Position numbers and translations under genes: made by a program. A stretch of DNA of 64,000 nucleotides, from contig NZ_REFO01000014.1 in assembly GCF_003688665.1 (NCBI RefSeq), forward strand, positions 1 through 64,000. The letters are read 5' to 3'. Shown here piece after piece: positions 1 to 64,000 of this stretch. The notes below the pieces were generated by a model that saw only the letters and a program-made list of their open reading frames with translations, was not told the origin of the DNA and ran no database searches. This stretch comes from Hydrogenothermus marinus (GTDB taxonomy: Bacteria > Aquificota > Aquificia > Aquificales > Hydrogenothermaceae). Numbering within the stretch: position 1 is the first letter of the stretch; each line of letters opens with the position of its first letter.

Positions 1-89
1 CCGGTCCCATTCCGAACCCGGCAGTTAAGCTCCCCTGCGCCTATGATACTGGCCGCGAGAGCGGTCGGGAAAGTTGGTCGCTGCCAGGG
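1..89 (+). rRNA. rrf: 5S ribosomal RNA, 3' part (5' end outside window)
   Basis: The first ~89 bases match the conserved body of bacterial 5S rRNA: the loop B/helix III block CCGAACCCGGCAGTTAAGC, then the GGTCGGGAAAGTTGGTCGCTGCCAGG end. The start of the molecule lies before the window. It is much richer in GC than the surrounding DNA, as expected for a structural RNA in a thermophile. It implies that the rest of an rRNA operon lies just upstream. No clear hairpin terminator follows before the convergent gene at 120. Confidence 0.93.
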
Positions 90-119
90 TTATTTTCTTA
101 ACCTTCCACCTTTTTATTG

Positions 120-1346
120 TTAAGCCAAATTTTCTATTATTTTTTCTAAAGCTTTTAATGCAAATTCTGGTGGTATATTTCCTCTTGAAAAATAAAGATA
201 TGAATCAAAACCCCATTTCATAAGTCTTGCTAATGGTGAATGGAAAGCTATATCAATATTTCCCCCATATAATACATTAGAGAAAATTAAAGTTGCTTCA
301 TGCCCTCCCATGTTCATAATACAAAATACTTCTAAATTATGAGGAGGAATTTCTACATTTTCTCCCATTTCTTCTTTTAAGAAAGTAGCTGCAGCTATAC
401 TTGCTTCAATTATTGCTATATGTCCTAGTTTTGGTTGTGCTAATGCTGCAATATCACCTGCTGCAAATATATTTGGAAAGTCTAAATGTCTCATTTTAGT
501 ATCTGTAGGTATAAATCCTTTTTCATCTCCTATTCCAGAATCTTTTAATGCTTTAGGTGCAGTATAAGGAGGAATTATAATAGCTAAATCACAAGGTAAT
601 TGGGTTTCATCTTCAAAAATTATATAATCTTTTCCTATTTCTTTTAGAACTTTATTGACATGTAAATCTATATTTCTTTCTTGCATAAATTTTCCGATTG
701 TATTTCTAGGATTATCTCCAACGTCTTCAAAAAATACTTTTCCAGGAGTAAATACATCTATTTTGAAATCATCTGGAGATTTCATACTTTTTTCATGTTT
801 TAAATAATAATCAGACATAAACATTATTTCTCCGATGGGTCCTTCACAAGGAGCAGCAAGATTTGGTGCTTTAACCCTTGTTCCCCACGTACTTTTAGCA
901 GCACCGGTTACAATATGGCCTCCTTTAAATGTTTGAATTCTTTTCCAGAGTCTTTGAGCTTGGTAATCATCACAAACTGAATAACCATATTCTCTAAATC
1001 CTTTAACACTATCATAATCTTTGACTGCACCTAATGTAATAAAAAGATAATCATATTCTATATTTCCATTTTCTTTTAAAGTTAAAGTATTAGCTTTAGC
1101 ATTTATATTTATGACTTCATCTTGTATAAAATTTCCATCTTTTGATTCTATTGTAGGTTTCAGTTCCACTAAAGTATGAGAAACAGGTTCACCATTAAAA
1201 GCTACTTCAGGAAGAGCTGGTTTTAAAAGGGCGTGACTTCTTGAATCTATAACTGTTAAATCTATTTTATCTCCTATCAAATGACGAATTTTGTAAAATA
1301 TATGAAGACCTGCAAAACCTGCACCTATAATTACTACTTTTTTCAT
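120..1346 (-). CDS. SQR-like FAD-dependent pyridine nucleotide-disulfide oxidoreductase
   Basis: 408-residue flavoprotein of the sulfide:quinone oxidoreductase/NDH-2 fold. The N-terminal Rossmann motif GAGFAG (residues 8-13) binds FAD, and a second conserved FAD motif, FAAGDIA, lies near 294-300. Cys125, Cys167 (in APCEGP) and Cys342 lie at about the positions of the three functional cysteines of Aquifex SQR (124, 156, 347), so oxidation of sulfide with transfer to quinone at the membrane surface is likely. The amphipathic C-terminus (FSRGNIPPEFALKALEKII) would allow monotopic membrane binding. It is last in a minus-strand cluster with arsR, arsB and arsC, 47 bases after arsC, so it may be co-transcribed with arsenic resistance. 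Other members of the fold (flavocytochrome c subunit, NDH-2) cannot be fully excluded. Confidence 0.78.
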   Translation of the reverse strand: MKKVVIIGAGFAGLHIFYKIRHLIGDKIDLTVIDSRSHALLKPALPEVAFNGEPVSHTLVELKPTIESKDGNFIQDEVININAKANTLTLKENGNIEYDYLFITLGAVKDYDSVKGFREYGYSVCDDYQAQRLWKRIQTFKGGHIVTGAAKSTWGTRVKAPNLAAPCEGPIGEIMFMSDYYLKHEKSMKSPDDFKIDVFTPGKVFFEDVGDNPRNTIGKFMQERNIDLHVNKVLKEIGKDYIIFEDETQLPCDLAIIIPPYTAPKALKDSGIGDEKGFIPTDTKMRHLDFPNIFAAGDIAALAQPKLGHIAIIEASIAAATFLKEEMGENVEIPPHNLEVFCIMNMGGHEATLIFSNVLYGGNIDIAFHSPLARLMKWGFDSYLYFSRGNIPPEFALKALEKIIENLA

Positions 1347-1393
1347 ATTATCTCTCCTTATTCAAATAAAATTTCCTGACAAAAAAGATAAAT

Positions 1394-1816
1394 TTATAGA
1401 TTTTTTAGTAGATTAGCTACTTTCTCTTCTATCTGATCTCTTATTTTTCTAAATGTTTCTAATTTTTCTTCTTCTGTGCCTTCTGCTCTTGCAGGGTCTG
1501 GTAATCCCCAATGCTGAGTATTTACACCAGGTACAACAGGACATGTTTCTGCTGCATCACCGCATAAAGTAATTACATAATCAAGTTCATTTAAAGGAAT
1601 ATCGTTTAATGATTTTGATTTATTTTGAGAAATATCTATTCCTTTTTCTGCCATTACTTTTATAGCTAAAGGATGAACATATCCAGAAGGATTAGAACCT
1701 GCAGAATAAACTTCTACATTTTTATCAAGTTTTTCAGCATAATACTTACCAAAACCTTCTGCCATCTGGCTTCTTGCAGAATTTCCTGTACATATAAATC
1801 CAATTTTTACTCCCAT
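1394..1816 (-). CDS. arsC: Arsenate reductase, low-molecular-weight phosphatase type
   Basis: 140 residues, the usual length for thioredoxin-coupled ArsC. The P-loop CTGNSAR begins at Cys9, and the redox pair Cys85 and Cys92 keeps the seven-residue spacing of Staphylococcus ArsC Cys82/Cys89. It reduces arsenate to arsenite in the cytoplasm, passing the disulfide to thioredoxin; a thioredoxin gene is at 27767. It begins one base after the arsB stop and is followed by the SQR-like gene, so it is an internal gene of the arsenic cluster. A plain protein tyrosine phosphatase would lack the two later cysteines. Confidence 0.92.
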   Translation of the reverse strand: MGVKIGFICTGNSARSQMAEGFGKYYAEKLDKNVEVYSAGSNPSGYVHPLAIKVMAEKGIDISQNKSKSLNDIPLNELDYVITLCGDAAETCPVVPGVNTQHWGLPDPARAEGTEEEKLETFRKIRDQIEEKVANLLKNL

Positions 1817-1817
1817 T

Positions 1818-3126
1818 TTACCCTCCTATTATTAAATTCCATAAATATAAACCAAATAAAGTAAATAATAAAACTGGTGGCGTTAATATAATTCCAACTT
1901 TAAAATAATATCCCCAGCTTATCTTAATTCCTTTTTGTTCAAGAACATGTAACCAAAGTAATGTAGCAAGAGAACCTATAGGTGTAATTTTAGGTCCTAA
2001 ATCACATCCAATAACATTAGCATAAGCAAGAAGATGTTGGACACTTTCTTTAAATCCTGTATCTGATATAGAAAGATCAACAATCATTACAGAAGGCATA
2101 TTATTCATTATTGCAGATAAAACTGCTGCAATAATTCCTGTACCAATTATTCCTGCTAAATCTCCGTATGATTGAGATTCAGTAATTAGTTTTGATAATT
2201 GAGAAGTTAATCCTACATTTTTTAATCCATAAACAACTACATACATACCGATTGAAAACACGACTATCTTCCAAGGAGTTTCCTCAAATACAAGAGTTTT
2301 CATATTTACTATTTTTTCTCTATAAGTTGCTAAACCTAAAATAATAGCTCCAATTATTATTATTATAGAAACTGGAATATGGTATATTTCAGAAATAATA
2401 AATCCAGCTAGTAAAAATCCTCCAAGCCACCAAGCAATTTTAAAAATAAACCAGTCTTTTATAACTTCATCAGGATTTTTAAGTAAAGAAGGATCATACT
2501 TTTTAACAATATCTTTTCTAAAAAATAGATATAAAACAATAATAGTTGCTACTAATGAGAAAAAGTTTGGAACAATCATTTTAAAGGCATATTCTAAAAA
2601 TCCTATATTAAAAAAATCTGCAGTAACTATATTTACAAGATTAGATATTACAAGTGGAAGACTTGTTGTATCTGCAACAAAACCACTTGCCATAATAAAT
2701 GGAAGTATAAATCTATCTTTTAATCCAAGATGTTTAATTTTTGCATAAACAATAGGGGTTAACATTAAAGCGGCACCATCATTTGCAAAAAAATGCTGAT
2801 ATTAAAGCTCCAAGAAGTGTTATATAAATAAATAATTTATTTCCATTTCCACCTGCTTTTTTCATAATATGGAGAGCAGACCATTCAAAAAATCCGATTT
2901 TATCCAGAATCAAAGATATGAATATAATACCTACAAAAGCAAGAGTAGCATCCCAGACAATCTTTACAACAATCCAGACATCATTAAGAGAAACAACACC
3001 AAATAAAAGGGCTACAACAGCTCCTATTGTAGCCGTCCAACCTATGCTAAGTCCCTTTGGTTGCCAGATAACAAAGATTAAAGTAATTAAGAATATTAAA
3101 ACTGCAATTACAGTTTGAAAATCCAG
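1818..3126 (-). pseudogene. arsB: Arsenite efflux pump ArsB, broken by a frameshift
   Basis: Two reading frames together encode a full-length ArsB (about 435 residues, about 12 membrane segments). The 5' frame (3126 down to about 2794) gives the ArsB N-terminus, including WQPKG, GFFEW and [10 protein letters not shown]. The 3' frame (about 2793 down to 1818) continues directly with [13 protein letters not shown] and then runs to the normal C-terminus. They join at a run of seven A (2787-2793; T7 on the coding strand) where six would keep the frame. The 5' frame has no ATG, GTG or TTG between the previous gene's stop (3130-3132) and the conserved region; CTG at 3124-3126, nine bases after an AAAGAG-like ribosome site, is the best start candidate. 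ArsB exports arsenite made by ArsC. It may be a real mutation, a sequence error in a homopolymer, or a gene read by slippage on T7. The longest intact piece is 1818-2765. Confidence 0.85.
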
Positions 3127-3129
3127 TGT

Positions 3130-3408
3130 TTATAACTCTTTTTTACTTCTGGCCATAGCCTCTTTTATCTCTTCTTCTTTAAGATCACCTTTTATCTCAA
3201 TAGCTATTTTCCCTTTATCTGCTTTAAAATCCATAAATTGAACTTTTTGCTTTACTTCTTCACTCATACAATCACATTTTCCTGTTTGGCAGTTTTCAAC
3301 AATCTCTTTTACCTTATCTGCTTCAACAGTGTCATCTTTTATTTCTATAACAACACCATCTTCTGTTTTTTTTATTTTTCCTACATCTTTAATAGTTCTT
3401 TTTGTCAT
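3130..3408 (-). CDS. Small Cys-containing protein of the arsenic cluster, unknown function
   Basis: 92 residues, highly charged (Lys/Glu-rich), with no signal peptide or membrane segment. Cys40, Cys45 and Cys47 form a CQTGKCDC cluster that could bind a soft metal or arsenite, but I do not recognise a family. It sits between arsR and arsB, all on the minus strand. Its stop codon is only three bases before the proposed CTG start of arsB and in the same frame, so arsB translation may be coupled to it. The location is the only support for a role in arsenic handling. Confidence 0.6.
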   Translation of the reverse strand: MTKRTIKDVGKIKKTEDGVVIEIKDDTVEADKVKEIVENCQTGKCDCMSEEVKQKVQFMDFKADKGKIAIEIKGDLKEEEIKEAMARSKKEL

Positions 3409-3436
3409 TTTAGTACCTCACATAAAAATTTATTTA

Positions 3437-3451
3437 TATGATTATATCATA
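3437..3451. promoter_or_regulatory. Candidate ArsR operator (dyad)
   Basis: Perfect dyad TATGATTATATCATA (half-sites ATGAT and ATCAT around TAT) in the 96-base gap between arsR and the small arsenic-cluster gene. ArsR/SmtB dimers usually bind such AT-rich dyads near their own operon. A further ATATGATG half-like sequence is at 3471-3478. Assignment is by position and symmetry only. Confidence 0.35.
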
Positions 3452-3504
3452 CAAATATAAAAAATTTTTTATATGATGAAAGTCAGGTGTGAAGTTTTAG
3501 AAAA

Positions 3505-3813
3505 TTAGATTTGGCATTGGAAATTTATATTTTTGTCTATTTCTATCTGTTTTATAAACTTTAGATTTGCTTTTAATATAGGATTATCAAGATTTAAAAA
3601 ATAAAAAACCCATTTGCTTTTTCTTTTTGTTTTTACAAAATCTGCATCTCTTAAAATTCTTAAATGAAAAGATAAATTTGGTTGTGATATGTCAAAGATT
3701 TCTTGTAATTGGCATACACAAAGCTCTTCAAATTCTATTAAAAATCTAAGAATTTTTAATCTTATATCATCTGATAAAGCATAATAACATTTTTTTAATT
3801 CTTGAGTTTCCAT
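3505..3813 (-). CDS. arsR: ArsR-family arsenic-responsive repressor
   Basis: 102-residue winged-helix protein. The metal site is the classic ELCVCQLQ (Cys32 and Cys34) at the start of the first HTH helix, which in ArsR binds arsenite and releases DNA. The recognition helix follows around residues 42-58 (ISQPNLSFHLRILRDA). It is the first gene of the minus-strand arsenic cluster. A dyad at 3437-3451, downstream of this gene and ahead of the next one, may be an operator. Confidence 0.88.
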   Translation of the reverse strand: METQELKKCYYALSDDIRLKILRFLIEFEELCVCQLQEIFDISQPNLSFHLRILRDADFVKTKRKSKWVFYFLNLDNPILKANLKFIKQIEIDKNINFQCQI

Positions 3814-3834
3814 ATGTATATTTTAATACAATTT

Positions 3835-4488
3835 TTATAGCTTAATAGATAGATTAAATATAGGAAATAATGTTGCAAATATGAAAAATCCAATCATCAC
3901 TGATAATATTATTAAGGTTATAGGTTCAAGAAGGGTTATAAATCTTGTAATTAATTTTTCTGTTTGTTTTTTGTAAATATCTGCTATCATCTGAAACATA
4001 TCTTCAAGTTGTCCTGTTTCTTCTCCAACTGCAAGGATTTGGATACTACTTTCTGGTAAAATCTGTTTTTCTTTTAAGCTATCTGCTAATTTTTTTCCTT
4101 TTTCTATTTGTGGTATAACTTCTTGAAGTTTTTCTTTTAATACTTGAAAAGATTTTGCTTTTAATAGTTTTTCTTTCAATAATGAGTTTTCTTGTTGATT
4201 TGCTACTATCTCTATTGCAGATGTTATATGTATATTTTTTCCAATTAAAATACCAAGTTCATAAAGGATAAATACTATCTCATCTGTAAAAAACTGCTTT
4301 TTAAAAAAAGTGATATTTAAATCTTTTAAGGATTTTATTTTTTTTGATTTTCCAAGTTCTTCTACTTCTAATAATATTAGATTTTTTTTAGACAGTACAT
4401 TTTTTAGATGGGATACGGAGTTTGCTTCTATTGTTCCTTTTTCTTCTTTCCCTGTTTTTGATAAAGCTTTATATTTATAAACTGGCAT
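3835..4488 (-). CDS. Type II secretion/type IV pilus inner-membrane protein (GspF/PilC family), internally shortened
   Basis: 217 residues against about 400 for the family. The N-terminus is typical (MPVYKYKALSKTGKEEKGTIEA) and runs into the first cytoplasmic domain to about residue 115 (ANQQENSLLKEKLL). The protein then continues with what looks like the end of the second repeat (AVGEETGQLEDMF, LEPITLIILSVMIGFFIFATLFPIF, residues 150-217) with one C-terminal hydrophobic region instead of three membrane segments. This looks like an in-frame internal deletion joining the two homologous halves. A remnant of the GspE/PilB ATPase lies just upstream (4490-4603). The product is probably not a working assembly platform. 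Confidence 0.7.
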   Translation of the reverse strand: MPVYKYKALSKTGKEEKGTIEANSVSHLKNVLSKKNLILLEVEELGKSKKIKSLKDLNITFFKKQFFTDEIVFILYELGILIGKNIHITSAIEIVANQQENSLLKEKLLKAKSFQVLKEKLQEVIPQIEKGKKLADSLKEKQILPESSIQILAVGEETGQLEDMFQMIADIYKKQTEKLITRFITLLEPITLIILSVMIGFFIFATLFPIFNLSIKL

Positions 4489-4489
4489 T

Positions 4490-4603
4490 TTAAGATTTAG
4501 CCACCTGAAGTACTTCTTCTACTGTTGTAATTCCATTTATCGCTTTTCTAAGTCCATCTTGAAGAAGGGTTCTCATTCCATTTTTTAAAGCTTTAAATTT
4601 GCT
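4490..4603 (-). pseudogene. 3' remnant of a GspE/PilB-type secretion ATPase
   Basis: Reading the minus strand from 4603 to the stop at 4490 gives about 37 residues that match the conserved C-terminus of GspE/PilB ATPases: NGMRTLLQDGLRKAINGITT then VEEVLQVAKS. The frame is closed upstream by a stop at 4604-4606, so the Walker motifs and most of the protein are gone. The remnant precedes the shortened gspF-like gene exactly as gspE precedes gspF in intact operons, which shows that a whole locus has been eroded. Confidence 0.7.
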
Positions 4604-4691
4604 TTAACTAAAATTAGAGATTAAAAAAAGGTTAATAAACTTTAAAACTGAATACAAAATATAACGCTGTTTGATTTTTTTTAGAAAATAA

Positions 4692-4700
4692 TGATATAAT
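4692..4700 (+). promoter_or_regulatory. Extended -10 promoter of the isocitrate dehydrogenase gene
   Basis: TGATATAAT, an extended -10 element (TGnTATAAT), 40 bases before the start codon of the gene at 4741, with a GGAGG ribosome site between. No good -35 element is visible. Confidence 0.5.
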
Positions 4701-4740
4701 TTATTTTCAACATAAATAAAAATCTGGAGGTAAATTTTTA

Positions 4741-6984
4741 ATGGCAAAAGCAACTATTGTATGGACAAAGATTGATGAAGCACCAGCTCTGGCAACGTAT
4801 TCTTTATTACCAATTATGAGAGCTTTTACTAAAGATGCTGATGTAGATATTGAATTAAGAGATATTTCTCTTGCAGGAAGAATTCTTGCCCAATTTCCTG
4901 ATATATTACCAGAAGATAAAAGAGTTCCTGATGAACTTGCATATCTTGGAGAACTTGTATGGAAACCAGAAGCAAATATTATGAAACTTCCTAATATATC
5001 AGCATCTTTACCACAATTAAAAGAAGCTATAAAAGAACTTCAAGAACAAGGATATCCTTTACCTGACTATCCAGAGGATCCAAAAACAGAAGAGGAGAAA
5101 AAGATAAAAGAAAGATATGATAGATGTGTAGGTTCTGTTGTTAACCCTGTTTTAAGACAAGGAAACTCAGATAGAAGACTTGCTCAATCTGTTAAAGAAT
5201 ATGCAAAAAAACATCCCCATAAATTAAGAGATGTCGCTCCAAACTCAAAATCACATGTTGCATATATGAAAGAAGGAGATTTTTATCAAAATGAAAAATC
5301 TGTAATTATCAAAAAAGACACAAAAATAAAATATGTATTTGAAGATAAAAATGGAAATCAGCAAGTATTAAAAGAAGTTGAAGTTGGACAAGGTGATGTA
5401 GTAGACGGAACTTTTATGGATAGAAAGGCTTTAAGAGAGTATTTTAAAGAAGTAATTGATGTTGCTAAAAGAGAGGATATTCTTTTCTCTGTCCATGTGA
5501 AAGCTACAATGATGAAAGTTTCTGATCCTGTAATTTTTGGAGATGCTATCAAAGTTTATTACAATGATTTATTTGAAAAACATGGAGAAACATTAGAAAA
5601 ACTTGGTTGGGAACCAAGATTTGGAATGCAAGATCTTGAAAATAGAATAGAATCTTTACCAGAAGAAGAAAAAGAAGCTATTAAAAAAACAATCCAAGAA
5701 ATTTATAAAAAACAACCAAGACTATACATGGTTGATTCAGATAATGGAATTACAAACCTTCATATGCCTAATGATGTAATTATTGATGCATCTGTTCCTG
5801 CAGTAATTAAAAATGGATTAAAAGGTTGGGGTCCTTCCGGTGAAGTTGATGATGTTGTTTTATCTATACCAGATAGATCTTATGCAACAATGTATAAAGA
5901 AATAGTAGAAGATATTAAAACAAATGGTCAGTTTGATCCAACAAAAATAGGAACAGTTCAAAATGTTGGATTAATGGCAATGAAAGCTGAAGAGTATGGT
6001 TCTCACGATAAAACATTTTTCCCACCAGCAGATGGAAAAATGAAAGTTATTGATGAAGAAGGAAATGTATTAATAGAACACTGTGTAAATGAAGGGGATA
6101 TTTGGAGAAGCTGTATTACTAAGGATATAGCTATTAGAGATTGGATTAAGCTTGCTATAAATAGAGCTAAAGAAACAGGTTATCCAATAGTTTTCTGGCT
6201 TGATGAGTATAGAGCTCATGATAGAAACCTTATAGAGATTGTTAAAGAAGAGCTTCCAAAATATGATCTTTCTGATGTTGAATGGTATATAAAAGCCCCT
6301 GAAGATGCTATGAAATATACATTAGCAAGATTCAGAAAAGGAGAAAATACAATATCTGTAACAGGAAATGTTTTAAGAGATTACTTAACAGATTTATTCC
6401 CTATTATTGAGGTAGGTACATCTGCAAGATCTTTATCTATAGTGCCACTCATCGCAGGTGGAGGACTTTTTGAAACAGGAGCAGGTGGTTCAGCTCCAAA
6501 ACATGTAGAACAGTTCTTAAAAGAAGGCCATTTAAGATGGGATTCCCTTGGAGAGTTTTTAGCATTTGTTGAGTCTTTAAAACATGCTTATAAACAACTT
6601 AAAACTTTACATAACAAAGATGACAAAAGAATTCTTATACTTGCAGAAACATTAGATAAAGCTGTTGGTAAATATCTTGATAATGATAAAACACCAAAAA
6701 GAAAAGTTGGTGAACTTGATACAAGAGGTTCTCATTTCTACTTAGCTTTATACTGGGCAGAAGAACTTGCAAATCAAACAGAAGATAAAGAATTAGCTGA
6801 AAAATTTGCTAAAGTTTATGCAGACTTAAAAGAAAATGAACAAAAAATACTTGATGAGATTAAAGCAGTAGAAGGTAAGCCTGCAGAAACTGGTGGATGG
6901 TATCACCCAGATGATGAAAAAACTGAAAAATTAATGAGACCTTCCCAAACTTTCAATCAGATTATAGACTCACTTTTAAAATAA
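4741..6984 (+). CDS. icd: Isocitrate dehydrogenase, NADP-dependent, monomeric type
   Basis: 747 residues, the size of the large monomeric IDH family, which is unrelated in length to the ~420-residue dimeric enzymes. The N-terminus (KATIVWTKIDEAPALATYSL) and blocks such as NPVLRQGNSDRRL, MVDSDNGITNLHMPNDVIID and FETGAGGSAPKHVEQF are characteristic. It interconverts isocitrate and 2-oxoglutarate with NADP in the cytoplasm; in an autotroph of this kind it would serve the reductive TCA cycle by carboxylating 2-oxoglutarate. Start is ATG with GGAGG nine bases upstream. It stands alone, with its own promoter and a strong hairpin terminator. Confidence 0.95.
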   Translation: MAKATIVWTKIDEAPALATYSLLPIMRAFTKDADVDIELRDISLAGRILAQFPDILPEDKRVPDELAYLGELVWKPEANIMKLPNISASLPQLKEAIKELQEQGYPLPDYPEDPKTEEEKKIKERYDRCVGSVVNPVLRQGNSDRRLAQSVKEYAKKHPHKLRDVAPNSKSHVAYMKEGDFYQNEKSVIIKKDTKIKYVFEDKNGNQQVLKEVEVGQGDVVDGTFMDRKALREYFKEVIDVAKREDILFSVHVKATMMKVSDPVIFGDAIKVYYNDLFEKHGETLEKLGWEPRFGMQDLENRIESLPEEEKEAIKKTIQEIYKKQPRLYMVDSDNGITNLHMPNDVIIDASVPAVIKNGLKGWGPSGEVDDVVLSIPDRSYATMYKEIVEDIKTNGQFDPTKIGTVQNVGLMAMKAEEYGSHDKTFFPPADGKMKVIDEEGNVLIEHCVNEGDIWRSCITKDIAIRDWIKLAINRAKETGYPIVFWLDEYRAHDRNLIEIVKEELPKYDLSDVEWYIKAPEDAMKYTLARFRKGENTISVTGNVLRDYLTDLFPIIEVGTSARSLSIVPLIAGGGLFETGAGGSAPKHVEQFLKEGHLRWDSLGEFLAFVESLKHAYKQLKTLHNKDDKRILILAETLDKAVGKYLDNDKTPKRKVGELDTRGSHFYLALYWAEELANQTEDKELAEKFAKVYADLKENEQKILDEIKAVEGKPAETGGWYHPDDEKTEKLMRPSQTFNQIIDSLLK

Positions 6985-6991
6985 CCTTTCT

Positions 6992-7019
6992 AAAAGCCCT
7001 CGTATAGAGGGCTTTTTTC
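6992..7019 (+). terminator. Rho-independent terminator of icd
   Basis: Stem AGCCCTC/GAGGGCT with loop GTATA, flanked by AAAA and a run of T, beginning seven bases after the icd stop. Confidence 0.9.
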
Positions 7020-7079
7020 TTGAAATTTTCTTGCTTTTTTCTATATTTCTCTAACTAAAAAGTTAGAAACTTTACCTTA

Positions 7080-7088
7080 TGTTAAAAT
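7080..7088 (+). promoter_or_regulatory. Extended -10 promoter of ffh
   Basis: TGTTAAAAT (extended -10) 32 bases before the ffh start. A perfect inverted repeat CTAACT-AAAA-AGTTAG at 7051-7066 lies just upstream where a -35 or operator would be; its meaning is unknown. Confidence 0.4.
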
Positions 7089-7120
7089 AAAACATAAAAA
7101 TATTCTAAAGAGGTGTAAAG

Positions 7121-8449
7121 TTGTTTGAGCTTCTAACTGAAAAATTTTCAAATGTTGTTGAAAAATTAAAAAGAGCTAAAAAATTAGATGAAAAAACAGT
7201 AGATGAAGCACTTAAAGATATTAGAAGAGCCTTAATAGAAGCTGATGTAAATATAGAAGTAGTTCAAAAATTTTTAAATGATATAAAACAAAAATTAGTT
7301 GGCCAAGAAGTTATAAAAGGTTTAAATGCAGGTGAAACTGTAATAAAACTTATATATGATGAACTTTTAAATATTCTTGGCAAAGAAGAACCTTTAAAAA
7401 AAGCAGAAAAAACTCCTACTATTATAATGCTTGTTGGTCTTCAAGGTACCGGTAAAACAACTACCGCTGGTAAGCTTGCCAATTATTTAAAATCAAAAGG
7501 TTTTGCAGTTGGAGTTGCTTCTACTGATGTAAGAAGACCTGCAGCAGCAAAACAACTTTGCACCTTAGCAGAAAGTATAAATCTTCCATGTTTTGTAGAT
7601 GAAGAAGAAAAAGATGCTATAAAACTTACAGAAAAAGTAATAGAAAAAGCCAAAAATGCAGGGCTTTCATATCTAATTCTTGATACTGCAGGAAGACTTC
7701 ATATAGATCAAGAGTTAATGGATGAACTTGTAGAAATAAAAAATAAGGTTCATCCAACAGAGATTCTTTATGTTGCAGATGCAATGCAAGGTCAAGATGC
7801 AATAAATACTGCAAAAGAGTATCACGAAAAAGTTGGACTTACAGGGGTTATTTTAACAAAAGTTGATGGAGATGCAAAAGGTGGAATAGCTTTATCTGTA
7901 AGACAAGTTTTAGGGGTACCAATTAAATTTGTTGGAGTTGGAGAAAAAATAAATGATTTTGAACCTTTCCATCCAGATAGAATTGCACAAAGAATTCTTG
8001 GACTTGGTGATATTCAAAGTTTAATAGAAAAAATGCAAGCAGCTATAGATGAAGATAAAGCCGAGAAAATGGCTAAAAGAATGATGAATGCTGAATTTAC
8101 TCTTGAAGATTTAAAAGAGCAACTTCAGATGATAAAAAATCTTGGACCTCTTGAAAATATACTAAAAATGATACCTGGAATAGGAAGCAAAATAAAAGAT
8201 TTAAAAGTTGACAACAAACAGTTTGTAAAGATAGAAGCAATTATAAACTCAATGACTCCAGAAGAAAGACAAAATCCACATATCATAAATGGAAGTAGAA
8301 AAAAAAGAATAGCAAGAGGAAGTGGAACAACAATAATGGATGTAAATAAAGTTTTAAAGCAATATAAAGAGATGAAAAAATTGATGAAAAAAATGAAAAA
8401 ATCTGGTAAAATGAAACTTCCGTTTAATATGCCAAATTTACCATTTTAA
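7121..8449 (+). CDS. ffh: Signal recognition particle protein Ffh
   Basis: 442 residues. N domain (1-95), then the GTPase G domain with the P-loop GLQGTGKTTT at about 106-115, DTAGR near 190 and TKVDGDAKGG near 247, then a C-terminal Met-rich M domain (about 300-442, ending in a Lys/Met-rich tail) that binds SRP RNA and signal sequences. It directs nascent membrane proteins to FtsY. Translation starts at TTG (7121) behind AGAGG. It is first of ffh-rpsP-khpA, a gene order common in bacteria. I see no SRP RNA gene in the window. Confidence 0.97.
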   Translation: MFELLTEKFSNVVEKLKRAKKLDEKTVDEALKDIRRALIEADVNIEVVQKFLNDIKQKLVGQEVIKGLNAGETVIKLIYDELLNILGKEEPLKKAEKTPTIIMLVGLQGTGKTTTAGKLANYLKSKGFAVGVASTDVRRPAAAKQLCTLAESINLPCFVDEEEKDAIKLTEKVIEKAKNAGLSYLILDTAGRLHIDQELMDELVEIKNKVHPTEILYVADAMQGQDAINTAKEYHEKVGLTGVILTKVDGDAKGGIALSVRQVLGVPIKFVGVGEKINDFEPFHPDRIAQRILGLGDIQSLIEKMQAAIDEDKAEKMAKRMMNAEFTLEDLKEQLQMIKNLGPLENILKMIPGIGSKIKDLKVDNKQFVKIEAIINSMTPEERQNPHIINGSRKKRIARGSGTTIMDVNKVLKQYKEMKKLMKKMKKSGKMKLPFNMPNLPF

Positions 8450-8470
8450 AATTTAAGGAGGTATTAGTAG

Positions 8471-8728
8471 TTGGTTAAGATTAGACTTGCAAGATATGGA
8501 AGAAAGAAGCATCCAGTGTACAAGATGGTGGTAGTTGATAATAAAAAGCCAAGAGAGTCAGATTATATTGAGTATATTGGTACTTATGATCCAATATTAA
8601 AAACTGGAAATATAAATATTGAAAAAGCAAAAGTTTGGCTTGAAAAAGGAGCACAACCTACAGAAAGAGCTGCTAAAATCTTAAAAGCATTTGGATTAGA
8701 AGAAATTGAAATCCCAAAAGGAAAATAG
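8471..8728 (+). CDS. rpsP: 30S ribosomal protein S16
   Basis: 85 residues with the S16 signature VKIRLARYGRKKHPVYKMVV at the N-terminus and the IGTYDP block. Binds 16S rRNA in the body of the small subunit. Start is TTG at 8471, with AAGGAGG about seven bases before it. It lies between ffh and khpA with gaps of 21 and 12 bases, so the three are an operon. Confidence 0.97.
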   Translation: MVKIRLARYGRKKHPVYKMVVVDNKKPRESDYIEYIGTYDPILKTGNINIEKAKVWLEKGAQPTERAAKILKAFGLEEIEIPKGK

Positions 8729-8740
8729 GAGGTAGAAGAG

Positions 8741-8980
8741 ATGAGCAAACTTCAAGAATTAGTTGAATTCACAGCTAAAGCACTTGTAGATCACCCAGAT
8801 AGAGTAGAAGTTAAAGAAATAGAGGGTGAAAAAACTACTGTTATAGAATTAAAAGTTGCTCCAGAAGACCTTGGAAAAGTAATTGGAAGACAAGGTAGAA
8901 CTGCAAGAGCTATCAGAACATTACTTGCGGCAGTTGCAAGAAAGCAAAACAAAAGAGCAGTTCTTGAAATATTAGAATAA
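8741..8980 (+). CDS. khpA: KH-domain RNA-binding protein KhpA
   Basis: 79 residues, a single type II KH domain with the RNA-contact loop GRQG (in [18 protein letters not shown]). KhpA, usually encoded right after rpsP, works with KhpB/Jag as a global RNA chaperone affecting cell division and envelope growth. Start ATG behind GGAGG. Last gene of the ffh operon; a hairpin terminator follows. Confidence 0.93.
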
Positions 8981-8984
8981 AAAT

Positions 8985-9003
8985 AGGGGCTTTTAGCCCC
9001 TTT
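8985..9003 (+). terminator. Terminator of the ffh-rpsP-khpA operon
   Basis: Seven-base stem AGGGGCT/AGCCCCT with a TTT loop, followed by a short T run, five bases after the khpA stop. Confidence 0.7.
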
Positions 9004-9110
9004 AAATAAAAATATTAAATCTATCATTCTCAATCATTTAAATTAAACAAAATTATTTTTCTATTCAAAATTTAATCAAAAATTATCCAAATAAAAAAAT
9101 ATCTCAATTA

Positions 9111-9119
9111 TGCTAAAAT
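9111..9119 (+). promoter_or_regulatory. Extended -10 promoter of the murC operon
   Basis: TGCTAAAAT, 53 bases before the murC ATG, in an otherwise featureless AT-rich gap after the khpA terminator. Confidence 0.4.
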
Positions 9120-9172
9120 CCTTTAAAATAAACAGTAAAATTTTTCTATAAAAATCAAAAAAGGTGCTTTGT

Positions 9173-10546
9173 ATGTTTAGAGGAAGAGTAAAAAATATTC
9201 ATTTTGTTGGTATTGGTGGTTCTGGTATGAATGGAATTGCCCATGTCCTTTTAAATCTTGGATTTAATGTCTCAGGTTCTGATTTGAAAGAAAGTAGTAC
9301 TGTTTTAAATCTAAAAAATATGGGAGCAAAAGTATTTATTGGACATAATCCTAAAAATGTAATAGGTGCAGATGTTGTTGTTTATTCCTCAGCAGTAAAA
9401 GAAGATAATCCTGAGATAGTGGAAGCTAAAAAGCTTGGGATTCCTGTAATACCAAGAGGAGAAATGCTTGCAGAACTTATGAGATTTAAATATGGTATAG
9501 CAATTGCAGGAAGTCATGGAAAAACAACAACAACTTCAATGGTAGGAACAATACTTGCCAAAACAGGATATGACCCAACTATTGTAATTGGTGGAAAATT
9601 AGAGACATTTGGAAGTAATGCAAAACTTGGAAGAGGTGATTTTTTAGTAGCAGAATCAGATGAAAGTGATGGTTCTTTTTTAAGACTTTCACCAACTATT
9701 ATTTCTATTAATAATATAGATTTAGAGCATGTTGGATATTACAAAGATTTAGATGATATAAAAAAGGCATTTATAGATTTTGCAAATAAAATTCCATTTT
9801 ATGGAGCAGTAGCATTAAATATAGATGATAAAAATATAAAAGATATTTTGCCTTCAATAGAAAAAAGAGTTATTAAGTTTGCAATTGAAGATAAAAATGC
9901 AGATATAGTAGCTTATGATTTAAATCTAGAAAATGGAAGATATAGATTTAAAGTTAATGATTTTGGAGAGATACATCTTTCTATTCCAGGAAAACATAAT
10001 ATTTATAATGCTCTTGCATCAATATCTATAGCTACAGAGCTTAATATACCTTTTTGTGTAATTAAAGAAACCTTAGAAAACTTTAAAAATGCAAATAGAA
10101 GATTTGATATAAAATTTGATGGAAAGATTAAAGTCATTGATGATTATGCCCATCATCCATCTGAGATTAAAGCTACTATTTCAGCTGCAAATGATATGTA
10201 TCAAAATAAAAACAGATTAATAACTATTTTCCAACCTCATAGATATACAAGACTTGCCTCTTTATTTGATGAATTTGTAGATAGCTTTAAAGATAGTGAT
10301 ATTATAATTATTACAGATATATATTCAGCAGGAGAAAAGCAGATAGAAGTAGTTTCAGGAGAGAAATTAGCAGAAACTATAAAAGAAAAGCTAAATAAGC
10401 AGGTTTATTTTGCAAAATATCTTTCTGATGTTGAAAATATAACAAAAGATATAATAAAAGAAAATGATGTAATTTTAGTGCTTGGAGCAGGAAATATTAC
10501 ACAAGTTGCAGAAAGCTTGGCTAAATATTTTAGGGGAGAAAAATGA
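9173..10546 (+). CDS. murC: UDP-N-acetylmuramate--L-alanine ligase
   Basis: 457 residues. N-terminal Rossmann motif HFVGIGGSGMNGIA, the ATP-binding GSHGKTTTTS of Mur ligases, and the Mur C-terminal domain with DDYAHHPSEI. It adds the first L-alanine to UDP-MurNAc for peptidoglycan. I place the start at ATG 9173; the GTG at 9164 overlaps the ribosome site AAAAAGG and would be too close. No other mur or fts genes are adjacent, so murC here is separate from a dcw cluster; it is the first gene of a long overlapping run ending at 17861. Confidence 0.95.
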   Translation: MFRGRVKNIHFVGIGGSGMNGIAHVLLNLGFNVSGSDLKESSTVLNLKNMGAKVFIGHNPKNVIGADVVVYSSAVKEDNPEIVEAKKLGIPVIPRGEMLAELMRFKYGIAIAGSHGKTTTTSMVGTILAKTGYDPTIVIGGKLETFGSNAKLGRGDFLVAESDESDGSFLRLSPTIISINNIDLEHVGYYKDLDDIKKAFIDFANKIPFYGAVALNIDDKNIKDILPSIEKRVIKFAIEDKNADIVAYDLNLENGRYRFKVNDFGEIHLSIPGKHNIYNALASISIATELNIPFCVIKETLENFKNANRRFDIKFDGKIKVIDDYAHHPSEIKATISAANDMYQNKNRLITIFQPHRYTRLASLFDEFVDSFKDSDIIIITDIYSAGEKQIEVVSGEKLAETIKEKLNKQVYFAKYLSDVENITKDIIKENDVILVLGAGNITQVAESLAKYFRGEK

Positions 10547-11883
10547 GATTTGGATTTGTAAATGAAAAAAATATGGCTTTATTAACAGACCTTTATGAGC
10601 TTACAATGGCTCAAGTTTATCTAAAAGAAAATAGAACAAAAACAGCTATATTTGATTTTTATATAAGACCTACCAAAAAAAGAACCTTTTTCTTAAATGC
10701 AGGACTTGAACAGCTTTTATACTATCTTGAGAATATAAAATTTACAGATGAAGATATTCAGTATTTAAAAGAAAAAGGATTTGAAGATTTCTTCTTAGAT
10801 TATCTTAAGAACTTTAAATTTACAGGAAATATTTATGCAGTAGAAGAAGGAGAGATTGTATTTCCAAATGAGCCTATTGTTCAGGTAGAGGCACCTTTAC
10901 CTGAAGCACAAATAATAGAAACATTTTTAATAAATACTCTTCAACATCCAATACTTGTTGCAACAAAAGCTATAAGATGTAATATAGCAGGAGATTTTAA
11001 AAAGATTTTAGTTGATTTTGGTTTAAGAAGAGCCCATGGAACAGATGCAGGAATGAAAGCAGCAAGAGCCTCATATATTGGAGGATTTGCAGGAACTTCA
11101 AATGTTCTTGCAGGTAAAGAGTATAATATCCCAATAGTTGGTACAATGGCACACTCATTTATACTTTCTTATTTTGATGAAGAAAAGGCTTTTGAAGCAT
11201 TTGCAAAACAATATCCAGAAAATACCATTTTTTTAATAGATACTTTTGATACTATAAAAGGTTTAAAAAACGCATTAAAAGCAGTAAAAAAACTAAATAT
11301 GAAAAGCTTTAAAGGAGTTAGATTAGATAGTGGAGATTTAGTAAAACTTTCAAAAGAAGTTAGAAAAATACTTGATGAAGAAGGATATAAAGATGCAAAA
11401 ATAATAGCAAGTGGTTCCATAGATGAGTATAAAATAAAAGAACATATTGAAAAAAATGCACCTATTGATGGGTATGGAGTAGGAACAAAATTAGTAGTTT
11501 CTTCTGATCTTCCTTATCTTGATTGTGCTTATAAACTTGTTGAGTATGATGGAAGACCTGTCATGAAATTTAGCCCACATAAGATAACTTTACCATCTAA
11601 AAAACAAGTATTTAGACAGTTTGAAAATGGCAAATTTAAAGAAGATACCGTAGGTTTATATGATGAAAATTTAGAGGGAAAACCATTACTAAAAAAAGTG
11701 ATGGAAAATGGAAAAGTATGTATAAATCTACCGACCTTAGAAAAAATAAAAGAAAAAGCAATTAATAATGTAAAAAAACTACCAAAACAGTTTTTAAATA
11801 TTGGAAATGAGATAGAATATATTCCTTCAATTTCAGAAAATTTAAAAAAGGTAGTTGAAAAACTAAAAGAAGAGATAAAATGA
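10543..11883 (+). CDS. pncB: Nicotinate phosphoribosyltransferase
   Basis: 446 residues. Begins with NMALLTDLYELTMAQ, typical of the family, and contains GLRRAHGTDAGMKAARASY, GTMAHSF and the phosphate-binding IIASGSIDEY block. It makes nicotinate mononucleotide from nicotinate and PRPP for NAD salvage. Its ATG overlaps the murC stop (ATGA), so the two are translationally coupled, and its own TGA overlaps the next start in the same way. Confidence 0.93.
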   Translation: MRFGFVNEKNMALLTDLYELTMAQVYLKENRTKTAIFDFYIRPTKKRTFFLNAGLEQLLYYLENIKFTDEDIQYLKEKGFEDFFLDYLKNFKFTGNIYAVEEGEIVFPNEPIVQVEAPLPEAQIIETFLINTLQHPILVATKAIRCNIAGDFKKILVDFGLRRAHGTDAGMKAARASYIGGFAGTSNVLAGKEYNIPIVGTMAHSFILSYFDEEKAFEAFAKQYPENTIFLIDTFDTIKGLKNALKAVKKLNMKSFKGVRLDSGDLVKLSKEVRKILDEEGYKDAKIIASGSIDEYKIKEHIEKNAPIDGYGVGTKLVVSSDLPYLDCAYKLVEYDGRPVMKFSPHKITLPSKKQVFRQFENGKFKEDTVGLYDENLEGKPLLKKVMENGKVCINLPTLEKIKEKAINNVKKLPKQFLNIGNEIEYIPSISENLKKVVEKLKEEIK

Positions 11884-12743
11884 GAAAAATATTAATATTA
11901 TTATTACTTTCAATTTATACATCTTTTGCTATAACAATTACAACGACAGTTAAATCAGTTGCAGATATTGTAAAAGAGATTACAAAAGAAAAAGCTAAAG
12001 TTTATTATATTATTCCACCAAATGCATCTATTCATACTTATGAGTATAAAGCATCTGATTTAAAAAAGGTTTATCAATCAGATATATTTTTATACATTGG
12101 CTCAGGAGAACCTAATATTAATAATATAATTAAATTATTACCAAAAGGTAAACAGATAAAGGTTTCAGATATTAAAGGAATAAAACTTATTAAAGAGTTT
12201 GAATTTAAAGAACATACTGAAGAACAGAAACACCACCATGAAACATTTCACCCTGCATTATGGCTTGACCCTGAAAACGCAAAAATAATAGCAAAAGCAG
12301 TTTATAAAAGATTAATAAAAATAGACCCAAGGAATAAGAGAATTTATGAAAAAAATCTAAAATCTTTTGAGAAAAAAGTAGATGAAATAATAAAATATGG
12401 AAAAGATAAAATAAATAAACTAAAAAATAAAAATTTTATCTCTTACCATTATGCTTGGCCATACTTTACAAAAAGATTTGGACTTAAATATTTAGCAGTT
12501 ATTGAACTTGGACATGGTAGAGAGCCAACACCAAAACATATTATAAAATTAATTAATTTAATAAAAACAAATCATATAAAATCAATTTTTGCGGCAAAAC
12601 AGTTTTATAATCCTAAATATGCAGATCTTGTAAAAAATGCTACAAAGGTAAATATTATATTTTTAGACCCTTTTGGAATAAATAAAAATTATATCCAGAT
12701 GATTAAATTTAATATTGATAAAGTTTATGAAGGTTTAAAATAA
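11880..12743 (+). CDS. Metal (zinc/manganese-type) ABC transporter substrate-binding protein
   Basis: 287 residues of the ZnuA/TroA cluster A-I family. A signal peptide covers residues 1-17 (LILLLLSIYTSFA). Likely metal ligands are His52 (ASIHTYEY), a His in FHPALWLDPENA around 129, a His in FISYHYAWPYF and an Asp in the LDPFG block near the C-terminus; a short His-rich loop EQKHHHETFH precedes the second. It would capture zinc or manganese in the periplasm. No permease or ATPase gene is adjacent, so it must partner with proteins encoded elsewhere. It overlaps pncB by four bases. Confidence 0.82.
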   Translation: MRKILILLLLSIYTSFAITITTTVKSVADIVKEITKEKAKVYYIIPPNASIHTYEYKASDLKKVYQSDIFLYIGSGEPNINNIIKLLPKGKQIKVSDIKGIKLIKEFEFKEHTEEQKHHHETFHPALWLDPENAKIIAKAVYKRLIKIDPRNKRIYEKNLKSFEKKVDEIIKYGKDKINKLKNKNFISYHYAWPYFTKRFGLKYLAVIELGHGREPTPKHIIKLINLIKTNHIKSIFAAKQFYNPKYADLVKNATKVNIIFLDPFGINKNYIQMIKFNIDKVYEGLK

Positions 12744-12744
12744 G

Positions 12745-13479
12745 ATGGAAAGTTTTTTAAAGATAAATTTAAAAAAATATGCAGTAATTGGTGATGCACA
12801 TGGTTGTTATTATGAATTAAAAGAACTTATAGAAAAAATATGGTCTAAATATGGAGAAGATACATTTATAATCAGTGTTGGAGATAATATAGATAGAGGA
12901 GATTATAATCTAAAAACTCTTGAATTTTGTATGGATTTGCACAAAAAAGGAAAATTTTTAGAAGTTCAAAGTAATCATATGGATAAATTTATTAGATGGT
13001 TAAAAGGAAATGATGTAAAAATAAGTTATGGTATGCAAAAAACAGTAGAAGAGTTTAACTCTTTACCAGAAAAAGCTAAAGAAAATTTAAAAAACAAAAT
13101 CTTAGAATATTACGAAAAAATACCTTTATATCTTATTGTAAATAACAATGAATCTGTAATAGCCCATGCAGGAATAAAAGATGAGATGATAGGGAAAGTT
13201 TCAAAAAAGATAAAAAGTTTTGTTTTATATGGAGAAACAACAGGAAGATTTTTAGAAAATGGTTTTCCTGAAAGATTAGATTGGACTATAAATAGAAAAG
13301 TAAAACCAGATAGTCCTAAAATTATTTATGGCCATACTGTTTATGAAGAACCTTATATAAATAATAAATGTTATGGTATAGATACAGGTTGTGTTTTAGG
13401 AAATAAATTAACAGCATATCTTCCAAGAGAAGATAAATTTGAGTTTGTAAAAGCAAAAAAACAGTATTACAGCTTTTAA
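12745..13479 (+). CDS. Calcineurin-like metallophosphoesterase (PPP/ApaH-like)
   Basis: 244 residues. Metal-site motifs in order: GDAHG (Asp17, His19), GDNIDRG (Asp47, Asp50) and SNHMD (Asn77, His78), the last replacing the usual GNHE; later HAG near residue 143 and GH near 196. Such enzymes act as protein Ser/Thr phosphatases or as diadenosine tetraphosphate hydrolases of the PrpE/ApaH type; the sequence does not decide which. One base separates it from the preceding binding-protein gene and nine from aguA. Confidence 0.8.
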   Translation: MESFLKINLKKYAVIGDAHGCYYELKELIEKIWSKYGEDTFIISVGDNIDRGDYNLKTLEFCMDLHKKGKFLEVQSNHMDKFIRWLKGNDVKISYGMQKTVEEFNSLPEKAKENLKNKILEYYEKIPLYLIVNNNESVIAHAGIKDEMIGKVSKKIKSFVLYGETTGRFLENGFPERLDWTINRKVKPDSPKIIYGHTVYEEPYINNKCYGIDTGCVLGNKLTAYLPREDKFEFVKAKKQYYSF

Positions 13480-13488
13480 GGAGAGTAT

Positions 13489-14508
13489 ATGTATTTACCA
13501 CCAGAATGGTATAAACATTATGGAACTTGGACTACCTACCCTCAAAATCCAGAAACCTTTTTTGATAATTTAGAAAAAGCTCAAAATGAGTTTGCTTTAA
13601 TGGTTAAATATATCTCTGAAAGTGAAAAAGTTCATATTAATGTTGATAATGAGGAAAATAAAAGAGATTTAGAAAAAAAATTAAAAAAAGTAGATGCACT
13701 GCAAAAAAATATAAATATACATATTATCCCTACAAATGATTGTTGGAACAGAGATTTTGGAGCTATCTTTGTAAAAGATAATAAAGACTGGATAGGCCTT
13801 GATTTTGAATTTAACTCTTGGGGTGGGAAATATCCTTATGATTTAGACAATCAAGTAGCATCAAAAATGTGCCAGATTTTAAATAAAAAATGTCAAAAAA
13901 TAGATATGGTTTTAGAAGGTGGTTCAATAGATGTAAATGGAGCAGGTAGTTTACTAACAACAGAAAGCTGTCTTTTAAATAAAAATAGAAATCCTCAATT
14001 AACAAAAGAAGATATAGAAAATAATCTAAAAAAATATTTTGGAGTAAAACAAGTTTTATGGCTTAAAGAAGGTATTGTTGGAGATGATACTGATGGCCAT
14101 ATAGATGATATTACAAGATTTGTAAATGAAAATACTATAATTACTGTTATTGAAGAAGATAAAGAAGATGAAAATTATCTACCATTAAAAGAAAATTTAG
14201 AGCTTTTAAAAAGCTTTAAAGATACTAATGGAAATAATTTCAATATAATCACGATACCTATGCCAGAGCCTCAATATTTTGATTTTCCAGAAGAAAAAAA
14301 TTATAGACTTCCTGCAAGTTATGCAAACTTTTATATTACTAATAAATATGTTCTTGTACCAACTTTTAATTGTAAACAAGATAAAATAGCTATTGAAATA
14401 CTTCAAAAAATATTTAATGATAAAAAAGTAATAGGAATATATGCTTATGATATTTTAATAGGCCTTGGAGGCTTCCATTGCTTAACTATGCAAATACCTC
14501 AACTTTAA
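13489..14508 (+). CDS. aguA: Agmatine deiminase (PAD-type amidinotransferase fold)
   Basis: 339 residues. N-terminus PPEWYKHYGTWTTYPQNPETF, NDCWNRDFGAIFV, LEGGSIDVNG and DDTDGHIDD carry the conserved acidic and His residues. The catalytic cysteine is Cys331 in GLGGFHCLTMQ, near the C-terminus as in the family. It converts agmatine to N-carbamoylputrescine, the arginine-based route to polyamines, which fits with speD at 56010. No N-carbamoylputrescine amidase gene is adjacent. Start ATG behind AAGGAG. Its last 31 bases overlap the next gene. Confidence 0.9.
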   Translation: MYLPPEWYKHYGTWTTYPQNPETFFDNLEKAQNEFALMVKYISESEKVHINVDNEENKRDLEKKLKKVDALQKNINIHIIPTNDCWNRDFGAIFVKDNKDWIGLDFEFNSWGGKYPYDLDNQVASKMCQILNKKCQKIDMVLEGGSIDVNGAGSLLTTESCLLNKNRNPQLTKEDIENNLKKYFGVKQVLWLKEGIVGDDTDGHIDDITRFVNENTIITVIEEDKEDENYLPLKENLELLKSFKDTNGNNFNIITIPMPEPQYFDFPEEKNYRLPASYANFYITNKYVLVPTFNCKQDKIAIEILQKIFNDKKVIGIYAYDILIGLGGFHCLTMQIPQL

Positions 14509-16283
14509 TTTTACTTGCTTTTTTTATATTTTCTTTTGGAAAACCTTATAAAAATGAAGTTATTGTTTATTTAAAAAGTAATATTTCTACTCAAAGTATA
14601 AAAGGATTATCTATAGTTAGCAAAAAAGGAAAAAAAGTAGTAATAAAACTTCCAAAAAATGAAACAATGGAAAGTTTTATCCAGAAACTAAAAAAAGATG
14701 AAAATGTTTTACTTGCTATTCCAAACTATATAATAAAAAAACAGCTTATTCCAAATGATCCTTTCTATCCTTATCAATGGTATTTAAAAAAAATAGGAAT
14801 GGAAGATGCTTGGAATATTTCAATAGGATCAAATACTGTCTATGTTGCAGTACTTGATACAGGTGTAGATTATAATCATCCTGATTTGAAAGAACATATC
14901 TGGCTAAATACAGGAGAAACCCTTGGACAAGATTTAAACAACAATGGTATAGATGATGGATGTGAAGATAATATAGATAATGATAATAATGGATATATAG
15001 ATGATTGTTATGGATATGATGCTTTACAAGGAAAAGGAAGTGCTTTAGATAATGATGGACATGGAACCCATGTTTCAGGAATTATAGGGGCAGTAAGTGA
15101 TAATTTAGAGGGAATAGCAGGAATAAACTGGAATATAAAAATAATTCCTTGTAAATTTTTAAATAAAAACGGAGAAGGAGACCTTAATCATTTAATTGAA
15201 TGTTTAAAATATGTAAAAAAATTAAAAGATAGTGGTTTAAATATAGTTGCAGTAAATGCCAGTTATGGTTATGATGCTATTCCTGAAATTTTAAATATAG
15301 ATTGTAATAATCCAGATTACTCAGAAACAGAAAAATGTTTAATGAAATCAATAAATGCAGTTTTTACCGTAGCCGCAGGTAATAGTAGTAATAATAATGA
15401 TATTTCCACTTTTTTACCTTGTAATTATTCTACAGTTTTAGATAATGTAATATGTGTTGGAGCAACTAATAGACAGGATAAAAGAGCATATTTTTCAAAT
15501 TATGGAGTAAAAACAGTTGATATTTTTGCACCAGGAGGAGAGTTTGTAAGTTCAGAAAACTGTAGTGAAGGTATTTTAAGTACATATCTTCCATTTAACA
15601 ATAGTTATGAAGAGGCTTATGCATGTGCAGTAGGAACTTCCCAAGCATCACCAGTTGTAGCAGGAGCAGTAGCTCTTTTATATTCTATAAATCCTAATTT
15701 AACACCGAAACAGGTAAAAGATAAAGTTTTAACAACTGGAGATAATATTATTTCTTTATCCGGATATTCTTTAAGTTGTAATAGAGTAAATGTATATAAT
15801 CTTTTAAAAGATGAAATAAATCCTAAAATATGTATTGATAAACCTATTAATGAAGAAGATGGTAATTATTCCTACTATTTTGGTAATTTTAATATAGGGA
15901 AAATAAAAGATATTACATTTAATATAAAAAATTCAGGAAATGATATTTTAAGTATTGGAAATATTACTCTTAAAAATAATCCTTATTTTCAGATTATTTT
16001 TGATAACTGTTCTAATAGAAATCTAAATACATTTGAAAGTTGTAGTTTAACCCTAAGGTTTTCTGCAAGCTCTACAGGAATTAAAGTATCAATTTTAAAC
16101 ATACCTAATAATACATATTATCAAAATTTAGAAATTAATCTACGAGCAGATGTATATGATAATAGAGGTGGTGGAGGTGGTGGTTGCTCATTTTCTAAAA
16201 ATAATTTTAATATTGCTTGGTTTTTATTTATATTACTGATAATATTAAAAAGAAAGGTTATTAAATGGAAGAACTTATACTAG
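14478..16283 (+). CDS. Secreted S8 subtilase with choice-of-anchor-D-like domain and Gly6-Cys C-terminal anchor
   Basis: 601 residues from a TTG start inside aguA; no other usable start precedes the signal peptide (hydrophobic residues 9-20). A propeptide (about 25-90) is followed by the catalytic domain: Asp127 (AVLDTG), His195 (DGHGTHVSG), oxyanion Asn302 (AAGNS) and Ser388 (GTSQASP). An Asp/Asn-rich insert (152-176, DLNNNGIDDG...DNDNNGYIDD) looks like a calcium-binding loop. Residues about 455-558 form a beta-rich domain of the choice-of-anchor D/ASPM-SPD2-Hydin kind. The end is Gly564-Gly569, Cys570, a hydrophobic segment (577-590), then KRKVIKWK, resembling C-terminal sorting signals. 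Many cysteines suggest disulfides. Probably a cell-surface protease. Confidence 0.88.
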   Translation: MLNYANTSTLILLAFFIFSFGKPYKNEVIVYLKSNISTQSIKGLSIVSKKGKKVVIKLPKNETMESFIQKLKKDENVLLAIPNYIIKKQLIPNDPFYPYQWYLKKIGMEDAWNISIGSNTVYVAVLDTGVDYNHPDLKEHIWLNTGETLGQDLNNNGIDDGCEDNIDNDNNGYIDDCYGYDALQGKGSALDNDGHGTHVSGIIGAVSDNLEGIAGINWNIKIIPCKFLNKNGEGDLNHLIECLKYVKKLKDSGLNIVAVNASYGYDAIPEILNIDCNNPDYSETEKCLMKSINAVFTVAAGNSSNNNDISTFLPCNYSTVLDNVICVGATNRQDKRAYFSNYGVKTVDIFAPGGEFVSSENCSEGILSTYLPFNNSYEEAYACAVGTSQASPVVAGAVALLYSINPNLTPKQVKDKVLTTGDNIISLSGYSLSCNRVNVYNLLKDEINPKICIDKPINEEDGNYSYYFGNFNIGKIKDITFNIKNSGNDILSIGNITLKNNPYFQIIFDNCSNRNLNTFESCSLTLRFSASSTGIKVSILNIPNNTYYQNLEINLRADVYDNRGGGGGGCSFSKNNFNIAWFLFILLIILKRKVIKWKNLY

Positions 16284-16729
16284 TAATTCATATTTTAGTG
16301 GCTTCTTTTTGGATAGGTGGAATGCTTTTTATGGCAATAGTTTTATCGCCTTATGTTAGAAAATTACCTCTTGATTTTAAAAATAAAGCAGAAGTTTATC
16401 AAGAAGTTGGAAAAAGATATAGTTTTTGGGGTACAGTAATTGGACTTCCTGTCTTATTTATTACTGGTGTTTTTAATGCTTATTTTATTGGAGGAATAAA
16501 ATCTTTTAATCTTTTTTTACAAGATTTACCTTATACAAATACTTTAAAATTAAAAATTTTTCTATTTATAATTACTACAATTATTGCAGTTATTCATGAT
16601 TTTTATTTTGGTCCAAAAGCTCATTTAACAGAAAAATATAAAAAGATAACAAGGATATTTGGTATAACTAACCTTATTATTGGTATTTTGATAATATATT
16701 TTGCAGTAAAACTAAGATTAGGCGGTTAA
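16265..16729 (+). CDS. Four-helix membrane protein, CopD-like
   Basis: 154 residues with about four hydrophobic segments (2-25, 53-77, 92-112, 127-148). The start LILVIHILVASFWIGGMLF, with His and Trp in the first helix, resembles the CopD/DUF4149-type membrane family, which includes copper-resistance and b-heme-like proteins. Function is not certain. It overlaps the subtilase gene by 19 bases and is followed one base later by another membrane protein gene, so all are likely co-transcribed. Confidence 0.55.
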   Translation: MEELILVIHILVASFWIGGMLFMAIVLSPYVRKLPLDFKNKAEVYQEVGKRYSFWGTVIGLPVLFITGVFNAYFIGGIKSFNLFLQDLPYTNTLKLKIFLFIITTIIAVIHDFYFGPKAHLTEKYKKITRIFGITNLIIGILIIYFAVKLRLGG

Positions 16730-16730
16730 A

Positions 16731-17861
16731 ATGTTTTATATATCAAAAATTACACCACTATTTTTTATTCTTGCATTTATTAATCTGTTTTTATCTTTGT
16801 ATCTAAAGGCTAAAACAGGAAATTTTATCTATTATGGCCAAATAGCAGTATTTGGATTTATTCTAAACACTATAATTGGAGCATTTTATCAAGTAATTCC
16901 AAACTCTCAACAACAAAGATTATCATTAGAATGGATAGAAAAGATTGTATTTATAATTGGAGTTCTTTATTCAGTTTATATTGCTCTTGGAAATTTTAAT
17001 ATTGCTTATTTCTTTATAGCTTCTCAGGTTTTAATATTTTCTTTTCATATATTATCAGTAGTAAAAAATCTAAAGCCTTTAACTGTTAAATATTTAACTG
17101 CTTCTATAGTTTTTATGATTTTGTCTTCTATATTCTTATTTTTATCTTTAAAAACAGACAACCTTTCAATTCAGGTAGCTTTGCATACTTTTACTGTTGG
17201 AGCAATGATTAATGCAATACTTGGTGTTCAAACTGCTTGGATACCTATGATTTATATGCAAACCTTAGGGAAGACAAAAACAGGACAGATTGTAATAAAT
17301 TCTCTTTTTTATATTCATCAGATTGTAGTAGTTGGAATAATTTTAAGCTTTTTTATTAGAGATTATAAATTTATTGCAAGTTTTGCTTTATTTGAGTTAA
17401 TAGTTATACTGCTATTTTTAAAATTTGTATTTTATGACAGCATAAAACCTCAGATTAAACTTCATGGAATACCTTATGTTATTAAATTCTTTATTACAGG
17501 GCATATATTTTTAGTTATAGGTCTTATTTTAGCTCATATAGTTGGAGTTTCTGGAAGATTTATACTTATTCCATACCATATATATTTTATGGTTTATGGA
17601 TTTGGATTGTTTACAATTATAGGAGGAATGCTTCATTTAACACCAAGAATCATTTTTAGTATGAAACAGAATAAAAAAGGTATTCCTCTTTCAAGGAAAA
17701 AGTTTGAAAATTTATACAAAATTATATTAATTTCATATGTAGCTTTTATAATACTTGATATTGCAGGATATTTAGTTTTTGGTGTTATAGTATTTAGTTT
17801 AGTTTTATTATTTGCATTTTTAAGTTCTTTAATTGATTTTCTAAAACTTTATAAAACCTAA
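16731..17861 (+). CDS. Polytopic membrane protein, distantly NnrS/heme-copper-oxidase subunit I-like
   Basis: 376 residues with about 11-12 hydrophobic helices. Conserved-looking features are GAFYQVIPNSQQQRL near residue 50, a His in ALHTFTVGAM, a His in IHQIVVV, and LHLTPRIIF; such spaced histidines occur in NnrS and in oxidase subunit I relatives that bind heme. I do not recognise a named family with confidence. Last gene of the run that starts with murC; its end overlaps the convergent xth gene by four bases. Confidence 0.5.
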   Translation: MFYISKITPLFFILAFINLFLSLYLKAKTGNFIYYGQIAVFGFILNTIIGAFYQVIPNSQQQRLSLEWIEKIVFIIGVLYSVYIALGNFNIAYFFIASQVLIFSFHILSVVKNLKPLTVKYLTASIVFMILSSIFLFLSLKTDNLSIQVALHTFTVGAMINAILGVQTAWIPMIYMQTLGKTKTGQIVINSLFYIHQIVVVGIILSFFIRDYKFIASFALFELIVILLFLKFVFYDSIKPQIKLHGIPYVIKFFITGHIFLVIGLILAHIVGVSGRFILIPYHIYFMVYGFGLFTIIGGMLHLTPRIIFSMKQNKKGIPLSRKKFENLYKIILISYVAFIILDIAGYLVFGVIVFSLVLLFAFLSSLIDFLKLYKT

Positions 17862-18640
17862 ATGTCAAATTCAGCAATTATAGGAGCATGATCTGAAGGA
17901 GTTGGTTTTCTTCTTCTTCTTGGCCATAAATCAACTTCAACATCCTTTAATTTTTCTATTAAAGGCTTAGTGCAAAATATATAATCAATTCTCATTCCTT
18001 CATTTTTCCATATGGCACCACCTATATAGTCCCACCACGTAAACTGTTGTTTTTCTGGATATAAATATCTAAAAGTATCAATAAATCCCCAGTTTATTAG
18101 TTTTTTTAAAGCCTCTCTTTCTTCAGGCATAGTTCCTATACTATCTTTTAATAATTCTGGATCATAAACATCTATATCTTCTAAAGCCACATTAAAGTCT
18201 CCAACCATTATAATTGGTAAATCTGGAGAAAAATTTTCCTTTAGCCAATTTAAAAATTTTTCATACCATTCAAGCTTATAATAATATTTCTCTCCACCCC
18301 TTAAATCTCCATGAGGAGCATAAACATTTATTATATAAATACCTTTTATTTTTGAGATTAATAATCTTTTTTGATTATCAAAAAAACTGCCAAAATCTTT
18401 TATTGTTTCCTCAATAGGCAGTTTAGAACAGATAGAAACACCATTATATCTTTTTTGAGCATTCGCTACACATTCATAGCCTTTTTCTTTAAAATCATTG
18501 AAAGGAAATATATCTTCTTCAACTTTTAACTCTTGAAGACATAAAATATCTATATCATATTTTCTTTTTTCTTCAAGCCATTTAAATAAAAGTTCTTTTC
18601 TTGCTCTGATTGAGTTTACATTCCAGCTACAGATTTTCAT
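17858..18640 (-). CDS. xth: Exodeoxyribonuclease III
   Basis: 260 residues of the ExoIII/AP-endonuclease family: KICSWNVNSIRAR at the N-terminus, metal-binding Glu in LCLQELK, GDFNVA, and the terminal PSDHAPIIAEF. It cuts DNA at abasic sites and degrades 3' ends in base excision repair. It stands alone, convergent with the membrane-protein gene. Length and motifs are normal. Confidence 0.93.
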   Translation of the reverse strand: MKICSWNVNSIRARKELLFKWLEEKRKYDIDILCLQELKVEEDIFPFNDFKEKGYECVANAQKRYNGVSICSKLPIEETIKDFGSFFDNQKRLLISKIKGIYIINVYAPHGDLRGGEKYYYKLEWYEKFLNWLKENFSPDLPIIMVGDFNVALEDIDVYDPELLKDSIGTMPEEREALKKLINWGFIDTFRYLYPEKQQFTWWDYIGGAIWKNEGMRIDYIFCTKPLIEKLKDVEVDLWPRRRRKPTPSDHAPIIAEFDI

Positions 18641-18723
18641 AACTTTTTCCTTTCTTAGTTTTTAAAATTATTATATATTAGGTTGTATGTTTTAATTTTT
18701 TGTTAGTTTAACAATAATTTTTA

Positions 18724-18731
18724 TGTATAAT
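18724..18731 (+). promoter_or_regulatory. -10 promoter element of the Sco-exbB-exbD-tonB-rnhA run
   Basis: TGTATAAT about 22 bases before the ATG at 18754, with AAGGAGG between. The wider sequence TTTTTATGTATAAT is the same as that duplicated before the Fe-S gene at 25296. Confidence 0.4.
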
Positions 18732-18753
18732 TGATTCAAAAAGGAGGATAGAT

Positions 18754-19353
18754 ATGAAAAAAGCTATTTTATTTTTAACTATTTTCATTTTTTCATTTTC
18801 TTTTGCACTTGAAGGCTCTGTAAAAGGATTTCCTAAAAAAGCACCTGAAATTAAAAATCTTATTACAGATGAAGGAAAACCATTTAGTTTGAAAAATTAC
18901 AAAGGAAAAGTTTTAATACTGACTTATGGTTATACCCATTGTCCTCATGTTTGCCCTACTATTCTTGCTTATTTAAAGCAAGTAGAAACAGAGCTTAACA
19001 AAAAGGGCTTAAAAGGAAAATACAAAATAATATTTATATCGGTTGATCCAAAAGGAGATACCTTAGAAAGGGTTAGAAAATATAAAAAAGAACATGGTTT
19101 TGATGATTTTGTTTTTGTAATAGGAAAAAAAGAGGATTTAGAGAAAGTTTGGAAAGATTATAAAATATATGTAAAAGATAAAGGAATAATGACTATGAAA
19201 CATGGAAATATGATAATGAAACATAGAATGATAGATCATACTGCAAAAGTTACAATAATTGATAAAGATGGAAATATTGTTGAAGAGTTTCTTGGAATGT
19301 ATCTACCTGTAGATAGTATTGTTAAAGATGTAGAAAAACTTATTAAGGAGTAA
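18754..19353 (+). CDS. Sco1/SenC/PrrC-family copper chaperone
   Basis: 199 residues with a signal peptide (1-18). Thioredoxin-like fold with the copper-binding Cys63-x3-Cys67 (THCPHVCP) and a downstream His in the Met/His-rich stretch around residues 148-160 (MTMKHGNMIMKHRMIDH). Sco proteins insert copper into the CuA or CuB site of cytochrome c oxidase or act as periplasmic thiol reductases. The extra Met/His stretch would favour copper binding. It starts a plus-strand run: Sco (gap 2) exbB (gap 1) exbD (overlap 4) tonB (overlap 4) rnhA. Confidence 0.9.
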   Translation: MKKAILFLTIFIFSFSFALEGSVKGFPKKAPEIKNLITDEGKPFSLKNYKGKVLILTYGYTHCPHVCPTILAYLKQVETELNKKGLKGKYKIIFISVDPKGDTLERVRKYKKEHGFDDFVFVIGKKEDLEKVWKDYKIYVKDKGIMTMKHGNMIMKHRMIDHTAKVTIIDKDGNIVEEFLGMYLPVDSIVKDVEKLIKE

Positions 19354-19355
19354 TA

Positions 19356-19820
19356 ATGGATATTACCCAGCTACTTTTAAATCTTGCCTTAGTTGGTGAA
19401 AAACCTGTTTTATATCTACTTATTTTAATGAGTATACTCTCAGTAGCAGTAATAATAGAAAGATTTATATCTATTAAAAAAATAGAAAAAAATTTATTAT
19501 CTTATGAGCCTTTAAAACTGAAGCTATCATTAGAAAAAAGACTTGGAATTTTAGCAACTTTTGGGAATAATGCACCATTTATAGGATTATTTGGAACAGT
19601 ACTTGGTATAATGCAAGCATTCCACGACTTAGGACAATCATCAGAATTTGGTGTAAAAGTAGTGATGGAGGGAATTTCTGAAGCTCTTGTAGCTACAGCT
19701 ATGGGACTTTTTGTTGCTATTCCTTCTGTTATTGCATATAACTATTTTGTTAGGAAAATAAAAACTTTACTTTTAATATATGAAGAAAAGAAAAAACTTC
19801 CTTTACAATTAGAGGATTAA
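19356..19820 (+). CDS. exbB: ExbB/TolQ-family proton channel subunit
   Basis: 154 residues with three membrane segments (about 18-34, 65-85, 108-130); the last two contain the family pattern FIGLFGTVLGIMQAF and ALVATAMGLFVAIPSV. With ExbD it uses the proton gradient to energise TonB in the inner membrane. It is short, as in many TonB-type systems, and is followed directly by exbD and tonB, which favours ExbB over TolQ. Confidence 0.9.
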   Translation: MDITQLLLNLALVGEKPVLYLLILMSILSVAVIIERFISIKKIEKNLLSYEPLKLKLSLEKRLGILATFGNNAPFIGLFGTVLGIMQAFHDLGQSSEFGVKVVMEGISEALVATAMGLFVAIPSVIAYNYFVRKIKTLLLIYEEKKKLPLQLED

Positions 19821-19821
19821 A

Positions 19822-20220
19822 ATGAAACTTATAGATAATGATGATAAAGAAATATCAGAAATAAATATGACCCCTTTTGTTGATATTATACTTGTTGTAT
19901 TAATTATATTTATGGCTACAGCCACTTTTATGGTAGAAGGTAAAATACCTTTAAACCTTCCAAACTCAAAAACTGCACAAAAAAAAGAGATAAAAGAGAA
20001 AAAAATCCAGATAACAATAAAAAAAGATGGCTCTTTATTTTTAAATGGAAAACCTATAACAAAAGCACAGCTTAAAGAAGAATTAAAAAATAAAGATAAA
20101 GATATTACAGTTGTTTTAAGATCAGATAAAGATACCAAGTTTCAAAATGTTGTTTCAGTTATAGATATTTGTAAACAATCCGGACTTGAAAAGTATATGA
20201 TAGAAACCAAAAAAGAATGA
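19822..20220 (+). CDS. exbD: ExbD/TolR-family proton channel subunit
   Basis: 132 residues: a short cytoplasmic tail, one membrane helix with the proton-carrying Asp (NMTPFVDIILVVLIIF) and a periplasmic domain ending near the C-terminus. Pairs with ExbB upstream. One base separates it from exbB, and it overlaps tonB by four bases (ATGA). Confidence 0.92.
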   Translation: MKLIDNDDKEISEINMTPFVDIILVVLIIFMATATFMVEGKIPLNLPNSKTAQKKEIKEKKIQITIKKDGSLFLNGKPITKAQLKEELKNKDKDITVVLRSDKDTKFQNVVSVIDICKQSGLEKYMIETKKE

Positions 20221-21317
20221 AAATAAATAAAATATTTTTATTAGCCTTAATTATATCTTTGCTTATACATATATCTATATTTTATTCATTACATTTTTTT
20301 AAACAAAAAAAGGAAAAGCAAGAAGAAAAACCAATATTTATTACTTTAAATTATGAAAAACAAAAAGAAAAATCAAAAAAAGGTATTCCAAAAAGAAAAA
20401 TTCCTAAGAAAACAAAACTAAAAACTGCAAAAAAAAGTAGTATTCCAAAGCATAGCTTTAATAAAAACAGCAATAAAAAAAATATATCTAAAAAGAAGAT
20501 AAAAAAACATAAAAAGACAAAAAAAATTGTAAAGAAAAAAACTATTTTACAGAATAAAAAAATAAAAAAACAGAAAACTAAGACTAAAAATAAAGAAAAA
20601 AGCAAAATCAATAAAAAAATAGAGAAAACAAAACCTAAAAAAATAAAAACTCAAGAAAAAGCAACAAAAAAAGTAGCTATAAGCAAAGAGAAGCCAAAAG
20701 AAGAAAAAAAAGTTGAAAATAAAAAGCCAAAGCAAAAGGATGAGGAAAAATTAGTTAATAAAGAGAAAAATCAAGTAAAACAGCCAAACTTACCTTTTCC
20801 AAAAACAGAAAATAAAAATTTAAAAATAGCAGAAAAACAAAAAACAAAAAAAGAAGAAAAAAAACTACCAAAGGTACCTATACCACCTGCAGAAAATAAT
20901 AAAGCGAAAGAAGAAAAACCACCAAAGCAGTTAAATATTTCCCATTTAAAAGGAAAAAATCAGATATTTCAGATAGGAGAAGAAAAACCTAAAAAAGAAG
21001 GTACAACAAAGAAAGATGAAGATATTATGAAGTACCTATACTATGTAAGAGATAGACTTCAAGAAAATCTTGCATATCCTTTAACAGCTAAAAGATTAGA
21101 AATAGAAGGAACAGTAATAGTTAGATTTATAATAAAAAAAGATGGAACAGTTGATACAAAAGAAATTAAGATTGTAAAAAGTAGTGGTTCTAATGTTTTG
21201 GATAAACAGGCTATAATAACTGTAGAAAACTCAATACCTTTTAAACCACCACCAAATAACAAAAGTATTGTTGTGGAGATACCAGTAATATTTGAGATTA
21301 TAAGGAGTGAGTTTTGA
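20217..21317 (+). CDS. tonB: TonB protein with very long Lys-rich spacer
   Basis: 366 residues. One N-terminal membrane helix (about 5-28), then about 230 residues that are extremely rich in Lys with Glu, Pro and Ile (30-260), then a C-terminal TonB domain (about 270-366) containing YPLTAKRLEIEGTVIVRF and the SGSNVLDKQAI block. It couples the ExbB/ExbD motor to outer-membrane receptors for metals or other ligands. The spacer replaces the usual Pro-rich region and is strongly basic; A-runs in the DNA are long here. No TonB-dependent receptor gene is in the window. Confidence 0.9.
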   Translation: MKINKIFLLALIISLLIHISIFYSLHFFKQKKEKQEEKPIFITLNYEKQKEKSKKGIPKRKIPKKTKLKTAKKSSIPKHSFNKNSNKKNISKKKIKKHKKTKKIVKKKTILQNKKIKKQKTKTKNKEKSKINKKIEKTKPKKIKTQEKATKKVAISKEKPKEEKKVENKKPKQKDEEKLVNKEKNQVKQPNLPFPKTENKNLKIAEKQKTKKEEKKLPKVPIPPAENNKAKEEKPPKQLNISHLKGKNQIFQIGEEKPKKEGTTKKDEDIMKYLYYVRDRLQENLAYPLTAKRLEIEGTVIVRFIIKKDGTVDTKEIKIVKSSGSNVLDKQAIITVENSIPFKPPPNNKSIVVEIPVIFEIIRSEF

Positions 21318-21748
21318 AAAAAGTAGAAATATTTACAGATGGTTCTTCTCTTGGAAATCCAGGACCCGGTGGATGGTGTGCTATTTTAAGATATAACAAA
21401 CATCAAAAAATAATAAAAGGTGGTAAGAAAAAAACTACAAATAATGAAATGGAACTTTTAGCAGTTGTTAAAGCATTAAAACAGCTAAAAAAGCCTTGTG
21501 AAGTAGATCTATACACAGATTCAAAGTATGTAGTAAAGGCGATAAAAGAATGGATACATAATTGGGCAAAAAATAACTGGAAAAACTCAGCTAAAAAAGA
21601 GGTATCCCATAAAAAATTGTGGCAAGAAATTTATAACTTAATGAAAATTCATAAAATAAATCCTATATGGGTAAAAGGGCATAGTGGCCATAAAGAAAAT
21701 GAACTTTGTGATAAAATAGCAAAACAAGAAGCCTCAAAATATATCTAA
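21314..21748 (+). CDS. rnhA: Ribonuclease HI
   Basis: 144 residues. Catalytic residues are visible: Asp9 (FTDGSSLGNPGPGGW), Glu in NNEMELLAV, Asp in LYTDSKYV and the late Asp in HKENELCDKIA. It removes the RNA strand of RNA-DNA hybrids. TTG start overlapping the tonB stop by four bases. Last in the plus-strand run; no clear terminator follows before the convergent dnaJ. Confidence 0.94.
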   Translation: MKKVEIFTDGSSLGNPGPGGWCAILRYNKHQKIIKGGKKKTTNNEMELLAVVKALKQLKKPCEVDLYTDSKYVVKAIKEWIHNWAKNNWKNSAKKEVSHKKLWQEIYNLMKIHKINPIWVKGHSGHKENELCDKIAKQEASKYI

Positions 21749-21762
21749 ATCTTAAATAGAAA

Positions 21763-22650
21763 TTAGATGTATTTTAAAGTTAAATATATATTACCTTTAT
21801 TCTCAAAACCTTCATTCTTTATTTTTAAAATATCACCTGAATTAAGTCCTGGAGGGATTTTTACCTTTAATATCTCTCCTTTTAAATTTTTTATTTTTAC
21901 AAAATTTTCTTTAAATCTTTTTTCCTTTGGCAAAAATATATCTGCATATAAATCAAGTCCTTTTTTCTTGAAAAATGGATGTTTTTTTAATTTTATATTT
22001 AAAACTAAATTTCCATTTTTACCACCATTTATACCTTCATCTCCTAAATCTTCAACAATAATAGATAATCTATCTGATGAAAATGGTTTTATATGGAACT
22101 TTTTTTCTTTTATTTCTTTTTTTATACCACTACCACCGCAAGAAATACAGGGATTTAAAATAATAAATTTTCTTCCTTTACATTTAGGACATATAATATT
22201 AAGTAGTGGTGTTTTTAATTTTCCTTTTCCTTTACATAAAGAGCATTCTTTTAATATGGAATTTTCAGTAATACCTTTTCCTTCACATTCTTTGCATATT
22301 TCCTTTCTTTCATAGGTTATAAGTTTTGTAGTTCCGTTAAATGCTTCTTCATATGTAAGCTCAATGTCTACGTAAATATTTCTGCCATTTACTTTCCTAT
22401 CAAAAGAAAATATATTTTCTATCGTTTGTTCAATTTTATCTTTAATAGTTTTATTTTTTAAAGTTAAATCATACTGTTTTCTTTTTTCATCATTTATTAA
22501 AGTTTCATAAGCTTTTGTGATTAATTTAAATTTTTCAGAGCCTTCAGGGTTTATATCTGGATGATATTTTTTTGCTTTTTCCCTGAAGGCTTTTTTTATT
22601 TGATCTTTTGTAGCATTTTTAGGAATCCCAAGAATTTTATAAAAATCCAT
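21763..22650 (-). CDS. dnaJ: DnaJ-type cochaperone, short form without Gly/Phe linker
   Basis: 295 residues against about 370 for DnaJ. J domain at 1-65 with HPD (KKYHPDINPEGS), then directly a client-binding domain with four zinc motifs (CKECEGKG, CSLCKGKG, CPKCKGRK, CISCGGSG) between about 117 and 175 and the C-terminal barrel. The Gly/Phe-rich linker is missing, so the protein lies between DnaJ and CbpA types. It stimulates DnaK. Its ATG overlaps the grpE stop by one base, so translation is coupled; dnaK itself is not in the window. Confidence 0.9.
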   Translation of the reverse strand: MDFYKILGIPKNATKDQIKKAFREKAKKYHPDINPEGSEKFKLITKAYETLINDEKRKQYDLTLKNKTIKDKIEQTIENIFSFDRKVNGRNIYVDIELTYEEAFNGTTKLITYERKEICKECEGKGITENSILKECSLCKGKGKLKTPLLNIICPKCKGRKFIILNPCISCGGSGIKKEIKEKKFHIKPFSSDRLSIIVEDLGDEGINGGKNGNLVLNIKLKKHPFFKKKGLDLYADIFLPKEKRFKENFVKIKNLKGEILKVKIPPGLNSGDILKIKNEGFENKGNIYLTLKYI

Positions 22651-23282
22651 TATTTATTTTTTTCTTGTTCCTCTTTTTCCTCTGGTGGTATTGCTACAAC
22701 TACTTTTGCAGGTCTAATTACTTTTTCTTTATATTTATATCCTTTTTGTAATACTTTTACAATCTCATTTGGTTTGTGCTCTGTAGATATATATGTATCA
22801 ATAGCTTCATGATGTGAAGGATTAAATTCTCCTTCTGCAATTACTTCATTTATCCCAATATTTTCTAAAAATTTAACAAGTTGATAATGAATCATTTGAA
22901 CGCCTTTAGCTAAAGAAGAAATATCATCAGATAGTTTTGCACTTTCAATTGCTTTCTCAAAATTATCTACTATGTTTAAAAGTTCTTTTGCCAGTTTTTC
23001 TATTGTTTCCTCTTTGATTTGTTCTTTTTCTTTTAAAGTTCTTAATTTATAGCTTTCAAAGTCTTGAGATAAAGTTTGATATAAAATACTTAGTTTTTTT
23101 GCTTGTTCTTCAGTTTTTTGTAATTTTTCTTTTAGTTGATTTATTTCCTGTTTTAACTGCTCTATATTTTCTTCTGTTTCCATTTTTTCTTCTTTATTTT
23201 CCTCTTGTTTTAACTCTTCTTGCTCTTTATTTACTTCTTTTTCTTCAATAGAAATTTCTATATCTTGATTTTTATCTGCCAT
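22650..23282 (-). CDS. grpE: GrpE nucleotide exchange factor
   Basis: 210 residues. A long acidic, Glu-rich N-terminus and coiled coil (about 1-105) precede the C-terminal beta domain with FNPSHHEAIDT and VLQKGYKYKEKVIRPAKVVV. It exchanges ADP on DnaK and acts as a heat sensor. Start ATG behind AGGAGG. First gene of grpE-dnaJ; no HrcA gene or CIRCE element is visible upstream. Confidence 0.95.
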   Translation of the reverse strand: MADKNQDIEISIEEKEVNKEQEELKQEENKEEKMETEENIEQLKQEINQLKEKLQKTEEQAKKLSILYQTLSQDFESYKLRTLKEKEQIKEETIEKLAKELLNIVDNFEKAIESAKLSDDISSLAKGVQMIHYQLVKFLENIGINEVIAEGEFNPSHHEAIDTYISTEHKPNEIVKVLQKGYKYKEKVIRPAKVVVAIPPEEKEEQEKNK

Positions 23283-23332
23283 TTATCTCCTCCTGCTTTT
23301 TTTACTATAATATAGGAAATTTCTACTTTAAA

Positions 23333-23857
23333 TCAAAGGAATATATCTTCACCAAAGATAGTTAAATCAATGAATTCGTCAGCTGTTTCTATTAGTTCTT
23401 TGGCAGTTGTTTGTTTGAAAGCGGCGACTTCTACTTTTACACCTTTTGTATGTAAATATTTAACAAGCTCAACAAAATCACCATCTCCACTTGTTAATAC
23501 TGCTACATCTATTTTGTCTGCCATAGATATTGCATCCATTGCTATTCCCATATCCCAATCAGCTTTTATACTTGTCCATAAATTCCCTTGTTCGTCTAAT
23601 CTTTTGAATATTTTTGGTTCTTTTGCTTTTACTTGATAACCAATATGCCTTAAAGTGTTTATAAAACCTTTTTGATCTACACCTTGAAGTTTTACAAGAT
23701 AGGCTATAGCTCTTACAAGAACTCTATCATTTAACACTTTATACAAAACACTTTCAAAATTAACTTTTCTATTAAATACATCTCTTGCTGAGTAATATAA
23801 GTTTTGAACATCTAAAAATACTGCTATTCTTTGATTTTTATATAAACCTTTTCCCAA
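23333..23857 (-). CDS. NYN-domain (LabA/DUF88 family) putative ribonuclease
   Basis: 174 residues of the NYN/PIN-like fold. Acidic metal-site residues are visible in FLDVQNLYYSA (Asp16), KADWDMGIAMDA (about 98-106) and TSGDGDFVELV (about 122-127). Family members are thought to be RNA endonucleases, and LabA affects the cyanobacterial clock, but the substrate here is unknown. It lies between the DsrE-like gene and grpE, all on the minus strand. Confidence 0.85.
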   Translation of the reverse strand: MGKGLYKNQRIAVFLDVQNLYYSARDVFNRKVNFESVLYKVLNDRVLVRAIAYLVKLQGVDQKGFINTLRHIGYQVKAKEPKIFKRLDEQGNLWTSIKADWDMGIAMDAISMADKIDVAVLTSGDGDFVELVKYLHTKGVKVEVAAFKQTTAKELIETADEFIDLTIFGEDIFL

Positions 23858-23866
23858 ATCTTCTCC

Positions 23867-24307
23867 TTATTCAAATGGAACCAATGCATATCCTTTATTT
23901 TGTAATATTATAATCTCTTGCCATGAATTTTTCACAATATTTACAAAATCTATAATATCTTTTTTCTTAAGTCCATATCTATTTAAAGCTATATTACAAG
24001 CTTTTATCTGAACATTATATAACTCTTTTAATATCTCAAGCTGATTTTGCAAATCTTCAATTTGGTGTCTTTTTCTAGGTGAGAATTTAGATAAATCTTT
24101 TCTTAAAAATAAAACACAACTTCCATGTATAGTTATCTCAAACTTATATTTTAGATTATCTTCTTTAAAATTTTTTATTGTTCTTTCAATTAAAAATAAC
24201 CTACCTAAAACAAATCTTGCATTATTAGATTCACAATCAAAAACTGCTTTATATTCCTGAGAAAAAGAAAAAGAGAAAAAAAGCAAAACTAAAAATAAGT
24301 ATTTCAT
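23867..24307 (-). CDS. Secreted DsrE/F-like protein
   Basis: 146 residues with a signal peptide (1-16). The rest follows the DsrE/DsrF sulfur-protein pattern: a Rossmann-like start, ITIHGSCVLFL in the middle, IKACNIALNRYGLKKKDI with the typical Cys about residue 108, and a QNKGYALVPFE end. DsrE-family proteins carry sulfur on that Cys; exported ones occur next to cytochromes in sulfur oxidisers. It overlaps the triheme cytochrome gene by four bases, so the two likely work together. Family assignment is by pattern only. Confidence 0.6.
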   Translation of the reverse strand: MKYLFLVLLFFSFSFSQEYKAVFDCESNNARFVLGRLFLIERTIKNFKEDNLKYKFEITIHGSCVLFLRKDLSKFSPRKRHQIEDLQNQLEILKELYNVQIKACNIALNRYGLKKKDIIDFVNIVKNSWQEIIILQNKGYALVPFE

Positions 24308-25122
24308 TTTTCTAATTTACTTTTTAACATTAAAGGTGTTTCATGAACATTATGACATTTATAACATACTCCACCAATAGAATTCATAGCTTGCATAAAG
24401 TTTTTCTTGTTTTTCTGTCTTACAGACTGAACTAAATTTCTTAAGGCTTTATTTGTTTTTTTACCAAAATAAACATTCTCAACAATCTTATTTGTATGAC
24501 ATTCAGAACAACTTTGAGTTAATGCTTTAAATCTTTTTGTAAAATCTACTGCTGATTTTAAAGCTCTTTTTGTTTTATCATCATCAAAAAAAACTTTTGT
24601 TAGTTTATAGCTTGTTGATAATTTTTTCATATAATCTTCAACACTATAATCCATTCCTGATACTGGATCTTCAATTGATATAAGATCAACTGAAGGATAA
24701 TGGTATTTTACTTTTACAGGTAACATATTCTTTTTATGACAGTTAGAACAGCTTTGCCCTACTAAATTTGCATACTTTCTTATATTTGCTATATTTTTGT
24801 TTTTTACTGCTTCAACAAGTTTTTCCATCTCATTTTTTCTAAGATACTTTTTCCATGAAGGAACCATTTTTTCTATTTTAAAATAGGATTCTTTTAATCT
24901 TCCAGCCCATTTTTCTGCATTTTTCCAATCTTTTTGCTGTACATTTGTAAGCATTCCTGTAAAAGAAGTAGATGCTTGATACATGTTATATAAAAATAAA
25001 GGAGCCTTTGCATTTGGCGGATAGTATTTATCTAACTCTTTAGGGGGTTTTTTTAATTTTACAGTGTTTCCAGCAAATGCTGTTAAAGATAAAGCCATTA
25101 TACCTACCAATATTCTTTTCAT
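24304..25122 (-). CDS. Periplasmic triheme c-type cytochrome
   Basis: 272 residues with a signal peptide (1-17, cleaved near AFAG) and three heme-attachment motifs: CSNCH at 125-129, CSECH at 205-209 and CYKCH at 253-257. The regions before the first two are helical and repeat-like, so it may be a duplicated cytochrome c'-like unit. It would carry electrons in the periplasm, perhaps from sulfur compounds given the DsrE-like partner. ATG start behind GGAGG. It is transcribed divergently from the Fe-S gene at 25296. Confidence 0.85.
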   Translation of the reverse strand: MKRILVGIMALSLTAFAGNTVKLKKPPKELDKYYPPNAKAPLFLYNMYQASTSFTGMLTNVQQKDWKNAEKWAGRLKESYFKIEKMVPSWKKYLRKNEMEKLVEAVKNKNIANIRKYANLVGQSCSNCHKKNMLPVKVKYHYPSVDLISIEDPVSGMDYSVEDYMKKLSTSYKLTKVFFDDDKTKRALKSAVDFTKRFKALTQSCSECHTNKIVENVYFGKKTNKALRNLVQSVRQKNKKNFMQAMNSIGGVCYKCHNVHETPLMLKSKLEK

Positions 25123-25194
25123 TATATTTCCCTCCTAAATTTCCTATATCTTCAATATAATTTTTATAATTAATATAGTCAATAATTTTTTATG

Positions 25195-25218
25195 TATAAT
25201 AGTTTTTTTATGTATAAT
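25195..25218 (+). promoter_or_regulatory. Tandemly duplicated -10 region before the Fe-S gene pair
   Basis: The unit TTTTTATGTATAATAG occurs twice in tandem (25186-25202 and 25203-25220), giving two TATAAT boxes 18 bases apart (25195-25200 and 25213-25218), about 80 bases before the start codon at 25296. Confidence 0.45.
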
Positions 25219-25295
25219 AGTTTTTGTTGCTATATTTTAATTTATATGGTTAAAATATTTAAAATTTATAAATAATCGTATAGAGGTGTGGAAAA

Positions 25296-26360
25296 ATGGA
25301 GCACTTTTATCTAAAAGTATTTAGATACGATCCTACCAAAGATGAACAGCCTTACTACAAAACTTACAAACTACCTGTTGAAAAAGGTATGACAGTTCTT
25401 GCAGCTCTATTTAAAGTTAAAGAAACACAAGATCCTTCAATATCTTTTAGGTATAACTGTAGAGCAGCTATATGTGGTTCTTGTTCTATGAAAATAAATG
25501 GACATGGGACATTAGCTTGTAAAGAACAAGTAACTAAACTTCTTGAGAAATATAACACAGATACAATTGTTGTAGAACCTATTGGAAATGTTAAACCTTT
25601 AAAAGATCTTATATTTGATTTTGATTGGCTATTGGAAAAATTCAAACAAGTTAAACCTTGGTTTATTCCAAAAGAACCACCTCCTGCAGATGGTACAGAA
25701 TATAGACAAGATCCTTATGATCATCACAAAATAGATTTTGCATCTGATTGTATTTTATGTGCTTCTTGTGTTTCTGAATGTAATGCTTTAAAAGCAAATA
25801 AAGATTATCTATCTCCTTTTGTTTTGGCAAAAGCATATAGATTTGCTGCAGACTCAAGAGATGGAGCAAGAAGAGAAAGATTAGAAGCAGTTTTAGATCA
25901 TTTCAATCTTGAATGGTGTGTAAGATGTTGGCAATGTACAACAAACTGTCCAAAAGAAGTTCAACCTTATGAAAGTATTATAAGACTTAGAATTATTGCA
26001 GCAGAAGAAGGATATAAAACTCCCGGTGAAAGACATGCTGAAATATTTGAAAAAGACATTAAAGAAAGAGGCCTTCTTAATGAAATGCTTTTACCAATAA
26101 GACAAGAAGGTGTTCTTGGTGCTGTAAAAAGAGCCCCATTTGGAATAAAAATGTTCTTTAAAGGAAAAGTAAATATAGCTGATTTCTTTGGCGGACACAA
26201 AGTTAAAAGACATGAAGAAGTTGAAAAAATTTATGAAAAGGCTAAGGAAAAAGAAAAAGAAGTTAAAATTAGAATTCCTCAAATACTTGGAGTTGTATAT
26301 GAAGATAAAAGGAAAACTAGAAAGAGAGCCAACTTTTTAGACAAAGGAGGTAATGAATAA
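25296..26360 (+). CDS. sdhB: Fumarate reductase/succinate dehydrogenase iron-sulfur subunit
   Basis: 354 residues, longer than the usual ~240. N-terminal plant-type ferredoxin with the [2Fe-2S] motif CRAAICGSC plus a later Cys (LACK); then two cluster motifs, CILCASCVSEC and CVRCWQCTTNCP, for the 4Fe-4S and 3Fe-4S or second 4Fe-4S centres. It passes electrons between the flavoprotein subunit and its membrane or HdrB-like partner, which follows with a one-base overlap. In an autotroph with a reductive TCA cycle it would most likely serve fumarate reduction. The flavoprotein (SdhA/FrdA) gene is not in the window. Start ATG behind AGAGGTG. Confidence 0.88.
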   Translation: MEHFYLKVFRYDPTKDEQPYYKTYKLPVEKGMTVLAALFKVKETQDPSISFRYNCRAAICGSCSMKINGHGTLACKEQVTKLLEKYNTDTIVVEPIGNVKPLKDLIFDFDWLLEKFKQVKPWFIPKEPPPADGTEYRQDPYDHHKIDFASDCILCASCVSECNALKANKDYLSPFVLAKAYRFAADSRDGARRERLEAVLDHFNLEWCVRCWQCTTNCPKEVQPYESIIRLRIIAAEEGYKTPGERHAEIFEKDIKERGLLNEMLLPIRQEGVLGAVKRAPFGIKMFFKGKVNIADFFGGHKVKRHEEVEKIYEKAKEKEKEVKIRIPQILGVVYEDKRKTRKRANFLDKGGNE

Positions 26361-27253
26361 TGGCTGAATTAAAATATGCTTTTTATACAGGTTGTTCTGC
26401 AAAGGGAGTAGCTCCTGAGCTTTATAACTCAACATATTTAGTGGCAGAAAAGCTTGGTATGGAACTTATTGAACTTGAAGCTGCTACTTGCTGTGGTGCA
26501 GGAGCTGTTCAAGAAAAAGATGAGTTTCTATCATTAACTATAAATGCAAGAAATTTAGCACTTGCTGAAGAACTTGGACTTGATTTATTAACAATATGTA
26601 ATACTTGTACTGTAATGCTTAGAGAAACAAAATTTAAACTTGATAATGATCCTGAATTAAAAAAGGCAGTTAATGAAGTTTTAGCAGAAGCAGGATTAGA
26701 ATATAAAGGAACTTCTGAAGTTACTCATTTCTTATGGGAAGTAATAGATGGTGTTGGACTTGATAAATTAAAAGAGATGGTTGTCAGACCTTTAAAAGAT
26801 TTTAATATAGCTCCATTTTACGGTTGTCATATAATTAGACCTGTATATTTAATAGGTTATGAAGATCCAGATAATCCAAAATCTATAGAAATGATTATTG
26901 AAGCATTAGGAGGAAATCCTAAGGATCATGAAGCAAGACTTGCTTGCTGTGGTTTCCACTCTTTCTGGTCTGCAGAAGATGAAGTTACATTAAGACTTAC
27001 AGCAATGGATACAGAGGCAGCAAAAGAAGAAAAAGCAGATTTTATGGTAACACCTTGCCCACTTTGTCATACTCAACTTGATGCAATGCAAGAAGAAGCA
27101 GAGGAAAGAATAGGTACTAATATAGGAATGCCTATACTCCACCTTCCTCAAATGATTGGTCTTGCTTTAGGAATGAATCCTGAAGAATTAGGTCTCCAAA
27201 AACATGTAATATCAACAGAAAATATTATCAATAAAATAACAGCGTCTGTATAA
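26360..27253 (+). CDS. SdhE/HdrB-type CCG-domain subunit of succinate dehydrogenase/fumarate reductase
   Basis: 297 residues with two Cys-rich CCG domains: YTGCSAKG...ATCCGAG...CNTC in the first half and YGCHI...LACCGFHS...CPLCH in the second, the pattern that holds the noncubane 4Fe-4S clusters of HdrB. In type E succinate dehydrogenases and thiol:fumarate reductases such a subunit replaces the membrane cytochrome b. It follows sdhB directly, so the pair is a non-classical SDH/FRD. Start ATG at 26360 behind AAAGGAGG. A terminator hairpin follows. Confidence 0.85.
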   Translation: MAELKYAFYTGCSAKGVAPELYNSTYLVAEKLGMELIELEAATCCGAGAVQEKDEFLSLTINARNLALAEELGLDLLTICNTCTVMLRETKFKLDNDPELKKAVNEVLAEAGLEYKGTSEVTHFLWEVIDGVGLDKLKEMVVRPLKDFNIAPFYGCHIIRPVYLIGYEDPDNPKSIEMIIEALGGNPKDHEARLACCGFHSFWSAEDEVTLRLTAMDTEAAKEEKADFMVTPCPLCHTQLDAMQEEAEERIGTNIGMPILHLPQMIGLALGMNPEELGLQKHVISTENIINKITASV

Positions 27254-27261
27254 ATCTTATA

Positions 27262-27280
27262 AAAGGGCTTTTAGCCCTTT
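27262..27280 (+). terminator. Terminator of the sdhB-sdhE pair
   Basis: Eight-base stem AAAGGGCT/AGCCCTTT with a TTT loop, nine bases after the stop. The T run is short. Confidence 0.6.
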
Positions 27281-27354
27281 CCCTATATTTATATTATCTA
27301 ACCAAGCTTGTAAAATCCTATAAATACTTACTTTTAATATTTATATTAATATTC

Positions 27355-27399
27355 TTATAATATATCTTGAAATTATTATAATATATACTTATAATATAA
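27355..27399 (+). promoter_or_regulatory. Three repeats, candidate operator of the ArsR-thioredoxin pair
   Basis: TTATAATATAT occurs at 27355-27365 and 27376-27386, and TTATAATATAA at 27389-27399, 21 and 13 bases apart, 38 bases or more before the regulator's start. Each is nearly self-complementary and also resembles a -10 box, so they could be an operator overlapping the promoter. In DNA this AT-rich some repetition is expected by chance. Confidence 0.35.
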
Positions 27400-27436
27400 T
27401 TTAGTTATATTCTAATATAAATGGAAGGTGATTAAG

Positions 27437-27763
27437 ATGGCAAAAAAAGCAAAGTCAGAAGAACAAATTGTAGATTCAAATTTATGGCAAGATGAAGAAT
27501 GGCTTGAAGAAAATGCAGAACTTTTAAAAGCTTTAGCCCATCCAAGTAGACTTAAAATAATAGGTTTTTTAAGTTCAGGAAAAAAATGTGTAAAACATAT
27601 CTGGGAAGCTTTAGATTTACCTCAGCCTAATGTTTCTCAACATTTATCTGTTTTAAGAAATAAAGGTATACTTGGTTATAAACGAGAAGGTTCAATTGTA
27701 TGTTATTATATTAAAAATGAAAAAGCTTTAAAAATTTATAAATTATTAGTAGAGGAGGAATAA
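27437..27763 (+). CDS. ArsR-family regulator with two cysteines, linked to thioredoxin
   Basis: 108 residues from ATG 27437; the earlier GTG at 27428 overlaps the ribosome site GGAAGG. Winged helix with recognition helix at about 57-76 (LDLPQPNVSQHLSVLRNKG). The arsenic motif CxC is absent: only Cys51 remains (KKCVKHI), with a second Cys89 in the wing (SIVCYY). Two-cysteine ArsR proteins such as BigR/SqrR sense persulfides or redox state, although their cysteine positions are not identical. It is three bases from trxA, which supports a thiol-related signal. Signal and targets are inferred. Confidence 0.85.
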   Translation: MAKKAKSEEQIVDSNLWQDEEWLEENAELLKALAHPSRLKIIGFLSSGKKCVKHIWEALDLPQPNVSQHLSVLRNKGILGYKREGSIVCYYIKNEKALKIYKLLVEEE

Positions 27764-27766
27764 AAA

Positions 27767-28084
27767 ATGGCTGGCAAAGTATGTGTTTTAAATGAATCAA
27801 ATTGGGAGCAGGAGGTTTTAAACTCTGAACTACCTGTATTAGTTGATTTTTGGGCACCATGGTGTGGACCTTGTAGATTAATAGCTCCTGTTATAGAAGA
27901 GCTTGCTGAAGAACTTGAAGGAAAAGCTAAAATATGTAAGTTAAACACTGATGAAAATCCAAATATAGCAATGAAATATGGAATTAGAGCTATCCCTACA
28001 ATTATGGTATTTAAAAATGGACAAGTAGTAGATACAAAAGTTGGTGTTCAACCAAAAGAAGTATTAAAAAGTTTATTAGTTTAA
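27767..28084 (+). CDS. trxA: Thioredoxin
   Basis: 105 residues with the active site WCGPCR (in FWAPWCGPCRLIAPV) and the cis-Pro loop AIPTIMVFKNG. Cytoplasmic, no signal peptide. It reduces protein disulfides and could support ArsC (1394) and the two-Cys regulator just upstream. Start ATG behind GGAGG, three bases after the ArsR-family gene. Confidence 0.96.
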   Translation: MAGKVCVLNESNWEQEVLNSELPVLVDFWAPWCGPCRLIAPVIEELAEELEGKAKICKLNTDENPNIAMKYGIRAIPTIMVFKNGQVVDTKVGVQPKEVLKSLLV

Positions 28085-28091
28085 GGAATTC

Positions 28092-28895
28092 ATGGCTACA
28101 GAAATACATCCAACAGCAATAGTTTCTAAAAAGGCAAAAATTGGGGCCAATGTTAAAATTGGCCCTTTTTCCATTATTGAAGATAATGTTGAAATTGGTG
28201 ATAACACAGAGATTTCTTCCAATGTAAAAATAAAAAACTATACTTCAATAGGTGAAAATTGTAAGATTTTTGAAGGAGCAGTAATAGGCAATATTCCACA
28301 ACATCTTGGTTTTGAAGGTGAAAAAAGTTTTGTAAAGATAGGAAATAATGTTGTAATTAGAGAATATTGTACTATCCACAGAGGAACAAGATTTGATGAT
28401 GGTATAACATTAATAAATGATAATACCTATCTTATGGCTTATGTTCATATTGCCCATGACTGTAAAGTTGGGAAAAACACAATTCTTGCAAATAATGTAA
28501 CCCTTGCAGGTCATGTTCATATAGGCAACAATGTTTTTATTGGTGGTCTTACTCCTATTCATCAGTTTTGTAGAATTGGTGATTATGCAATGGTAGGTGG
28601 TGCTTCAGCAGTTGATAAAGATATTCCACCATATACAAGAGCTTCTAAAAATCATGCAAGGCTTTATGGATTAAACCTTGTAGGATTAAAAAGAAATGGT
28701 TTTACCAGTGAGCAAATAAAAATTTTAAAAGAGGCATATAAAATACTTTTTATTAAATCTTCTACTTTAGAAGAGGGAATAAGGAAGGTATTAGAAGAAT
28801 TACCAGAAACAGAAGAGATAAAAAATTTAATTAATTTTATAAAAAATTCAAAAAGAGGAATTACACCAGACGCAACTAAAAAGAAATCAGTATGA
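28092..28895 (+). CDS. lpxA: UDP-N-acetylglucosamine acyltransferase
   Basis: 267 residues, left-handed beta helix of hexapeptide repeats (about 1-190) with the catalytic His in AYVHIAHDC and a helical C-terminus. First step of lipid A synthesis, so the cell has a Gram-negative outer membrane. It starts seven bases after trxA and overlaps lpxI by four bases. FabZ and LpxD genes, often neighbours, are not here. Confidence 0.95.
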   Translation: MATEIHPTAIVSKKAKIGANVKIGPFSIIEDNVEIGDNTEISSNVKIKNYTSIGENCKIFEGAVIGNIPQHLGFEGEKSFVKIGNNVVIREYCTIHRGTRFDDGITLINDNTYLMAYVHIAHDCKVGKNTILANNVTLAGHVHIGNNVFIGGLTPIHQFCRIGDYAMVGGASAVDKDIPPYTRASKNHARLYGLNLVGLKRNGFTSEQIKILKEAYKILFIKSSTLEEGIRKVLEELPETEEIKNLINFIKNSKRGITPDATKKKSV

Positions 28896-29710
28896 AGATA
28901 GGTCTTATTGCAGGTTCAGGAGAACTTCCTATCCAGTTTGCTAAAAATGCTTTAGAAAAAGGAAATCAAGTTTTTACAGTTGCAATAAAAAATATTACAG
29001 ACAAAAAAATTCAAAAATATTCTCAAGTTAAATGGCTTCATTTTGGAGAGGCTCAAAAATTAATAGATACCTTTAAAGAAAAGAATATAAAAAATATTGT
29101 AATGCTTGGGAAAATAGAACATTACTCTTTAATATTTTCTATTTATAAATTAGATGAAAGGGCAAAAAGATTTTTTTCATCTTTAAAAGATAAAAAAGCA
29201 AAAACTATTTTAGAAGGTGTGATAAAAGAGCTTGAAGCTGAAGGCTTTTATTTTATAGATCCTTCTCCTTATTTAGAAAATCTTCTTGTTCCAGAAGGTT
29301 TGGTAAATGATATAAAACCTGAAGGAAAATATATTGAAGATGCAAAATTTGGCCTTAAAATAGCAAAAGAAATAGCTCAATTGGATATAGGGCAAACAGT
29401 AGTAGTTAAAGATAAAATAGTTGTAGCAGTAGAAGGTCTTGAAGGCACAGATAAATGTATAATCAGGGCTGGTAAACTTGCAGGAGAAAATACAGTAGTT
29501 TGTAAAGTTGCAAGAAAAAATCAAGATATGAGATATGATGTTCCAGTAATTGGCATTAAAACATTAGAAAGCATGAAAAAAGCTAAAGCAAAACTACTTG
29601 CAGTAGAAACAAATAGAACTTATCTTTTAGAAAAAGAAAAATTTATAGAAAAAGCTAATAAATATAAAATTTCTGTAATAGGTTTTAATTTAGAAAAGAT
29701 TTATGAATGA
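28892..29710 (+). CDS. lpxI: UDP-2,3-diacylglucosamine pyrophosphatase LpxI
   Basis: 272 residues of the DUF1009/LpxI family: MKIGLIAGSGELPIQFAKNA at the start, DPSPYLENLLVPEG in the middle and EGTDKCIIRAGKLAG followed by DMRYDVPVIGIKTLE in the C-terminal half. It hydrolyses UDP-diacylglucosamine to lipid X, the step done by LpxH in E. coli. Overlaps lpxA (ATGA), which confirms the pathway role. Confidence 0.92.
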   Translation: MKIGLIAGSGELPIQFAKNALEKGNQVFTVAIKNITDKKIQKYSQVKWLHFGEAQKLIDTFKEKNIKNIVMLGKIEHYSLIFSIYKLDERAKRFFSSLKDKKAKTILEGVIKELEAEGFYFIDPSPYLENLLVPEGLVNDIKPEGKYIEDAKFGLKIAKEIAQLDIGQTVVVKDKIVVAVEGLEGTDKCIIRAGKLAGENTVVCKVARKNQDMRYDVPVIGIKTLESMKKAKAKLLAVETNRTYLLEKEKFIEKANKYKISVIGFNLEKIYE

Positions 29711-30239
29711 GCAAGAATATCTACAGGAAATTGAAAAGTATTATCTATCTTTAAAAGGTTCTTTAACTTTTTTATCACCAAATGAATCAAATTTAATACT
29801 AAAATGGTATAAAGAAAATAGAGATTTAAAATTAATAAAGAAATTGATTAAAGAAGAAATTGCAAAACTGCCTGAAAGAAAGAAAAAATATTTTTCTTTA
29901 TTGTCTGTTGAAAAAAGATTATCAGAAAAAAAAGAAAAAGCTAAAAAAGATAAAGCAAAACAAAAAAAAGTTTCTATATGGGAAAAAGTTGTAAAAGCTA
30001 AAAATTTACCTGAAGAATTATTAAAGGTTCCAGATGATTACAAAGGTGATATAAATCTTTATCAGGAAAAAAATATAATCTCTTATATATGGAAAAATAT
30101 GAGTTTAGAAGAAAAAGAAAAGTTAAAAAAGGAAGCCATTTTAGAACTGAGAAATTATGATTTTCTTCCTGATGATATAAAATCCACAATAAAAGCTATT
30201 ATTTATAATAAAATAAAGGAAAGTTTATTAAATGTTTAA
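29703..30239 (+). CDS. Conserved-looking hypothetical, Lys/Glu-rich
   Basis: 178 residues, no signal peptide, mostly helical and very rich in Lys and Glu with a basic central stretch (about 75-90). I do not recognise a domain. It overlaps lpxI by eight bases, so it belongs to the same transcript, but nothing in it points to lipid A metabolism. Confidence 0.65.
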   Translation: MNEQEYLQEIEKYYLSLKGSLTFLSPNESNLILKWYKENRDLKLIKKLIKEEIAKLPERKKKYFSLLSVEKRLSEKKEKAKKDKAKQKKVSIWEKVVKAKNLPEELLKVPDDYKGDINLYQEKNIISYIWKNMSLEEKEKLKKEAILELRNYDFLPDDIKSTIKAIIYNKIKESLLNV

Positions 30240-30340
30240 ATTTTCGTCAAAACTATAAAAAATTAAGTTTTAATGTTTGCATTTAGCAAATAGTTTTCAT
30301 AATATACACATTAATTTATATAAACCTGTCAATAGTTTGA

Positions 30341-30349
30341 TGATATAAT
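30341..30349 (+). promoter_or_regulatory. Extended -10 promoter of thrS
   Basis: TGATATAAT 28 bases before the thrS start, with AAGGAGG between. The 138-base gap has no T-box or other leader that I can see. Confidence 0.5.
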
Positions 30350-30377
30350 TTTTTTTAGTCTTTATAAGGAGGTAAAA

Positions 30378-32333
30378 ATGTTAAAAATTAATATAGAAGG
30401 TATTGGTGAGTTTGAATTTCCAGAAGGAATTACTATAAAAGAAATTATAAATCAGATAGAAGATAAAATTAAAAATCCTTCAGCTATATTAGGTGGAGTT
30501 TTTAATGGAGAGATTATAGATATTCATACACCTATCAGAGAAAGTGGTAATTTAAGATTTTTAACTAAAAAAGATAAAGAAAGTTTAGAAATACTTAGAC
30601 ACTCTTTAGCACATATTATGGCTCAAGCATTAAAAGAACTTTATGGCTCAGATAAAGTACATCTTGGAATAGGACCAACTACAGATGTTGGATTTTTCTA
30701 TGATGTTGAAGTAGAAGGAAAAAGATTAACTGAAGAAGATCTTCCAGTAATTGAAGAAAAGATGAAAGAGATTATAAAAAGAGATTGTCAAATAGAAAGA
30801 GAAGAACTACCAAGAGAAAAAGCAATAGAATTTTTTGAAAATACTAAAGAGTTTTATAAAGTAGATTTAATAAGGCATGATATTCCTGAAAATGCTCCTA
30901 TTTCTGTTTATAAACAGTGTGAATTTACAGATCTTTGTAGAGGACCACATATACCATCTACAGGAAAAGCATCAACAGCTTTTAAACTTTTTAATATTGC
31001 AGGAGCTTACTGGAAAGGAAAAGAAGGAAATCCAATGCTCCAAAGAATTTATGGAGTAGCATTTTGGGATAAAAAAGATCTAAAAAAATATCTTAATATG
31101 CTTGAAGAAGCTAAAAAAAGAGACCATAGAAAAATAGGAAAAGAACTTGAACTATTTATAATAGATGAAAATGTTGGTGGTGGACTTGCATTATGGCTAC
31201 CAAAAGGTGCAATTATAAGAAATGAGATAGAAAATGATTGGAGAAAAGAACATATTAAAAGAGGTTATCAGCTTGTTTATACACCACATGTAGGGAAAGA
31301 GCAGTTATGGGAAACTTCAGGGCATGTCAATTTTTATAGAGAAAATATGTTTCCTGAAATGCAGATAGAAGAAGAAGGATATTTTGTAAAACCAATGAAC
31401 TGTCCATTCCATGTTGAAATTTACAAATCAAAACAAAGATCATATAAAGAACTTCCTATAAAACTTGCAGAACTTGGTACTGTTTATAGATATGAAAGAA
31501 GTGGAGTTTTACATGGATTAATGAGGGTTAGAGGTTTTACACAAGATGATGCTCATATAATATGTAGAGAAGATCAAGTAGAGGAAGAGATTAGAAAAGT
31601 TTTAGAATTTGCAATTGAAACCTTAAAAAATTATGGATTTGAAGAGTTTGAAGTTTATCTTTCAACAAGGCCTGAAAAATCTGTTGGTGATGATAGAATG
31701 TGGGAAATTGCAACAGATGCTTTAAGAAAAGCAATAGAGTCTGTTGGATTAGAATATGATATTGATGAAGGTGGTGGAGCATTTTATGGCCCTAAAATAG
31801 ATGTAAAAATAAAAGATGCTATTGGTAGAATGTGGCAATGTTCTACTATCCAGTTTGATTTTAATCTACCAGAAAGATTTGATATGTATTACATTGGTGA
31901 AGATAATAAAAGACACAGACCTTATATGATACATAGGGCAGTATTTGGTTCTATAGAAAGATTTATAGGTGTATTAATAGAACATTATGCAGGCCAATTT
32001 CCTTTATGGCTTTCTCCTGTACAAGCAAAAGTAATCCCAATTGCAGATGCTCATGTAGAATATGCTAAACAGGTAGAAGAAAAACTAAAAAATGCAGGTT
32101 TAAGAGTTGAGATAGATGATAGAAATGAAAGAATGAATAAAAAAATAAGAGATGCAGAGCTACAAAAAATACCTTATATGCTTGTAGTTGGAGATAAAGA
32201 ATGGCAAACAGGTACAGTATCAGTAAGAACTAAGAAAAAAGGTAATATTGGTGTATTTACTATTGATGAATTTATAGAAAAGGCTAAAAAATTAATAGAT
32301 AAAAAAGCTACTGAATATACTTTTGAAGATTAA
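30378..32333 (+). CDS. thrS: Threonine--tRNA ligase
   Basis: 651 residues, full length. N-terminal TGS domain (about 1-60), the editing domain with HSLAHIMAQAL and a late Cys/His pair (CRGPHIPSTG), then the class II catalytic core with zinc ligands in MNCPFHVEIY, motif 2 (YRYERSG) and the C-terminal anticodon-binding domain (about 545-651). Start ATG behind AAGGAGG. Confidence 0.97.
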   Translation: MLKINIEGIGEFEFPEGITIKEIINQIEDKIKNPSAILGGVFNGEIIDIHTPIRESGNLRFLTKKDKESLEILRHSLAHIMAQALKELYGSDKVHLGIGPTTDVGFFYDVEVEGKRLTEEDLPVIEEKMKEIIKRDCQIEREELPREKAIEFFENTKEFYKVDLIRHDIPENAPISVYKQCEFTDLCRGPHIPSTGKASTAFKLFNIAGAYWKGKEGNPMLQRIYGVAFWDKKDLKKYLNMLEEAKKRDHRKIGKELELFIIDENVGGGLALWLPKGAIIRNEIENDWRKEHIKRGYQLVYTPHVGKEQLWETSGHVNFYRENMFPEMQIEEEGYFVKPMNCPFHVEIYKSKQRSYKELPIKLAELGTVYRYERSGVLHGLMRVRGFTQDDAHIICREDQVEEEIRKVLEFAIETLKNYGFEEFEVYLSTRPEKSVGDDRMWEIATDALRKAIESVGLEYDIDEGGGAFYGPKIDVKIKDAIGRMWQCSTIQFDFNLPERFDMYYIGEDNKRHRPYMIHRAVFGSIERFIGVLIEHYAGQFPLWLSPVQAKVIPIADAHVEYAKQVEEKLKNAGLRVEIDDRNERMNKKIRDAELQKIPYMLVVGDKEWQTGTVSVRTKKKGNIGVFTIDEFIEKAKKLIDKKATEYTFED

Positions 32334-32334
32334 A

Positions 32335-32664
32335 ATGAGATTTGTATATATTGTTCTTAGCTTTGCTTTAGTATATGGATTTGTTTTTGCATTTCCAATG
32401 CATAATTTTGAAACTAAAAATAATAGTCAAGCTCAAGTTATAGAAGGATGTATAGGAGATTGTTCTTCTTGTCATTCTCTTCTTCCTTATGAAGCAAAGC
32501 AGATTTTAGGTAAAAAATTTGATGTAAAAAAGATTATATCTATATCTGTAGAAAGAGGATATTTTAAGATAATTTATGAGAACTCAAAAGGTAAAAAAGA
32601 GAAGATAAATCTACTTTTTAGCAAGGATAAGGCATGTAAAGACCTTATCCTTTTAGATCATTAA
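32335..32664 (+). CDS. Small secreted protein with CxxCH motif, DsbC N-terminal-like
   Basis: 109 residues from ATG 32335 (the TTG at 32323 lies within thrS and would lengthen the signal peptide needlessly). Signal peptide about 1-19. The mature part has Cys-x3-CSSCH (GCIGDCSSCHSLLPYEAKQIL), which could bind heme c or a metal, followed by a segment VKKIISISVERGYFKIIYE that resembles the N-terminal domain of DsbC/DsbG disulfide isomerases. The thioredoxin domain of those proteins is absent. Function unknown. It is directly after thrS and ends four bases inside the convergent bioB. Confidence 0.65.
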   Translation: MRFVYIVLSFALVYGFVFAFPMHNFETKNNSQAQVIEGCIGDCSSCHSLLPYEAKQILGKKFDVKKIISISVERGYFKIIYENSKGKKEKINLLFSKDKACKDLILLDH

Positions 32665-33677
32665 GTTTGAACTCCAAGCTCTTTCCATAAAGAAAAATCT
32701 TCTTTTCCTGTTAATAATTTTCTGCCAAGTCTTCTTGCCATTTCTTCATCTTTTCCAGGTTCTCTACCTGCTCTTGTTAAATATCCACCTGCCATTAAGC
32801 AGTTTGCAACTTCCATAGCTATATCATGATAGTCTTTTAAATTTTGCTCTCTACCACCACAAAGTCTTATCTCTGCTTTAGGATTAAATATTCTAAATAA
32901 GGCTACAATTTTTAAACATTTTGCAGGTGTTAGATTATTTGTGTTTTCAAAAGGTGTCCCGGGAATAGGTATTAGAAAATTTAAAGGTATTGAATGAACA
33001 TTTAAATTTCTATAAGTATCTGCTAAATCTACAATATCTTCATCAGATTCTCCCATACCAAAAATTCCACCGCAACAAGTAGAAAGCCCAACTTCTTGGA
33101 TAGCTTTTATAGTTTCAAATCTATCTTTCCAAGTATGAGTACTTACAATATTTGAAAAATATTTTTCAGATGTTTCAAGATTATGGTTAATTCTATTTAC
33201 TCCAGCTTCTTTTAAAAGCTTTAAATCTTCTTTGTCAACAGTTCCAATAGAACAGCAAACTTTCACAGGATATTTTTCTTTTATATCTTTAACTGCCTCT
33301 GCTATTTTTTCAACTTCCTCTTTTGTTGCTCTTTTTCCTGATACAACGATGCAATATCTATTTGCATTTATAGAAACTGCTTTTTCTGCTCCTTCAAGCA
33401 TTTCCTCTTTTGAAACAAGTCCATAAGCATTTATAGGTGTAGGATATTTTGAAGATTGAGCACAAAAAGAACAATCTTCAGAGCAACCACCATTTTTTGC
33501 ATTAATTAAAGAACAAAACTCAACTTCATTCTTAAAAAAATACTCTCTAATCTTAGATGCTTCTTCAACTAAATCCATTACTTGCTCATCAGGAATGTTT
33601 AATATTTTCAAACCTTCTTCTTTGCTTATTTTTTCTCCATTTATCACTCTTTCAGCCAAATTTTTTATTAAATCCAT
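32661..33677 (-). CDS. bioB: Biotin synthase
   Basis: 338 residues, radical SAM enzyme with Cys65-x3-Cys69-x2-Cys72 (CSEDCSFC). Further Cys residues for the [2Fe-2S] cluster and the conserved RLCGGRE lie downstream. It inserts sulfur into dethiobiotin. Start ATG behind GAGG; a BirA-like operator lies immediately upstream. No other bio genes are adjacent. Confidence 0.95.
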   Translation of the reverse strand: MDLIKNLAERVINGEKISKEEGLKILNIPDEQVMDLVEEASKIREYFFKNEVEFCSLINAKNGGCSEDCSFCAQSSKYPTPINAYGLVSKEEMLEGAEKAVSINANRYCIVVSGKRATKEEVEKIAEAVKDIKEKYPVKVCCSIGTVDKEDLKLLKEAGVNRINHNLETSEKYFSNIVSTHTWKDRFETIKAIQEVGLSTCCGGIFGMGESDEDIVDLADTYRNLNVHSIPLNFLIPIPGTPFENTNNLTPAKCLKIVALFRIFNPKAEIRLCGGREQNLKDYHDIAMEVANCLMAGGYLTRAGREPGKDEEMARRLGRKLLTGKEDFSLWKELGVQT

Positions 33678-33685
33678 ATTAAACC

Positions 33686-33717
33686 TCGTTAACCTTTTTT
33701 ATATTTATAGTTTACCA
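33686..33717 (-). promoter_or_regulatory. Candidate BirA (biotin) operator before bioB
   Basis: On the minus strand TGGTAAAC, 16 bases, GTTAACGA. Each half differs at one base from known BirA half-sites (TTGTAAAC or TTGTTAAC), and the 16-base spacing is the same as in the known operator TTGTAAAC-N16-GTTTACAA. It sits 9-40 bases before the bioB ATG. It would require a BirA with a DNA-binding domain, not encoded in the window. Confidence 0.55.
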
Positions 33718-33828
33718 TATATTAAAAATATAATTTTGTATAAAATCAATACTGGATAGAGTTTAACCTCAAAAGTATATAATTTTGAATTATAATAATA
33801 TTTAAAATATATCTGTAGAGAGGCAAAA

Positions 33829-34239
33829 ATGAGGAAAATATCTATTTTAATTTTATTTATTGGCTTTTTAATTACAGGATGTGCAAATGTGCAAAATGCT
33901 TTAAATCCTACACCAGCAAAATTTGTTCCTAAAACAGAAAAATTCGGAAACTATACCTTTGCAGTTCCAGCCAATTTTAAATTAAAAGATGAAGCAACTT
34001 TAATGTACAAAAGTGGATCTAATATTAGAGCATATCTTGTTTATTCTGGAACAGGTACCATTGGAAAAATAGTAAAGTTTTTTGATGAAAATTTATCTAA
34101 GTATGGATGGACAAAATCTTCTGAATTGATAGGTTCTTCAGCTATATTAGTTTACAAAAAAGGAAATCAGTTATTACTTATAAAAGTGGAAAAGATGATA
34201 ACAGCCACTTATATAAAAATGATGTTGACTTGCTCTTAA
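33829..34239 (+). CDS. Small lipoprotein, unknown function
   Basis: 136 residues. Lipobox LITGC puts the lipidated cysteine at residue 18, so it is anchored to a membrane on the periplasmic side. The rest is a small alpha-beta domain (FGNYTFAVPANFKLKDEA, KYGWTKSSELIG) that I cannot assign. ATG start behind GAGAGG. It stands alone between bioB and tRNA-Leu. Confidence 0.7.
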   Translation: MRKISILILFIGFLITGCANVQNALNPTPAKFVPKTEKFGNYTFAVPANFKLKDEATLMYKSGSNIRAYLVYSGTGTIGKIVKFFDENLSKYGWTKSSELIGSSAILVYKKGNQLLLIKVEKMITATYIKMMLTCS

Positions 34240-34253
34240 TGTCATATAAATTA

Positions 34254-34262
34254 TGATATAAT
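34254..34262 (+). promoter_or_regulatory. Extended -10 promoter of tRNA-Leu(UAG)
   Basis: TGATATAAT, ending 11 bases before the tRNA gene; the -35 is unclear. Confidence 0.5.
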
Positions 34263-34273
34263 TTTCAACCTTT

Positions 34274-34357
34274 GCGAGCGTGGCGGAATTGGCAGACGCG
34301 CGGGACTTAGGATCCCGTGGCCGCAAGGCCGTGAGGGTTCAACTCCCTCCGCTCGCA
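34274..34357 (+). tRNA. tRNA-Leu, anticodon UAG
   Basis: 84-base class II tRNA with a long variable arm. Acceptor GCGAGCG pairs with CGCTCGC (34350-34356), discriminator A. Anticodon stem CGGGA/TCCCG encloses CTTAGGA, giving anticodon TAG (reads CUN). T loop GGTTCAACTCC is normal. CCA is not encoded. GC-rich stems fit a thermophile. Confidence 0.97.
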
Positions 34358-34358
34358 T

Positions 34359-37148
34359 TTATTCTTCAAGGTTTTTATTATCTATAAGTGGAAGTTTTTC
34401 TGCTGGGATAGGTTCTCTAATATAATATCCTTGAGAATAATCTATACCTATTTCTTCAATTTTTCTTTGAATATTTTCATCACTTACAAACTCTGCTATA
34501 GTTTTTATTCCAAGCTCTTTTGTAAAATGAACTATTGCTTTTACTAATGTTAAAGATTTATCATCAGTTAATATATTTTTAATTAAAGAACCATCTATTT
34601 TTAGATAATCTACTCCAATATTTAAAATATAAACAAAGTTAGAATATCCAGTTCCAAAATCATCAATAGATATTTTCACATTATATTCTTTTATATCCTT
34701 TATGAAATCTGCCACAAGATTATAGCTTTCAATCTCTTCGCTTTCTGTTATTTCTAAAACAACACTATTAGAACTTTTTATATTGTACTCTTTAATTTTA
34801 TTTTTTATAAATTTATAAATTTCAGAATCTAAAAGATCCAATGTAGAAATATTTAAAGATATCTCTTCTTCTCTATTTTCAAAAACTTTCAAGCTTTTTT
34901 CTATCATTATTTTTGTAATTTGAGGATATAATTTTGCTCTTTTTGCAATATCTAAGAAATAATAAGGGGATACAACTTTGCCATCTTCATCTATTAATCT
35001 AACTAATGCTTCATACTTTTCTATTTTTTTAGTTTTATTATTATAAATAGGTTGAAAATATGGAACTATTCTATCATTAGCTATAGCATTTTTAATTTTA
35101 CTAATCCATTTTAATGTATTTACATACTCTTGTTTTGCACTTTTTGATTCATCATAAAATAGATATTTAAAATTAGTTTCTTTTACTTTTTTTACAGCAG
35201 CTTCAGTATCTAAAATAGCTTTTTCTATAACTTCATAATTTCCATTGATTAATGCTATGCCTGCCCTTAAAAGAATATTTATATCAAATCCTTCATAATT
35301 GAAAGCTCTATTTTCTATATTAAATATAATACTTAATACAAAATCTTTTATCTCATTTTTATCTTTCTTTGAAAAGAAAACAAATGTAAACTCATCTGAA
35401 GGAAATTTGTATAATTTTATATATTCTTTTTCAAAGCCTTTTAATATTTTTGACATTTCTTTTAATATATAATTTCCAGCTTCAAAACCATAAATATCAT
35501 TCAGCTCTCTAAAATCATCAATATTGAATATAACTATAGCATATGGTTGTTTCTTTCTTATATCTTCAATAAGTTTTGTTCTATTTGGTAAAGATGTTAA
35601 ATTATCGAAATATAACATTCTTCTTAATTTTTCTTGTGCTTCTATTAAATCTGTTATATCTACTCTTACTGCTACAAACTCTTCTATATTACCTTTTTCA
35701 TCAAGGATTGGAACTATTGACATTTTCATTACTAAAGTTCTTCCATCTTTTGTTTTTATTTTTAATATTCCTTTCCAAACTTTTTTAGATAAAATTGTTT
35801 TCCACATATCTTCAAATTTTTCTTTTGGTTCATCTGGATGCCTAAAAATATTATGTGGTTTGCCTAATACCTCTTCTAATTTATATCCTGTTATTTCTAA
35901 AAATGCTTTATTTGCATAAGTAATATTTCCCTTTATATCACTTTTTGATACAAGAGTTGCACTATCAAGAGCTATCTGATACCCTTTGAGAAAACTAATA
36001 TATTTTTTAATTTCATCTTGCATGATATTAAAAGTTTCAGCTATCTTCTTAAATTCATCTTCTGTATTTATAGTTAAATATTCTGTATAATCTTGATTCC
36101 TTAATCTTTGAATAGCTCTTTCTATTTTTACTAAAGGTTTTTCTATAGAGTAATAGAATCCAGTAGATAGATAAGATACAATTAACAATAGAGCTATCAG
36201 TCCAAAGATAAGTAAATATATTTCTGTGTAAAGCTCATTTTCCCTTTCTTGAATGGAAACATTAATTTTCTGTAAAAGATTTTTTCTAAAAGAATCAATC
36301 TTTGAAATAATTTTTCTTGAATCTTCAAAAAATTTCTCAGGCTCTTCATATTCCTTTTGATTGATAATATTTTGAACATAATTTATATAGTTTTCTATAT
36401 CTTTTTTTATAGATTTATATTCATTTTTCAGAGTATTATTTTTATCCTGCTTAAAATAATATTTAAAGCTTAAATCTAATTTTTGTAGATTGAACTTAAG
36501 GACTGAAATTAGATTTTGTATTATTCTTTTATCTTCTGGATTAATATTTTTTTCAGATAAAAATTCTGTTAAATAAACACTTATCTCTCTAATTGTTTCA
36601 TTAATATTGGGTATTGTATCAAATAGAGCAACTAATATATTATCCTCAACTATATTTTTCCCTCTATGAACATAGAGATCATAGTTAATAGCTAAATTTT
36701 CAAGTAAATTTATTATTGTTTTTATTAATTTTGTATGAGCTAAAAAATTCTGTTTTGTATTTTTTATTGATTTAATTTTAAGCCATTCTCTTTTTAAAAA
36801 TGTAATGTTTATTATATGTTTATAATTTTCTAAATCAGAAAATAATTTATCTATATTTTTTTCTTTAATAAGGATGTCTTTTTTTAATGATTTTTCTCCT
36901 TTCAAATATCTATACATTAATCCTCTATGTTCTTGAAAAAGTTTTAAAAGGTCAAAGATTTTTGAAGAAACTTTTAAAGCCTTTTTTTCTTTTTGGATAA
37001 TAGTTAATTCTTCATAAAAATTTTTATATATAGGATAGGAAAAAATTAGGTAAGGTATTAGGCCACCAATTAGAAACATTACCAAAATTTTGTGTTTAAA
37101 TTTTAATTTTCTAAAAAAGCTTTCTGCAGGCTTTATTAACCTATCCAT
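34359..37148 (-). CDS. Membrane c-di-GMP phosphodiesterase: HAMP-PAS-GGDEF(degenerate)-EAL
   Basis: 929 residues. One membrane helix at about 20-40, a helical periplasmic sensor, a second helix around 305-328, a HAMP-like linker (to about 380), a PAS domain (about 385-500), a GGDEF-fold domain and a C-terminal EAL domain. The cyclase signature is FPSDEF instead of GGDEF, so cyclase activity is doubtful. The EAL domain keeps YEALVRL, EITESE, DDFGTGYS, YLKIDGSLI and SQGYYI, so it should hydrolyse c-di-GMP. The gene follows a PilZ gene by two bases; together they make a c-di-GMP control unit. Convergent with tRNA-Leu. Confidence 0.9.
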   Translation of the reverse strand: MDRLIKPAESFFRKLKFKHKILVMFLIGGLIPYLIFSYPIYKNFYEELTIIQKEKKALKVSSKIFDLLKLFQEHRGLMYRYLKGEKSLKKDILIKEKNIDKLFSDLENYKHIINITFLKREWLKIKSIKNTKQNFLAHTKLIKTIINLLENLAINYDLYVHRGKNIVEDNILVALFDTIPNINETIREISVYLTEFLSEKNINPEDKRIIQNLISVLKFNLQKLDLSFKYYFKQDKNNTLKNEYKSIKKDIENYINYVQNIINQKEYEEPEKFFEDSRKIISKIDSFRKNLLQKINVSIQERENELYTEIYLLIFGLIALLLIVSYLSTGFYYSIEKPLVKIERAIQRLRNQDYTEYLTINTEDEFKKIAETFNIMQDEIKKYISFLKGYQIALDSATLVSKSDIKGNITYANKAFLEITGYKLEEVLGKPHNIFRHPDEPKEKFEDMWKTILSKKVWKGILKIKTKDGRTLVMKMSIVPILDEKGNIEEFVAVRVDITDLIEAQEKLRRMLYFDNLTSLPNRTKLIEDIRKKQPYAIVIFNIDDFRELNDIYGFEAGNYILKEMSKILKGFEKEYIKLYKFPSDEFTFVFFSKKDKNEIKDFVLSIIFNIENRAFNYEGFDINILLRAGIALINGNYEVIEKAILDTEAAVKKVKETNFKYLFYDESKSAKQEYVNTLKWISKIKNAIANDRIVPYFQPIYNNKTKKIEKYEALVRLIDEDGKVVSPYYFLDIAKRAKLYPQITKIMIEKSLKVFENREEEISLNISTLDLLDSEIYKFIKNKIKEYNIKSSNSVVLEITESEEIESYNLVADFIKDIKEYNVKISIDDFGTGYSNFVYILNIGVDYLKIDGSLIKNILTDDKSLTLVKAIVHFTKELGIKTIAEFVSDENIQRKIEEIGIDYSQGYYIREPIPAEKLPLIDNKNLEE

Positions 37149-37149
37149 C

Positions 37150-38247
37150 TTATATTCTTAATTCCTTTATTATTTCAAACTCTCTATCAATAACATATTC
37201 TGCTATTTTATCTTCAATTTCTGTATTTTTGATAAACTCAATTCCTGCTCTTTTGCTTTCTTTCAAAATATACCTTATAATCCCTTCAGTTTCTATAGTT
37301 TCTCCTCTTAACTGAAACTTTATACTTACTTTGTCATCTTTATTTAGAAGATCTATCTTATCTGTATATATACCAATTCCACCTATGGATATATCTCTTA
37401 TCAATCCTTCTATGATATTACCATTTTTATTAAGATAAACTTTTATTGCTTCTTTTGGAACTACTCTTAAATATCTTCTTTTTTCCTGTGGTAATTCTGT
37501 AAAATGAAAATCAGTAAGTGTAATATAATCAAATTCTTTGAATTTTTTTATTTTTGCTTTTATTATCTTTGGAAAAGAAGGAACTTTTAGATATATATAT
37601 TTTTCTTCTTCAAAAATAGCAAAATTACAATTTTGAATATCAAGTACAACTGTAACTTCTGAAATTTCTTTTATCCAAGATTTACAGATTACAGGTACTT
37701 CTTTATAAAAATCAAGTATCTCAATTTTTTCTTTTCTATCTGAAATATTTTTTAGAATAGAAAAGATTATTTCTTCTTCTTCTTTAGCTTTTTCATTTTT
37801 TAATTTATGTAGTTCCTCTTCAACTTTTTTATAATAATCTGCATAAGCTTTTTCTACTTCTATTATATATTTGTCTATTAGTTCAATTAAATTTTTTACT
37901 GTATTAAAATCTTTCTTTCCATCTAAAATATAATCTATAAAATCTCTAACTAATCTTAATGTTGAACTTATTAATACTATTTTTAAATCTATTTTACTTT
38001 CTGCTATTTTATATGCAAAATTATAAAGCTCCTTAGAAGGATCTTTTTCATAATTTAAAAATAACAAATTATAAAGCTTTATTCCTATAGTTGTAAGAAC
38101 AGAAGATGGTAAACCTTGTATGTTTTTCTGTTTCTTTTCAAGTAGCATTTCTTGAGTAAAAGAGTTTATAAATTTATCTTTTTCTTTTTCAAAAAACTCT
38201 TTTTCAGATACAATAGATTTTAATAAATCTAAAATCTTTTTTTCCAT
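37150..38247 (-). CDS. PilZ-domain c-di-GMP-binding protein with helical sensor domain
   Basis: 365 residues from ATG 38247, behind AGGAG; the upstream TTG at 38253 would touch the ribosome site. N-terminal half (about 1-160) is helical and ends in a coiled coil rich in Lys and Glu. The C-terminal PilZ domain (about 260-360) has the c-di-GMP pattern RRYLR and DISIGGIGI (DxSxxG). The middle part resembles a YcgR-N-like flavour of domain but is not clear. Two bases separate it from the EAL protein gene, so one makes signal turnover and the other reads it. Confidence 0.85.
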   Translation of the reverse strand: MEKKILDLLKSIVSEKEFFEKEKDKFINSFTQEMLLEKKQKNIQGLPSSVLTTIGIKLYNLLFLNYEKDPSKELYNFAYKIAESKIDLKIVLISSTLRLVRDFIDYILDGKKDFNTVKNLIELIDKYIIEVEKAYADYYKKVEEELHKLKNEKAKEEEEIIFSILKNISDRKEKIEILDFYKEVPVICKSWIKEISEVTVVLDIQNCNFAIFEEEKYIYLKVPSFPKIIKAKIKKFKEFDYITLTDFHFTELPQEKRRYLRVVPKEAIKVYLNKNGNIIEGLIRDISIGGIGIYTDKIDLLNKDDKVSIKFQLRGETIETEGIIRYILKESKRAGIEFIKNTEIEDKIAEYVIDREFEIIKELRI

Positions 38248-38399
38248 AAACAACTCCTATATTTTAAAATATTTATAACAATCTTTATTAAAAGCATAAT
38301 AAATATAATAAAAAAATAATAAATATCAAAAATTTTTTAAAATGAAAAATTTATCTTGCTTGTATTTAAATTAATGTTGAATATCTTAATTTGCCATAA

Positions 38400-38408
38400 T
38401 GTTAAAAT
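38400..38408 (+). promoter_or_regulatory. Extended -10 promoter of leuS
   Basis: TGTTAAAAT 36 bases before the leuS start. The rest of the 197-base gap before leuS is AT-rich and shows no other feature. Confidence 0.4.
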
Positions 38409-38444
38409 AATATATTGGTTTTAATATAAATAGGAGGAATTATT

Positions 38445-41126
38445 TTGTCTGCAGAATATAAGTTTAATGAAATAGAAAATCAATATTTAAAATTATGGGA
38501 AGAAAATAAAGTTTTTAAATCAGAAGAAAAAGATAAAGAAAAGTTTTATGTTCTTGAAATGTTTCCTTATCCATCTGGAAGAATCCATATGGGACATGTA
38601 AGAAATTATGCTATTGGAGATGTAATAAATAGATATTTTAGAATGAAAGGTAAAAATACCCTTCATCCTATGGGATGGGATGCCTTTGGTATGCCTGCAG
38701 AAAATGCGGCTATTAAAAGTGGAATTCATCCTGCAAAATGGACATATAGCAATATTGATTATATGAGAAATGAGTTAAAAAGACTTGGTTTTTCTTATGA
38801 TTGGGATAGAGAGATAGCCACTTGTAATCCAGATTATTATAAATGGAATCAATGGATTTTCTTAAAAATGCTTGAAAAAGGCATTGCATATAGAAAATCT
38901 GCAACTGTTAATTGGTGCCCTCATGATTTAACAGTTTTAGCAAATGAACAGGTAATAGAAGGAAGATGCTGGAGATGTGATACTCCTGTAGTTCAAAAAG
39001 AGATACCTTCTTGGTATTTAAAAATTACAGAATATGCAGAAGAGCTTTTAGAAGATTTAAAACTTCTTGAAGGAAAATGGCCAGATTCTGTTATAAATAT
39101 GCAAAGAAACTGGATAGGAAAATCTATTGGAGCAACTATAAACTTTCCTATTGATGGTACTACTCAAACATTAGAAGTATTTACAACAAGACCAGATACC
39201 ATATTTGGTGTAACTTTTATGGCTCTTGCTCCTGAACATCCTTTAACCTTAGAGCTTGCAAAAGGTACAGGCCAAGAAGAAGAAGTTCAAGCTTTTGTAA
39301 ATAAATATTTATCAATGTCAACTAAGGATAGAAATATAGTAGAAGAAAAAGAAGGAGTATTTACAGGAAGATATGCAATAAATCCTTTAACAAATGAAAA
39401 AATACCAATATATACTGCAAATTATATTTTGTGGGGTTATGGTACAGGAGCAATAATGGCAGTTCCTGCCCATGATGAAAGAGATTACGAGTTTGCTAAA
39501 AAATATAATATTCCAATAAAGCCTGTTATAAAACCATTAAATAAAGATTGGGATTTTGAAAAAGCACCTTATACAGAAGAAGGAATTTTAATAAATTCAG
39601 ATGGATTTGATGGATTAAAATCTTCTGAAGCAAAAGAAAAGATAACGAAAATTCTTGAAGAGAAAAAAATAGGATATAAAACAATTAACTATAGACTTAG
39701 AGACTGGAATATATCAAGACAAAGATACTGGGGAACACCTATACCTGTTATATATTGTAATGATTGTGGAATTGTACCAGTACCAGAGGAAGATTTACCT
39801 GTTGTACTACCTGAAAATGTAGAATTTACAGGAGTTGGTAATCCTCTTGAAAAAGTTGAAGAGTTTGTAAATACAACCTGTCCAAAATGTGGTAAACCTG
39901 CAAAAAGAGAAACAGATACAATGGATACATTTGTAGATAGTTCTTGGTATTTCTTAAGATACTGCGATCCAAAAAATGATAAAAAACCTTTTGATAAAGA
40001 AAAAACTGAATATTGGATGCCTGTAGATATATATATAGGTGGAATAGAACATGCTATTTTACATCTTTTATACTCAAGATTTTTTGTTAAATTTTTAAGG
40101 GATATAGGTCTTGTAGAGATTAAAGAACCTTTTTCTAAATTATTAACTCAAGGAATGGTATTAAAAAAATGGATAAAAATAGAAAAACTACTTGAGATTT
40201 ATAATATCTCAGAAAATACGAGTTTAACAAAGCTTTACAAAATATTTAACATAGAAAAAGAAGATAATAGGACTATAAAACAGTTTTTAGAAGAAAATCA
40301 TCTAAATATTAATGATAATGCAAAACTTTTATTTGAAAAATTAAATCTTCCTATGGATGTTTTAAAAGAGCTTGAAGAAAAATATGGAAAATCAGATAAA
40401 ATGTCAAAATCAAAACATAATACAGTTGATCCTGATGAGATGATAGAAAAATATGGAGCAGATACAGTAAGACTTTATACTCTTTTTGCGGCACCACCTT
40501 CTAATAATTTTGATTGGATAGAAAGCGGTGTAGAAGGTACCCATAGATTTTTAAAAAGAGTTTGGAATTTTGTAATGTCAAATAAAGATAAAATAAAAGA
40601 TATAACTTATACAAAAGAAGATTTTAAAAATTTAAATGAAGAAGACCAAAAATTAAGAAGAAAACTTCACCAAACTATTAAAAAAGTAAATGAAGATATA
40701 ACAAGAGAATATCAATTTAATACTGCAATAGCATCTATAATGGAGCTTTTAAATGAGCTTACATCTTATAAAGGAAATAATGAAAAAGTATTAAAAGAAG
40801 CAATAGAAAATCTAATACTTTTACTATCTCCATTTACACCATTTATATCAGATAAATTATGGAACGAAATAGGTAATGAAGGATTTACAATAAATCGAAA
40901 ATTTCCTGAGCCAGATGAAGAAGCTTTAATAGAAAAGACAAAAGAAATTCCTGTTCAAGTAAATGGAAAAATGAGAGGAAAAATAGTAGTTCCTATAGAT
41001 ATATCAGAAGAAGAAGCAGTTGAAAAAGCAGTTAATGAAGAAGCAATTAAAAAATGGATAGAAGGTAAAAATATAGTTAAAACTATATTTATAAAAGGGA
41101 AAATACTAAATATTATTGTTAAATAG
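38445..41126 (+). CDS. leuS: Leucine--tRNA ligase, single chain with unusual insert
   Basis: 893 residues, class I. HMGH at 48-51, zinc-ribbon-like Cys clusters (158-178 and CNDCG/CPKCG about 438-482), the intact CP1 editing site [15 protein letters not shown] (333-347) and KMSKS at 652-656. Between QGMVL (572) and KMSKS lies about 78 residues that look wholly helical and unlike the usual beta-rich leucine-specific domain. This is the region in which Aquifex LeuRS is split into two subunits; here it is one chain. TTG start at 38445 with AGGAGG upstream. Confidence 0.95.
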
Positions 41127-41136
41127 GAGGAATTAC

Positions 41137-41895
41137 ATGTTAAAAAAATTAACACTAATTTCATTAATACCTTCTGTTGTTTTTGCACAGGAAGAGTGTA
41201 AATGTAAAGAAGATAACAAAGATAAAGAAAAACCACAAGAATTTTCTCTAAGCTTAGGATATGTGCAAACTACAGGAAACTCAGAAACAAATACTATAAA
41301 CTTAAAATCAGACTATAAATATAAATTTGATTCAAAAAGAATTTATTTTAATTTAAATGGAATATATGGAACTTCAAAAGGAGAAAAAACTGCAGAAGAA
41401 ATTTCAGGAAATTTAAGACTTGAAAAAAGATATTTACCTTATTTTGTTTTTTGGGATATAAACTATTATAGAAATCCTTTCCAAAGTTATGAGCATTCTG
41501 TTAAAACAGGTCCAGGTTTAGGTATATATTTATATGAATCAAAAAAAGCTAAGCTATCACTAGCTTATTATCTATATTATGTTTATAATAAACTCAATGC
41601 TCCAAGTCCTTTTTCTAACACTGATGAAGAAAAGTATTACTTACATAATATAGAAGAAAGATTTAAGATAAAATTTACAAAAAATTTAAAACTTAAGCAG
41701 AAATTGATATACAAGCTAACAAGTAGAAAAATGCAAGATTATTTTGTTTATTTTGAATCATCCTTAATAAATGCTTTAACAAAACATTTAGCATTAGAAA
41801 TAGATTATGTAGCAACCTATCAAAATATACCTATAGAAGCAGATATAAAAAGATTAGATACAAAATTTTCTACTTTAATACAGTATAGTTTTTAA
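41137..41895 (+). CDS. DUF481-like outer-membrane beta-barrel protein
   Basis: 252 residues from ATG 41137 behind AGGAGG (an in-frame TTG at 41116 lies within leuS). Signal peptide about 1-17, then a short Cys/Lys/Asp-rich linker (EECKCKEDNKDKEK) and repeating beta strands such as EFSLSLGYVQTTGNSETNT, the start pattern of DUF481 (YdiY-like) porin-like proteins, ending in aromatic Phe as outer-membrane barrels do. Probably an outer-membrane protein. Starts 11 bases after leuS. Confidence 0.75.
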   Translation: MLKKLTLISLIPSVVFAQEECKCKEDNKDKEKPQEFSLSLGYVQTTGNSETNTINLKSDYKYKFDSKRIYFNLNGIYGTSKGEKTAEEISGNLRLEKRYLPYFVFWDINYYRNPFQSYEHSVKTGPGLGIYLYESKKAKLSLAYYLYYVYNKLNAPSPFSNTDEEKYYLHNIEERFKIKFTKNLKLKQKLIYKLTSRKMQDYFVYFESSLINALTKHLALEIDYVATYQNIPIEADIKRLDTKFSTLIQYSF

Positions 41896-41907
41896 GGAGG
41901 ATTAAAA

Positions 41908-42342
41908 ATGGGATTTAAAAAAATAGTTCTTGGTTATGATGGTTCTGAGCCAAGTAAAAAAGCATTAGAAAAAGCAGTAGAACTTACTAAAGAGTTTGAA
42001 GCAGAACTTTTTATAGTTGCAGTTGTTAAACCTTTTGAGTTTGCTGCTATAGATTATATTCCTACTGAAGAGATTGAAAAGTATGAAAAAGAAGAAATAT
42101 CAAAAGAAAAAACTTTTTTAAATGAAGCAGAAGAATATGCAAGAAGTAAAGGAGTAGGGCCTTTTACAAAAGTACTTGAAGGAGAACCTGCAGAAGAGCT
42201 TATGGATTTTGCAGATGAAAATGGATGTGATTTAATTGTTGTTGGATATAGAGGAAAAGGAGGATTTAAAAAGCTACTTCTTGGAAGTACTGCAGGAAAT
42301 CTTGTAAAATATGCAAATCAATCAGTTTTGATTGTTAAGTAA
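41908..42342 (+). CDS. Universal stress protein UspA family
   Basis: 144 residues, single Usp domain: KKIVLGYDGSEPSKKALEKA at the start and the ATP-binding-type motif GYRGKGGFKKLLLGSTAGNL near the end. Small cytoplasmic stress protein. Start behind AAGGAGG. It is 12 bases after the outer-membrane gene; its end overlaps convergent dedA by 21 bases. Confidence 0.92.
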   Translation: MGFKKIVLGYDGSEPSKKALEKAVELTKEFEAELFIVAVVKPFEFAAIDYIPTEEIEKYEKEEISKEKTFLNEAEEYARSKGVGPFTKVLEGEPAEELMDFADENGCDLIVVGYRGKGGFKKLLLGSTAGNLVKYANQSVLIVK

Positions 42343-42894
42343 TTTTGCTCTTACTTTATAAATAAATAAAGCAAGAGTTCCTATTAAAAATATAACTCCA
42401 ACAGCAATAAAATAGTATTCTTTGGCTTTCCCAAAGAATACTTCTGCTGCTTTTCCAAATAAATAGCCTAAGTAAATATATAAAGTAGCCCATATAAAAA
42501 GAGAAATTATATTGAAAAATAAGAACTTAAATGTGTTAAATCCAGTTGCTCCCATTAAAACCATAGGAACAATTCTCATCCCATACATAAATCTAACTAT
42601 AAAGATAGATATTACTCCATATTTTTCTATTAACTGCTTTGCTTTTCTATATTTTCTTCTTGTATAGTTATTTTTTAATAAAAGCTCTCTTCCTTTCCAT
42701 TTACCAAGAAAAAAATATATTAGCTCATGGAATAAAGCACCTAACATTGATATAATTAAAGATATATAAGGATGTAAATATCCAAGTTTTACAAAAAATC
42801 CAACAATTAAAAGGAATATCTCACCTTCTAAAAATGTACCTATGAAAACAGCAATATATCCATAATTTTGTAAAAAATGCTCTACGGATTCTAT
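42322..42894 (-). CDS. DedA-family membrane protein with apparent ATA start
   Basis: 190 residues if started at ATA 42892-42894. The frame upstream of the first ATG (42745-42747) encodes the conserved DedA N-terminus (YGYIAVFIGTFLEGE then IFLLIVGFFVKLGY), so that ATG is internal. Only ATA, GTA and similar codons precede it back to the stop at 42913-42915. AGGAG lies seven bases before ATA, in the right place for a ribosome site. Later blocks are GALFHELIYFFLGKWKG and FIVRFMYGMRIVPMVLMG. DedA proteins move undecaprenyl phosphate or other lipids across the membrane. A mutated ATG or sequence error is the alternative. Confidence 0.8.
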   Translation of the reverse strand: MESVEHFLQNYGYIAVFIGTFLEGEIFLLIVGFFVKLGYLHPYISLIISMLGALFHELIYFFLGKWKGRELLLKNNYTRRKYRKAKQLIEKYGVISIFIVRFMYGMRIVPMVLMGATGFNTFKFLFFNIISLFIWATLYIYLGYLFGKAAEVFFGKAKEYYFIAVGVIFLIGTLALFIYKVRAKLLNNQN

Positions 42895-42929
42895 CCTGCT
42901 ACTCCTCTGTATTTATTTTCTTATCTATT

Positions 42930-43433
42930 TTATATTAAAAACTCTATTAAAAATAGTTGGAAAAACATATTTGAAAAGAAGTGAAATATAGAAGATGCCC
43001 ATATAGATTTTGAGTAATAATAAAGATAACCAAAAATTATAGAAGGAAAAAATGTTAAAACAGATAATATAGAAAAACTTAAAATAAGATGAGGCAAAGA
43101 AAATAAAAAAGAAGTAATAATTATAGCTAAATGATTATTAAATCTTTTTGAAAGTTCATTTTGGATATATCCTCTAAAAAATATTTCTTCAGCAAAAATT
43201 TGTGGAAACTGATTTAATAAAGAAAATGAAAATCCAGACAAAAATGGAAAATAAATAATTGAAGCTAAAAGGCCATAAATGAAGCCTTTAATCTTAAATA
43301 ATCCAAATTTCTCAAAATTATAAAACCATAAAGGTAAAATTAAGATAAAAAAAGAAATATAATAAAAGTATGGATAAAGTTTTGCTAAAATTAAACTTAT
43401 AACTAAAGTAAAATAAAAAATTAAAAAGTTCAT
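42930..43433 (-). CDS. CPBP-family intramembrane metalloprotease
   Basis: 167 residues from ATG 43431-43433 (an upstream ATG at 43478 would overlap ubiX by 34 bases). Several membrane helices with the CPBP/Abi motifs EEIFFRGYIQ (EExxxR) and downstream His residues in LPHLILSF and SIFHFFSNM. The family includes CAAX proteases and bacteriocin-immunity proteins; substrate unknown. No ribosome site is evident, so the start is uncertain. Divergent from ubiX with an 11-base gap. Confidence 0.8.
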   Translation of the reverse strand: MNFLIFYFTLVISLILAKLYPYFYYISFFILILPLWFYNFEKFGLFKIKGFIYGLLASIIYFPFLSGFSFSLLNQFPQIFAEEIFFRGYIQNELSKRFNNHLAIIITSFLFSLPHLILSFSILSVLTFFPSIIFGYLYYYSKSIWASSIFHFFSNMFFQLFLIEFLI

Positions 43434-43444
43434 AAAGGTATTAT

Positions 43445-44023
43445 ATGAAAAAATATGTAGTATGTATAACTGGAGCAAGTGGTGTTATATATGGTCTTAA
43501 AATAGTAGAGGTTTTATCAAAAAATAATATTGTTTATCTTTTAATATCTGATAATGGATACTTAGTTTTAGAAAGGGAACATGGAATAAAAAAAACAGAG
43601 ATAAAAAATTATTTTAATGAAAATGTAAAAATAAAAAATGTAAAAGATATGTCTTCTACATTAGCATCAGGTTCAAGAATTATAGAAACAGAAGGAGTAA
43701 TAATTGCACCTTGTTCTATGTCAACTCTTGGAGCTATTGCAAATGGAGTAAATTATAATCTAATACATAGGGTTGCAGATATTGCTTTAAAAGAAAAGGT
43801 TAAACTTTATTTGCTTGTAAGAGAGATGCCATTTTCATTAATACATATAAAAAATATGGAAAAGCTTTTAAAAGCAGGAGCTATAATTGCAGCTGCATCG
43901 CCGGGATTTTATCATAATCCTAAAACAGTAGAAGATATAGTAAATTTTGTAGTAGGTAAAGTATTAGATAGTTTTAATATTAAACATAATCTTTATAAGA
44001 AATGGAGAGAAAATGAAGATTAG
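43445..44023 (+). CDS. ubiX: Flavin prenyltransferase UbiX
   Basis: 192 residues: KKYVVCITGASGVIYGL at the start, IIAPCSMSTLGAIANG with the conserved Ser, and REMPFSLIHIKNM. It makes prenylated FMN for UbiD-type decarboxylases, needed in quinone synthesis. No ubiD gene is in the window. It overlaps the recombinase gene by 11 bases. Confidence 0.93.
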   Translation: MKKYVVCITGASGVIYGLKIVEVLSKNNIVYLLISDNGYLVLEREHGIKKTEIKNYFNENVKIKNVKDMSSTLASGSRIIETEGVIIAPCSMSTLGAIANGVNYNLIHRVADIALKEKVKLYLLVREMPFSLIHIKNMEKLLKAGAIIAAASPGFYHNPKTVEDIVNFVVGKVLDSFNIKHNLYKKWRENED

Positions 44024-44888
44024 CGAATGTGCAGAGCTTTATCTTTCATATATTGCAGATAAATCAGAAAATACAGTAAAAAACTATAAAATAGATTTAA
44101 AACAGTTTGCAGAAGTTGTAAAAGATAAAGATATTGAAGAAATAACAAAAGCAGATATTGCCAAATTTAGAATGGTGCTACAATCCAAAAAATTAAAATC
44201 TTCAACAATAGCAAGGAAACTTGCATCTTTAAACTCTTTTTTTCAGTACTTAATAGACCTTGACTTAATCTCTTCATCACCAATAACTAAATCCCATAGA
44301 CCTAAAATAAATAACAAAATACCATCCTCACTTACATATGAAGAAGTAAAGAAATTAATAGAAAAAACAGATAATCTTATGGACAGAGTAATAGTTAAAT
44401 TATTTTTAACTACAGGACTTCGTTCTTCAGAACTTCTTGGAATAAAAAGAGAAGATATAGTAATAGAAAGAGATGGAAAGATTTACAATATAGACTTTGT
44501 GTTAGAAGATATAAAAGAAACAGATATAGCTTTTATAAAAATCTTAGGAAAAGGAAATAAAGAAAGACTTGTTCCAATTTCAGGAGATACTTTAAAAGAG
44601 TTTACTGAATATTTAAAAAAGTATGATGTTAATCCTGTTTTCCCTATATCTTATATTATGCTATGGAGAAGAATAATAAATCTTGGTAAAAAAGCAGGAA
44701 TTTATCTTCATCCTCATAAATTAAGACATACTGCAGCAACTTTAGCCTTACAATCAGGAGCAGAATTGAGGGTTATTCAGGAACTTTTAGGTCATGCCTC
44801 ACCTTTAACAACAGCAAGATATGCAAAAGTAAATCGAAAACAATTAGTAGAAATTACAAAAAATTTATCTAAAACTATAATGGAATAA
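44013..44888 (+). CDS. xerC: Tyrosine recombinase of the XerC/XerD type
   Basis: 291 residues, N-terminal SAM-like DNA-binding domain (about 1-90) and catalytic domain with Arg in TTGLRSSELLG, HxxR in HPHKLRHTAA, His in LLGHAS and the nucleophile Tyr in TARYAKV. It probably resolves chromosome dimers at dif; whether it is XerC or XerD, or the only Xer of the cell, cannot be told from this window. There are no phage or integron genes around it, so a housekeeping role is likely. Confidence 0.87.
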   Translation: MKISECAELYLSYIADKSENTVKNYKIDLKQFAEVVKDKDIEEITKADIAKFRMVLQSKKLKSSTIARKLASLNSFFQYLIDLDLISSSPITKSHRPKINNKIPSSLTYEEVKKLIEKTDNLMDRVIVKLFLTTGLRSSELLGIKREDIVIERDGKIYNIDFVLEDIKETDIAFIKILGKGNKERLVPISGDTLKEFTEYLKKYDVNPVFPISYIMLWRRIINLGKKAGIYLHPHKLRHTAATLALQSGAELRVIQELLGHASPLTTARYAKVNRKQLVEITKNLSKTIME

Positions 44889-44941
44889 ATTTATTTTATA
44901 ATATAAAATTAATTATTAAATGAAATTTGAGGTTAATAGAT

Positions 44942-45370
44942 ATGTATGAGAAAAGATTGCAAGAAAATCCTTTTATGACAAATTCAAAATTTTTACAAGA
45001 GTTTAAAGAAGAAACAGAGCTTGATAGAATATTAAAATTTTTAACTGTTCCAGGCAGAAGTGGAATATATATATCAAGAATAGAAATACAAAAATTAGCA
45101 AAAGCTATTGGTGTAGATGTACCAGTAAAAGAAAGAAGAGAAATGTTAAAAGATATTTTTATATATGCAAAACAGATGAATAAAACAATAGATTTATTAA
45201 ATACAATTATTGATTTTATAGATTATAAAATAAGCCAGTATAAAGAGGTTGAAGACAATTTCCCTTCAAGTAAAGTAATTACTGAAAGATGGATTAAAAA
45301 AGCAGAAAAAGCTAAAGCCATAGTAGAAAATATGAGAAAAGAGGCAGAACTACTTAAAGACATATATTAA
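44942..45370 (+). CDS. Hypothetical helical protein
   Basis: 142 residues from ATG 44942, with GAGG at the right distance (the TTG at 44927 overlaps the ribosome site). All helical, charged, no signal peptide; a VPGRSGIYISRIEIQKLAKAI segment is the most specific-looking part. I do not recognise the family. It follows xerC/D by 53 bases. Confidence 0.6.
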   Translation: MYEKRLQENPFMTNSKFLQEFKEETELDRILKFLTVPGRSGIYISRIEIQKLAKAIGVDVPVKERREMLKDIFIYAKQMNKTIDLLNTIIDFIDYKISQYKEVEDNFPSSKVITERWIKKAEKAKAIVENMRKEAELLKDIY

Positions 45371-45555
45371 TCTTTATCTGAAAGGAGTTTACCTCCTTTT
45401 GCCCAGTTTTCTCTTTCTACTTCATCTATTACAATATAAATTGCTTCTGGTGGCTTATTAGCAACATCTTGTAAAACTTTAGTAATACCTTCTACTATTT
45501 TCTGTTTTTGCTCCTTAGTCAATTTACCTGCAACTTTAACATTTACATAAGGCAT
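45367..45555 (-). CDS. 4-oxalocrotonate tautomerase-family protein
   Basis: 62 residues, the usual size. Pro2 after the start Met (MPYVNVKVAGKLTKEQK) is the catalytic N-terminal proline of the family, and the end KPPEAIYIVIDEVERENWAKGG matches too. Acts on small keto-enol substrates; the true substrate is unknown. Start behind AGGAGG. Confidence 0.88.
   Translation of the reverse strand: MPYVNVKVAGKLTKEQKQKIVEGITKVLQDVANKPPEAIYIVIDEVERENWAKGGKLLSDKD
45381..45400 (+). terminator. Possible terminator after the gene at 44942
   Basis: Stem AAAGGAG/CTCCTTT with a five-base loop and TTTT, 10 bases after the stop. It lies within the end of the tautomerase coding region, so it may be a coincidence. 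Confidence 0.3.
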
Positions 45556-45615
45556 TTAATCCTCCTGAAAGTTTTTTTATTTTTATCATTAAGTATTATA
45601 TAGTATAAAGCTGTA

Positions 45616-45825
45616 ATGAAAGCTTATAAAAATGTCCCTGAACCTAAATTTGTAATAGCTGTTGGAGATTGTGTTTTAGATGGAGGAGTATTTAAAGGAA
45701 GTTATGCAATTATGGATGGTATAAAAGATAAACTTCCTGTAGATATATGGATAAAAGGCTGTCCACCTGAACCTATAGATATAATTTCTGGACTTTTAAA
45801 ACTTTTTGAAAATATAGAAAAATAA
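45616..45825 (+). pseudogene. 3' remnant of a NuoB/hydrogenase small-subunit-like gene
   Basis: 69 codons matching only the C-terminal third of NuoB-type subunits: PEPKFVIAVGDCVLDGG (with one cluster Cys), GSYAIMDGI, then KGCPPEPIDIISGLLKL with the last cluster Cys. The N-terminal part with the adjacent Cys pair is missing, and a TAG stop lies 13 bases before the ATG. No ribosome site is seen. It has no other complex I or hydrogenase genes around it, so it is probably a relic of a lost or moved operon. Confidence 0.75.
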
Positions 45826-45827
45826 AA

Positions 45828-46778
45828 CTATACATATTTTTTAACTTCTTTTAAAACCATTTCAGGAGTTATAGCTTTAAAACATCTATAATCTTTATAT
45901 TTACACTCTTTTTTCCCATGTAAATCACAAGGTTGACATTTTAAATCTGCAAACAAAAAACTTCCTTCATCTTCTAAAGGATAAAATCCAAAATAAGGAT
46001 GAGTAGCACCATATATCATAATAACCTTTGTCCCAACTGATCTTGATAAATGAGCTATTGCACTATCATTACTTATTGTAAGTTTTGCTTTTGATAAAAC
46101 TGCTAAGGACTGTCTTAAAGATAATTTTCCTCTTAAATCTAAAACATTTTTATATTCATTTTTATCTTTTTCTAAATCTTCTTTTGAACCTACTAAAACA
46201 ATATTTTCATTTAAATTTTCTATTACTTGTTTAAAATATGGATAAATTTTACCTTTATATCTTGCTCCTGTTCCTATAGCTATAAAATTTTCAGGTATCT
46301 CTATATTTGGAAAATCTTTTTCATCTAATATAAGCTTTGGCTTATAATCTCCTTTTATATTTAAATTTTCTAAAGGTTTAAGATATGCTTTTAAAACATT
46401 AAAATTTTGAAGATTTACAAAATTTTTTAAAAAAGGCTTTATTAATAATCTTCTTTGTAGCGATTTTTTATTATACCTTAATGTTTTTATACCTGAAAAA
46501 AAAGAAATTAAAAAAGTTCTTAAATTTGAATGAAGATCAAGAATTAAGTCAAAATCTTTTAAACTTTTTGAAAAACTTTTTATATCCTTTACCGTTTTTA
46601 AATCTTTTTTATTTAATCCTACAAGCTTTTCTATTCTATAATCTTTTTCAAAAAGGGTATCAAAAGGTTTGAAAGTAATAAATGTTATTTTATAACCTTT
46701 TTCATATAAAGGCTGTAAAACTACAGAAGATAATGCTACATCTCCTAAGGAAGAAAATCTAATTACTGCTATTTTCAA
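45828..46778 (-). CDS. Glycosyltransferase family 9 (heptosyltransferase type)
   Basis: 316 residues. N-terminus KIAVIRFSSLGDVALSSVVL and the nucleotide-binding C-terminal half with ISNDSAIAHLSRSVGTKVIMIYGATHPYFG are typical of ADP-heptose:LPS transferases. Adds sugars to the LPS core, consistent with lpxA and lpxI. First ATG used. It follows a TPR gene with a two-base gap. Confidence 0.9.
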   Translation of the reverse strand: MKIAVIRFSSLGDVALSSVVLQPLYEKGYKITFITFKPFDTLFEKDYRIEKLVGLNKKDLKTVKDIKSFSKSLKDFDLILDLHSNLRTFLISFFSGIKTLRYNKKSLQRRLLIKPFLKNFVNLQNFNVLKAYLKPLENLNIKGDYKPKLILDEKDFPNIEIPENFIAIGTGARYKGKIYPYFKQVIENLNENIVLVGSKEDLEKDKNEYKNVLDLRGKLSLRQSLAVLSKAKLTISNDSAIAHLSRSVGTKVIMIYGATHPYFGFYPLEDEGSFLFADLKCQPCDLHGKKECKYKDYRCFKAITPEMVLKEVKKYV

Positions 46779-46780
46779 GT

Positions 46781-47101
46781 TTATAACATACTCTTAAGTT
46801 GTTCTATTTCTTGTTGAAATTCAGCTACCATAGTTGGATGATTATACTTAGTTGCTTTTTCTATTCCTCTTTCATAAGCCTCTATTGCATTTTCATAATC
46901 TCCAAGATTTACATAACATTGAGCTAAGGTTCTATATCCTGCACCTTCATCATCATGTAAAGCTAAATACTTTTTTAAATATATAATTGCATTTTCATAA
47001 TCACCTTGTTTGTAATATTCCATTGCAAGACCATATAATCCAAGAGGATTATTTGGATCCTTTTCTAAAGCCTTTTTTAATGAATTTATTCTATCACTCA
47101 T
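46781..47101 (-). CDS. TPR-repeat protein
   Basis: 106 residues, about three tetratricopeptide repeats (PLGLYGLAMEYYKQGDYENA, GYRTLAQCYVNLGDYENA and a partial third). No signal peptide. A protein-interaction scaffold with unknown partner. Overlaps the creatininase-family gene by eight bases, so co-translated. Confidence 0.85.
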   Translation of the reverse strand: MSDRINSLKKALEKDPNNPLGLYGLAMEYYKQGDYENAIIYLKKYLALHDDEGAGYRTLAQCYVNLGDYENAIEAYERGIEKATKYNHPTMVAEFQQEIEQLKSML

Positions 47102-47837
47102 TATTAACTCCTTTTTCTAAAATCTTTTTTATTTCTTCAATTGTAGTTCTAACTGCTTCTTCTAATATTATTTTCCCATATTTTTCTTTTGCAAGCCAAG
47201 AGGCTGATTCCATTCTTCCATCTGGATAGATGTTTTTAAACTCATATCTATTTAAAGGCCAGTAAGTATTTGGCTTTTCTATATCTTTTTCTAATTTTGG
47301 CTTTATTTTAAAAGCTTCAGGTCTTAAATATTTTGTAATTGATATTTCAGAAGGTGTTGCATGATGTCCTTCTTTATCACCAAATAAATCATAAACTAAG
47401 TCTTGAACCTCTTTCAATAAAAACCAAGATATTATTGCATAAATTCCTTCTTTATTTTCATATTTAAGTTGATCAAAAGCAGTTTTAACTGGATTAATAT
47501 TTCCACCATGTCCATTTATAAATATTATCTTTCTAAATCCATGTTCTAAAAAAGAAGAAACAATCTCTTTAATCAGATTAATATAAGTAATTGGCGATAA
47601 AGTGGCTGTTCCGGAAAAAGCCATATGATGCTGAGACATACCATAAGGAAGTGTTGGTGCAACAACTACTTCTATTCTTTTTCCTACTTCTCTTGCTACT
47701 GCTTCTGCTGTAATAAAATCTGTTCCAATTAATCCATAAGGGCTATGCTGTTCAACAGAACCTATAGGAATTAAGATAATATCTTTTTCTTGTAGATAAG
47801 CTTGCACCTCTACATAAGACATATTTTCAAGTAGCAT
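47094..47837 (-). CDS. Creatininase/MftE-family amidohydrolase
   Basis: 247 residues. Metal-binding motifs typical of the family: PIGSVEQHSPYG (Glu, His), GTDFITAE (Asp), the MSQHHMAFSGT stretch, and INGHGGN. Family members include creatininase, riboflavin-pathway ArfB and mycofactocin MftE; the substrate here cannot be told. It overlaps the HhH gene by 11 bases and the TPR gene by eight. Confidence 0.88.
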   Translation of the reverse strand: MLLENMSYVEVQAYLQEKDIILIPIGSVEQHSPYGLIGTDFITAEAVAREVGKRIEVVVAPTLPYGMSQHHMAFSGTATLSPITYINLIKEIVSSFLEHGFRKIIFINGHGGNINPVKTAFDQLKYENKEGIYAIISWFLLKEVQDLVYDLFGDKEGHHATPSEISITKYLRPEAFKIKPKLEKDIEKPNTYWPLNRYEFKNIYPDGRMESASWLAKEKYGKIILEEAVRTTIEEIKKILEKGVNNE

Positions 47838-48132
47838 CTTTCACCTTTATATATTCTTTAAATTTTTTAAAATTTCTTAAAAATTTTAACTGATTAATAT
47901 TTTTAATATAACCTTTTTTATCTCTAAGCTTTATGATATTTTCAGCTGTTTTCTTGCCAATATATGGAATAGATATTAGCTGATTTAAGTTTGCTTTATT
48001 TATATTCACTAACAAATCTTTTTTTGTATATTTGTTAGATGGCTTAAAGAAAGTATAACTAAAAATTATTGCTGTAAAAATTACTAAAAATAAATTGATT
48101 TTGTATTTTTGAAACTTTGCAATATCTATCAT
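47827..48132 (-). CDS. ComEA-like helix-hairpin-helix protein
   Basis: 101 residues: one N-terminal membrane helix (about 12-28) and a C-terminal double HhH domain (VNINKANLNQLISIPYIGKKTAENIIKLR). This is the ComEA layout, a membrane-bound DNA-binding protein of natural competence; comF is at the window end. It overlaps nurA by four bases. A general HhH DNA-binding role is also possible. Confidence 0.82.
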   Translation of the reverse strand: MIDIAKFQKYKINLFLVIFTAIIFSYTFFKPSNKYTKKDLLVNINKANLNQLISIPYIGKKTAENIIKLRDKKGYIKNINQLKFLRNFKKFKEYIKVKDAT

Positions 48133-49295
48133 ATAAGTTCTTCTCTGCCTGTAAGCTCATTTTGCAAACCAAGAATAATCTCTATATTTTTCATATCTTC
48201 ATTTGTAATTCTTACCTGTTTATCTGCTCTAATAAGATAAAATGGATAACTCCCTGAAGCTAAATAATTAAGATAATCTAAAATCTCCTTAGGATTTACA
48301 GTTTCTCTATTTGGATTTTCATAAACTTCAATTAAAGATATTGTTCTTCCTATGTTATATTTAGCATAAAAATACTTTATTGTAATATCTTTTAAAGCAG
48401 ATGCTATTTTATTTTCAAGCTTTTCAAAAACTTCTGAAAATTCCCATTCTTGGGTTTTTTGTTTTGCTTTACTTTCAAAAGATATTGTTATTGGCTCTGT
48501 ATATCCTGTATCTCTTATAAATTTATGTAGTATTCTAATATCTGGAATTGATCTATTAAAAAGCTCTGTATCTGTTGATGTTTTAGCAACTCCTATAACA
48601 AGAGGATTATGCTCAAGTCCATAAAAAAGCTCATATAAAACAAGTAGATACTCAAAATAAACAAGTTTTGATAAAAATGCTTCTAAAATATCTCTTCTTG
48701 GCTTTTCATTAAGTCTTTCTTTAATCTGCATCTGTGCTTTAATTTGTATCTCTTCACTAAAGGAAGTAATATCAAAATCAAAGAGCTTTTCTTTTATATC
48801 TTTTATTAAACTACCTGCTGCATTTGCAAGTTCTCCACCAAACTCTTTATCAATAAACCAGTTTGTTTTTGGTGGTGGAACAATAAATTTTGATGATAAG
48901 GTTCCATCTATTAAAAGTAAATCTGCTTTTTCTTTGTTTGCAAGTTTTACAATTGATTTTAACTCTGATAAAAACATTAAAAGTCTAAAATAGCTATCTG
49001 CTTTTTCTGTAATTTTTATTACAGATATATTTATATCTCCAACTAATTCTTCTATTTTTTTTCCATTTTTTTGTCCATAAGAAAATCCTGAAACTGCATA
49101 AAGATAAAATCCAAGATAATGTTTTTTATTTATACTTCCATCTTCTCCTATGGCAAATATTTTTTTCTTTGTTGGTTGATAACTATTCCATTTTTCTAAA
49201 ACTTCTTTTTCTGAGATATTTTCTGAAATTTTAGGAATTAATTCTGATAACTGATTTTGAAGCTTCTTAGCTTTTTTTAAAATTTCTGGATGCAT
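48129..49295 (-). CDS. NurA-domain 5'-3' nuclease
   Basis: 388 residues with the NurA pattern: an early Asp in AIGEDGSINKKHYLGFYLY (about 48-66), LLIDGTL around 138, and a late ENPNRETVNP block. In archaea and some thermophilic bacteria NurA resects DNA ends with the HerA translocase. herA is not adjacent, unlike the usual pairing. Minus strand, between glnA and the HhH protein. Confidence 0.82.
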   Translation of the reverse strand: MHPEILKKAKKLQNQLSELIPKISENISEKEVLEKWNSYQPTKKKIFAIGEDGSINKKHYLGFYLYAVSGFSYGQKNGKKIEELVGDINISVIKITEKADSYFRLLMFLSELKSIVKLANKEKADLLLIDGTLSSKFIVPPPKTNWFIDKEFGGELANAAGSLIKDIKEKLFDFDITSFSEEIQIKAQMQIKERLNEKPRRDILEAFLSKLVYFEYLLVLYELFYGLEHNPLVIGVAKTSTDTELFNRSIPDIRILHKFIRDTGYTEPITISFESKAKQKTQEWEFSEVFEKLENKIASALKDITIKYFYAKYNIGRTISLIEVYENPNRETVNPKEILDYLNYLASGSYPFYLIRADKQVRITNEDMKNIEIILGLQNELTGREELI

Positions 49296-49310
49296 ATATC
49301 TATTTTATCA

Positions 49311-49334
49311 AAAAAAGCCCCATTAAGGGGCTTT
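49311..49334 (-). terminator. Terminator of glnA
   Basis: Stem AAAGCCCC/GGGGCTTT with a five-base loop; on the minus strand it is followed by a T7 run. It lies seven bases after the glnA stop. Confidence 0.9.
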
Positions 49335-49340
49335 AGATTA

Positions 49341-50768
49341 TTAGATGTCGTAGTAAAGTTCAAACTCTTTTGGATGAGGTACAAGTCTTATTGCATCTAC
49401 TTCTGCTTGTTTTGTTTCAATCCACATATTTATAAAATCTTCATCAAAAACGCCGCCTTTAGTTAAAAATTCCATATCTTCTTTTAATGCATCTATTGCT
49501 TCTTGGAGTGAACCAGGCATAGAAGGAACATCCGAAAGTTCTTCAGGAGTCATTGAATAAATATCTTTATCTAAAGGTTCTCCTGGATGGATTTTATTTT
49601 CAATACCATCAATTGCTGCCATTAATAAAGCAGTAAATGCTAAGTATGGATTTGATGATGCATCAGGGAATCTACATTCTATTCTTTTAGCTTTTGGTGA
49701 TGCAGAACCCATTGGTATTCTTATAGCTGCTGATCTATTTCTTGCAGAATAAGCAAGTCTTACAGGTGCCTCAAATCCAGGTACAAGTCTGTGGTAAGAG
49801 TTTGTTGTTGGATTTGTAAATGCTGCTATAGCTTTTCCATGTTTTATAATTCCACCAATAGCATAAAGAGCTATTTCAGAAAGTCCTGCATATCCATCAC
49901 CTGCAAAAAGGTTTTCATCTCCTTTCCATATTGAGAAATGAGTATGCATACCAGAACCATTATCACCTGCAAGAGGTTTTGGTAAGAAAGTTACAAATTT
50001 TCCATGTCTATATCCTACATTTCTTAAAACATATTTGTATTTTAATACATTGTCTCCTGTAGTAATAAGCTCATCAAATCTAAAGTTTATCTCTCCTTGT
50101 CCTGCAGTACCAACTTCATGGTGTTCCCTTTCTACAGTTATACCAACTTCTTCAAGAGTTTTTACCATATCTCTTCTAATTTCTGCTGTTTTATCAAGTG
50201 GAGGTACTGGGAAATATCCTCTTTTATAAGGAGTTTTATATCCAAGATTTGGCATCTCTTCTCTACCAGTATTCCACCAACCTTCAATAGAATCTACTTC
50301 ATAGTAAGAATGATTAGAACCATTGCTAAATTTAATATCATCAAAAATGAAGAACTCAGCTTCAGGTCCAAAAAATGCTATATCACCAATTCCTGTTGAT
50401 TTTAAGAACTCTAAAGCTTTTGCTGCTATCTGTCTTGGATCTCTGTTATAAGGTTCTTTAGTAATTGGATCTACAACAGAGCATACAAGAGAAACAGTAG
50501 GATCTTCAATGAATGGATCAATAAATGCAGATTTTGGATCAGGGATTAAAAGCATATCTGATTCTTGGATACCTTTCCAACCTCTGATAGATGAACCATC
50601 AAAAGGAACTCCTTCTTCAAAAGTTTCTGATGAAAACTCATGGGAAGGAATAGTTAAATGTTGCCATTGCCCAAAAGGATCTGAGAATTTTAAATCAATA
50701 AAAACTATACCTTTTTCTGAGATAACTCTCATTACATCATCTGGTGTTTGGCATTTGATCATAGCCAT
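49341..50768 (-). CDS. glnA: Glutamine synthetase type I
   Basis: 475 residues. Beta-grasp N-terminus (VFIDLKFSDPFGQWQHLTIP), catalytic domain with GPEAEFFIFD, AGQGEINF, NGSGMHTHFS, NSYHRLVPGFEAP and RNRSAAIRIP. The stretch KDIYSMTPEEL has a Tyr at the adenylylation position of GSI-beta, so covalent control is possible. Makes glutamine from ammonia. It follows glnB by 37 bases on the minus strand, and a terminator follows it. Confidence 0.97.
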   Translation of the reverse strand: MAMIKCQTPDDVMRVISEKGIVFIDLKFSDPFGQWQHLTIPSHEFSSETFEEGVPFDGSSIRGWKGIQESDMLLIPDPKSAFIDPFIEDPTVSLVCSVVDPITKEPYNRDPRQIAAKALEFLKSTGIGDIAFFGPEAEFFIFDDIKFSNGSNHSYYEVDSIEGWWNTGREEMPNLGYKTPYKRGYFPVPPLDKTAEIRRDMVKTLEEVGITVEREHHEVGTAGQGEINFRFDELITTGDNVLKYKYVLRNVGYRHGKFVTFLPKPLAGDNGSGMHTHFSIWKGDENLFAGDGYAGLSEIALYAIGGIIKHGKAIAAFTNPTTNSYHRLVPGFEAPVRLAYSARNRSAAIRIPMGSASPKAKRIECRFPDASSNPYLAFTALLMAAIDGIENKIHPGEPLDKDIYSMTPEELSDVPSMPGSLQEAIDALKEDMEFLTKGGVFDEDFINMWIETKQAEVDAIRLVPHPKEFELYYDI

Positions 50769-50805
50769 ATAAATAACCTCCTAAAAATATTATATTTTAA
50801 TATTA

Positions 50806-51147
<342 letters not shown>

Positions 51148-51178
51148 CTATCCTCCATCTTTTTACTTTATTTTATAA

Positions 51179-51194
51179 ATCAAATTTTATGCCA
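51179..51194 (-). promoter_or_regulatory. Candidate sigma-54 promoter of glnB-glnA
   Basis: On the minus strand TGGCATAAAATTTGAT, close to the sigma-54 consensus TGGCAC-N5-TTGCW; the -24 block matches except for the last base and the -12 block reads TTGA instead of TTGC. It lies about 35-50 bases before the glnB ATG. Two upstream repeats (51232-51241 and 51263-51272) may be activator sites. Confidence 0.4.
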
Positions 51195-51231
51195 GTTTTT
51201 ATTTAAATTTTTCTAATTTTTTCTTACAAAG

Positions 51232-51272
51232 TTGCACAAAATTTATTCAAAATTAAATATTTTTGCACAAAA
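51232..51272 (-). promoter_or_regulatory. Direct repeats upstream of glnB, possible activator sites
   Basis: TTGCACAAAA (plus strand) at 51232-51241 and again at 51263-51272, 31 bases apart, about three helical turns. GCAC is half of the NtrC site. They lie 38 and 69 bases beyond the -24 block of the proposed promoter. Confidence 0.35.
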
Positions 51273-51273
51273 A

Positions 51274-52707
51274 TTATGCATTTAAATCAAATATTACTGT
51301 TTTTATTTCTGTATAATCTTCTATTGCAAATTTAGGCCCTTCTCTACCTATCCCGCTTCCTTTAACTCCTCCATAAGGCATATGATCTGCTCTAAATGTT
51401 GGTATATCGTTTATTATAACACCACCAACTTCTGCATTTTCAATAAATTTCCATGCATTTTTTATATTATTTGTAAATACTCCAACTTGAAGGCCATAAT
51501 TTGTTTTATTTACAAGTTTAATAGCTTCATCTATATCTTTAAATCTTTTTACAGTAACAACTGGTGCAAAAGCTTCTTCATAAAATAGTTTACTATCTTC
51601 TGCTACATCTACTATTAAAGTTGGTTGAAATACTGTTTTATCTTCAGCACATGCAATACCACCTTTTACAAGTTTAGCACCTTTTTCTACTGCTTCTTCT
51701 ATCCATGATCTTATTCTATTAACTTCATCTACTGCAATTACAGGTCCAACATCTGTTCTTTCATCCATAGGATCACCAAATTTTAGTTTTGAAACTTCTT
51801 CTTTAAGAATTTCTTGAAACTTATCTGCTACTTTTTCATGTACTAAAATTCTTTGTACTGATATACATACTTGTCCTGCTATTGCAAAACCACCAAGTAC
51901 TGATTTTTTAGCAGCCACTTCAAGATTAGCATCTTCATCTACAACAACTGCTGAGTTTGAACCAAGTTCTAATACTAATTTTTTTAATCCTGCTTGTTTC
52001 GCTATAATTTCACCAACTTTTAAACTTCCTGTAAATGAAACAACTCTTACATCTGGATTTGTTGTCATTTCTTGTCCTACATCAGCAAATCCTGGGATAA
52101 TAGATACTGCTTCTTCAGGTACTCCTGCTTCTAAAAATATTTCACAAAGCATTGTTGGAGAAATAGGTGTTCTTTCTGAAGGTTTTAATATAAACGGACA
52201 TCCTGCAGCTATAGCAGGGGCTATTTTATGGGCTGTAAGATTTAATGGAAAATTAAAAGGTGTAATACATGCTACTATGCCGGCAGGCTCTCTAAAGTAA
52301 AAACCTTTTTTACCTTTTCCATTTGGTGATGCATCCGTAGGAAAATATTCTCCTCCTATTCTTTTAGCTTCTTCTGCTGAAAAAGTAATTGTATTTATGG
52401 CTCTATCTACTTCTGTTCTTGCCTCTCTTATTGTTTTTCCTACTTCATAAACAATCGCTTTTGCTATTTCTTCTTTTTTATTTTCTAAAATATTTGCCGC
52501 TTTTAAAAGTATTTTATATTTTTCATAAGCAGTTAATTTTTTTAGTTTTTCAAGTCCAATTTTTGCTTTTTCAATAGCTTTTTTTACATCTTCTGGTGAA
52601 CCTTTTGGCACTTGTCCTATTTTTTTTAGAGTATATGGATAAATTACATCTATCTTTTCTTCTTTATTTACAGGCTTACCACCAATATACATTGGAAAGT
52701 CATACAT
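51274..52707 (-). CDS. NAD(P)-dependent aldehyde dehydrogenase
   Basis: 477 residues. Catalytic Cys281 (GQVCISVQR) and Glu247 (LELGSNSAVVV), with the coenzyme motifs FTGSLKVG and CITPFNFPLN. Sequence style resembles lactaldehyde/non-phosphorylating glyceraldehyde-3-phosphate dehydrogenases, but the substrate cannot be read. It stands alone, with its own GGAGG-preceded ATG. Confidence 0.9.
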   Translation of the reverse strand: MYDFPMYIGGKPVNKEEKIDVIYPYTLKKIGQVPKGSPEDVKKAIEKAKIGLEKLKKLTAYEKYKILLKAANILENKKEEIAKAIVYEVGKTIREARTEVDRAINTITFSAEEAKRIGGEYFPTDASPNGKGKKGFYFREPAGIVACITPFNFPLNLTAHKIAPAIAAGCPFILKPSERTPISPTMLCEIFLEAGVPEEAVSIIPGFADVGQEMTTNPDVRVVSFTGSLKVGEIIAKQAGLKKLVLELGSNSAVVVDEDANLEVAAKKSVLGGFAIAGQVCISVQRILVHEKVADKFQEILKEEVSKLKFGDPMDERTDVGPVIAVDEVNRIRSWIEEAVEKGAKLVKGGIACAEDKTVFQPTLIVDVAEDSKLFYEEAFAPVVTVKRFKDIDEAIKLVNKTNYGLQVGVFTNNIKNAWKFIENAEVGGVIINDIPTFRADHMPYGGVKGSGIGREGPKFAIEDYTEIKTVIFDLNA

Positions 52708-52772
52708 AATTAAACCTCCAAAATTTATTATTTATTTTAAAATAAATATAAAAATATATAAAGGTATTTTAA

Positions 52773-53315
52773 TTGCTTGATTATATTATAGGAAATATAG
52801 TAGAAATTTTAGAGGATTCAGTAATTATAGAAACAAGTGGATTTGGCATTAAAGTACATACTCCTCATAAATTTTCTAAAGGAAAAGAGAAAATATATAC
52901 TCATCTTGTAATAAAAGAAGAAAATATTAAACTTTTTGGATTTAAAGATAGAAAATCAAGAGATTTATTTTTAAAGCTTATAGATGTTAAAGGTGTTGGA
53001 GTAAAACATGCATTTTCAATATTAAAAAATCTATCAATAGAAGAAATTTTCAATATTATAGAAAATCAAGATATAAATTCCTTATCAAAAATCCAAGGAA
53101 TTGGTAAAAAGACTGCATCAAGGATCATTTTAGAACTAAAAGGAAAACTTAATTTTAATGAAAATGAACTCATTAATGAAGCAGTAGATGCATTAATATC
53201 CTTAGGTTTTGAAAAAGATAAAGTAATAAAAATAGTATCTCAAATATCTAAAAATACAAAAGATATAGAAAGTATAATAAAGCTATCCCTTCAAAAACTT
53301 TCAGAAAAAGGATAA
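52773..53315 (+). CDS. ruvA: Holliday junction DNA helicase subunit RuvA
   Basis: 180 residues, slightly short. OB-fold N-terminus LDYIIGNIVEILEDSVIIETSG, two HhH motifs (LIDVKGVGVKHAFSIL and LSKIQGIGKKTASRIILELKGKL) and a C-terminal domain that contacts RuvB (ALISLGFEKDKVIKIV). TTG start (52773), about eight bases after AAAGG. ruvB and ruvC are elsewhere. Confidence 0.94.
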   Translation: MLDYIIGNIVEILEDSVIIETSGFGIKVHTPHKFSKGKEKIYTHLVIKEENIKLFGFKDRKSRDLFLKLIDVKGVGVKHAFSILKNLSIEEIFNIIENQDINSLSKIQGIGKKTASRIILELKGKLNFNENELINEAVDALISLGFEKDKVIKIVSQISKNTKDIESIIKLSLQKLSEKG

Positions 53316-53351
53316 AATAAAGTTATAACTAAACTACAAGGTGAAAAGATA

Positions 53352-54296
53352 GTGTGGATTTTAGGAAACCATGATGAGCCTGTAAGGAAAACAAGAAATT
53401 CTATAATAGAGCTTGTTGGAAATACTCCTTTAGTAAAACTTGAAAAATCTCTTCCAGATGATATAAAAAACAAAGATGTTCATATATTTGCAAAACTTGA
53501 AAGTTATAATCCAGGTGGCTCTGTAAAAGATAGGCCTGCTACAAGAATGATTGTTGAAGCTATCCAATCAGGAAAACTTACAAAAGATAAGATTATACTT
53601 GATGCAACTTCAGGAAATACAGGTATTGCTCTTGCAATGGTTGGTACTTCCTTAGGTTATCAAGTAGAACTTGCAATGCCTTCTAATGTTAGTGAAGAAA
53701 GGAAAAAGATAATACAAGCTTATGGTGCAAAAATACATTTTACTGATCCACTACAAAGTACTGATGGAGCAATTATTTATGTAAGAGAATTAGTAAAAAA
53801 ATATCCAGATAAATATTTTTATATAGATCAATATAATAATGATGCAAATTGGAGATCTCATTATTATTCAACAGCAGTAGAAATATGGAAACAAACAGAA
53901 GGAAAGATAACTCATTTTATAGCTGGTATTGGAACTGGTGGCACAATAATGGGAACAGGTAGAAGGCTTAAAATATTTAATCCTGATATCCAAGTAATTG
54001 GTGTACAACCTGATAGCCCATTTCACGGAATAGAAGGACTTAAATATATAGAAACTTCTATAAAACCAGGTATTTTTGATGAAAACAGATTAGATAGAAC
54101 AATGTTTATTGGTACAGATCCTGCTTATGAAAGAGCAAGAGAACTTGCAAGAAAAGAAGGAATTTTTGTTGGACAATCTTCAGGTGCCGCTTTTGAAGCA
54201 GCAATAAAAATTGCAAGAGAGATTGATAGTGGTGTAATAGTTTTCATCTGTCCAGATGGTGGAGAAAAATATCTAACAACTGCTCTTTGGGAATAG
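53352..54296 (+). CDS. cysM: Cysteine synthase (PLP-dependent)
   Basis: 314 residues. PLP-binding Lys59 in NPGGSVKDRPA, substrate loop TSGNTGIALAM and the phosphate-binding GIGTGGTIMGTGRRL. Makes cysteine from O-acetylserine and sulfide, or a related beta-replacement. The GTG at 53352 gives a 15-residue lead before SIIELVGNTPLVKL; a later start is not available, so GTG is accepted. CysK versus CysM cannot be fully resolved. Confidence 0.88.
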   Translation: MWILGNHDEPVRKTRNSIIELVGNTPLVKLEKSLPDDIKNKDVHIFAKLESYNPGGSVKDRPATRMIVEAIQSGKLTKDKIILDATSGNTGIALAMVGTSLGYQVELAMPSNVSEERKKIIQAYGAKIHFTDPLQSTDGAIIYVRELVKKYPDKYFYIDQYNNDANWRSHYYSTAVEIWKQTEGKITHFIAGIGTGGTIMGTGRRLKIFNPDIQVIGVQPDSPFHGIEGLKYIETSIKPGIFDENRLDRTMFIGTDPAYERARELARKEGIFVGQSSGAAFEAAIKIAREIDSGVIVFICPDGGEKYLTTALWE

Positions 54297-54397
54297 TCAA
54301 TTATGACAAATCTTATAGATAATTAATATTAACATATTTATATTCTTAATATAAGATTTAAAACCCTGCATCTTTCTAACTATTGGAGGATAAATTA

Positions 54398-55699
54398 ATG
54401 AATAAAATAGATCCAAAATTAACTATAGAACTTGCTCATCAATGTGTTAAATGCTCTGCATGTCGTTCTGTATGCCCTACATATAGTGTAGTTAAAGAAG
54501 AAAGAAGTTCTCCAAGAGGAAGACTTGCTTTAGCAGAGGCAGTAGTTGATGGTGTAATGCCTCTTACTGAAGAAATTGTAGCTCAATGGAACCAATGTGC
54601 AATGTGTAGAAGATGTGAATGGATATGTCCAAATGAAGTTGAATATAAAGAGATAATGTTTAGAGCAAGACATTTAGGTAATAAAGAACTTGGTAAAAAA
54701 GATATTGTTAAAACAGCAGTATTTACTGGTCTTTCTATGATGGGAAATGTAATTACTAAAACTGCTATGAAATTTGCTCCATCTTTAATGAATGCTTATG
54801 GAAAGTTATTTAAAAAAGAAGTACCTGAATATAATGCAGTATACTTAGATACAGGTATTCCAAAATATACAAAACTAATGCCTAAGCCTACTGCTAAACC
54901 TTTTGGATTAAGAGGAAAAGTTGTAAAACCAAAAAAAGAGAAAAAAGGGAAACTTTTATTTTTTACAGGATGTATGATTGACGCTTTTTATGGAAAAACA
55001 GGAGAAAGTGTTTTAAAACTTATGGAAAACGCAGGATATGAAGTAGTTGTACCTGAAAATATAAGATGTTGTGGAGCTCCTCATTTATATGGAGGAAATA
55101 TAGAAGCTTTTGAATCTTTAATGAAACATAATAAAGAAGAAATAGATAAATATGATTTTGATGAAATAGTTGTTGCATGTCCAACCTGTGGAGGAGCTTT
55201 AGAAGAAGAATATGGATATAAAGTTAAAAGTTTCGCTCAGATTCTTGAAGAACAAGGATATTTAACCTTTAAAGGTGAAGGTGAAAAAGTAACATTCCAT
55301 TTTCCTTGCCATTCATATACTGCAATGAGTACAGATCCAAATGTATATAGAAATGTATTAAAAAATGTAGTAGATGCTGAGTATGTAGAAGGTGAAAAAG
55401 CTATGATGTGCTGTGGATTTGCAGGATATTTCTCTGTTGCAAATTATGAAGTAGCTACAGAACTACAAAAAGATAAAGTACAAGATTTAGAAAAAACAGA
55501 AGCAGAATATGTTTTAAGTGATTGCCCAGGATGTGTATTTAATATTTCAGATGGAATGTATAAACATGGAAAAGATTACAGAAAAGTTAAAGTTCAACAT
55601 TTAGCTGACTATTTAGCAGAAAGATTAACAGATGAACCAATAGAAAAGAAAAAAGAGGAAAAAGAAGAAGAAAATACAGGAGTAAGTTCGGTATATTAA
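54398..55699 (+). CDS. GlcF/HdrD-like Fe-S oxidoreductase subunit
   Basis: 433 residues from ATG 54398; the TTG at 54383 overlaps the ribosome site GGAGG. Two 4Fe-4S motifs in the N-terminal part (CVKCSACRSVCP and CAMCRRCEWICP), then two CCG domains (GCMIDAF...RCCGAPH...CPTC and CHSYTAM...MCCGFAGYF...CPGC). The layout matches glycolate oxidase GlcF and the HdrD/LutA relatives that pass electrons from a flavoprotein. No GlcD partner is adjacent. A Glu/Lys-rich tail (about 410-433) is unusual. Confidence 0.87.
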   Translation: MNKIDPKLTIELAHQCVKCSACRSVCPTYSVVKEERSSPRGRLALAEAVVDGVMPLTEEIVAQWNQCAMCRRCEWICPNEVEYKEIMFRARHLGNKELGKKDIVKTAVFTGLSMMGNVITKTAMKFAPSLMNAYGKLFKKEVPEYNAVYLDTGIPKYTKLMPKPTAKPFGLRGKVVKPKKEKKGKLLFFTGCMIDAFYGKTGESVLKLMENAGYEVVVPENIRCCGAPHLYGGNIEAFESLMKHNKEEIDKYDFDEIVVACPTCGGALEEEYGYKVKSFAQILEEQGYLTFKGEGEKVTFHFPCHSYTAMSTDPNVYRNVLKNVVDAEYVEGEKAMMCCGFAGYFSVANYEVATELQKDKVQDLEKTEAEYVLSDCPGCVFNISDGMYKHGKDYRKVKVQHLADYLAERLTDEPIEKKKEEKEEENTGVSSVY

Positions 55700-55746
55700 A
55701 AACTCCAAAAATTTTCATTAATCTGATAATATATTTAATCCTAACT

Positions 55747-55830
55747 GCCTGAGTGGCGGAATTGGCAGACGCGGGGGACTCAAAATCCCTTGGGCGAAAG
55801 CCCGTGCGGGTTCGACTCCCGCCTCAGGCA
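55747..55830 (+). tRNA. tRNA-Leu, anticodon CAA
   Basis: 84-base class II tRNA. Acceptor GCCTGAG pairs with CTCAGGC, discriminator A. Anticodon stem GGGGA/TCCCT with loop CTCAAAA gives anticodon CAA (reads UUG). Long variable arm TGGGCGAAAGCCCG and T loop GGTTCGACTCC are normal. CCA is not encoded. Confidence 0.97.
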
Positions 55831-55944
55831 TAACTTTCTATTTTTTATGATTAAAATACTTTCTTTTTTTTCATTATTTAAATATAATATATAATTCTCA
55901 GTAGAAAAAAACTTTTAATTAAACCTTAAAGGAGGTTTTTTATT

Positions 55945-56040
55945 ATGGGCGCTGATAAAAGCCCGAGGATAAACTTTTTCGTAAAAAAATTTTATAAGGA
56001 GGATAGAAAATGGAAAAAACCCTCGGATTGCATATCTTAG
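55945..56040 (+). CDS. Candidate 31-codon leader ORF overlapping speD
   Basis: ATG at 55945 is nine bases after a strong ribosome site (GGAGG, 55931-55935). It runs for 31 codons (starts MGADKSPRINFF) and stops 31 bases inside speD, in another frame. The ribosome passing through it would cross the speD ribosome site (AAGGAGG, 55996-56002) and start. GGGC (55947-55950) can pair with GCCC (55961-55964), and CCGAGG (55963-55968) can pair with CCTCGG (56021-56026) inside speD; the two pairings exclude each other. This would suit translational control of SpeD, but no homologue is known to me. Confidence 0.45.
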   Translation: MGADKSPRINFFVKKFYKEDRKWKKPSDCIS

Positions 56041-56426
56041 CGGATCTTTATGGTGTAGATGGTTCTAAAATTGACCACGTTGAAGATGTTAAAGAACTCT
56101 TAGAAAATGCTGTAAAGTATGCAAATCTCTCTAAATTATCTTCTCATTTCCACCAGTTTTACCCACAAGGAGCAACAGGAGTAATCCTTCTGGAAGAATC
56201 TCATATATCAATCCACACATGGCCAGAACATGGTTATGCTGCCATTGATGTTTATACATGTGGTGGAAAAGAAAAAACATTTAAAGCTATGGAATATATA
56301 ATAAAAACTTTAAAACCAAAAAGAATAGATGAAAAAGTTGCTGAAAGAGGGGTTATTCCTGTTGATCAGTATCTGACGAATATTGAAAAACTAAAGCTTG
56401 AACCTATTAGCGTAGAAGAAAAGTAA
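56010..56426 (+). CDS. speD: S-adenosylmethionine decarboxylase proenzyme
   Basis: 138 residues, the small bacterial/archaeal class. Self-cleavage before Ser64 (LEESHISIHTWPEHG) gives the pyruvoyl enzyme; His69 and Cys84 (YTCGG) are conserved helpers. It makes decarboxylated SAM for spermidine synthesis; agmatine deiminase at 13489 supplies the putrescine branch. Start ATG behind AAGGAGG; a leader ORF overlaps this site. No speE adjacent. Confidence 0.95.
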   Translation: MEKTLGLHILADLYGVDGSKIDHVEDVKELLENAVKYANLSKLSSHFHQFYPQGATGVILLEESHISIHTWPEHGYAAIDVYTCGGKEKTFKAMEYIIKTLKPKRIDEKVAERGVIPVDQYLTNIEKLKLEPISVEEK

Positions 56427-56439
56427 GATTATATGATAT

Positions 56440-56506
56440 TAACCATTCCCTCTAAAATATAAAAGGAATATTATTTTTTAAAATTTTTATATGGAGGGAA
56501 TGGTTA
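56440..56506 (+). promoter_or_regulatory. Inverted repeat hiding the ribosome site of the next gene
   Basis: TAACCATTCCCTC (56440-56452) is the exact reverse complement of GAGGGAATGGTTA (56494-56506). In RNA this 13-bp helix, extended by a G-U and an A-U pair, would cover the ribosome site GGAGGG and the A of the start codon at 56506. No T run follows, so it is not a terminator. The loop is about 41 bases and AT-rich. Confidence 0.6.
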
Positions 56507-56934
56507 TGTCTTTAAATAAAAAATTATTTGAAATTATGCAGGATTTAACCCCTACGGTTATTTCTACAGTAAAAGACGATAAGCCTTATACTACTTTTAT
56601 TACGTGGGCTATTGCTAAAGATGAAAATACTGTAAGAATAGGAGTAAGTACAAACTCTCAAACAGTAGAAAATATAAGAAATAATGAAAATGTTTGTTTT
56701 GAAGTATTTGATAAAGATACTGCTTTATCAGTTTCAGGTAAAGCAAAGATATTGAAAGAAAGTATAGAAGGGATACCTTTCCCTGTAGCTATAATAGAAA
56801 TTGAAGTTGAAGATATTAAAGATAATTTATTCCCAGGTGCTACTATTGAAGGTAAAATACCTTTTGTTCACACTGGAAATATTGAAAAAGCAGAAGAGTT
56901 AGATAATAAAGTATTAAAAGCTTTAAAAGAGTAA
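56506..56934 (+). CDS. Pyridoxamine 5'-phosphate oxidase-fold flavin-binding protein
   Basis: 142 residues from ATG 56506; ATGs at 56491 and 56500 are part of or too near the ribosome site GGAGGG. Split-barrel fold pattern: [23 protein letters not shown], then [26 protein letters not shown]. Family members bind FMN or F420 and act as small-molecule or nitro/heme-related reductases; the substrate is unknown. Its ribosome site lies in one arm of a perfect inverted repeat. trmFO follows after two bases. Confidence 0.82.
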
Positions 56935-56936
56935 AA

Positions 56937-58256
56937 ATGGATAAAAAAGTTTGTGTAATAGGAGCAGGATTAGCTGGAACAGAAGCTGCTTTTAAATTAG
57001 CAGAAGAAGGAATAAAAGTAGATTTATATGAAATGAGACCTATGAAAATGACTCCTGCCCATAAAACCCCTTTTTTTGCAGAAGTAGTATGTTCTAACTC
57101 TCTTGGAAGTTTTGAGATTTGTACAGGCTCAGGACTTTTGAAAGAAGAGATGAAACTTCTTGATTCTTTAATCTTAAAAGTAGCAGAAAAACATAAAGTA
57201 CCTGCAGGTGGTGCTTTAGCAGTTGATAGAGTGAAATTCTCAAAAGAGATAACAGAAATTTTAGAAAATCATCCAAATATAAATGTAATAAGAGAAGAAA
57301 TAAAAAAAATACCAGAAGATTATGAGTATGTAATTATTGCAACAGGACCTTTAACTTCAGAAAAGCTTTCAAAAGAGATTCAAAACTTAACAGGACAAGA
57401 GTATTTATATTTTTATGATGCAATAGCTCCTACAGTAGATGCAGAAACTGTAGATTTTTCAAAAGGTTTTTGGGCAGATAGATATGGAAAAGGTACAGGA
57501 GATTATTTCAATTGTGTATTAACTGAAGAAGAGTATGAGATTTTTTATAATGAACTTTTAAAAGGAGAACAAGTTCCTTTAAAAGATTTTGAAAGGGCAG
57601 TATTTTTTGAAGGCTGTCTTCCAATTGAAGAAATAGCAAGAAGAGGTAAAGAAACTCTTTTATATGGACCAATGAAACCTGTTGGCTTAACAGATCCAAA
57701 AACAGGTAAAAGACCGTTTGCAGTAGTGCAACTTAGAAAAGAAAATAAAGAAGGAACCTTACTTTCATTAGTAGGTTTTCAAACAAAGCTAAAATATCCA
57801 GAGCAAAAAAGAATATTTAGATTAATTCCAGCATTAAAAGATGCTACTTTTGTAAGACTGGGTTCTATACATAGAAATACCTTTATCCAATCTCAAAAGG
57901 TTTTACTTCCTACATTACAACTACGGAAAAATCCTAAAATATTTTTTGCAGGGCAAATTACAGGAGTTGAAGGATATGTTGCTTCTGCAGCAACTGGAAT
58001 CCTTGCAGGAATTAATGTATCAAGATTAATAAAAGGACTTGAACCTGTTATTCCACCAACGGAAACAATGCTTGGAGGCCTTATAAACTATATTACAACT
58101 GAAAAAGATGAGCTACAGCCTATGAATCCTAATTTTGCATTGCTACCAGATTTACCAAAAAAAGTAAAAGATAAAAGAAAAAGAAAACAGCTTAAAGCAG
58201 AAAGAGCTATTAATAAAATGAAAGAGTTTATACAAACCCTCTATGTAAATACGTAA
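56937..58256 (+). CDS. trmFO: Methylenetetrahydrofolate--tRNA-(uracil-5-)-methyltransferase
   Basis: 439 residues. FAD motif [17 protein letters not shown] at the N-terminus, LYEMRP, the Cys region VVCSNSLGS, and the signature [16 protein letters not shown]. It methylates U54 of tRNA using methylene-THF and FAD. Two bases after the PPOX-fold gene. Basic C-terminal tail ([14 protein letters not shown]) is probably the tRNA contact. Confidence 0.95.
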
Positions 58257-58339
58257 TTTCACAAAAATTTTACAAAACTTGAATAAAATCCTAATTAGAA
58301 TAAATTTCAGTCTGAAATAAAAAAAAGAGGTGATGTGTT

Positions 58340-58870
58340 ATGCATTACATTTTAAATTTAAAAAATGAGTTTAAAAATAAGGAAGAAAATTTTATAGAAA
58401 AAGATTATGAAATATCTTTTAGAGATTTAGATTTACCATCTGAATACTCTTCAGATAAAGATGTAAAAATACATATGTATATAATAAAAGAGAAAGATGG
58501 ATATGCTATTTCTATGGATTTTAAAAGTAATATAAATCTTGAATGTAGCAGATGTTTAGAACATTTTGATATGGATTTGTCAGAAACTTCTAATATTTTC
58601 TTGTCTAAGAAAAAACTTCAAAGCGGTGAACTTCATAAAGCAGATTTAGATATGAAATATTTAGAAGATGAAGAACATTTTGATTTAAATGAATTTGTTA
58701 GAGAAGAAATATTAGTAAAAACACCAATGAAACCTTTATGTGATGAAAACTGTAAAGGAATATGTCCAATATGTGGTGCTAATAGAAATGAAAATCCTTG
58801 TGATTGTGAGAAAAAAGAAAGAAGAAAAAACTCACCTTTTGCTAAATTAGAAAAGTTATTGAAAAAATGA
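58340..58870 (+). CDS. DUF177/YceD-family protein
   Basis: 176 residues. The YceD core with CSRCLEHFDMDLSE and the ending ETPMKPLC-like pattern: KTPMKPLCDENCKGICPICGANRNENPC. The two Cys pairs could bind zinc. YceD is linked to 23S rRNA accumulation and usually precedes rpmF (L32). Here rpmF is absent and dtd overlaps the stop by four bases. ATG start at 58340 behind AAGAGGTG. Confidence 0.88.
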   Translation: MHYILNLKNEFKNKEENFIEKDYEISFRDLDLPSEYSSDKDVKIHMYIIKEKDGYAISMDFKSNINLECSRCLEHFDMDLSETSNIFLSKKKLQSGELHKADLDMKYLEDEEHFDLNEFVREEILVKTPMKPLCDENCKGICPICGANRNENPCDCEKKERRKNSPFAKLEKLLKK

Positions 58871-59313
58871 TAGCAGTAGTTCAAAGGGTTTTAAGCTCTA
58901 AAGTAGAAGTAGATGGAAAAGTAGTTGGTGAGATAGGAAAAGGTTTAAATATTCTTCTTGGAGTTGTTAAAGGAGATACTGAAGAAGATATTCATAAACT
59001 TGTAAATAAGATTGTAAATTTAAGAATATTTTCTAAAGACAAAGAAGGAAAAATGGACTTGTCTGTTAAAGATATTAATGGGCAAGTCCTTGTGATATCT
59101 CAGTTTACATTGGCAGGAAATATAAAAAAAGGAAGAAGGCCAAGTTTTGAAAATGCAGAAAAACCAGATATAGCTAAAAAACTATATGAAAAATTTATTG
59201 AAGAAATATCAAAACATGTAGAAACAAAAACAGGTATATTTGCGGCAGATATGAAGGTATATATTTTAAATGATGGCCCTGTCACATTTATTATTAACTC
59301 AAAAGATTTATAA
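58867..59313 (+). CDS. dtd: D-aminoacyl-tRNA deacylase
   Basis: 148 residues with the Dtd signatures SQFTLAG (here QFTLAGNIKKGRRP) and NDGPVTF near the C-terminus (GP dipeptide). It hydrolyses D-amino acids from tRNA. Starts at ATG overlapping the YceD stop (ATGA), so coupled. Confidence 0.95.
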   Translation: MIAVVQRVLSSKVEVDGKVVGEIGKGLNILLGVVKGDTEEDIHKLVNKIVNLRIFSKDKEGKMDLSVKDINGQVLVISQFTLAGNIKKGRRPSFENAEKPDIAKKLYEKFIEEISKHVETKTGIFAADMKVYILNDGPVTFIINSKDL

Positions 59314-59314
59314 T

Positions 59315-59935
59315 CTAAAGAATTTTCTTCATTAAATCTATTAATTTTCTTACTGCTTTACCTCTATGAGATATTTTATTTTTTTCTTCTGATGAAAGTT
59401 CTGCCATTGTTTTATTATAGCCTTCAGGTATAAATATTGGATCATATCCAAAGCCTTTTTCTCCCGTAGGTTGCTTCGCTATTTCACCATAACAATAACC
59501 TTCTGTCCAGATACCAAAATCTTTAGGAATATAAAAAACTACATTACTTACAAATCTTGCTTTTCTATTTTTTTCTTCTTTTAAAAGATTTAAAACTTTT
59601 TCTATATTTGCCTTATCTTTATCTTTTGGATTTTTTATTTTCCCTCCAAAATCTATATCATAAAATCTTGCAGAAAAAACTCCCGGATAATTATTTAAAG
59701 CTTCTATTTCAAGGCCTGCATCTTCTGCAATAGTTGGAAGATTATAAAATTTTGCATACTCTTTTGCTTTTTTAATCGCATTTTCTAAAAAAGTATTTTT
59801 ATCTTCTTCTATTTCTATTTTTTCTTTCATATCTTCTAAAGACAAAACATTTATTCCTAAATCTGAAAGTAAAGCTTGAAACTCTCTTAACTTTCCTTTG
59901 TTTGTAGTTGCTACTAAAACTTTATCTATTTTCAT
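59315..59935 (-). CDS. rdgB: dITP/XTP pyrophosphatase
   Basis: 206 residues. [15 protein letters not shown] at the N-terminus, [11 protein letters not shown] in the middle and [29 protein letters not shown] at the end are the Ham1/RdgB motifs. It removes deaminated purine nucleotides. It overlaps the DUF503 gene by four bases and is one base from the dtd stop on the other strand. Confidence 0.95.
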
Positions 59936-60213
59936 ATTAGCTCCTTATGAATATTAAAATGTAATTCTGGAAAATTTGACTCAACAAAATTTATTATAGA
60001 TTGCATTATTTTTTCTGTTTGTTTTTTCTCTGGTGAAACCATAACTACTGCAATATAAGCAGATTGCCATAAATCTTGATTACCTATCTCTGAAACTGAA
60101 ACATTAAATTTAGATTTTAATTTCTCTTTTAAAGATCTTATTACCATTCTTTTTTCTTTCAAAGAAGTTGCATGAGGGATATAAATATCAAAAACTATAC
60201 TTCCTATTACCAT
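59932..60213 (-). CDS. DUF503 (YlxP-like) protein
   Basis: 93 residues of the DUF503 family: [28 protein letters not shown] then [23 protein letters not shown]. In other bacteria it is linked to rbfA and translation genes; function is unknown. It starts the two-gene unit with rdgB. Confidence 0.9.
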
Positions 60214-60285
60214 TTCCTTATTCTTTAATATTACTTTATTAATTTAAGAAATTTTACTATAAAATTAGAAGAAATTTATTTCATA

Positions 60286-60444
60286 ATGGATAGAAAACAA
60301 AAAGAAATCGAATTAGAAAAAGATAGAATTTTGAAGGAGAAATTACAGGTTAAAGCTGATATATTGGAAAGGCAATTTAGGAATTTATTGTTTCTTAATA
60401 TTAGCTATTTATATAACTTTAAAAAATCTTCTACATTTAGTTGA
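60286..60444 (+). CDS. Possible small ORF, perhaps a remnant
   Basis: 52 codons between DUF503 and ksgA, on the plus strand. First part is charged and helical (KQKEIELEKDRILKEKLQVK), then a short hydrophobic part (FRNLLFLNIS); the end overlaps the 3' end of ksgA on the other strand. No clear ribosome site. It may be a truncated small membrane protein gene. The rest of this 190-base gap shows nothing. Confidence 0.25.
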   Translation: MDRKQKEIELEKDRILKEKLQVKADILERQFRNLLFLNISYLYNFKKSSTFS

Positions 60445-61157
60445 TCTACCCTTGCAGTTTCTTCAATTCCTACTTTTTTTAAAATATCTTTATCTATCTT
60501 TGATCTTAACATCTTTCTTTTGTTTGCAAATAAAGATGATACAAAATTTTTAAATTTTTTCTTATCTATATCTGGAATATCCTTTTTAGGAAGTAGTTTT
60601 ACAACTGCTGAAGTTACTTTTGGTGGTGGCGAGAAAAATCTTGCAGGTACGCTCATTATATATTCAATATCAAAAAAAGTTTGTATAAAAACAGTTAAGA
60701 AACTGTAATTTTTTGTTTTTGGTTTTGCAAGTAGTCTTTCTGCAACCTCTTTTTGTATCATAAATACAGACATTTTTAAAATATCTATATAAAAAACAGT
60801 GTTTATTAGTATTAAAGAAGCAACGTTATAAGGTAAATTTCCAACTAATTTTATTTTGTTATTTTCTGCTAGCTCATATAGATTAACATCAAAAAAGTTT
60901 TTCTTTATTAATATAAAATTTTCAAAATTTTTAAATCTTTCTTCTATTATAGGATAAGCAGTTTCATCTATTTCTATCCCATAAACCTTTTTTGGATTTC
61001 TTTTTAGAAGTTCTTCTGTAAGCTGTCCTGTACCAACTCCAATTTCTACTATAATATCTTCTTTATTTATTTTTATTTCATCTACTATCTTTTTAATTAC
61101 ACCTTCAGATATTAAAAGATGCTGACCAAACTTCTTTTTAGTTTTAAACTTTTTCAT
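60405..61157 (-). CDS. rsmA: 16S rRNA dimethyltransferase KsgA
   Basis: 250 residues. KKKFGQHLLISEGVIKKI, SAM-binding EIGVGTGQLTEELL and the catalytic NLPYNVAS are the family hallmarks. It dimethylates A1518 and A1519 of 16S rRNA late in 30S assembly. It overlaps galU by 14 bases. Confidence 0.95.
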   Translation of the reverse strand: MKKFKTKKKFGQHLLISEGVIKKIVDEIKINKEDIIVEIGVGTGQLTEELLKRNPKKVYGIEIDETAYPIIEERFKNFENFILIKKNFFDVNLYELAENNKIKLVGNLPYNVASLILINTVFYIDILKMSVFMIQKEVAERLLAKPKTKNYSFLTVFIQTFFDIEYIMSVPARFFSPPPKVTSAVVKLLPKKDIPDIDKKKFKNFVSSLFANKRKMLRSKIDKDILKKVGIEETARVDQLNVEDFLKLYK

Positions 61158-62031
61158 TTATTTGAGATGCTTTTTCAAGTAAAAGCTTTTTCATAAAATC
61201 TCTTGTGTCTTCTCTTTCCAAAGCAAAATCAATAATTGCTTTAATATATCCAATTTTATTTCCTGTATCATGTCTAATTCCTTCTATATCTTTTGAGTAT
61301 ATAGCTTCCTCATTTCTTAATGTCATTAAAGCATCTGTAAGCTGTAATTCTCCACCTTTCCCAAAAGGCGTTCTTTTTAATGCATCAAATATTTTAGGTG
61401 TAAGGATATATCTCCCTATAATTGCAGATGTTGAAGGTGCTTCTTCTGGTTTTGGTTTTTCTACCATATAATTTACAAGTTTAACTCCATCTTCTATATC
61501 ATTTCCTTCTATTATTCCATATTTATATGTTTCTTCCTTTGGTACATTTGTAGTTCCGAGAACAGATTTACCAAATTTATAATAAACATCTATAAGTTGC
61601 TTTAATCCTGGGTTTTCATTATTAATTATAAGCTCATCTCCAAGTAAAACTGCAAAAGGCTCATTTCCAATAACCGGCTGTGCTGTTAAGATAGCATGTC
61701 CAAGTCCAAGCTGTTCTTTCTGTCTTATATATACAAACTCTGCCATATCTGAAATCTGTTTTACAATTTGTAAAAGCTCTTCTTTACCTGATTTTTCTAA
61801 AGCTAATTCTAAATCTGGTGCATAATCAAAATGATCTTCTATTGCTCTTTTATGTCTTCCTGTTATAAATACTATTGTTTCTATTCCAGATGCTACTGCT
61901 TCTTCAACTATATATTGAATAATTGGTTTATCAACTATTGGCATCATCTCTTTTGGTGTTGCTTTTGTAGCAGGTAAAAATCTTGTTCCAAATCCTGCTA
62001 CTGGAATAACTGCTTTTTTAATTTTTTTCAT
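61144..62031 (-). CDS. galU: UTP--glucose-1-phosphate uridylyltransferase
   Basis: 295 residues from ATG 62031, with GGAGGGG five bases upstream (the TTG at 62052 lies in purC and is not needed). GFGTRFLPATKATPKEMMPIVDKP is the nucleotide and metal site; GLGHAILTAQPVIGNEPFAVLLGDE follows. It makes UDP-glucose for envelope sugars. It overlaps purC by 14 bases. Confidence 0.94.
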   Translation of the reverse strand: MKKIKKAVIPVAGFGTRFLPATKATPKEMMPIVDKPIIQYIVEEAVASGIETIVFITGRHKRAIEDHFDYAPDLELALEKSGKEELLQIVKQISDMAEFVYIRQKEQLGLGHAILTAQPVIGNEPFAVLLGDELIINNENPGLKQLIDVYYKFGKSVLGTTNVPKEETYKYGIIEGNDIEDGVKLVNYMVEKPKPEEAPSTSAIIGRYILTPKIFDALKRTPFGKGGELQLTDALMTLRNEEAIYSKDIEGIRHDTGNKIGYIKAIIDFALEREDTRDFMKKLLLEKASQINEKV

Positions 62032-62737
62032 TATTCCCCTCCAGTTTTTCAAGTACTTTTTTATATCCTTCTATTAAATCTCCAAGATCAAATCTAAATC
62101 TATCTTTATCAAGACTTTCTCCAGTTTTTATATCCCAAAATCTACATGTGTCAGGTGAAATTTCATCTGCAAGTACTATTTCATCTCCTTTTCTTCCAAA
62201 CTCAAGTTTAAAATCAACTAAAATAATTCCATTTTCTTTCATAAACTCTTTTAAAATTTCATTTATCTTTAATGCAAGCTCTTTCATTTTTGCAACTTCT
62301 TCAGGTTTTGCAAGATTCATAGCATATATATGTTGTTCGCATATAATTGGATCATGTAGTTCATCATTTTTTAAGTAAAACTCTACAAGTGGTGGATTAA
62401 ACTCTGTTTTTTCTTTTATACCAAGCCTTTTTACTATACTTCCTGCTGCTAAATTTCTTACTACTACTTCTACAGGAATTATATCAACTTTATAAACAAG
62501 CATTTCATTATCTGATAACTTTTTTATATAATGACTTGGTATTCCTTTATCTTTTAAAAGTTCAAAAAAGAAAGTAGCAATTGTATTATTTATTACCCCT
62601 TTACCTTTAATTTCTGCCTTTTTTACTGCATCAAAAGCAGTAGCACTATCTTTAAATTCCATTATTACTTTATCAGGCTCATCTGTTTTATATATTATTT
62701 TTGCTTTTCCTTCATAAAGTTTTTCTCTCTTTTCCAT
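62018..62737 (-). CDS. purC: SAICAR synthetase
   Basis: 239 residues. Motifs KLYEGKAKIIYKTDEPDKVIMEFKD at the start, VVVRNLAAGSIVKR and LVDFKLEFGRKGDEIVLADEISPD are all normal. Purine synthesis step with aspartate. It begins directly after the TPR protein's stop, with no gap. Confidence 0.96.
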   Translation of the reverse strand: MEKREKLYEGKAKIIYKTDEPDKVIMEFKDSATAFDAVKKAEIKGKGVINNTIATFFFELLKDKGIPSHYIKKLSDNEMLVYKVDIIPVEVVVRNLAAGSIVKRLGIKEKTEFNPPLVEFYLKNDELHDPIICEQHIYAMNLAKPEEVAKMKELALKINEILKEFMKENGIILVDFKLEFGRKGDEIVLADEISPDTCRFWDIKTGESLDKDRFRFDLGDLIEGYKKVLEKLEGNNEKN

Positions 62738-63379
62738 TTATAAACTCTCCTTTGAAAGTGATTCAAAATATCTAAATCTATTTTTTGAAAGTTGATTTAT
62801 TTCCTCAAAAATCTCTTTTGCTTTGTCTTTTTGACCTTGAATATTATAAATTATTCCTTTTAATGTTAAAGCTGAAAGATAATTAAAATCATTTTGTTTT
62901 ATTTTGTTTAAATTATTTAATGCTTTGTTATAGTTTTTATCTTTATAATCTAAATATCCTTCATACTCTGTAAAGTATGCTTTAAACTGATCTGTTTTTA
63001 TATGTTTTTTTAACTTTTTTGTCAAATCTTTTGTATTTTTATTTTGCTCTTTATTTAGATTTATTTCTAAAGCATAAACAAGTTTTATATAAGGTGTGTC
63101 TGCAAAGTTTGCTTTAAAAAATTTTATATCTTTTTCTGCTTCTTTATATTTTTTTGAATCTATTTCTGACTGGATTTTATATATATAAATAGATGCTTGA
63201 TTTAGTTTTTCATTTAGTTTTGCATTTCTATAAATAACAGAAATAATTAGTAAAATAATAGCTATTAATCCTGCTACAATATATTTTAAATAAGGTTTTA
63301 ATCTATCATATAAATGAAGTAATTTATATTCAAGTTCTAAATCTACATTTTCTTCTACTGGCGGTTTTTGTTTTTTCAT
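62738..63379 (-). CDS. Membrane-anchored TPR-like protein (YfgM type)
   Basis: 213 residues. Cytoplasmic N-terminus (about 1-34), one membrane helix (about 35-49, YIVAGLIAIILLIISVIY), then a periplasmic helical TPR domain. Layout resembles YfgM/UPF0070, a partner of the Sec translocon, but sequence identity cannot be judged. It directly precedes purC. Confidence 0.65.
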   Translation of the reverse strand: MKKQKPPVEENVDLELEYKLLHLYDRLKPYLKYIVAGLIAIILLIISVIYRNAKLNEKLNQASIYIYKIQSEIDSKKYKEAEKDIKFFKANFADTPYIKLVYALEINLNKEQNKNTKDLTKKLKKHIKTDQFKAYFTEYEGYLDYKDKNYNKALNNLNKIKQNDFNYLSALTLKGIIYNIQGQKDKAKEIFEEINQLSKNRFRYFESLSKESL

Positions 63380-63417
63380 TTATAGCCTCTTATTATTTTT
63401 AAGTGAAAATAATTATA

Positions 63418-64000
63418 TCAAGTTGCCATCACATATGCATATATATTTTTAGGATTTGCCTTCCTAAGTTCTTTAACAACTACTTTTGAAGTTGCTCCTG
63501 TTGTAATAATATCATCAAATATAAGTATATTTTTGCCTTTATAAATTTCTTTATTATTAAGAAAAAAGCTATTTTCTAAATTTTTTTCTCTTTCTTCTTT
63601 TGTAAGTTCTATTTGAAGTTTTGTATCTTTTATTTTTATTAAATCCTGTGAAATTAAAAATTTTGGAAATATATGTATTAAAATCTCCTTTAAATGATTA
63701 AATCCTCTTTCTTTATCTTTTTCTTTTGACATTGGTATATAAAAGATAAAGTTTATATTATTTTGCTCAACAAATTTTTCTATATCGTCTCTAATAATGT
63801 TTGCTAAAGTTTTTGAAAGATTTTTGTATTTGTTAAATTTATAGTATTTGATAATATCTTTTAAAGGATGTTTATATTTAGTAAAAATCCTAATTTTATT
63901 TAATAAAGGTTCTCTTTTACAATAAATACAATTATTTGTTTTTCTTCCACAAGTTTTACAATATAGAATATCTTCTTTTCTTATTTGCTTTATACAGTTT
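63418..64000 (-). CDS. comF: ComF-family phosphoribosyltransferase-like protein, 5' end outside window
   Basis: At least 194 residues; the reading frame is open to the window edge, so the internal ATG at 63732 is not the true start. N-terminal zinc-ribbon cysteines (CIKQIRKEDILYCKTCGRK and CIYCK), then FIFYIPMSKEKDKERGFNHLK, and the PRPP-binding loop ILIFDDIITTGAT near the C-terminus. ComF helps DNA uptake during transformation; see ComEA-like at 47827. Confidence 0.9.
   Translation of the reverse strand, partial: NCIKQIRKEDILYCKTCGRKTNNCIYCKREPLLNKIRIFTKYKHPLKDIIKYYKFNKYKNLSKTLANIIRDDIEKFVEQNNINFIFYIPMSKEKDKERGFNHLKEILIHIFPKFLISQDLIKIKDTKLQIELTKEEREKNLENSFFLNNKEIYKGKNILIFDDIITTGATSKVVVKELRKANPKNIYAYVMAT

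Follow-up and report, generated by a model that had tools for sequence, protein, structure and literature searches.

The question raised by this locus is why a gene for a PNPOx-fold flavin-binding-type protein, which lies behind another unit (speD) in the same direction, has its ribosome-binding site (RBS) built into one arm of a perfect inverted repeat. We analysed a stretch of 64,000 nucleotides of Hydrogenothermus marinus (assembly GCF_003688665.1, contig NZ_REFO01000014.1, positions 1 to 64,000), hereafter the window, in which TAACCATTCCCTC and its exact complement GAGGGAATGGTTA lie 41 bases apart (Table 1). An initial annotation had described a 13-bp perfect repeat whose second arm contains GGAGGG and ends on the first base of the start codon, and had interpreted it as a translational switch, such as an RNA thermometer or a ligand-sensing leader. 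The geometry was confirmed: the Shine-Dalgarno sequence (SD) GGAGGG occupies 56493-56498 and the start codon 56506-56508, the latter favoured by its SD and by homologues over an alternative in-frame ATG at 56491. Only 13 bases separate the speD stop codon from the left arm, so that, as also claimed, readthrough RNA would contain the structure. The nearest NCBIfam model of the PNPOx protein is PRK06733 (hypothetical protein; 91.0 bits against a cut-off of 93), and the gene is present in 89 of 112 genomes of the order. It is probably co-transcribed with trmFO, which begins two bases 3′ of it and follows it in all six genomes of the genus.

Table 1. Positions of the elements around the inverted repeat and of divergent gene pairs with facing SDs.
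Feature	Position	Strand	Description	Basis
speD	56010..56426	+	S-adenosylmethionine decarboxylase; readthrough RNA carries the left arm	PF02675 E 2e-37; TIGR03330 140.6 bits, above cut-off
Left arm	56440..56452	+	TAACCATTCCCTC; anti-RBS in RNA	sequence; covariation in relatives
Predicted promoter	56446..56474	+	-35 TTCCCT 56446-56451 (in left arm), 17-base spacer, -10 TATTAT 56469-56474 (in loop)	promoter-like score
Loop	56453..56493	+	41 bases; inner A-U helix of about 9 pairs in predicted fold	
Right arm	56494..56506	+	GAGGGAATGGTTA; over most of SD and base 1 of start codon	
PNPOx gene	56506..56934	+	PNPOx-fold flavin-binding-type protein, 142 aa; ribosome site hidden	PF01243 E 3e-8
trmFO	56937..58256	+		TIGR00137 701 bits
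Divergent pairs, facing SDs	G000 contig C10 343501/343578, 370937/371027; window 18640/18754			

RNA folding extended the stem inward by nine A-U-rich pairs, to a total of -35.5 kcal/mol, with a z of -4.2 and an equally good fold in 1 of 200 shuffles. Opening energies, computed for positions -13 to +3, predicted that in the window's long RNA the RBS stays closed by 13.6 kcal/mol at 65 °C and by 9.6 kcal/mol at 75 °C, whereas in an RNA starting at -25 its opening would cost about 1 kcal/mol at 65 °C. The sequestration of the RBS proposed in the initial annotation is thus supported by predicted folding and opening energies.

To place this value among other genes, we scored the pairing of the RBS region (-20 to +8) with its own upstream 100 nt against dinucleotide shuffles for 399 genes sampled from the same genome. 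The PNPOx gene ranked first (z -6.6, duplex -29.3 kcal/mol), and because it alone had a z below -6, we rejected the idea that anti-RBS hairpins are a general habit of this genome. A repeat element was dropped as an explanation because the arm has no further copies in the genome, where the 13-mer is approached only at a single unrelated site with one mismatch. Several runner-up candidates were divergent gene pairs whose SDs face each other (Table 1), a trivial cause of apparent anti-SD hairpins upstream of both genes. Among the few other strong candidates was an 81-aa ORF at G000 contig C10 7066 on the minus strand (z -5.2), whose SD region is spanned by a perfect stem of 11 pairs (ATGCCTCAGGATA / AATCCTGAGGCAA).

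The PNPOx gene follows speD in most Hydrogenothermaceae genomes, and most of these carry an RBS-hiding stem. Across 32 loci of this family, the median z for RBS-upstream pairing was -3.3, with p<0.01 in 19 and p<0.05 in 22; the 37 Aquificaceae homologues, in which the gene is not behind speD, had a median z of -0.03, and none of them reached p<0.01. The hairpin was likewise absent from all three Hydrogenothermaceae loci whose PNPOx gene is not directly behind speD (L011, L016 and L070), and no like stem was found at other genes that happen to follow speD. Pairing was not significant at p<0.05 in 7 of the 29 loci directly behind speD (L005, L008, L020, L021-L023 and the borderline L006, p 0.052). 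One of these, L008, which belongs to the same genus as the window, has no RBS-hiding stem and carries another inverted repeat, TAGTACTACC / GGTAGTACTA, that runs from the speD stop codon to before the SD.

Arm sequences vary by genus while complementarity is kept: GCCATTGTCCTT/AAGGACAATGGC in g1, TCTAGCCCTCCTT/AAGGAGGGCTAGA in g2, TCCTCCAGTT/AACTGGAGGA in g3, CCATTGTTCTTCC/GGAAGAACAATGG in g7 and, with one bulged base in the stem, AACATAGATACCC/GGGTATTCTATGTT in g9. In most cases a locus's own left arm binds its own RBS region far better than arms from other lineages do; the exceptions, matched by another lineage's arm, are L007, L009, L010, L006 and L019. When 18 sequences were placed in an explicit register, 95.6% of cells paired, whereas 5000 re-dealings of the left arms averaged 76.6% and never exceeded 91.3%. 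Both sides have changed at 10 of the 14 pair positions, and three of the remaining four are the start codon itself; in the bulged stem of g9, for example, CATAGA/TCTATG has become CATAGT/ACTATG. The check across the family suggested with the initial annotation therefore came out in favour of conserved, covarying arms. In every genus with the hairpin the right arm lies on the SD and/or the start codon, in L007, L009 and L010 over the spacer and start codon.

Because the arms covary, RNA pairing is indicated rather than a protein-binding DNA site, and we consider the hiding of the ribosome site at the RNA level well supported. Template switching can maintain complementary arms in the absence of selection, and an operator might lie in the predicted -35 region, with which the left arm coincides; the repeat could accordingly consist of protein-binding half-sites or be a quasi-palindrome with no role in RNA. 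That origin is quite improbable, given that the genera differ in arm sequence yet keep complementarity to the RBS, that the arms lie about 42 to 89 bases apart, measured between their centres, and that pairing of such strength occurs at 1 of 399 genes and is tied to the speD-PNPOx order. DNA looping by a protein was rejected, as arm sequences and spacing are too variable.

We then asked from where the PNPOx gene might be transcribed. The promoter-like site in the window (Table 1) is the best-scoring one in the region but weak (p 0.23), and it would start a short RNA near 56481; a start in the loop yields an RNA without the left arm. At the ten loci of genus g7, where the score is significant, the best promoter consists of TTGTTC in the arm, a spacer of 16-17 bases and TATATT in the loop (p 0.005-0.08), and the stretch TATATTTAAA is invariant in all ten loops. 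Most other loci have the same layout, with the -35 in the arm, mostly 17 bases and the -10 in the loop, as their first- or second-ranked site, which is suggestive; outside g7 no single locus scores significantly (p 0.08-0.47), and -10 look-alikes arise easily in A+T-rich loops. In addition, the left arm is preceded by an intrinsic terminator at each of the ten g7 loci and at L024; the terminator ends 12-24 bases short of the arm (13-24 in g7), which leaves too little room for a promoter whose RNA would include the left arm. The g7 terminator (L025-L039) starts inside the coding end of speD and spans its stop codon (GGAAACAGT-TTAG-GCTGTTTCC-TTTTT). Transcription starting after the left arm, which the initial annotation had named as speaking against a switch, is thus the more likely arrangement, as predicted from the promoter-like pair and the g7 terminators.

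The terminators also bear on whether the stem simply ends or stabilises the speD transcript and overlaps the next RBS by accident. The stem does stand 13 bases 3′ of speD, which in the window has no other terminator, but no T run follows it, as the initial annotation had already remarked; moreover, the hairpin is kept in relatives that have a separate terminator, and its right arm lies on the SD and/or start codon wherever it occurs. We regard an accidental overlap of this kind as very improbable.

The reading that we consider probable is that the inverted repeat is a readthrough lock, through which the PNPOx gene is translated from its own shorter RNA only. Polymerase running on from speD would produce an RNA with both arms; these would pair, bury the SD and start codon and leave the PNPOx gene untranslated. 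The gene's own putative promoter, with its -35 in the left arm and its -10 in the loop, would instead give a short RNA whose 5′ end lies beyond the left arm and whose ribosome site is free. Both this promoter and the short-RNA start are predictions from sequence, and precedents described below suggest that the pairing would block translation in the cell. A lock of this type is the simplest account: it explains why the stem goes with the speD gene order, why its target (the SD and/or start codon) is fixed while the arm sequence drifts, and why the promoter elements are laid out as they are.

Counting against the lock are the promoter scores outside g7, the seven loci without significant pairing and the arrangement in g3, whose left arm extends into the end of speD and would be melted there by ribosomes translating that gene. 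The overlap, with the last codons or the stop of speD (L006, L013 and L018), would fit translational coupling, in which ribosomes finishing speD open the hairpin so that output of the second gene follows that of the first, and the short distance from stop to arm in the window points the same way. Against coupling, the arm in g7 and L024 lies behind an intrinsic terminator, out of reach of a terminating ribosome, and the stop-to-arm distance is not conserved; we therefore think coupling unlikely.

A thermometer or ligand switch, as favoured by the initial annotation, would make the hairpin the closed state of a long RNA that is translated once heat or a small molecule opens it. A strong RBS-sequestering stem in a thermophile is what this reading expects, and the stems of L006, L025 and L005 do weaken at 75-85 °C. 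The predicted probability that GGAGG is open in the window stem is, however, 4e-7 at 65 °C and still 5e-4 at 85 °C (approximate values, from nearest-neighbour parameters at 1 M salt), and melting differs widely between relatives. Searches of Rfam at the gathering threshold returned only tRNAs and a 5S rRNA, and at a relaxed threshold no thermometer or riboswitch at the element and one weak sub-threshold thermometer match on the opposite strand; sub-threshold matches of the microRNA type were discarded as artefacts of any long stem. No conserved aptamer-like core was found in the relatives' loops, which are of variable sequence and roughly 31-76 bases long, and in g7 a terminator precedes the element. 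With the hairpin predicted to stay closed at 65-75 °C and well beyond the growth temperature, and neither an Rfam family nor an aptamer-like core at hand, a thermometer or ligand-sensing leader is not supported, and we judge it unlikely.

The readthrough lock has precedents. In Bacillus subtilis, a hairpin of more than 20 pairs is proposed to block translation of spoIIIG (sigG) from readthrough RNA of the spoIIG operon and is unable to form in transcripts made from the gene's own promoter (PMC5942855, citing earlier work). As at spoIIIG, a chromosomal gene here stands directly behind another unit and the hairpin belongs to the readthrough RNA. Unlike that case, a sporulation sigma factor gene of a Firmicute whose transcription has been studied experimentally, the promoter here is predicted, with a -35 element that seems to belong to the left arm. 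In the phage T4 genes I-TevI, I-TevII, I-TevIII, segB, soc and e and in mobE of phage Aeh1, the RBS is sequestered only in long RNA initiated upstream, and a promoter immediately upstream yields RNA too short for the hairpin (PMC2988022). As at I-TevI, the RBS is predicted here to pair with sequence 5′ of it when the RNA comes from the preceding gene, although the T4 examples are phage genes subject to early/late promoter timing and ours is a cellular gene of a thermophile. Intergenic RNA thermometers and riboswitches also place an RBS-hiding stem between two genes; the present stem differs from them in having no predicted melting in a temperature range, no known motif and no conserved sensing core. 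The text of a survey of Aquificales non-coding RNAs mentions neither speD nor "thermometer" (PMC4227106). The kind of element is thus known, and its occurrence across the Hydrogenothermaceae is new as far as the literature was searched.

A second element of the locus lies at the other end of speD. A short ORF with its own SD at 55945-56040, encoding MGADKSPRINFFVKKFYKEDRKWKKPSDCIS before its stop codon, overlaps the first 31 bases of speD (start 56010). It was found in the same frame in all 53 leaders examined from Hydrogenothermaceae and Aquificaceae, with varying length, and its end, PSDCIS followed by a stop, has the same position in 52 of them. Synonymous variation is almost nil at speD codons 4-9, which lie within the overlap; the mean normalised entropy of codons 3-10 is 0.15, compared with 0.78 for the rest of the gene, where the lowest 8-codon stretch has 0.68. 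From codon 4 on, speD changes fall at sites that are silent in the short ORF, even where SpeD is altered (Leu10 to Ile), with one departure, a Thr4/Ala4 change located before the PSDCIS codons. In the exception, L118, and in its congener L128, the usual leader is missing and the constraint is lost. Of 136 genomes of the phylum, 92 contain the exact 18-base overlap motif, and every one of them belongs to the Hydrogenothermaceae or the Aquificaceae; a third family has a similar ORF ending in PSDCTL and a stop, and more distant members of the class do not share the ORF. To judge from these patterns, the short ORF is under extreme selection. Rfam holds no entry for it, and a literature search covering few subscription journals found no description of a bacterial speD short ORF. 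A small GGGC...GCCC hairpin follows directly after the short-ORF ATG (55947-55966) and stands in the same place in L005-L100 of the Hydrogenothermaceae; it was not seen in Aquificaceae leaders.

In animal AdoMet decarboxylase mRNA, ribosomes pause at the stop codon of the short ORF MAGDIS when spermidine is high (PMC13025110). The similar ending and the same target enzyme are striking and may be coincidence. As a hypothesis prompted by the sequence, the bacterial short ORF is a candidate arrest peptide controlling AdoMet decarboxylase, perhaps via polyamines, and it may be a more important discovery than the hairpin. If it does sense polyamines, bacteria would have a counterpart to the animal arrest peptide that responds to spermidine. 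Polyamines stabilise RNA stems, and a long speD-PNPOx-trmFO RNA could conceivably act, along with the conserved short ORF, as a sensor in which a signal linked to speD, such as polyamines or heat, opens or tightens the lock on the PNPOx gene. We give this extension little credence; if true, it would link the supply of polyamines with a flavin protein and a tRNA methyltransferase.

To our knowledge, most readthrough locks described so far belong to phage T4 or to a single sporulation gene. The locus described here would add a chromosomal example of which dozens of natural variants exist and in which a promoter's -35 element seems to double as the anti-RBS; across these variants, the arms and the RBS can be followed as they evolve in step. 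The locus also carries a warning that an intergenic RBS-hiding hairpin by itself is no evidence of a thermometer or riboswitch. Such a lock would show that adjacent bacterial genes can stay independent at the level of translation.
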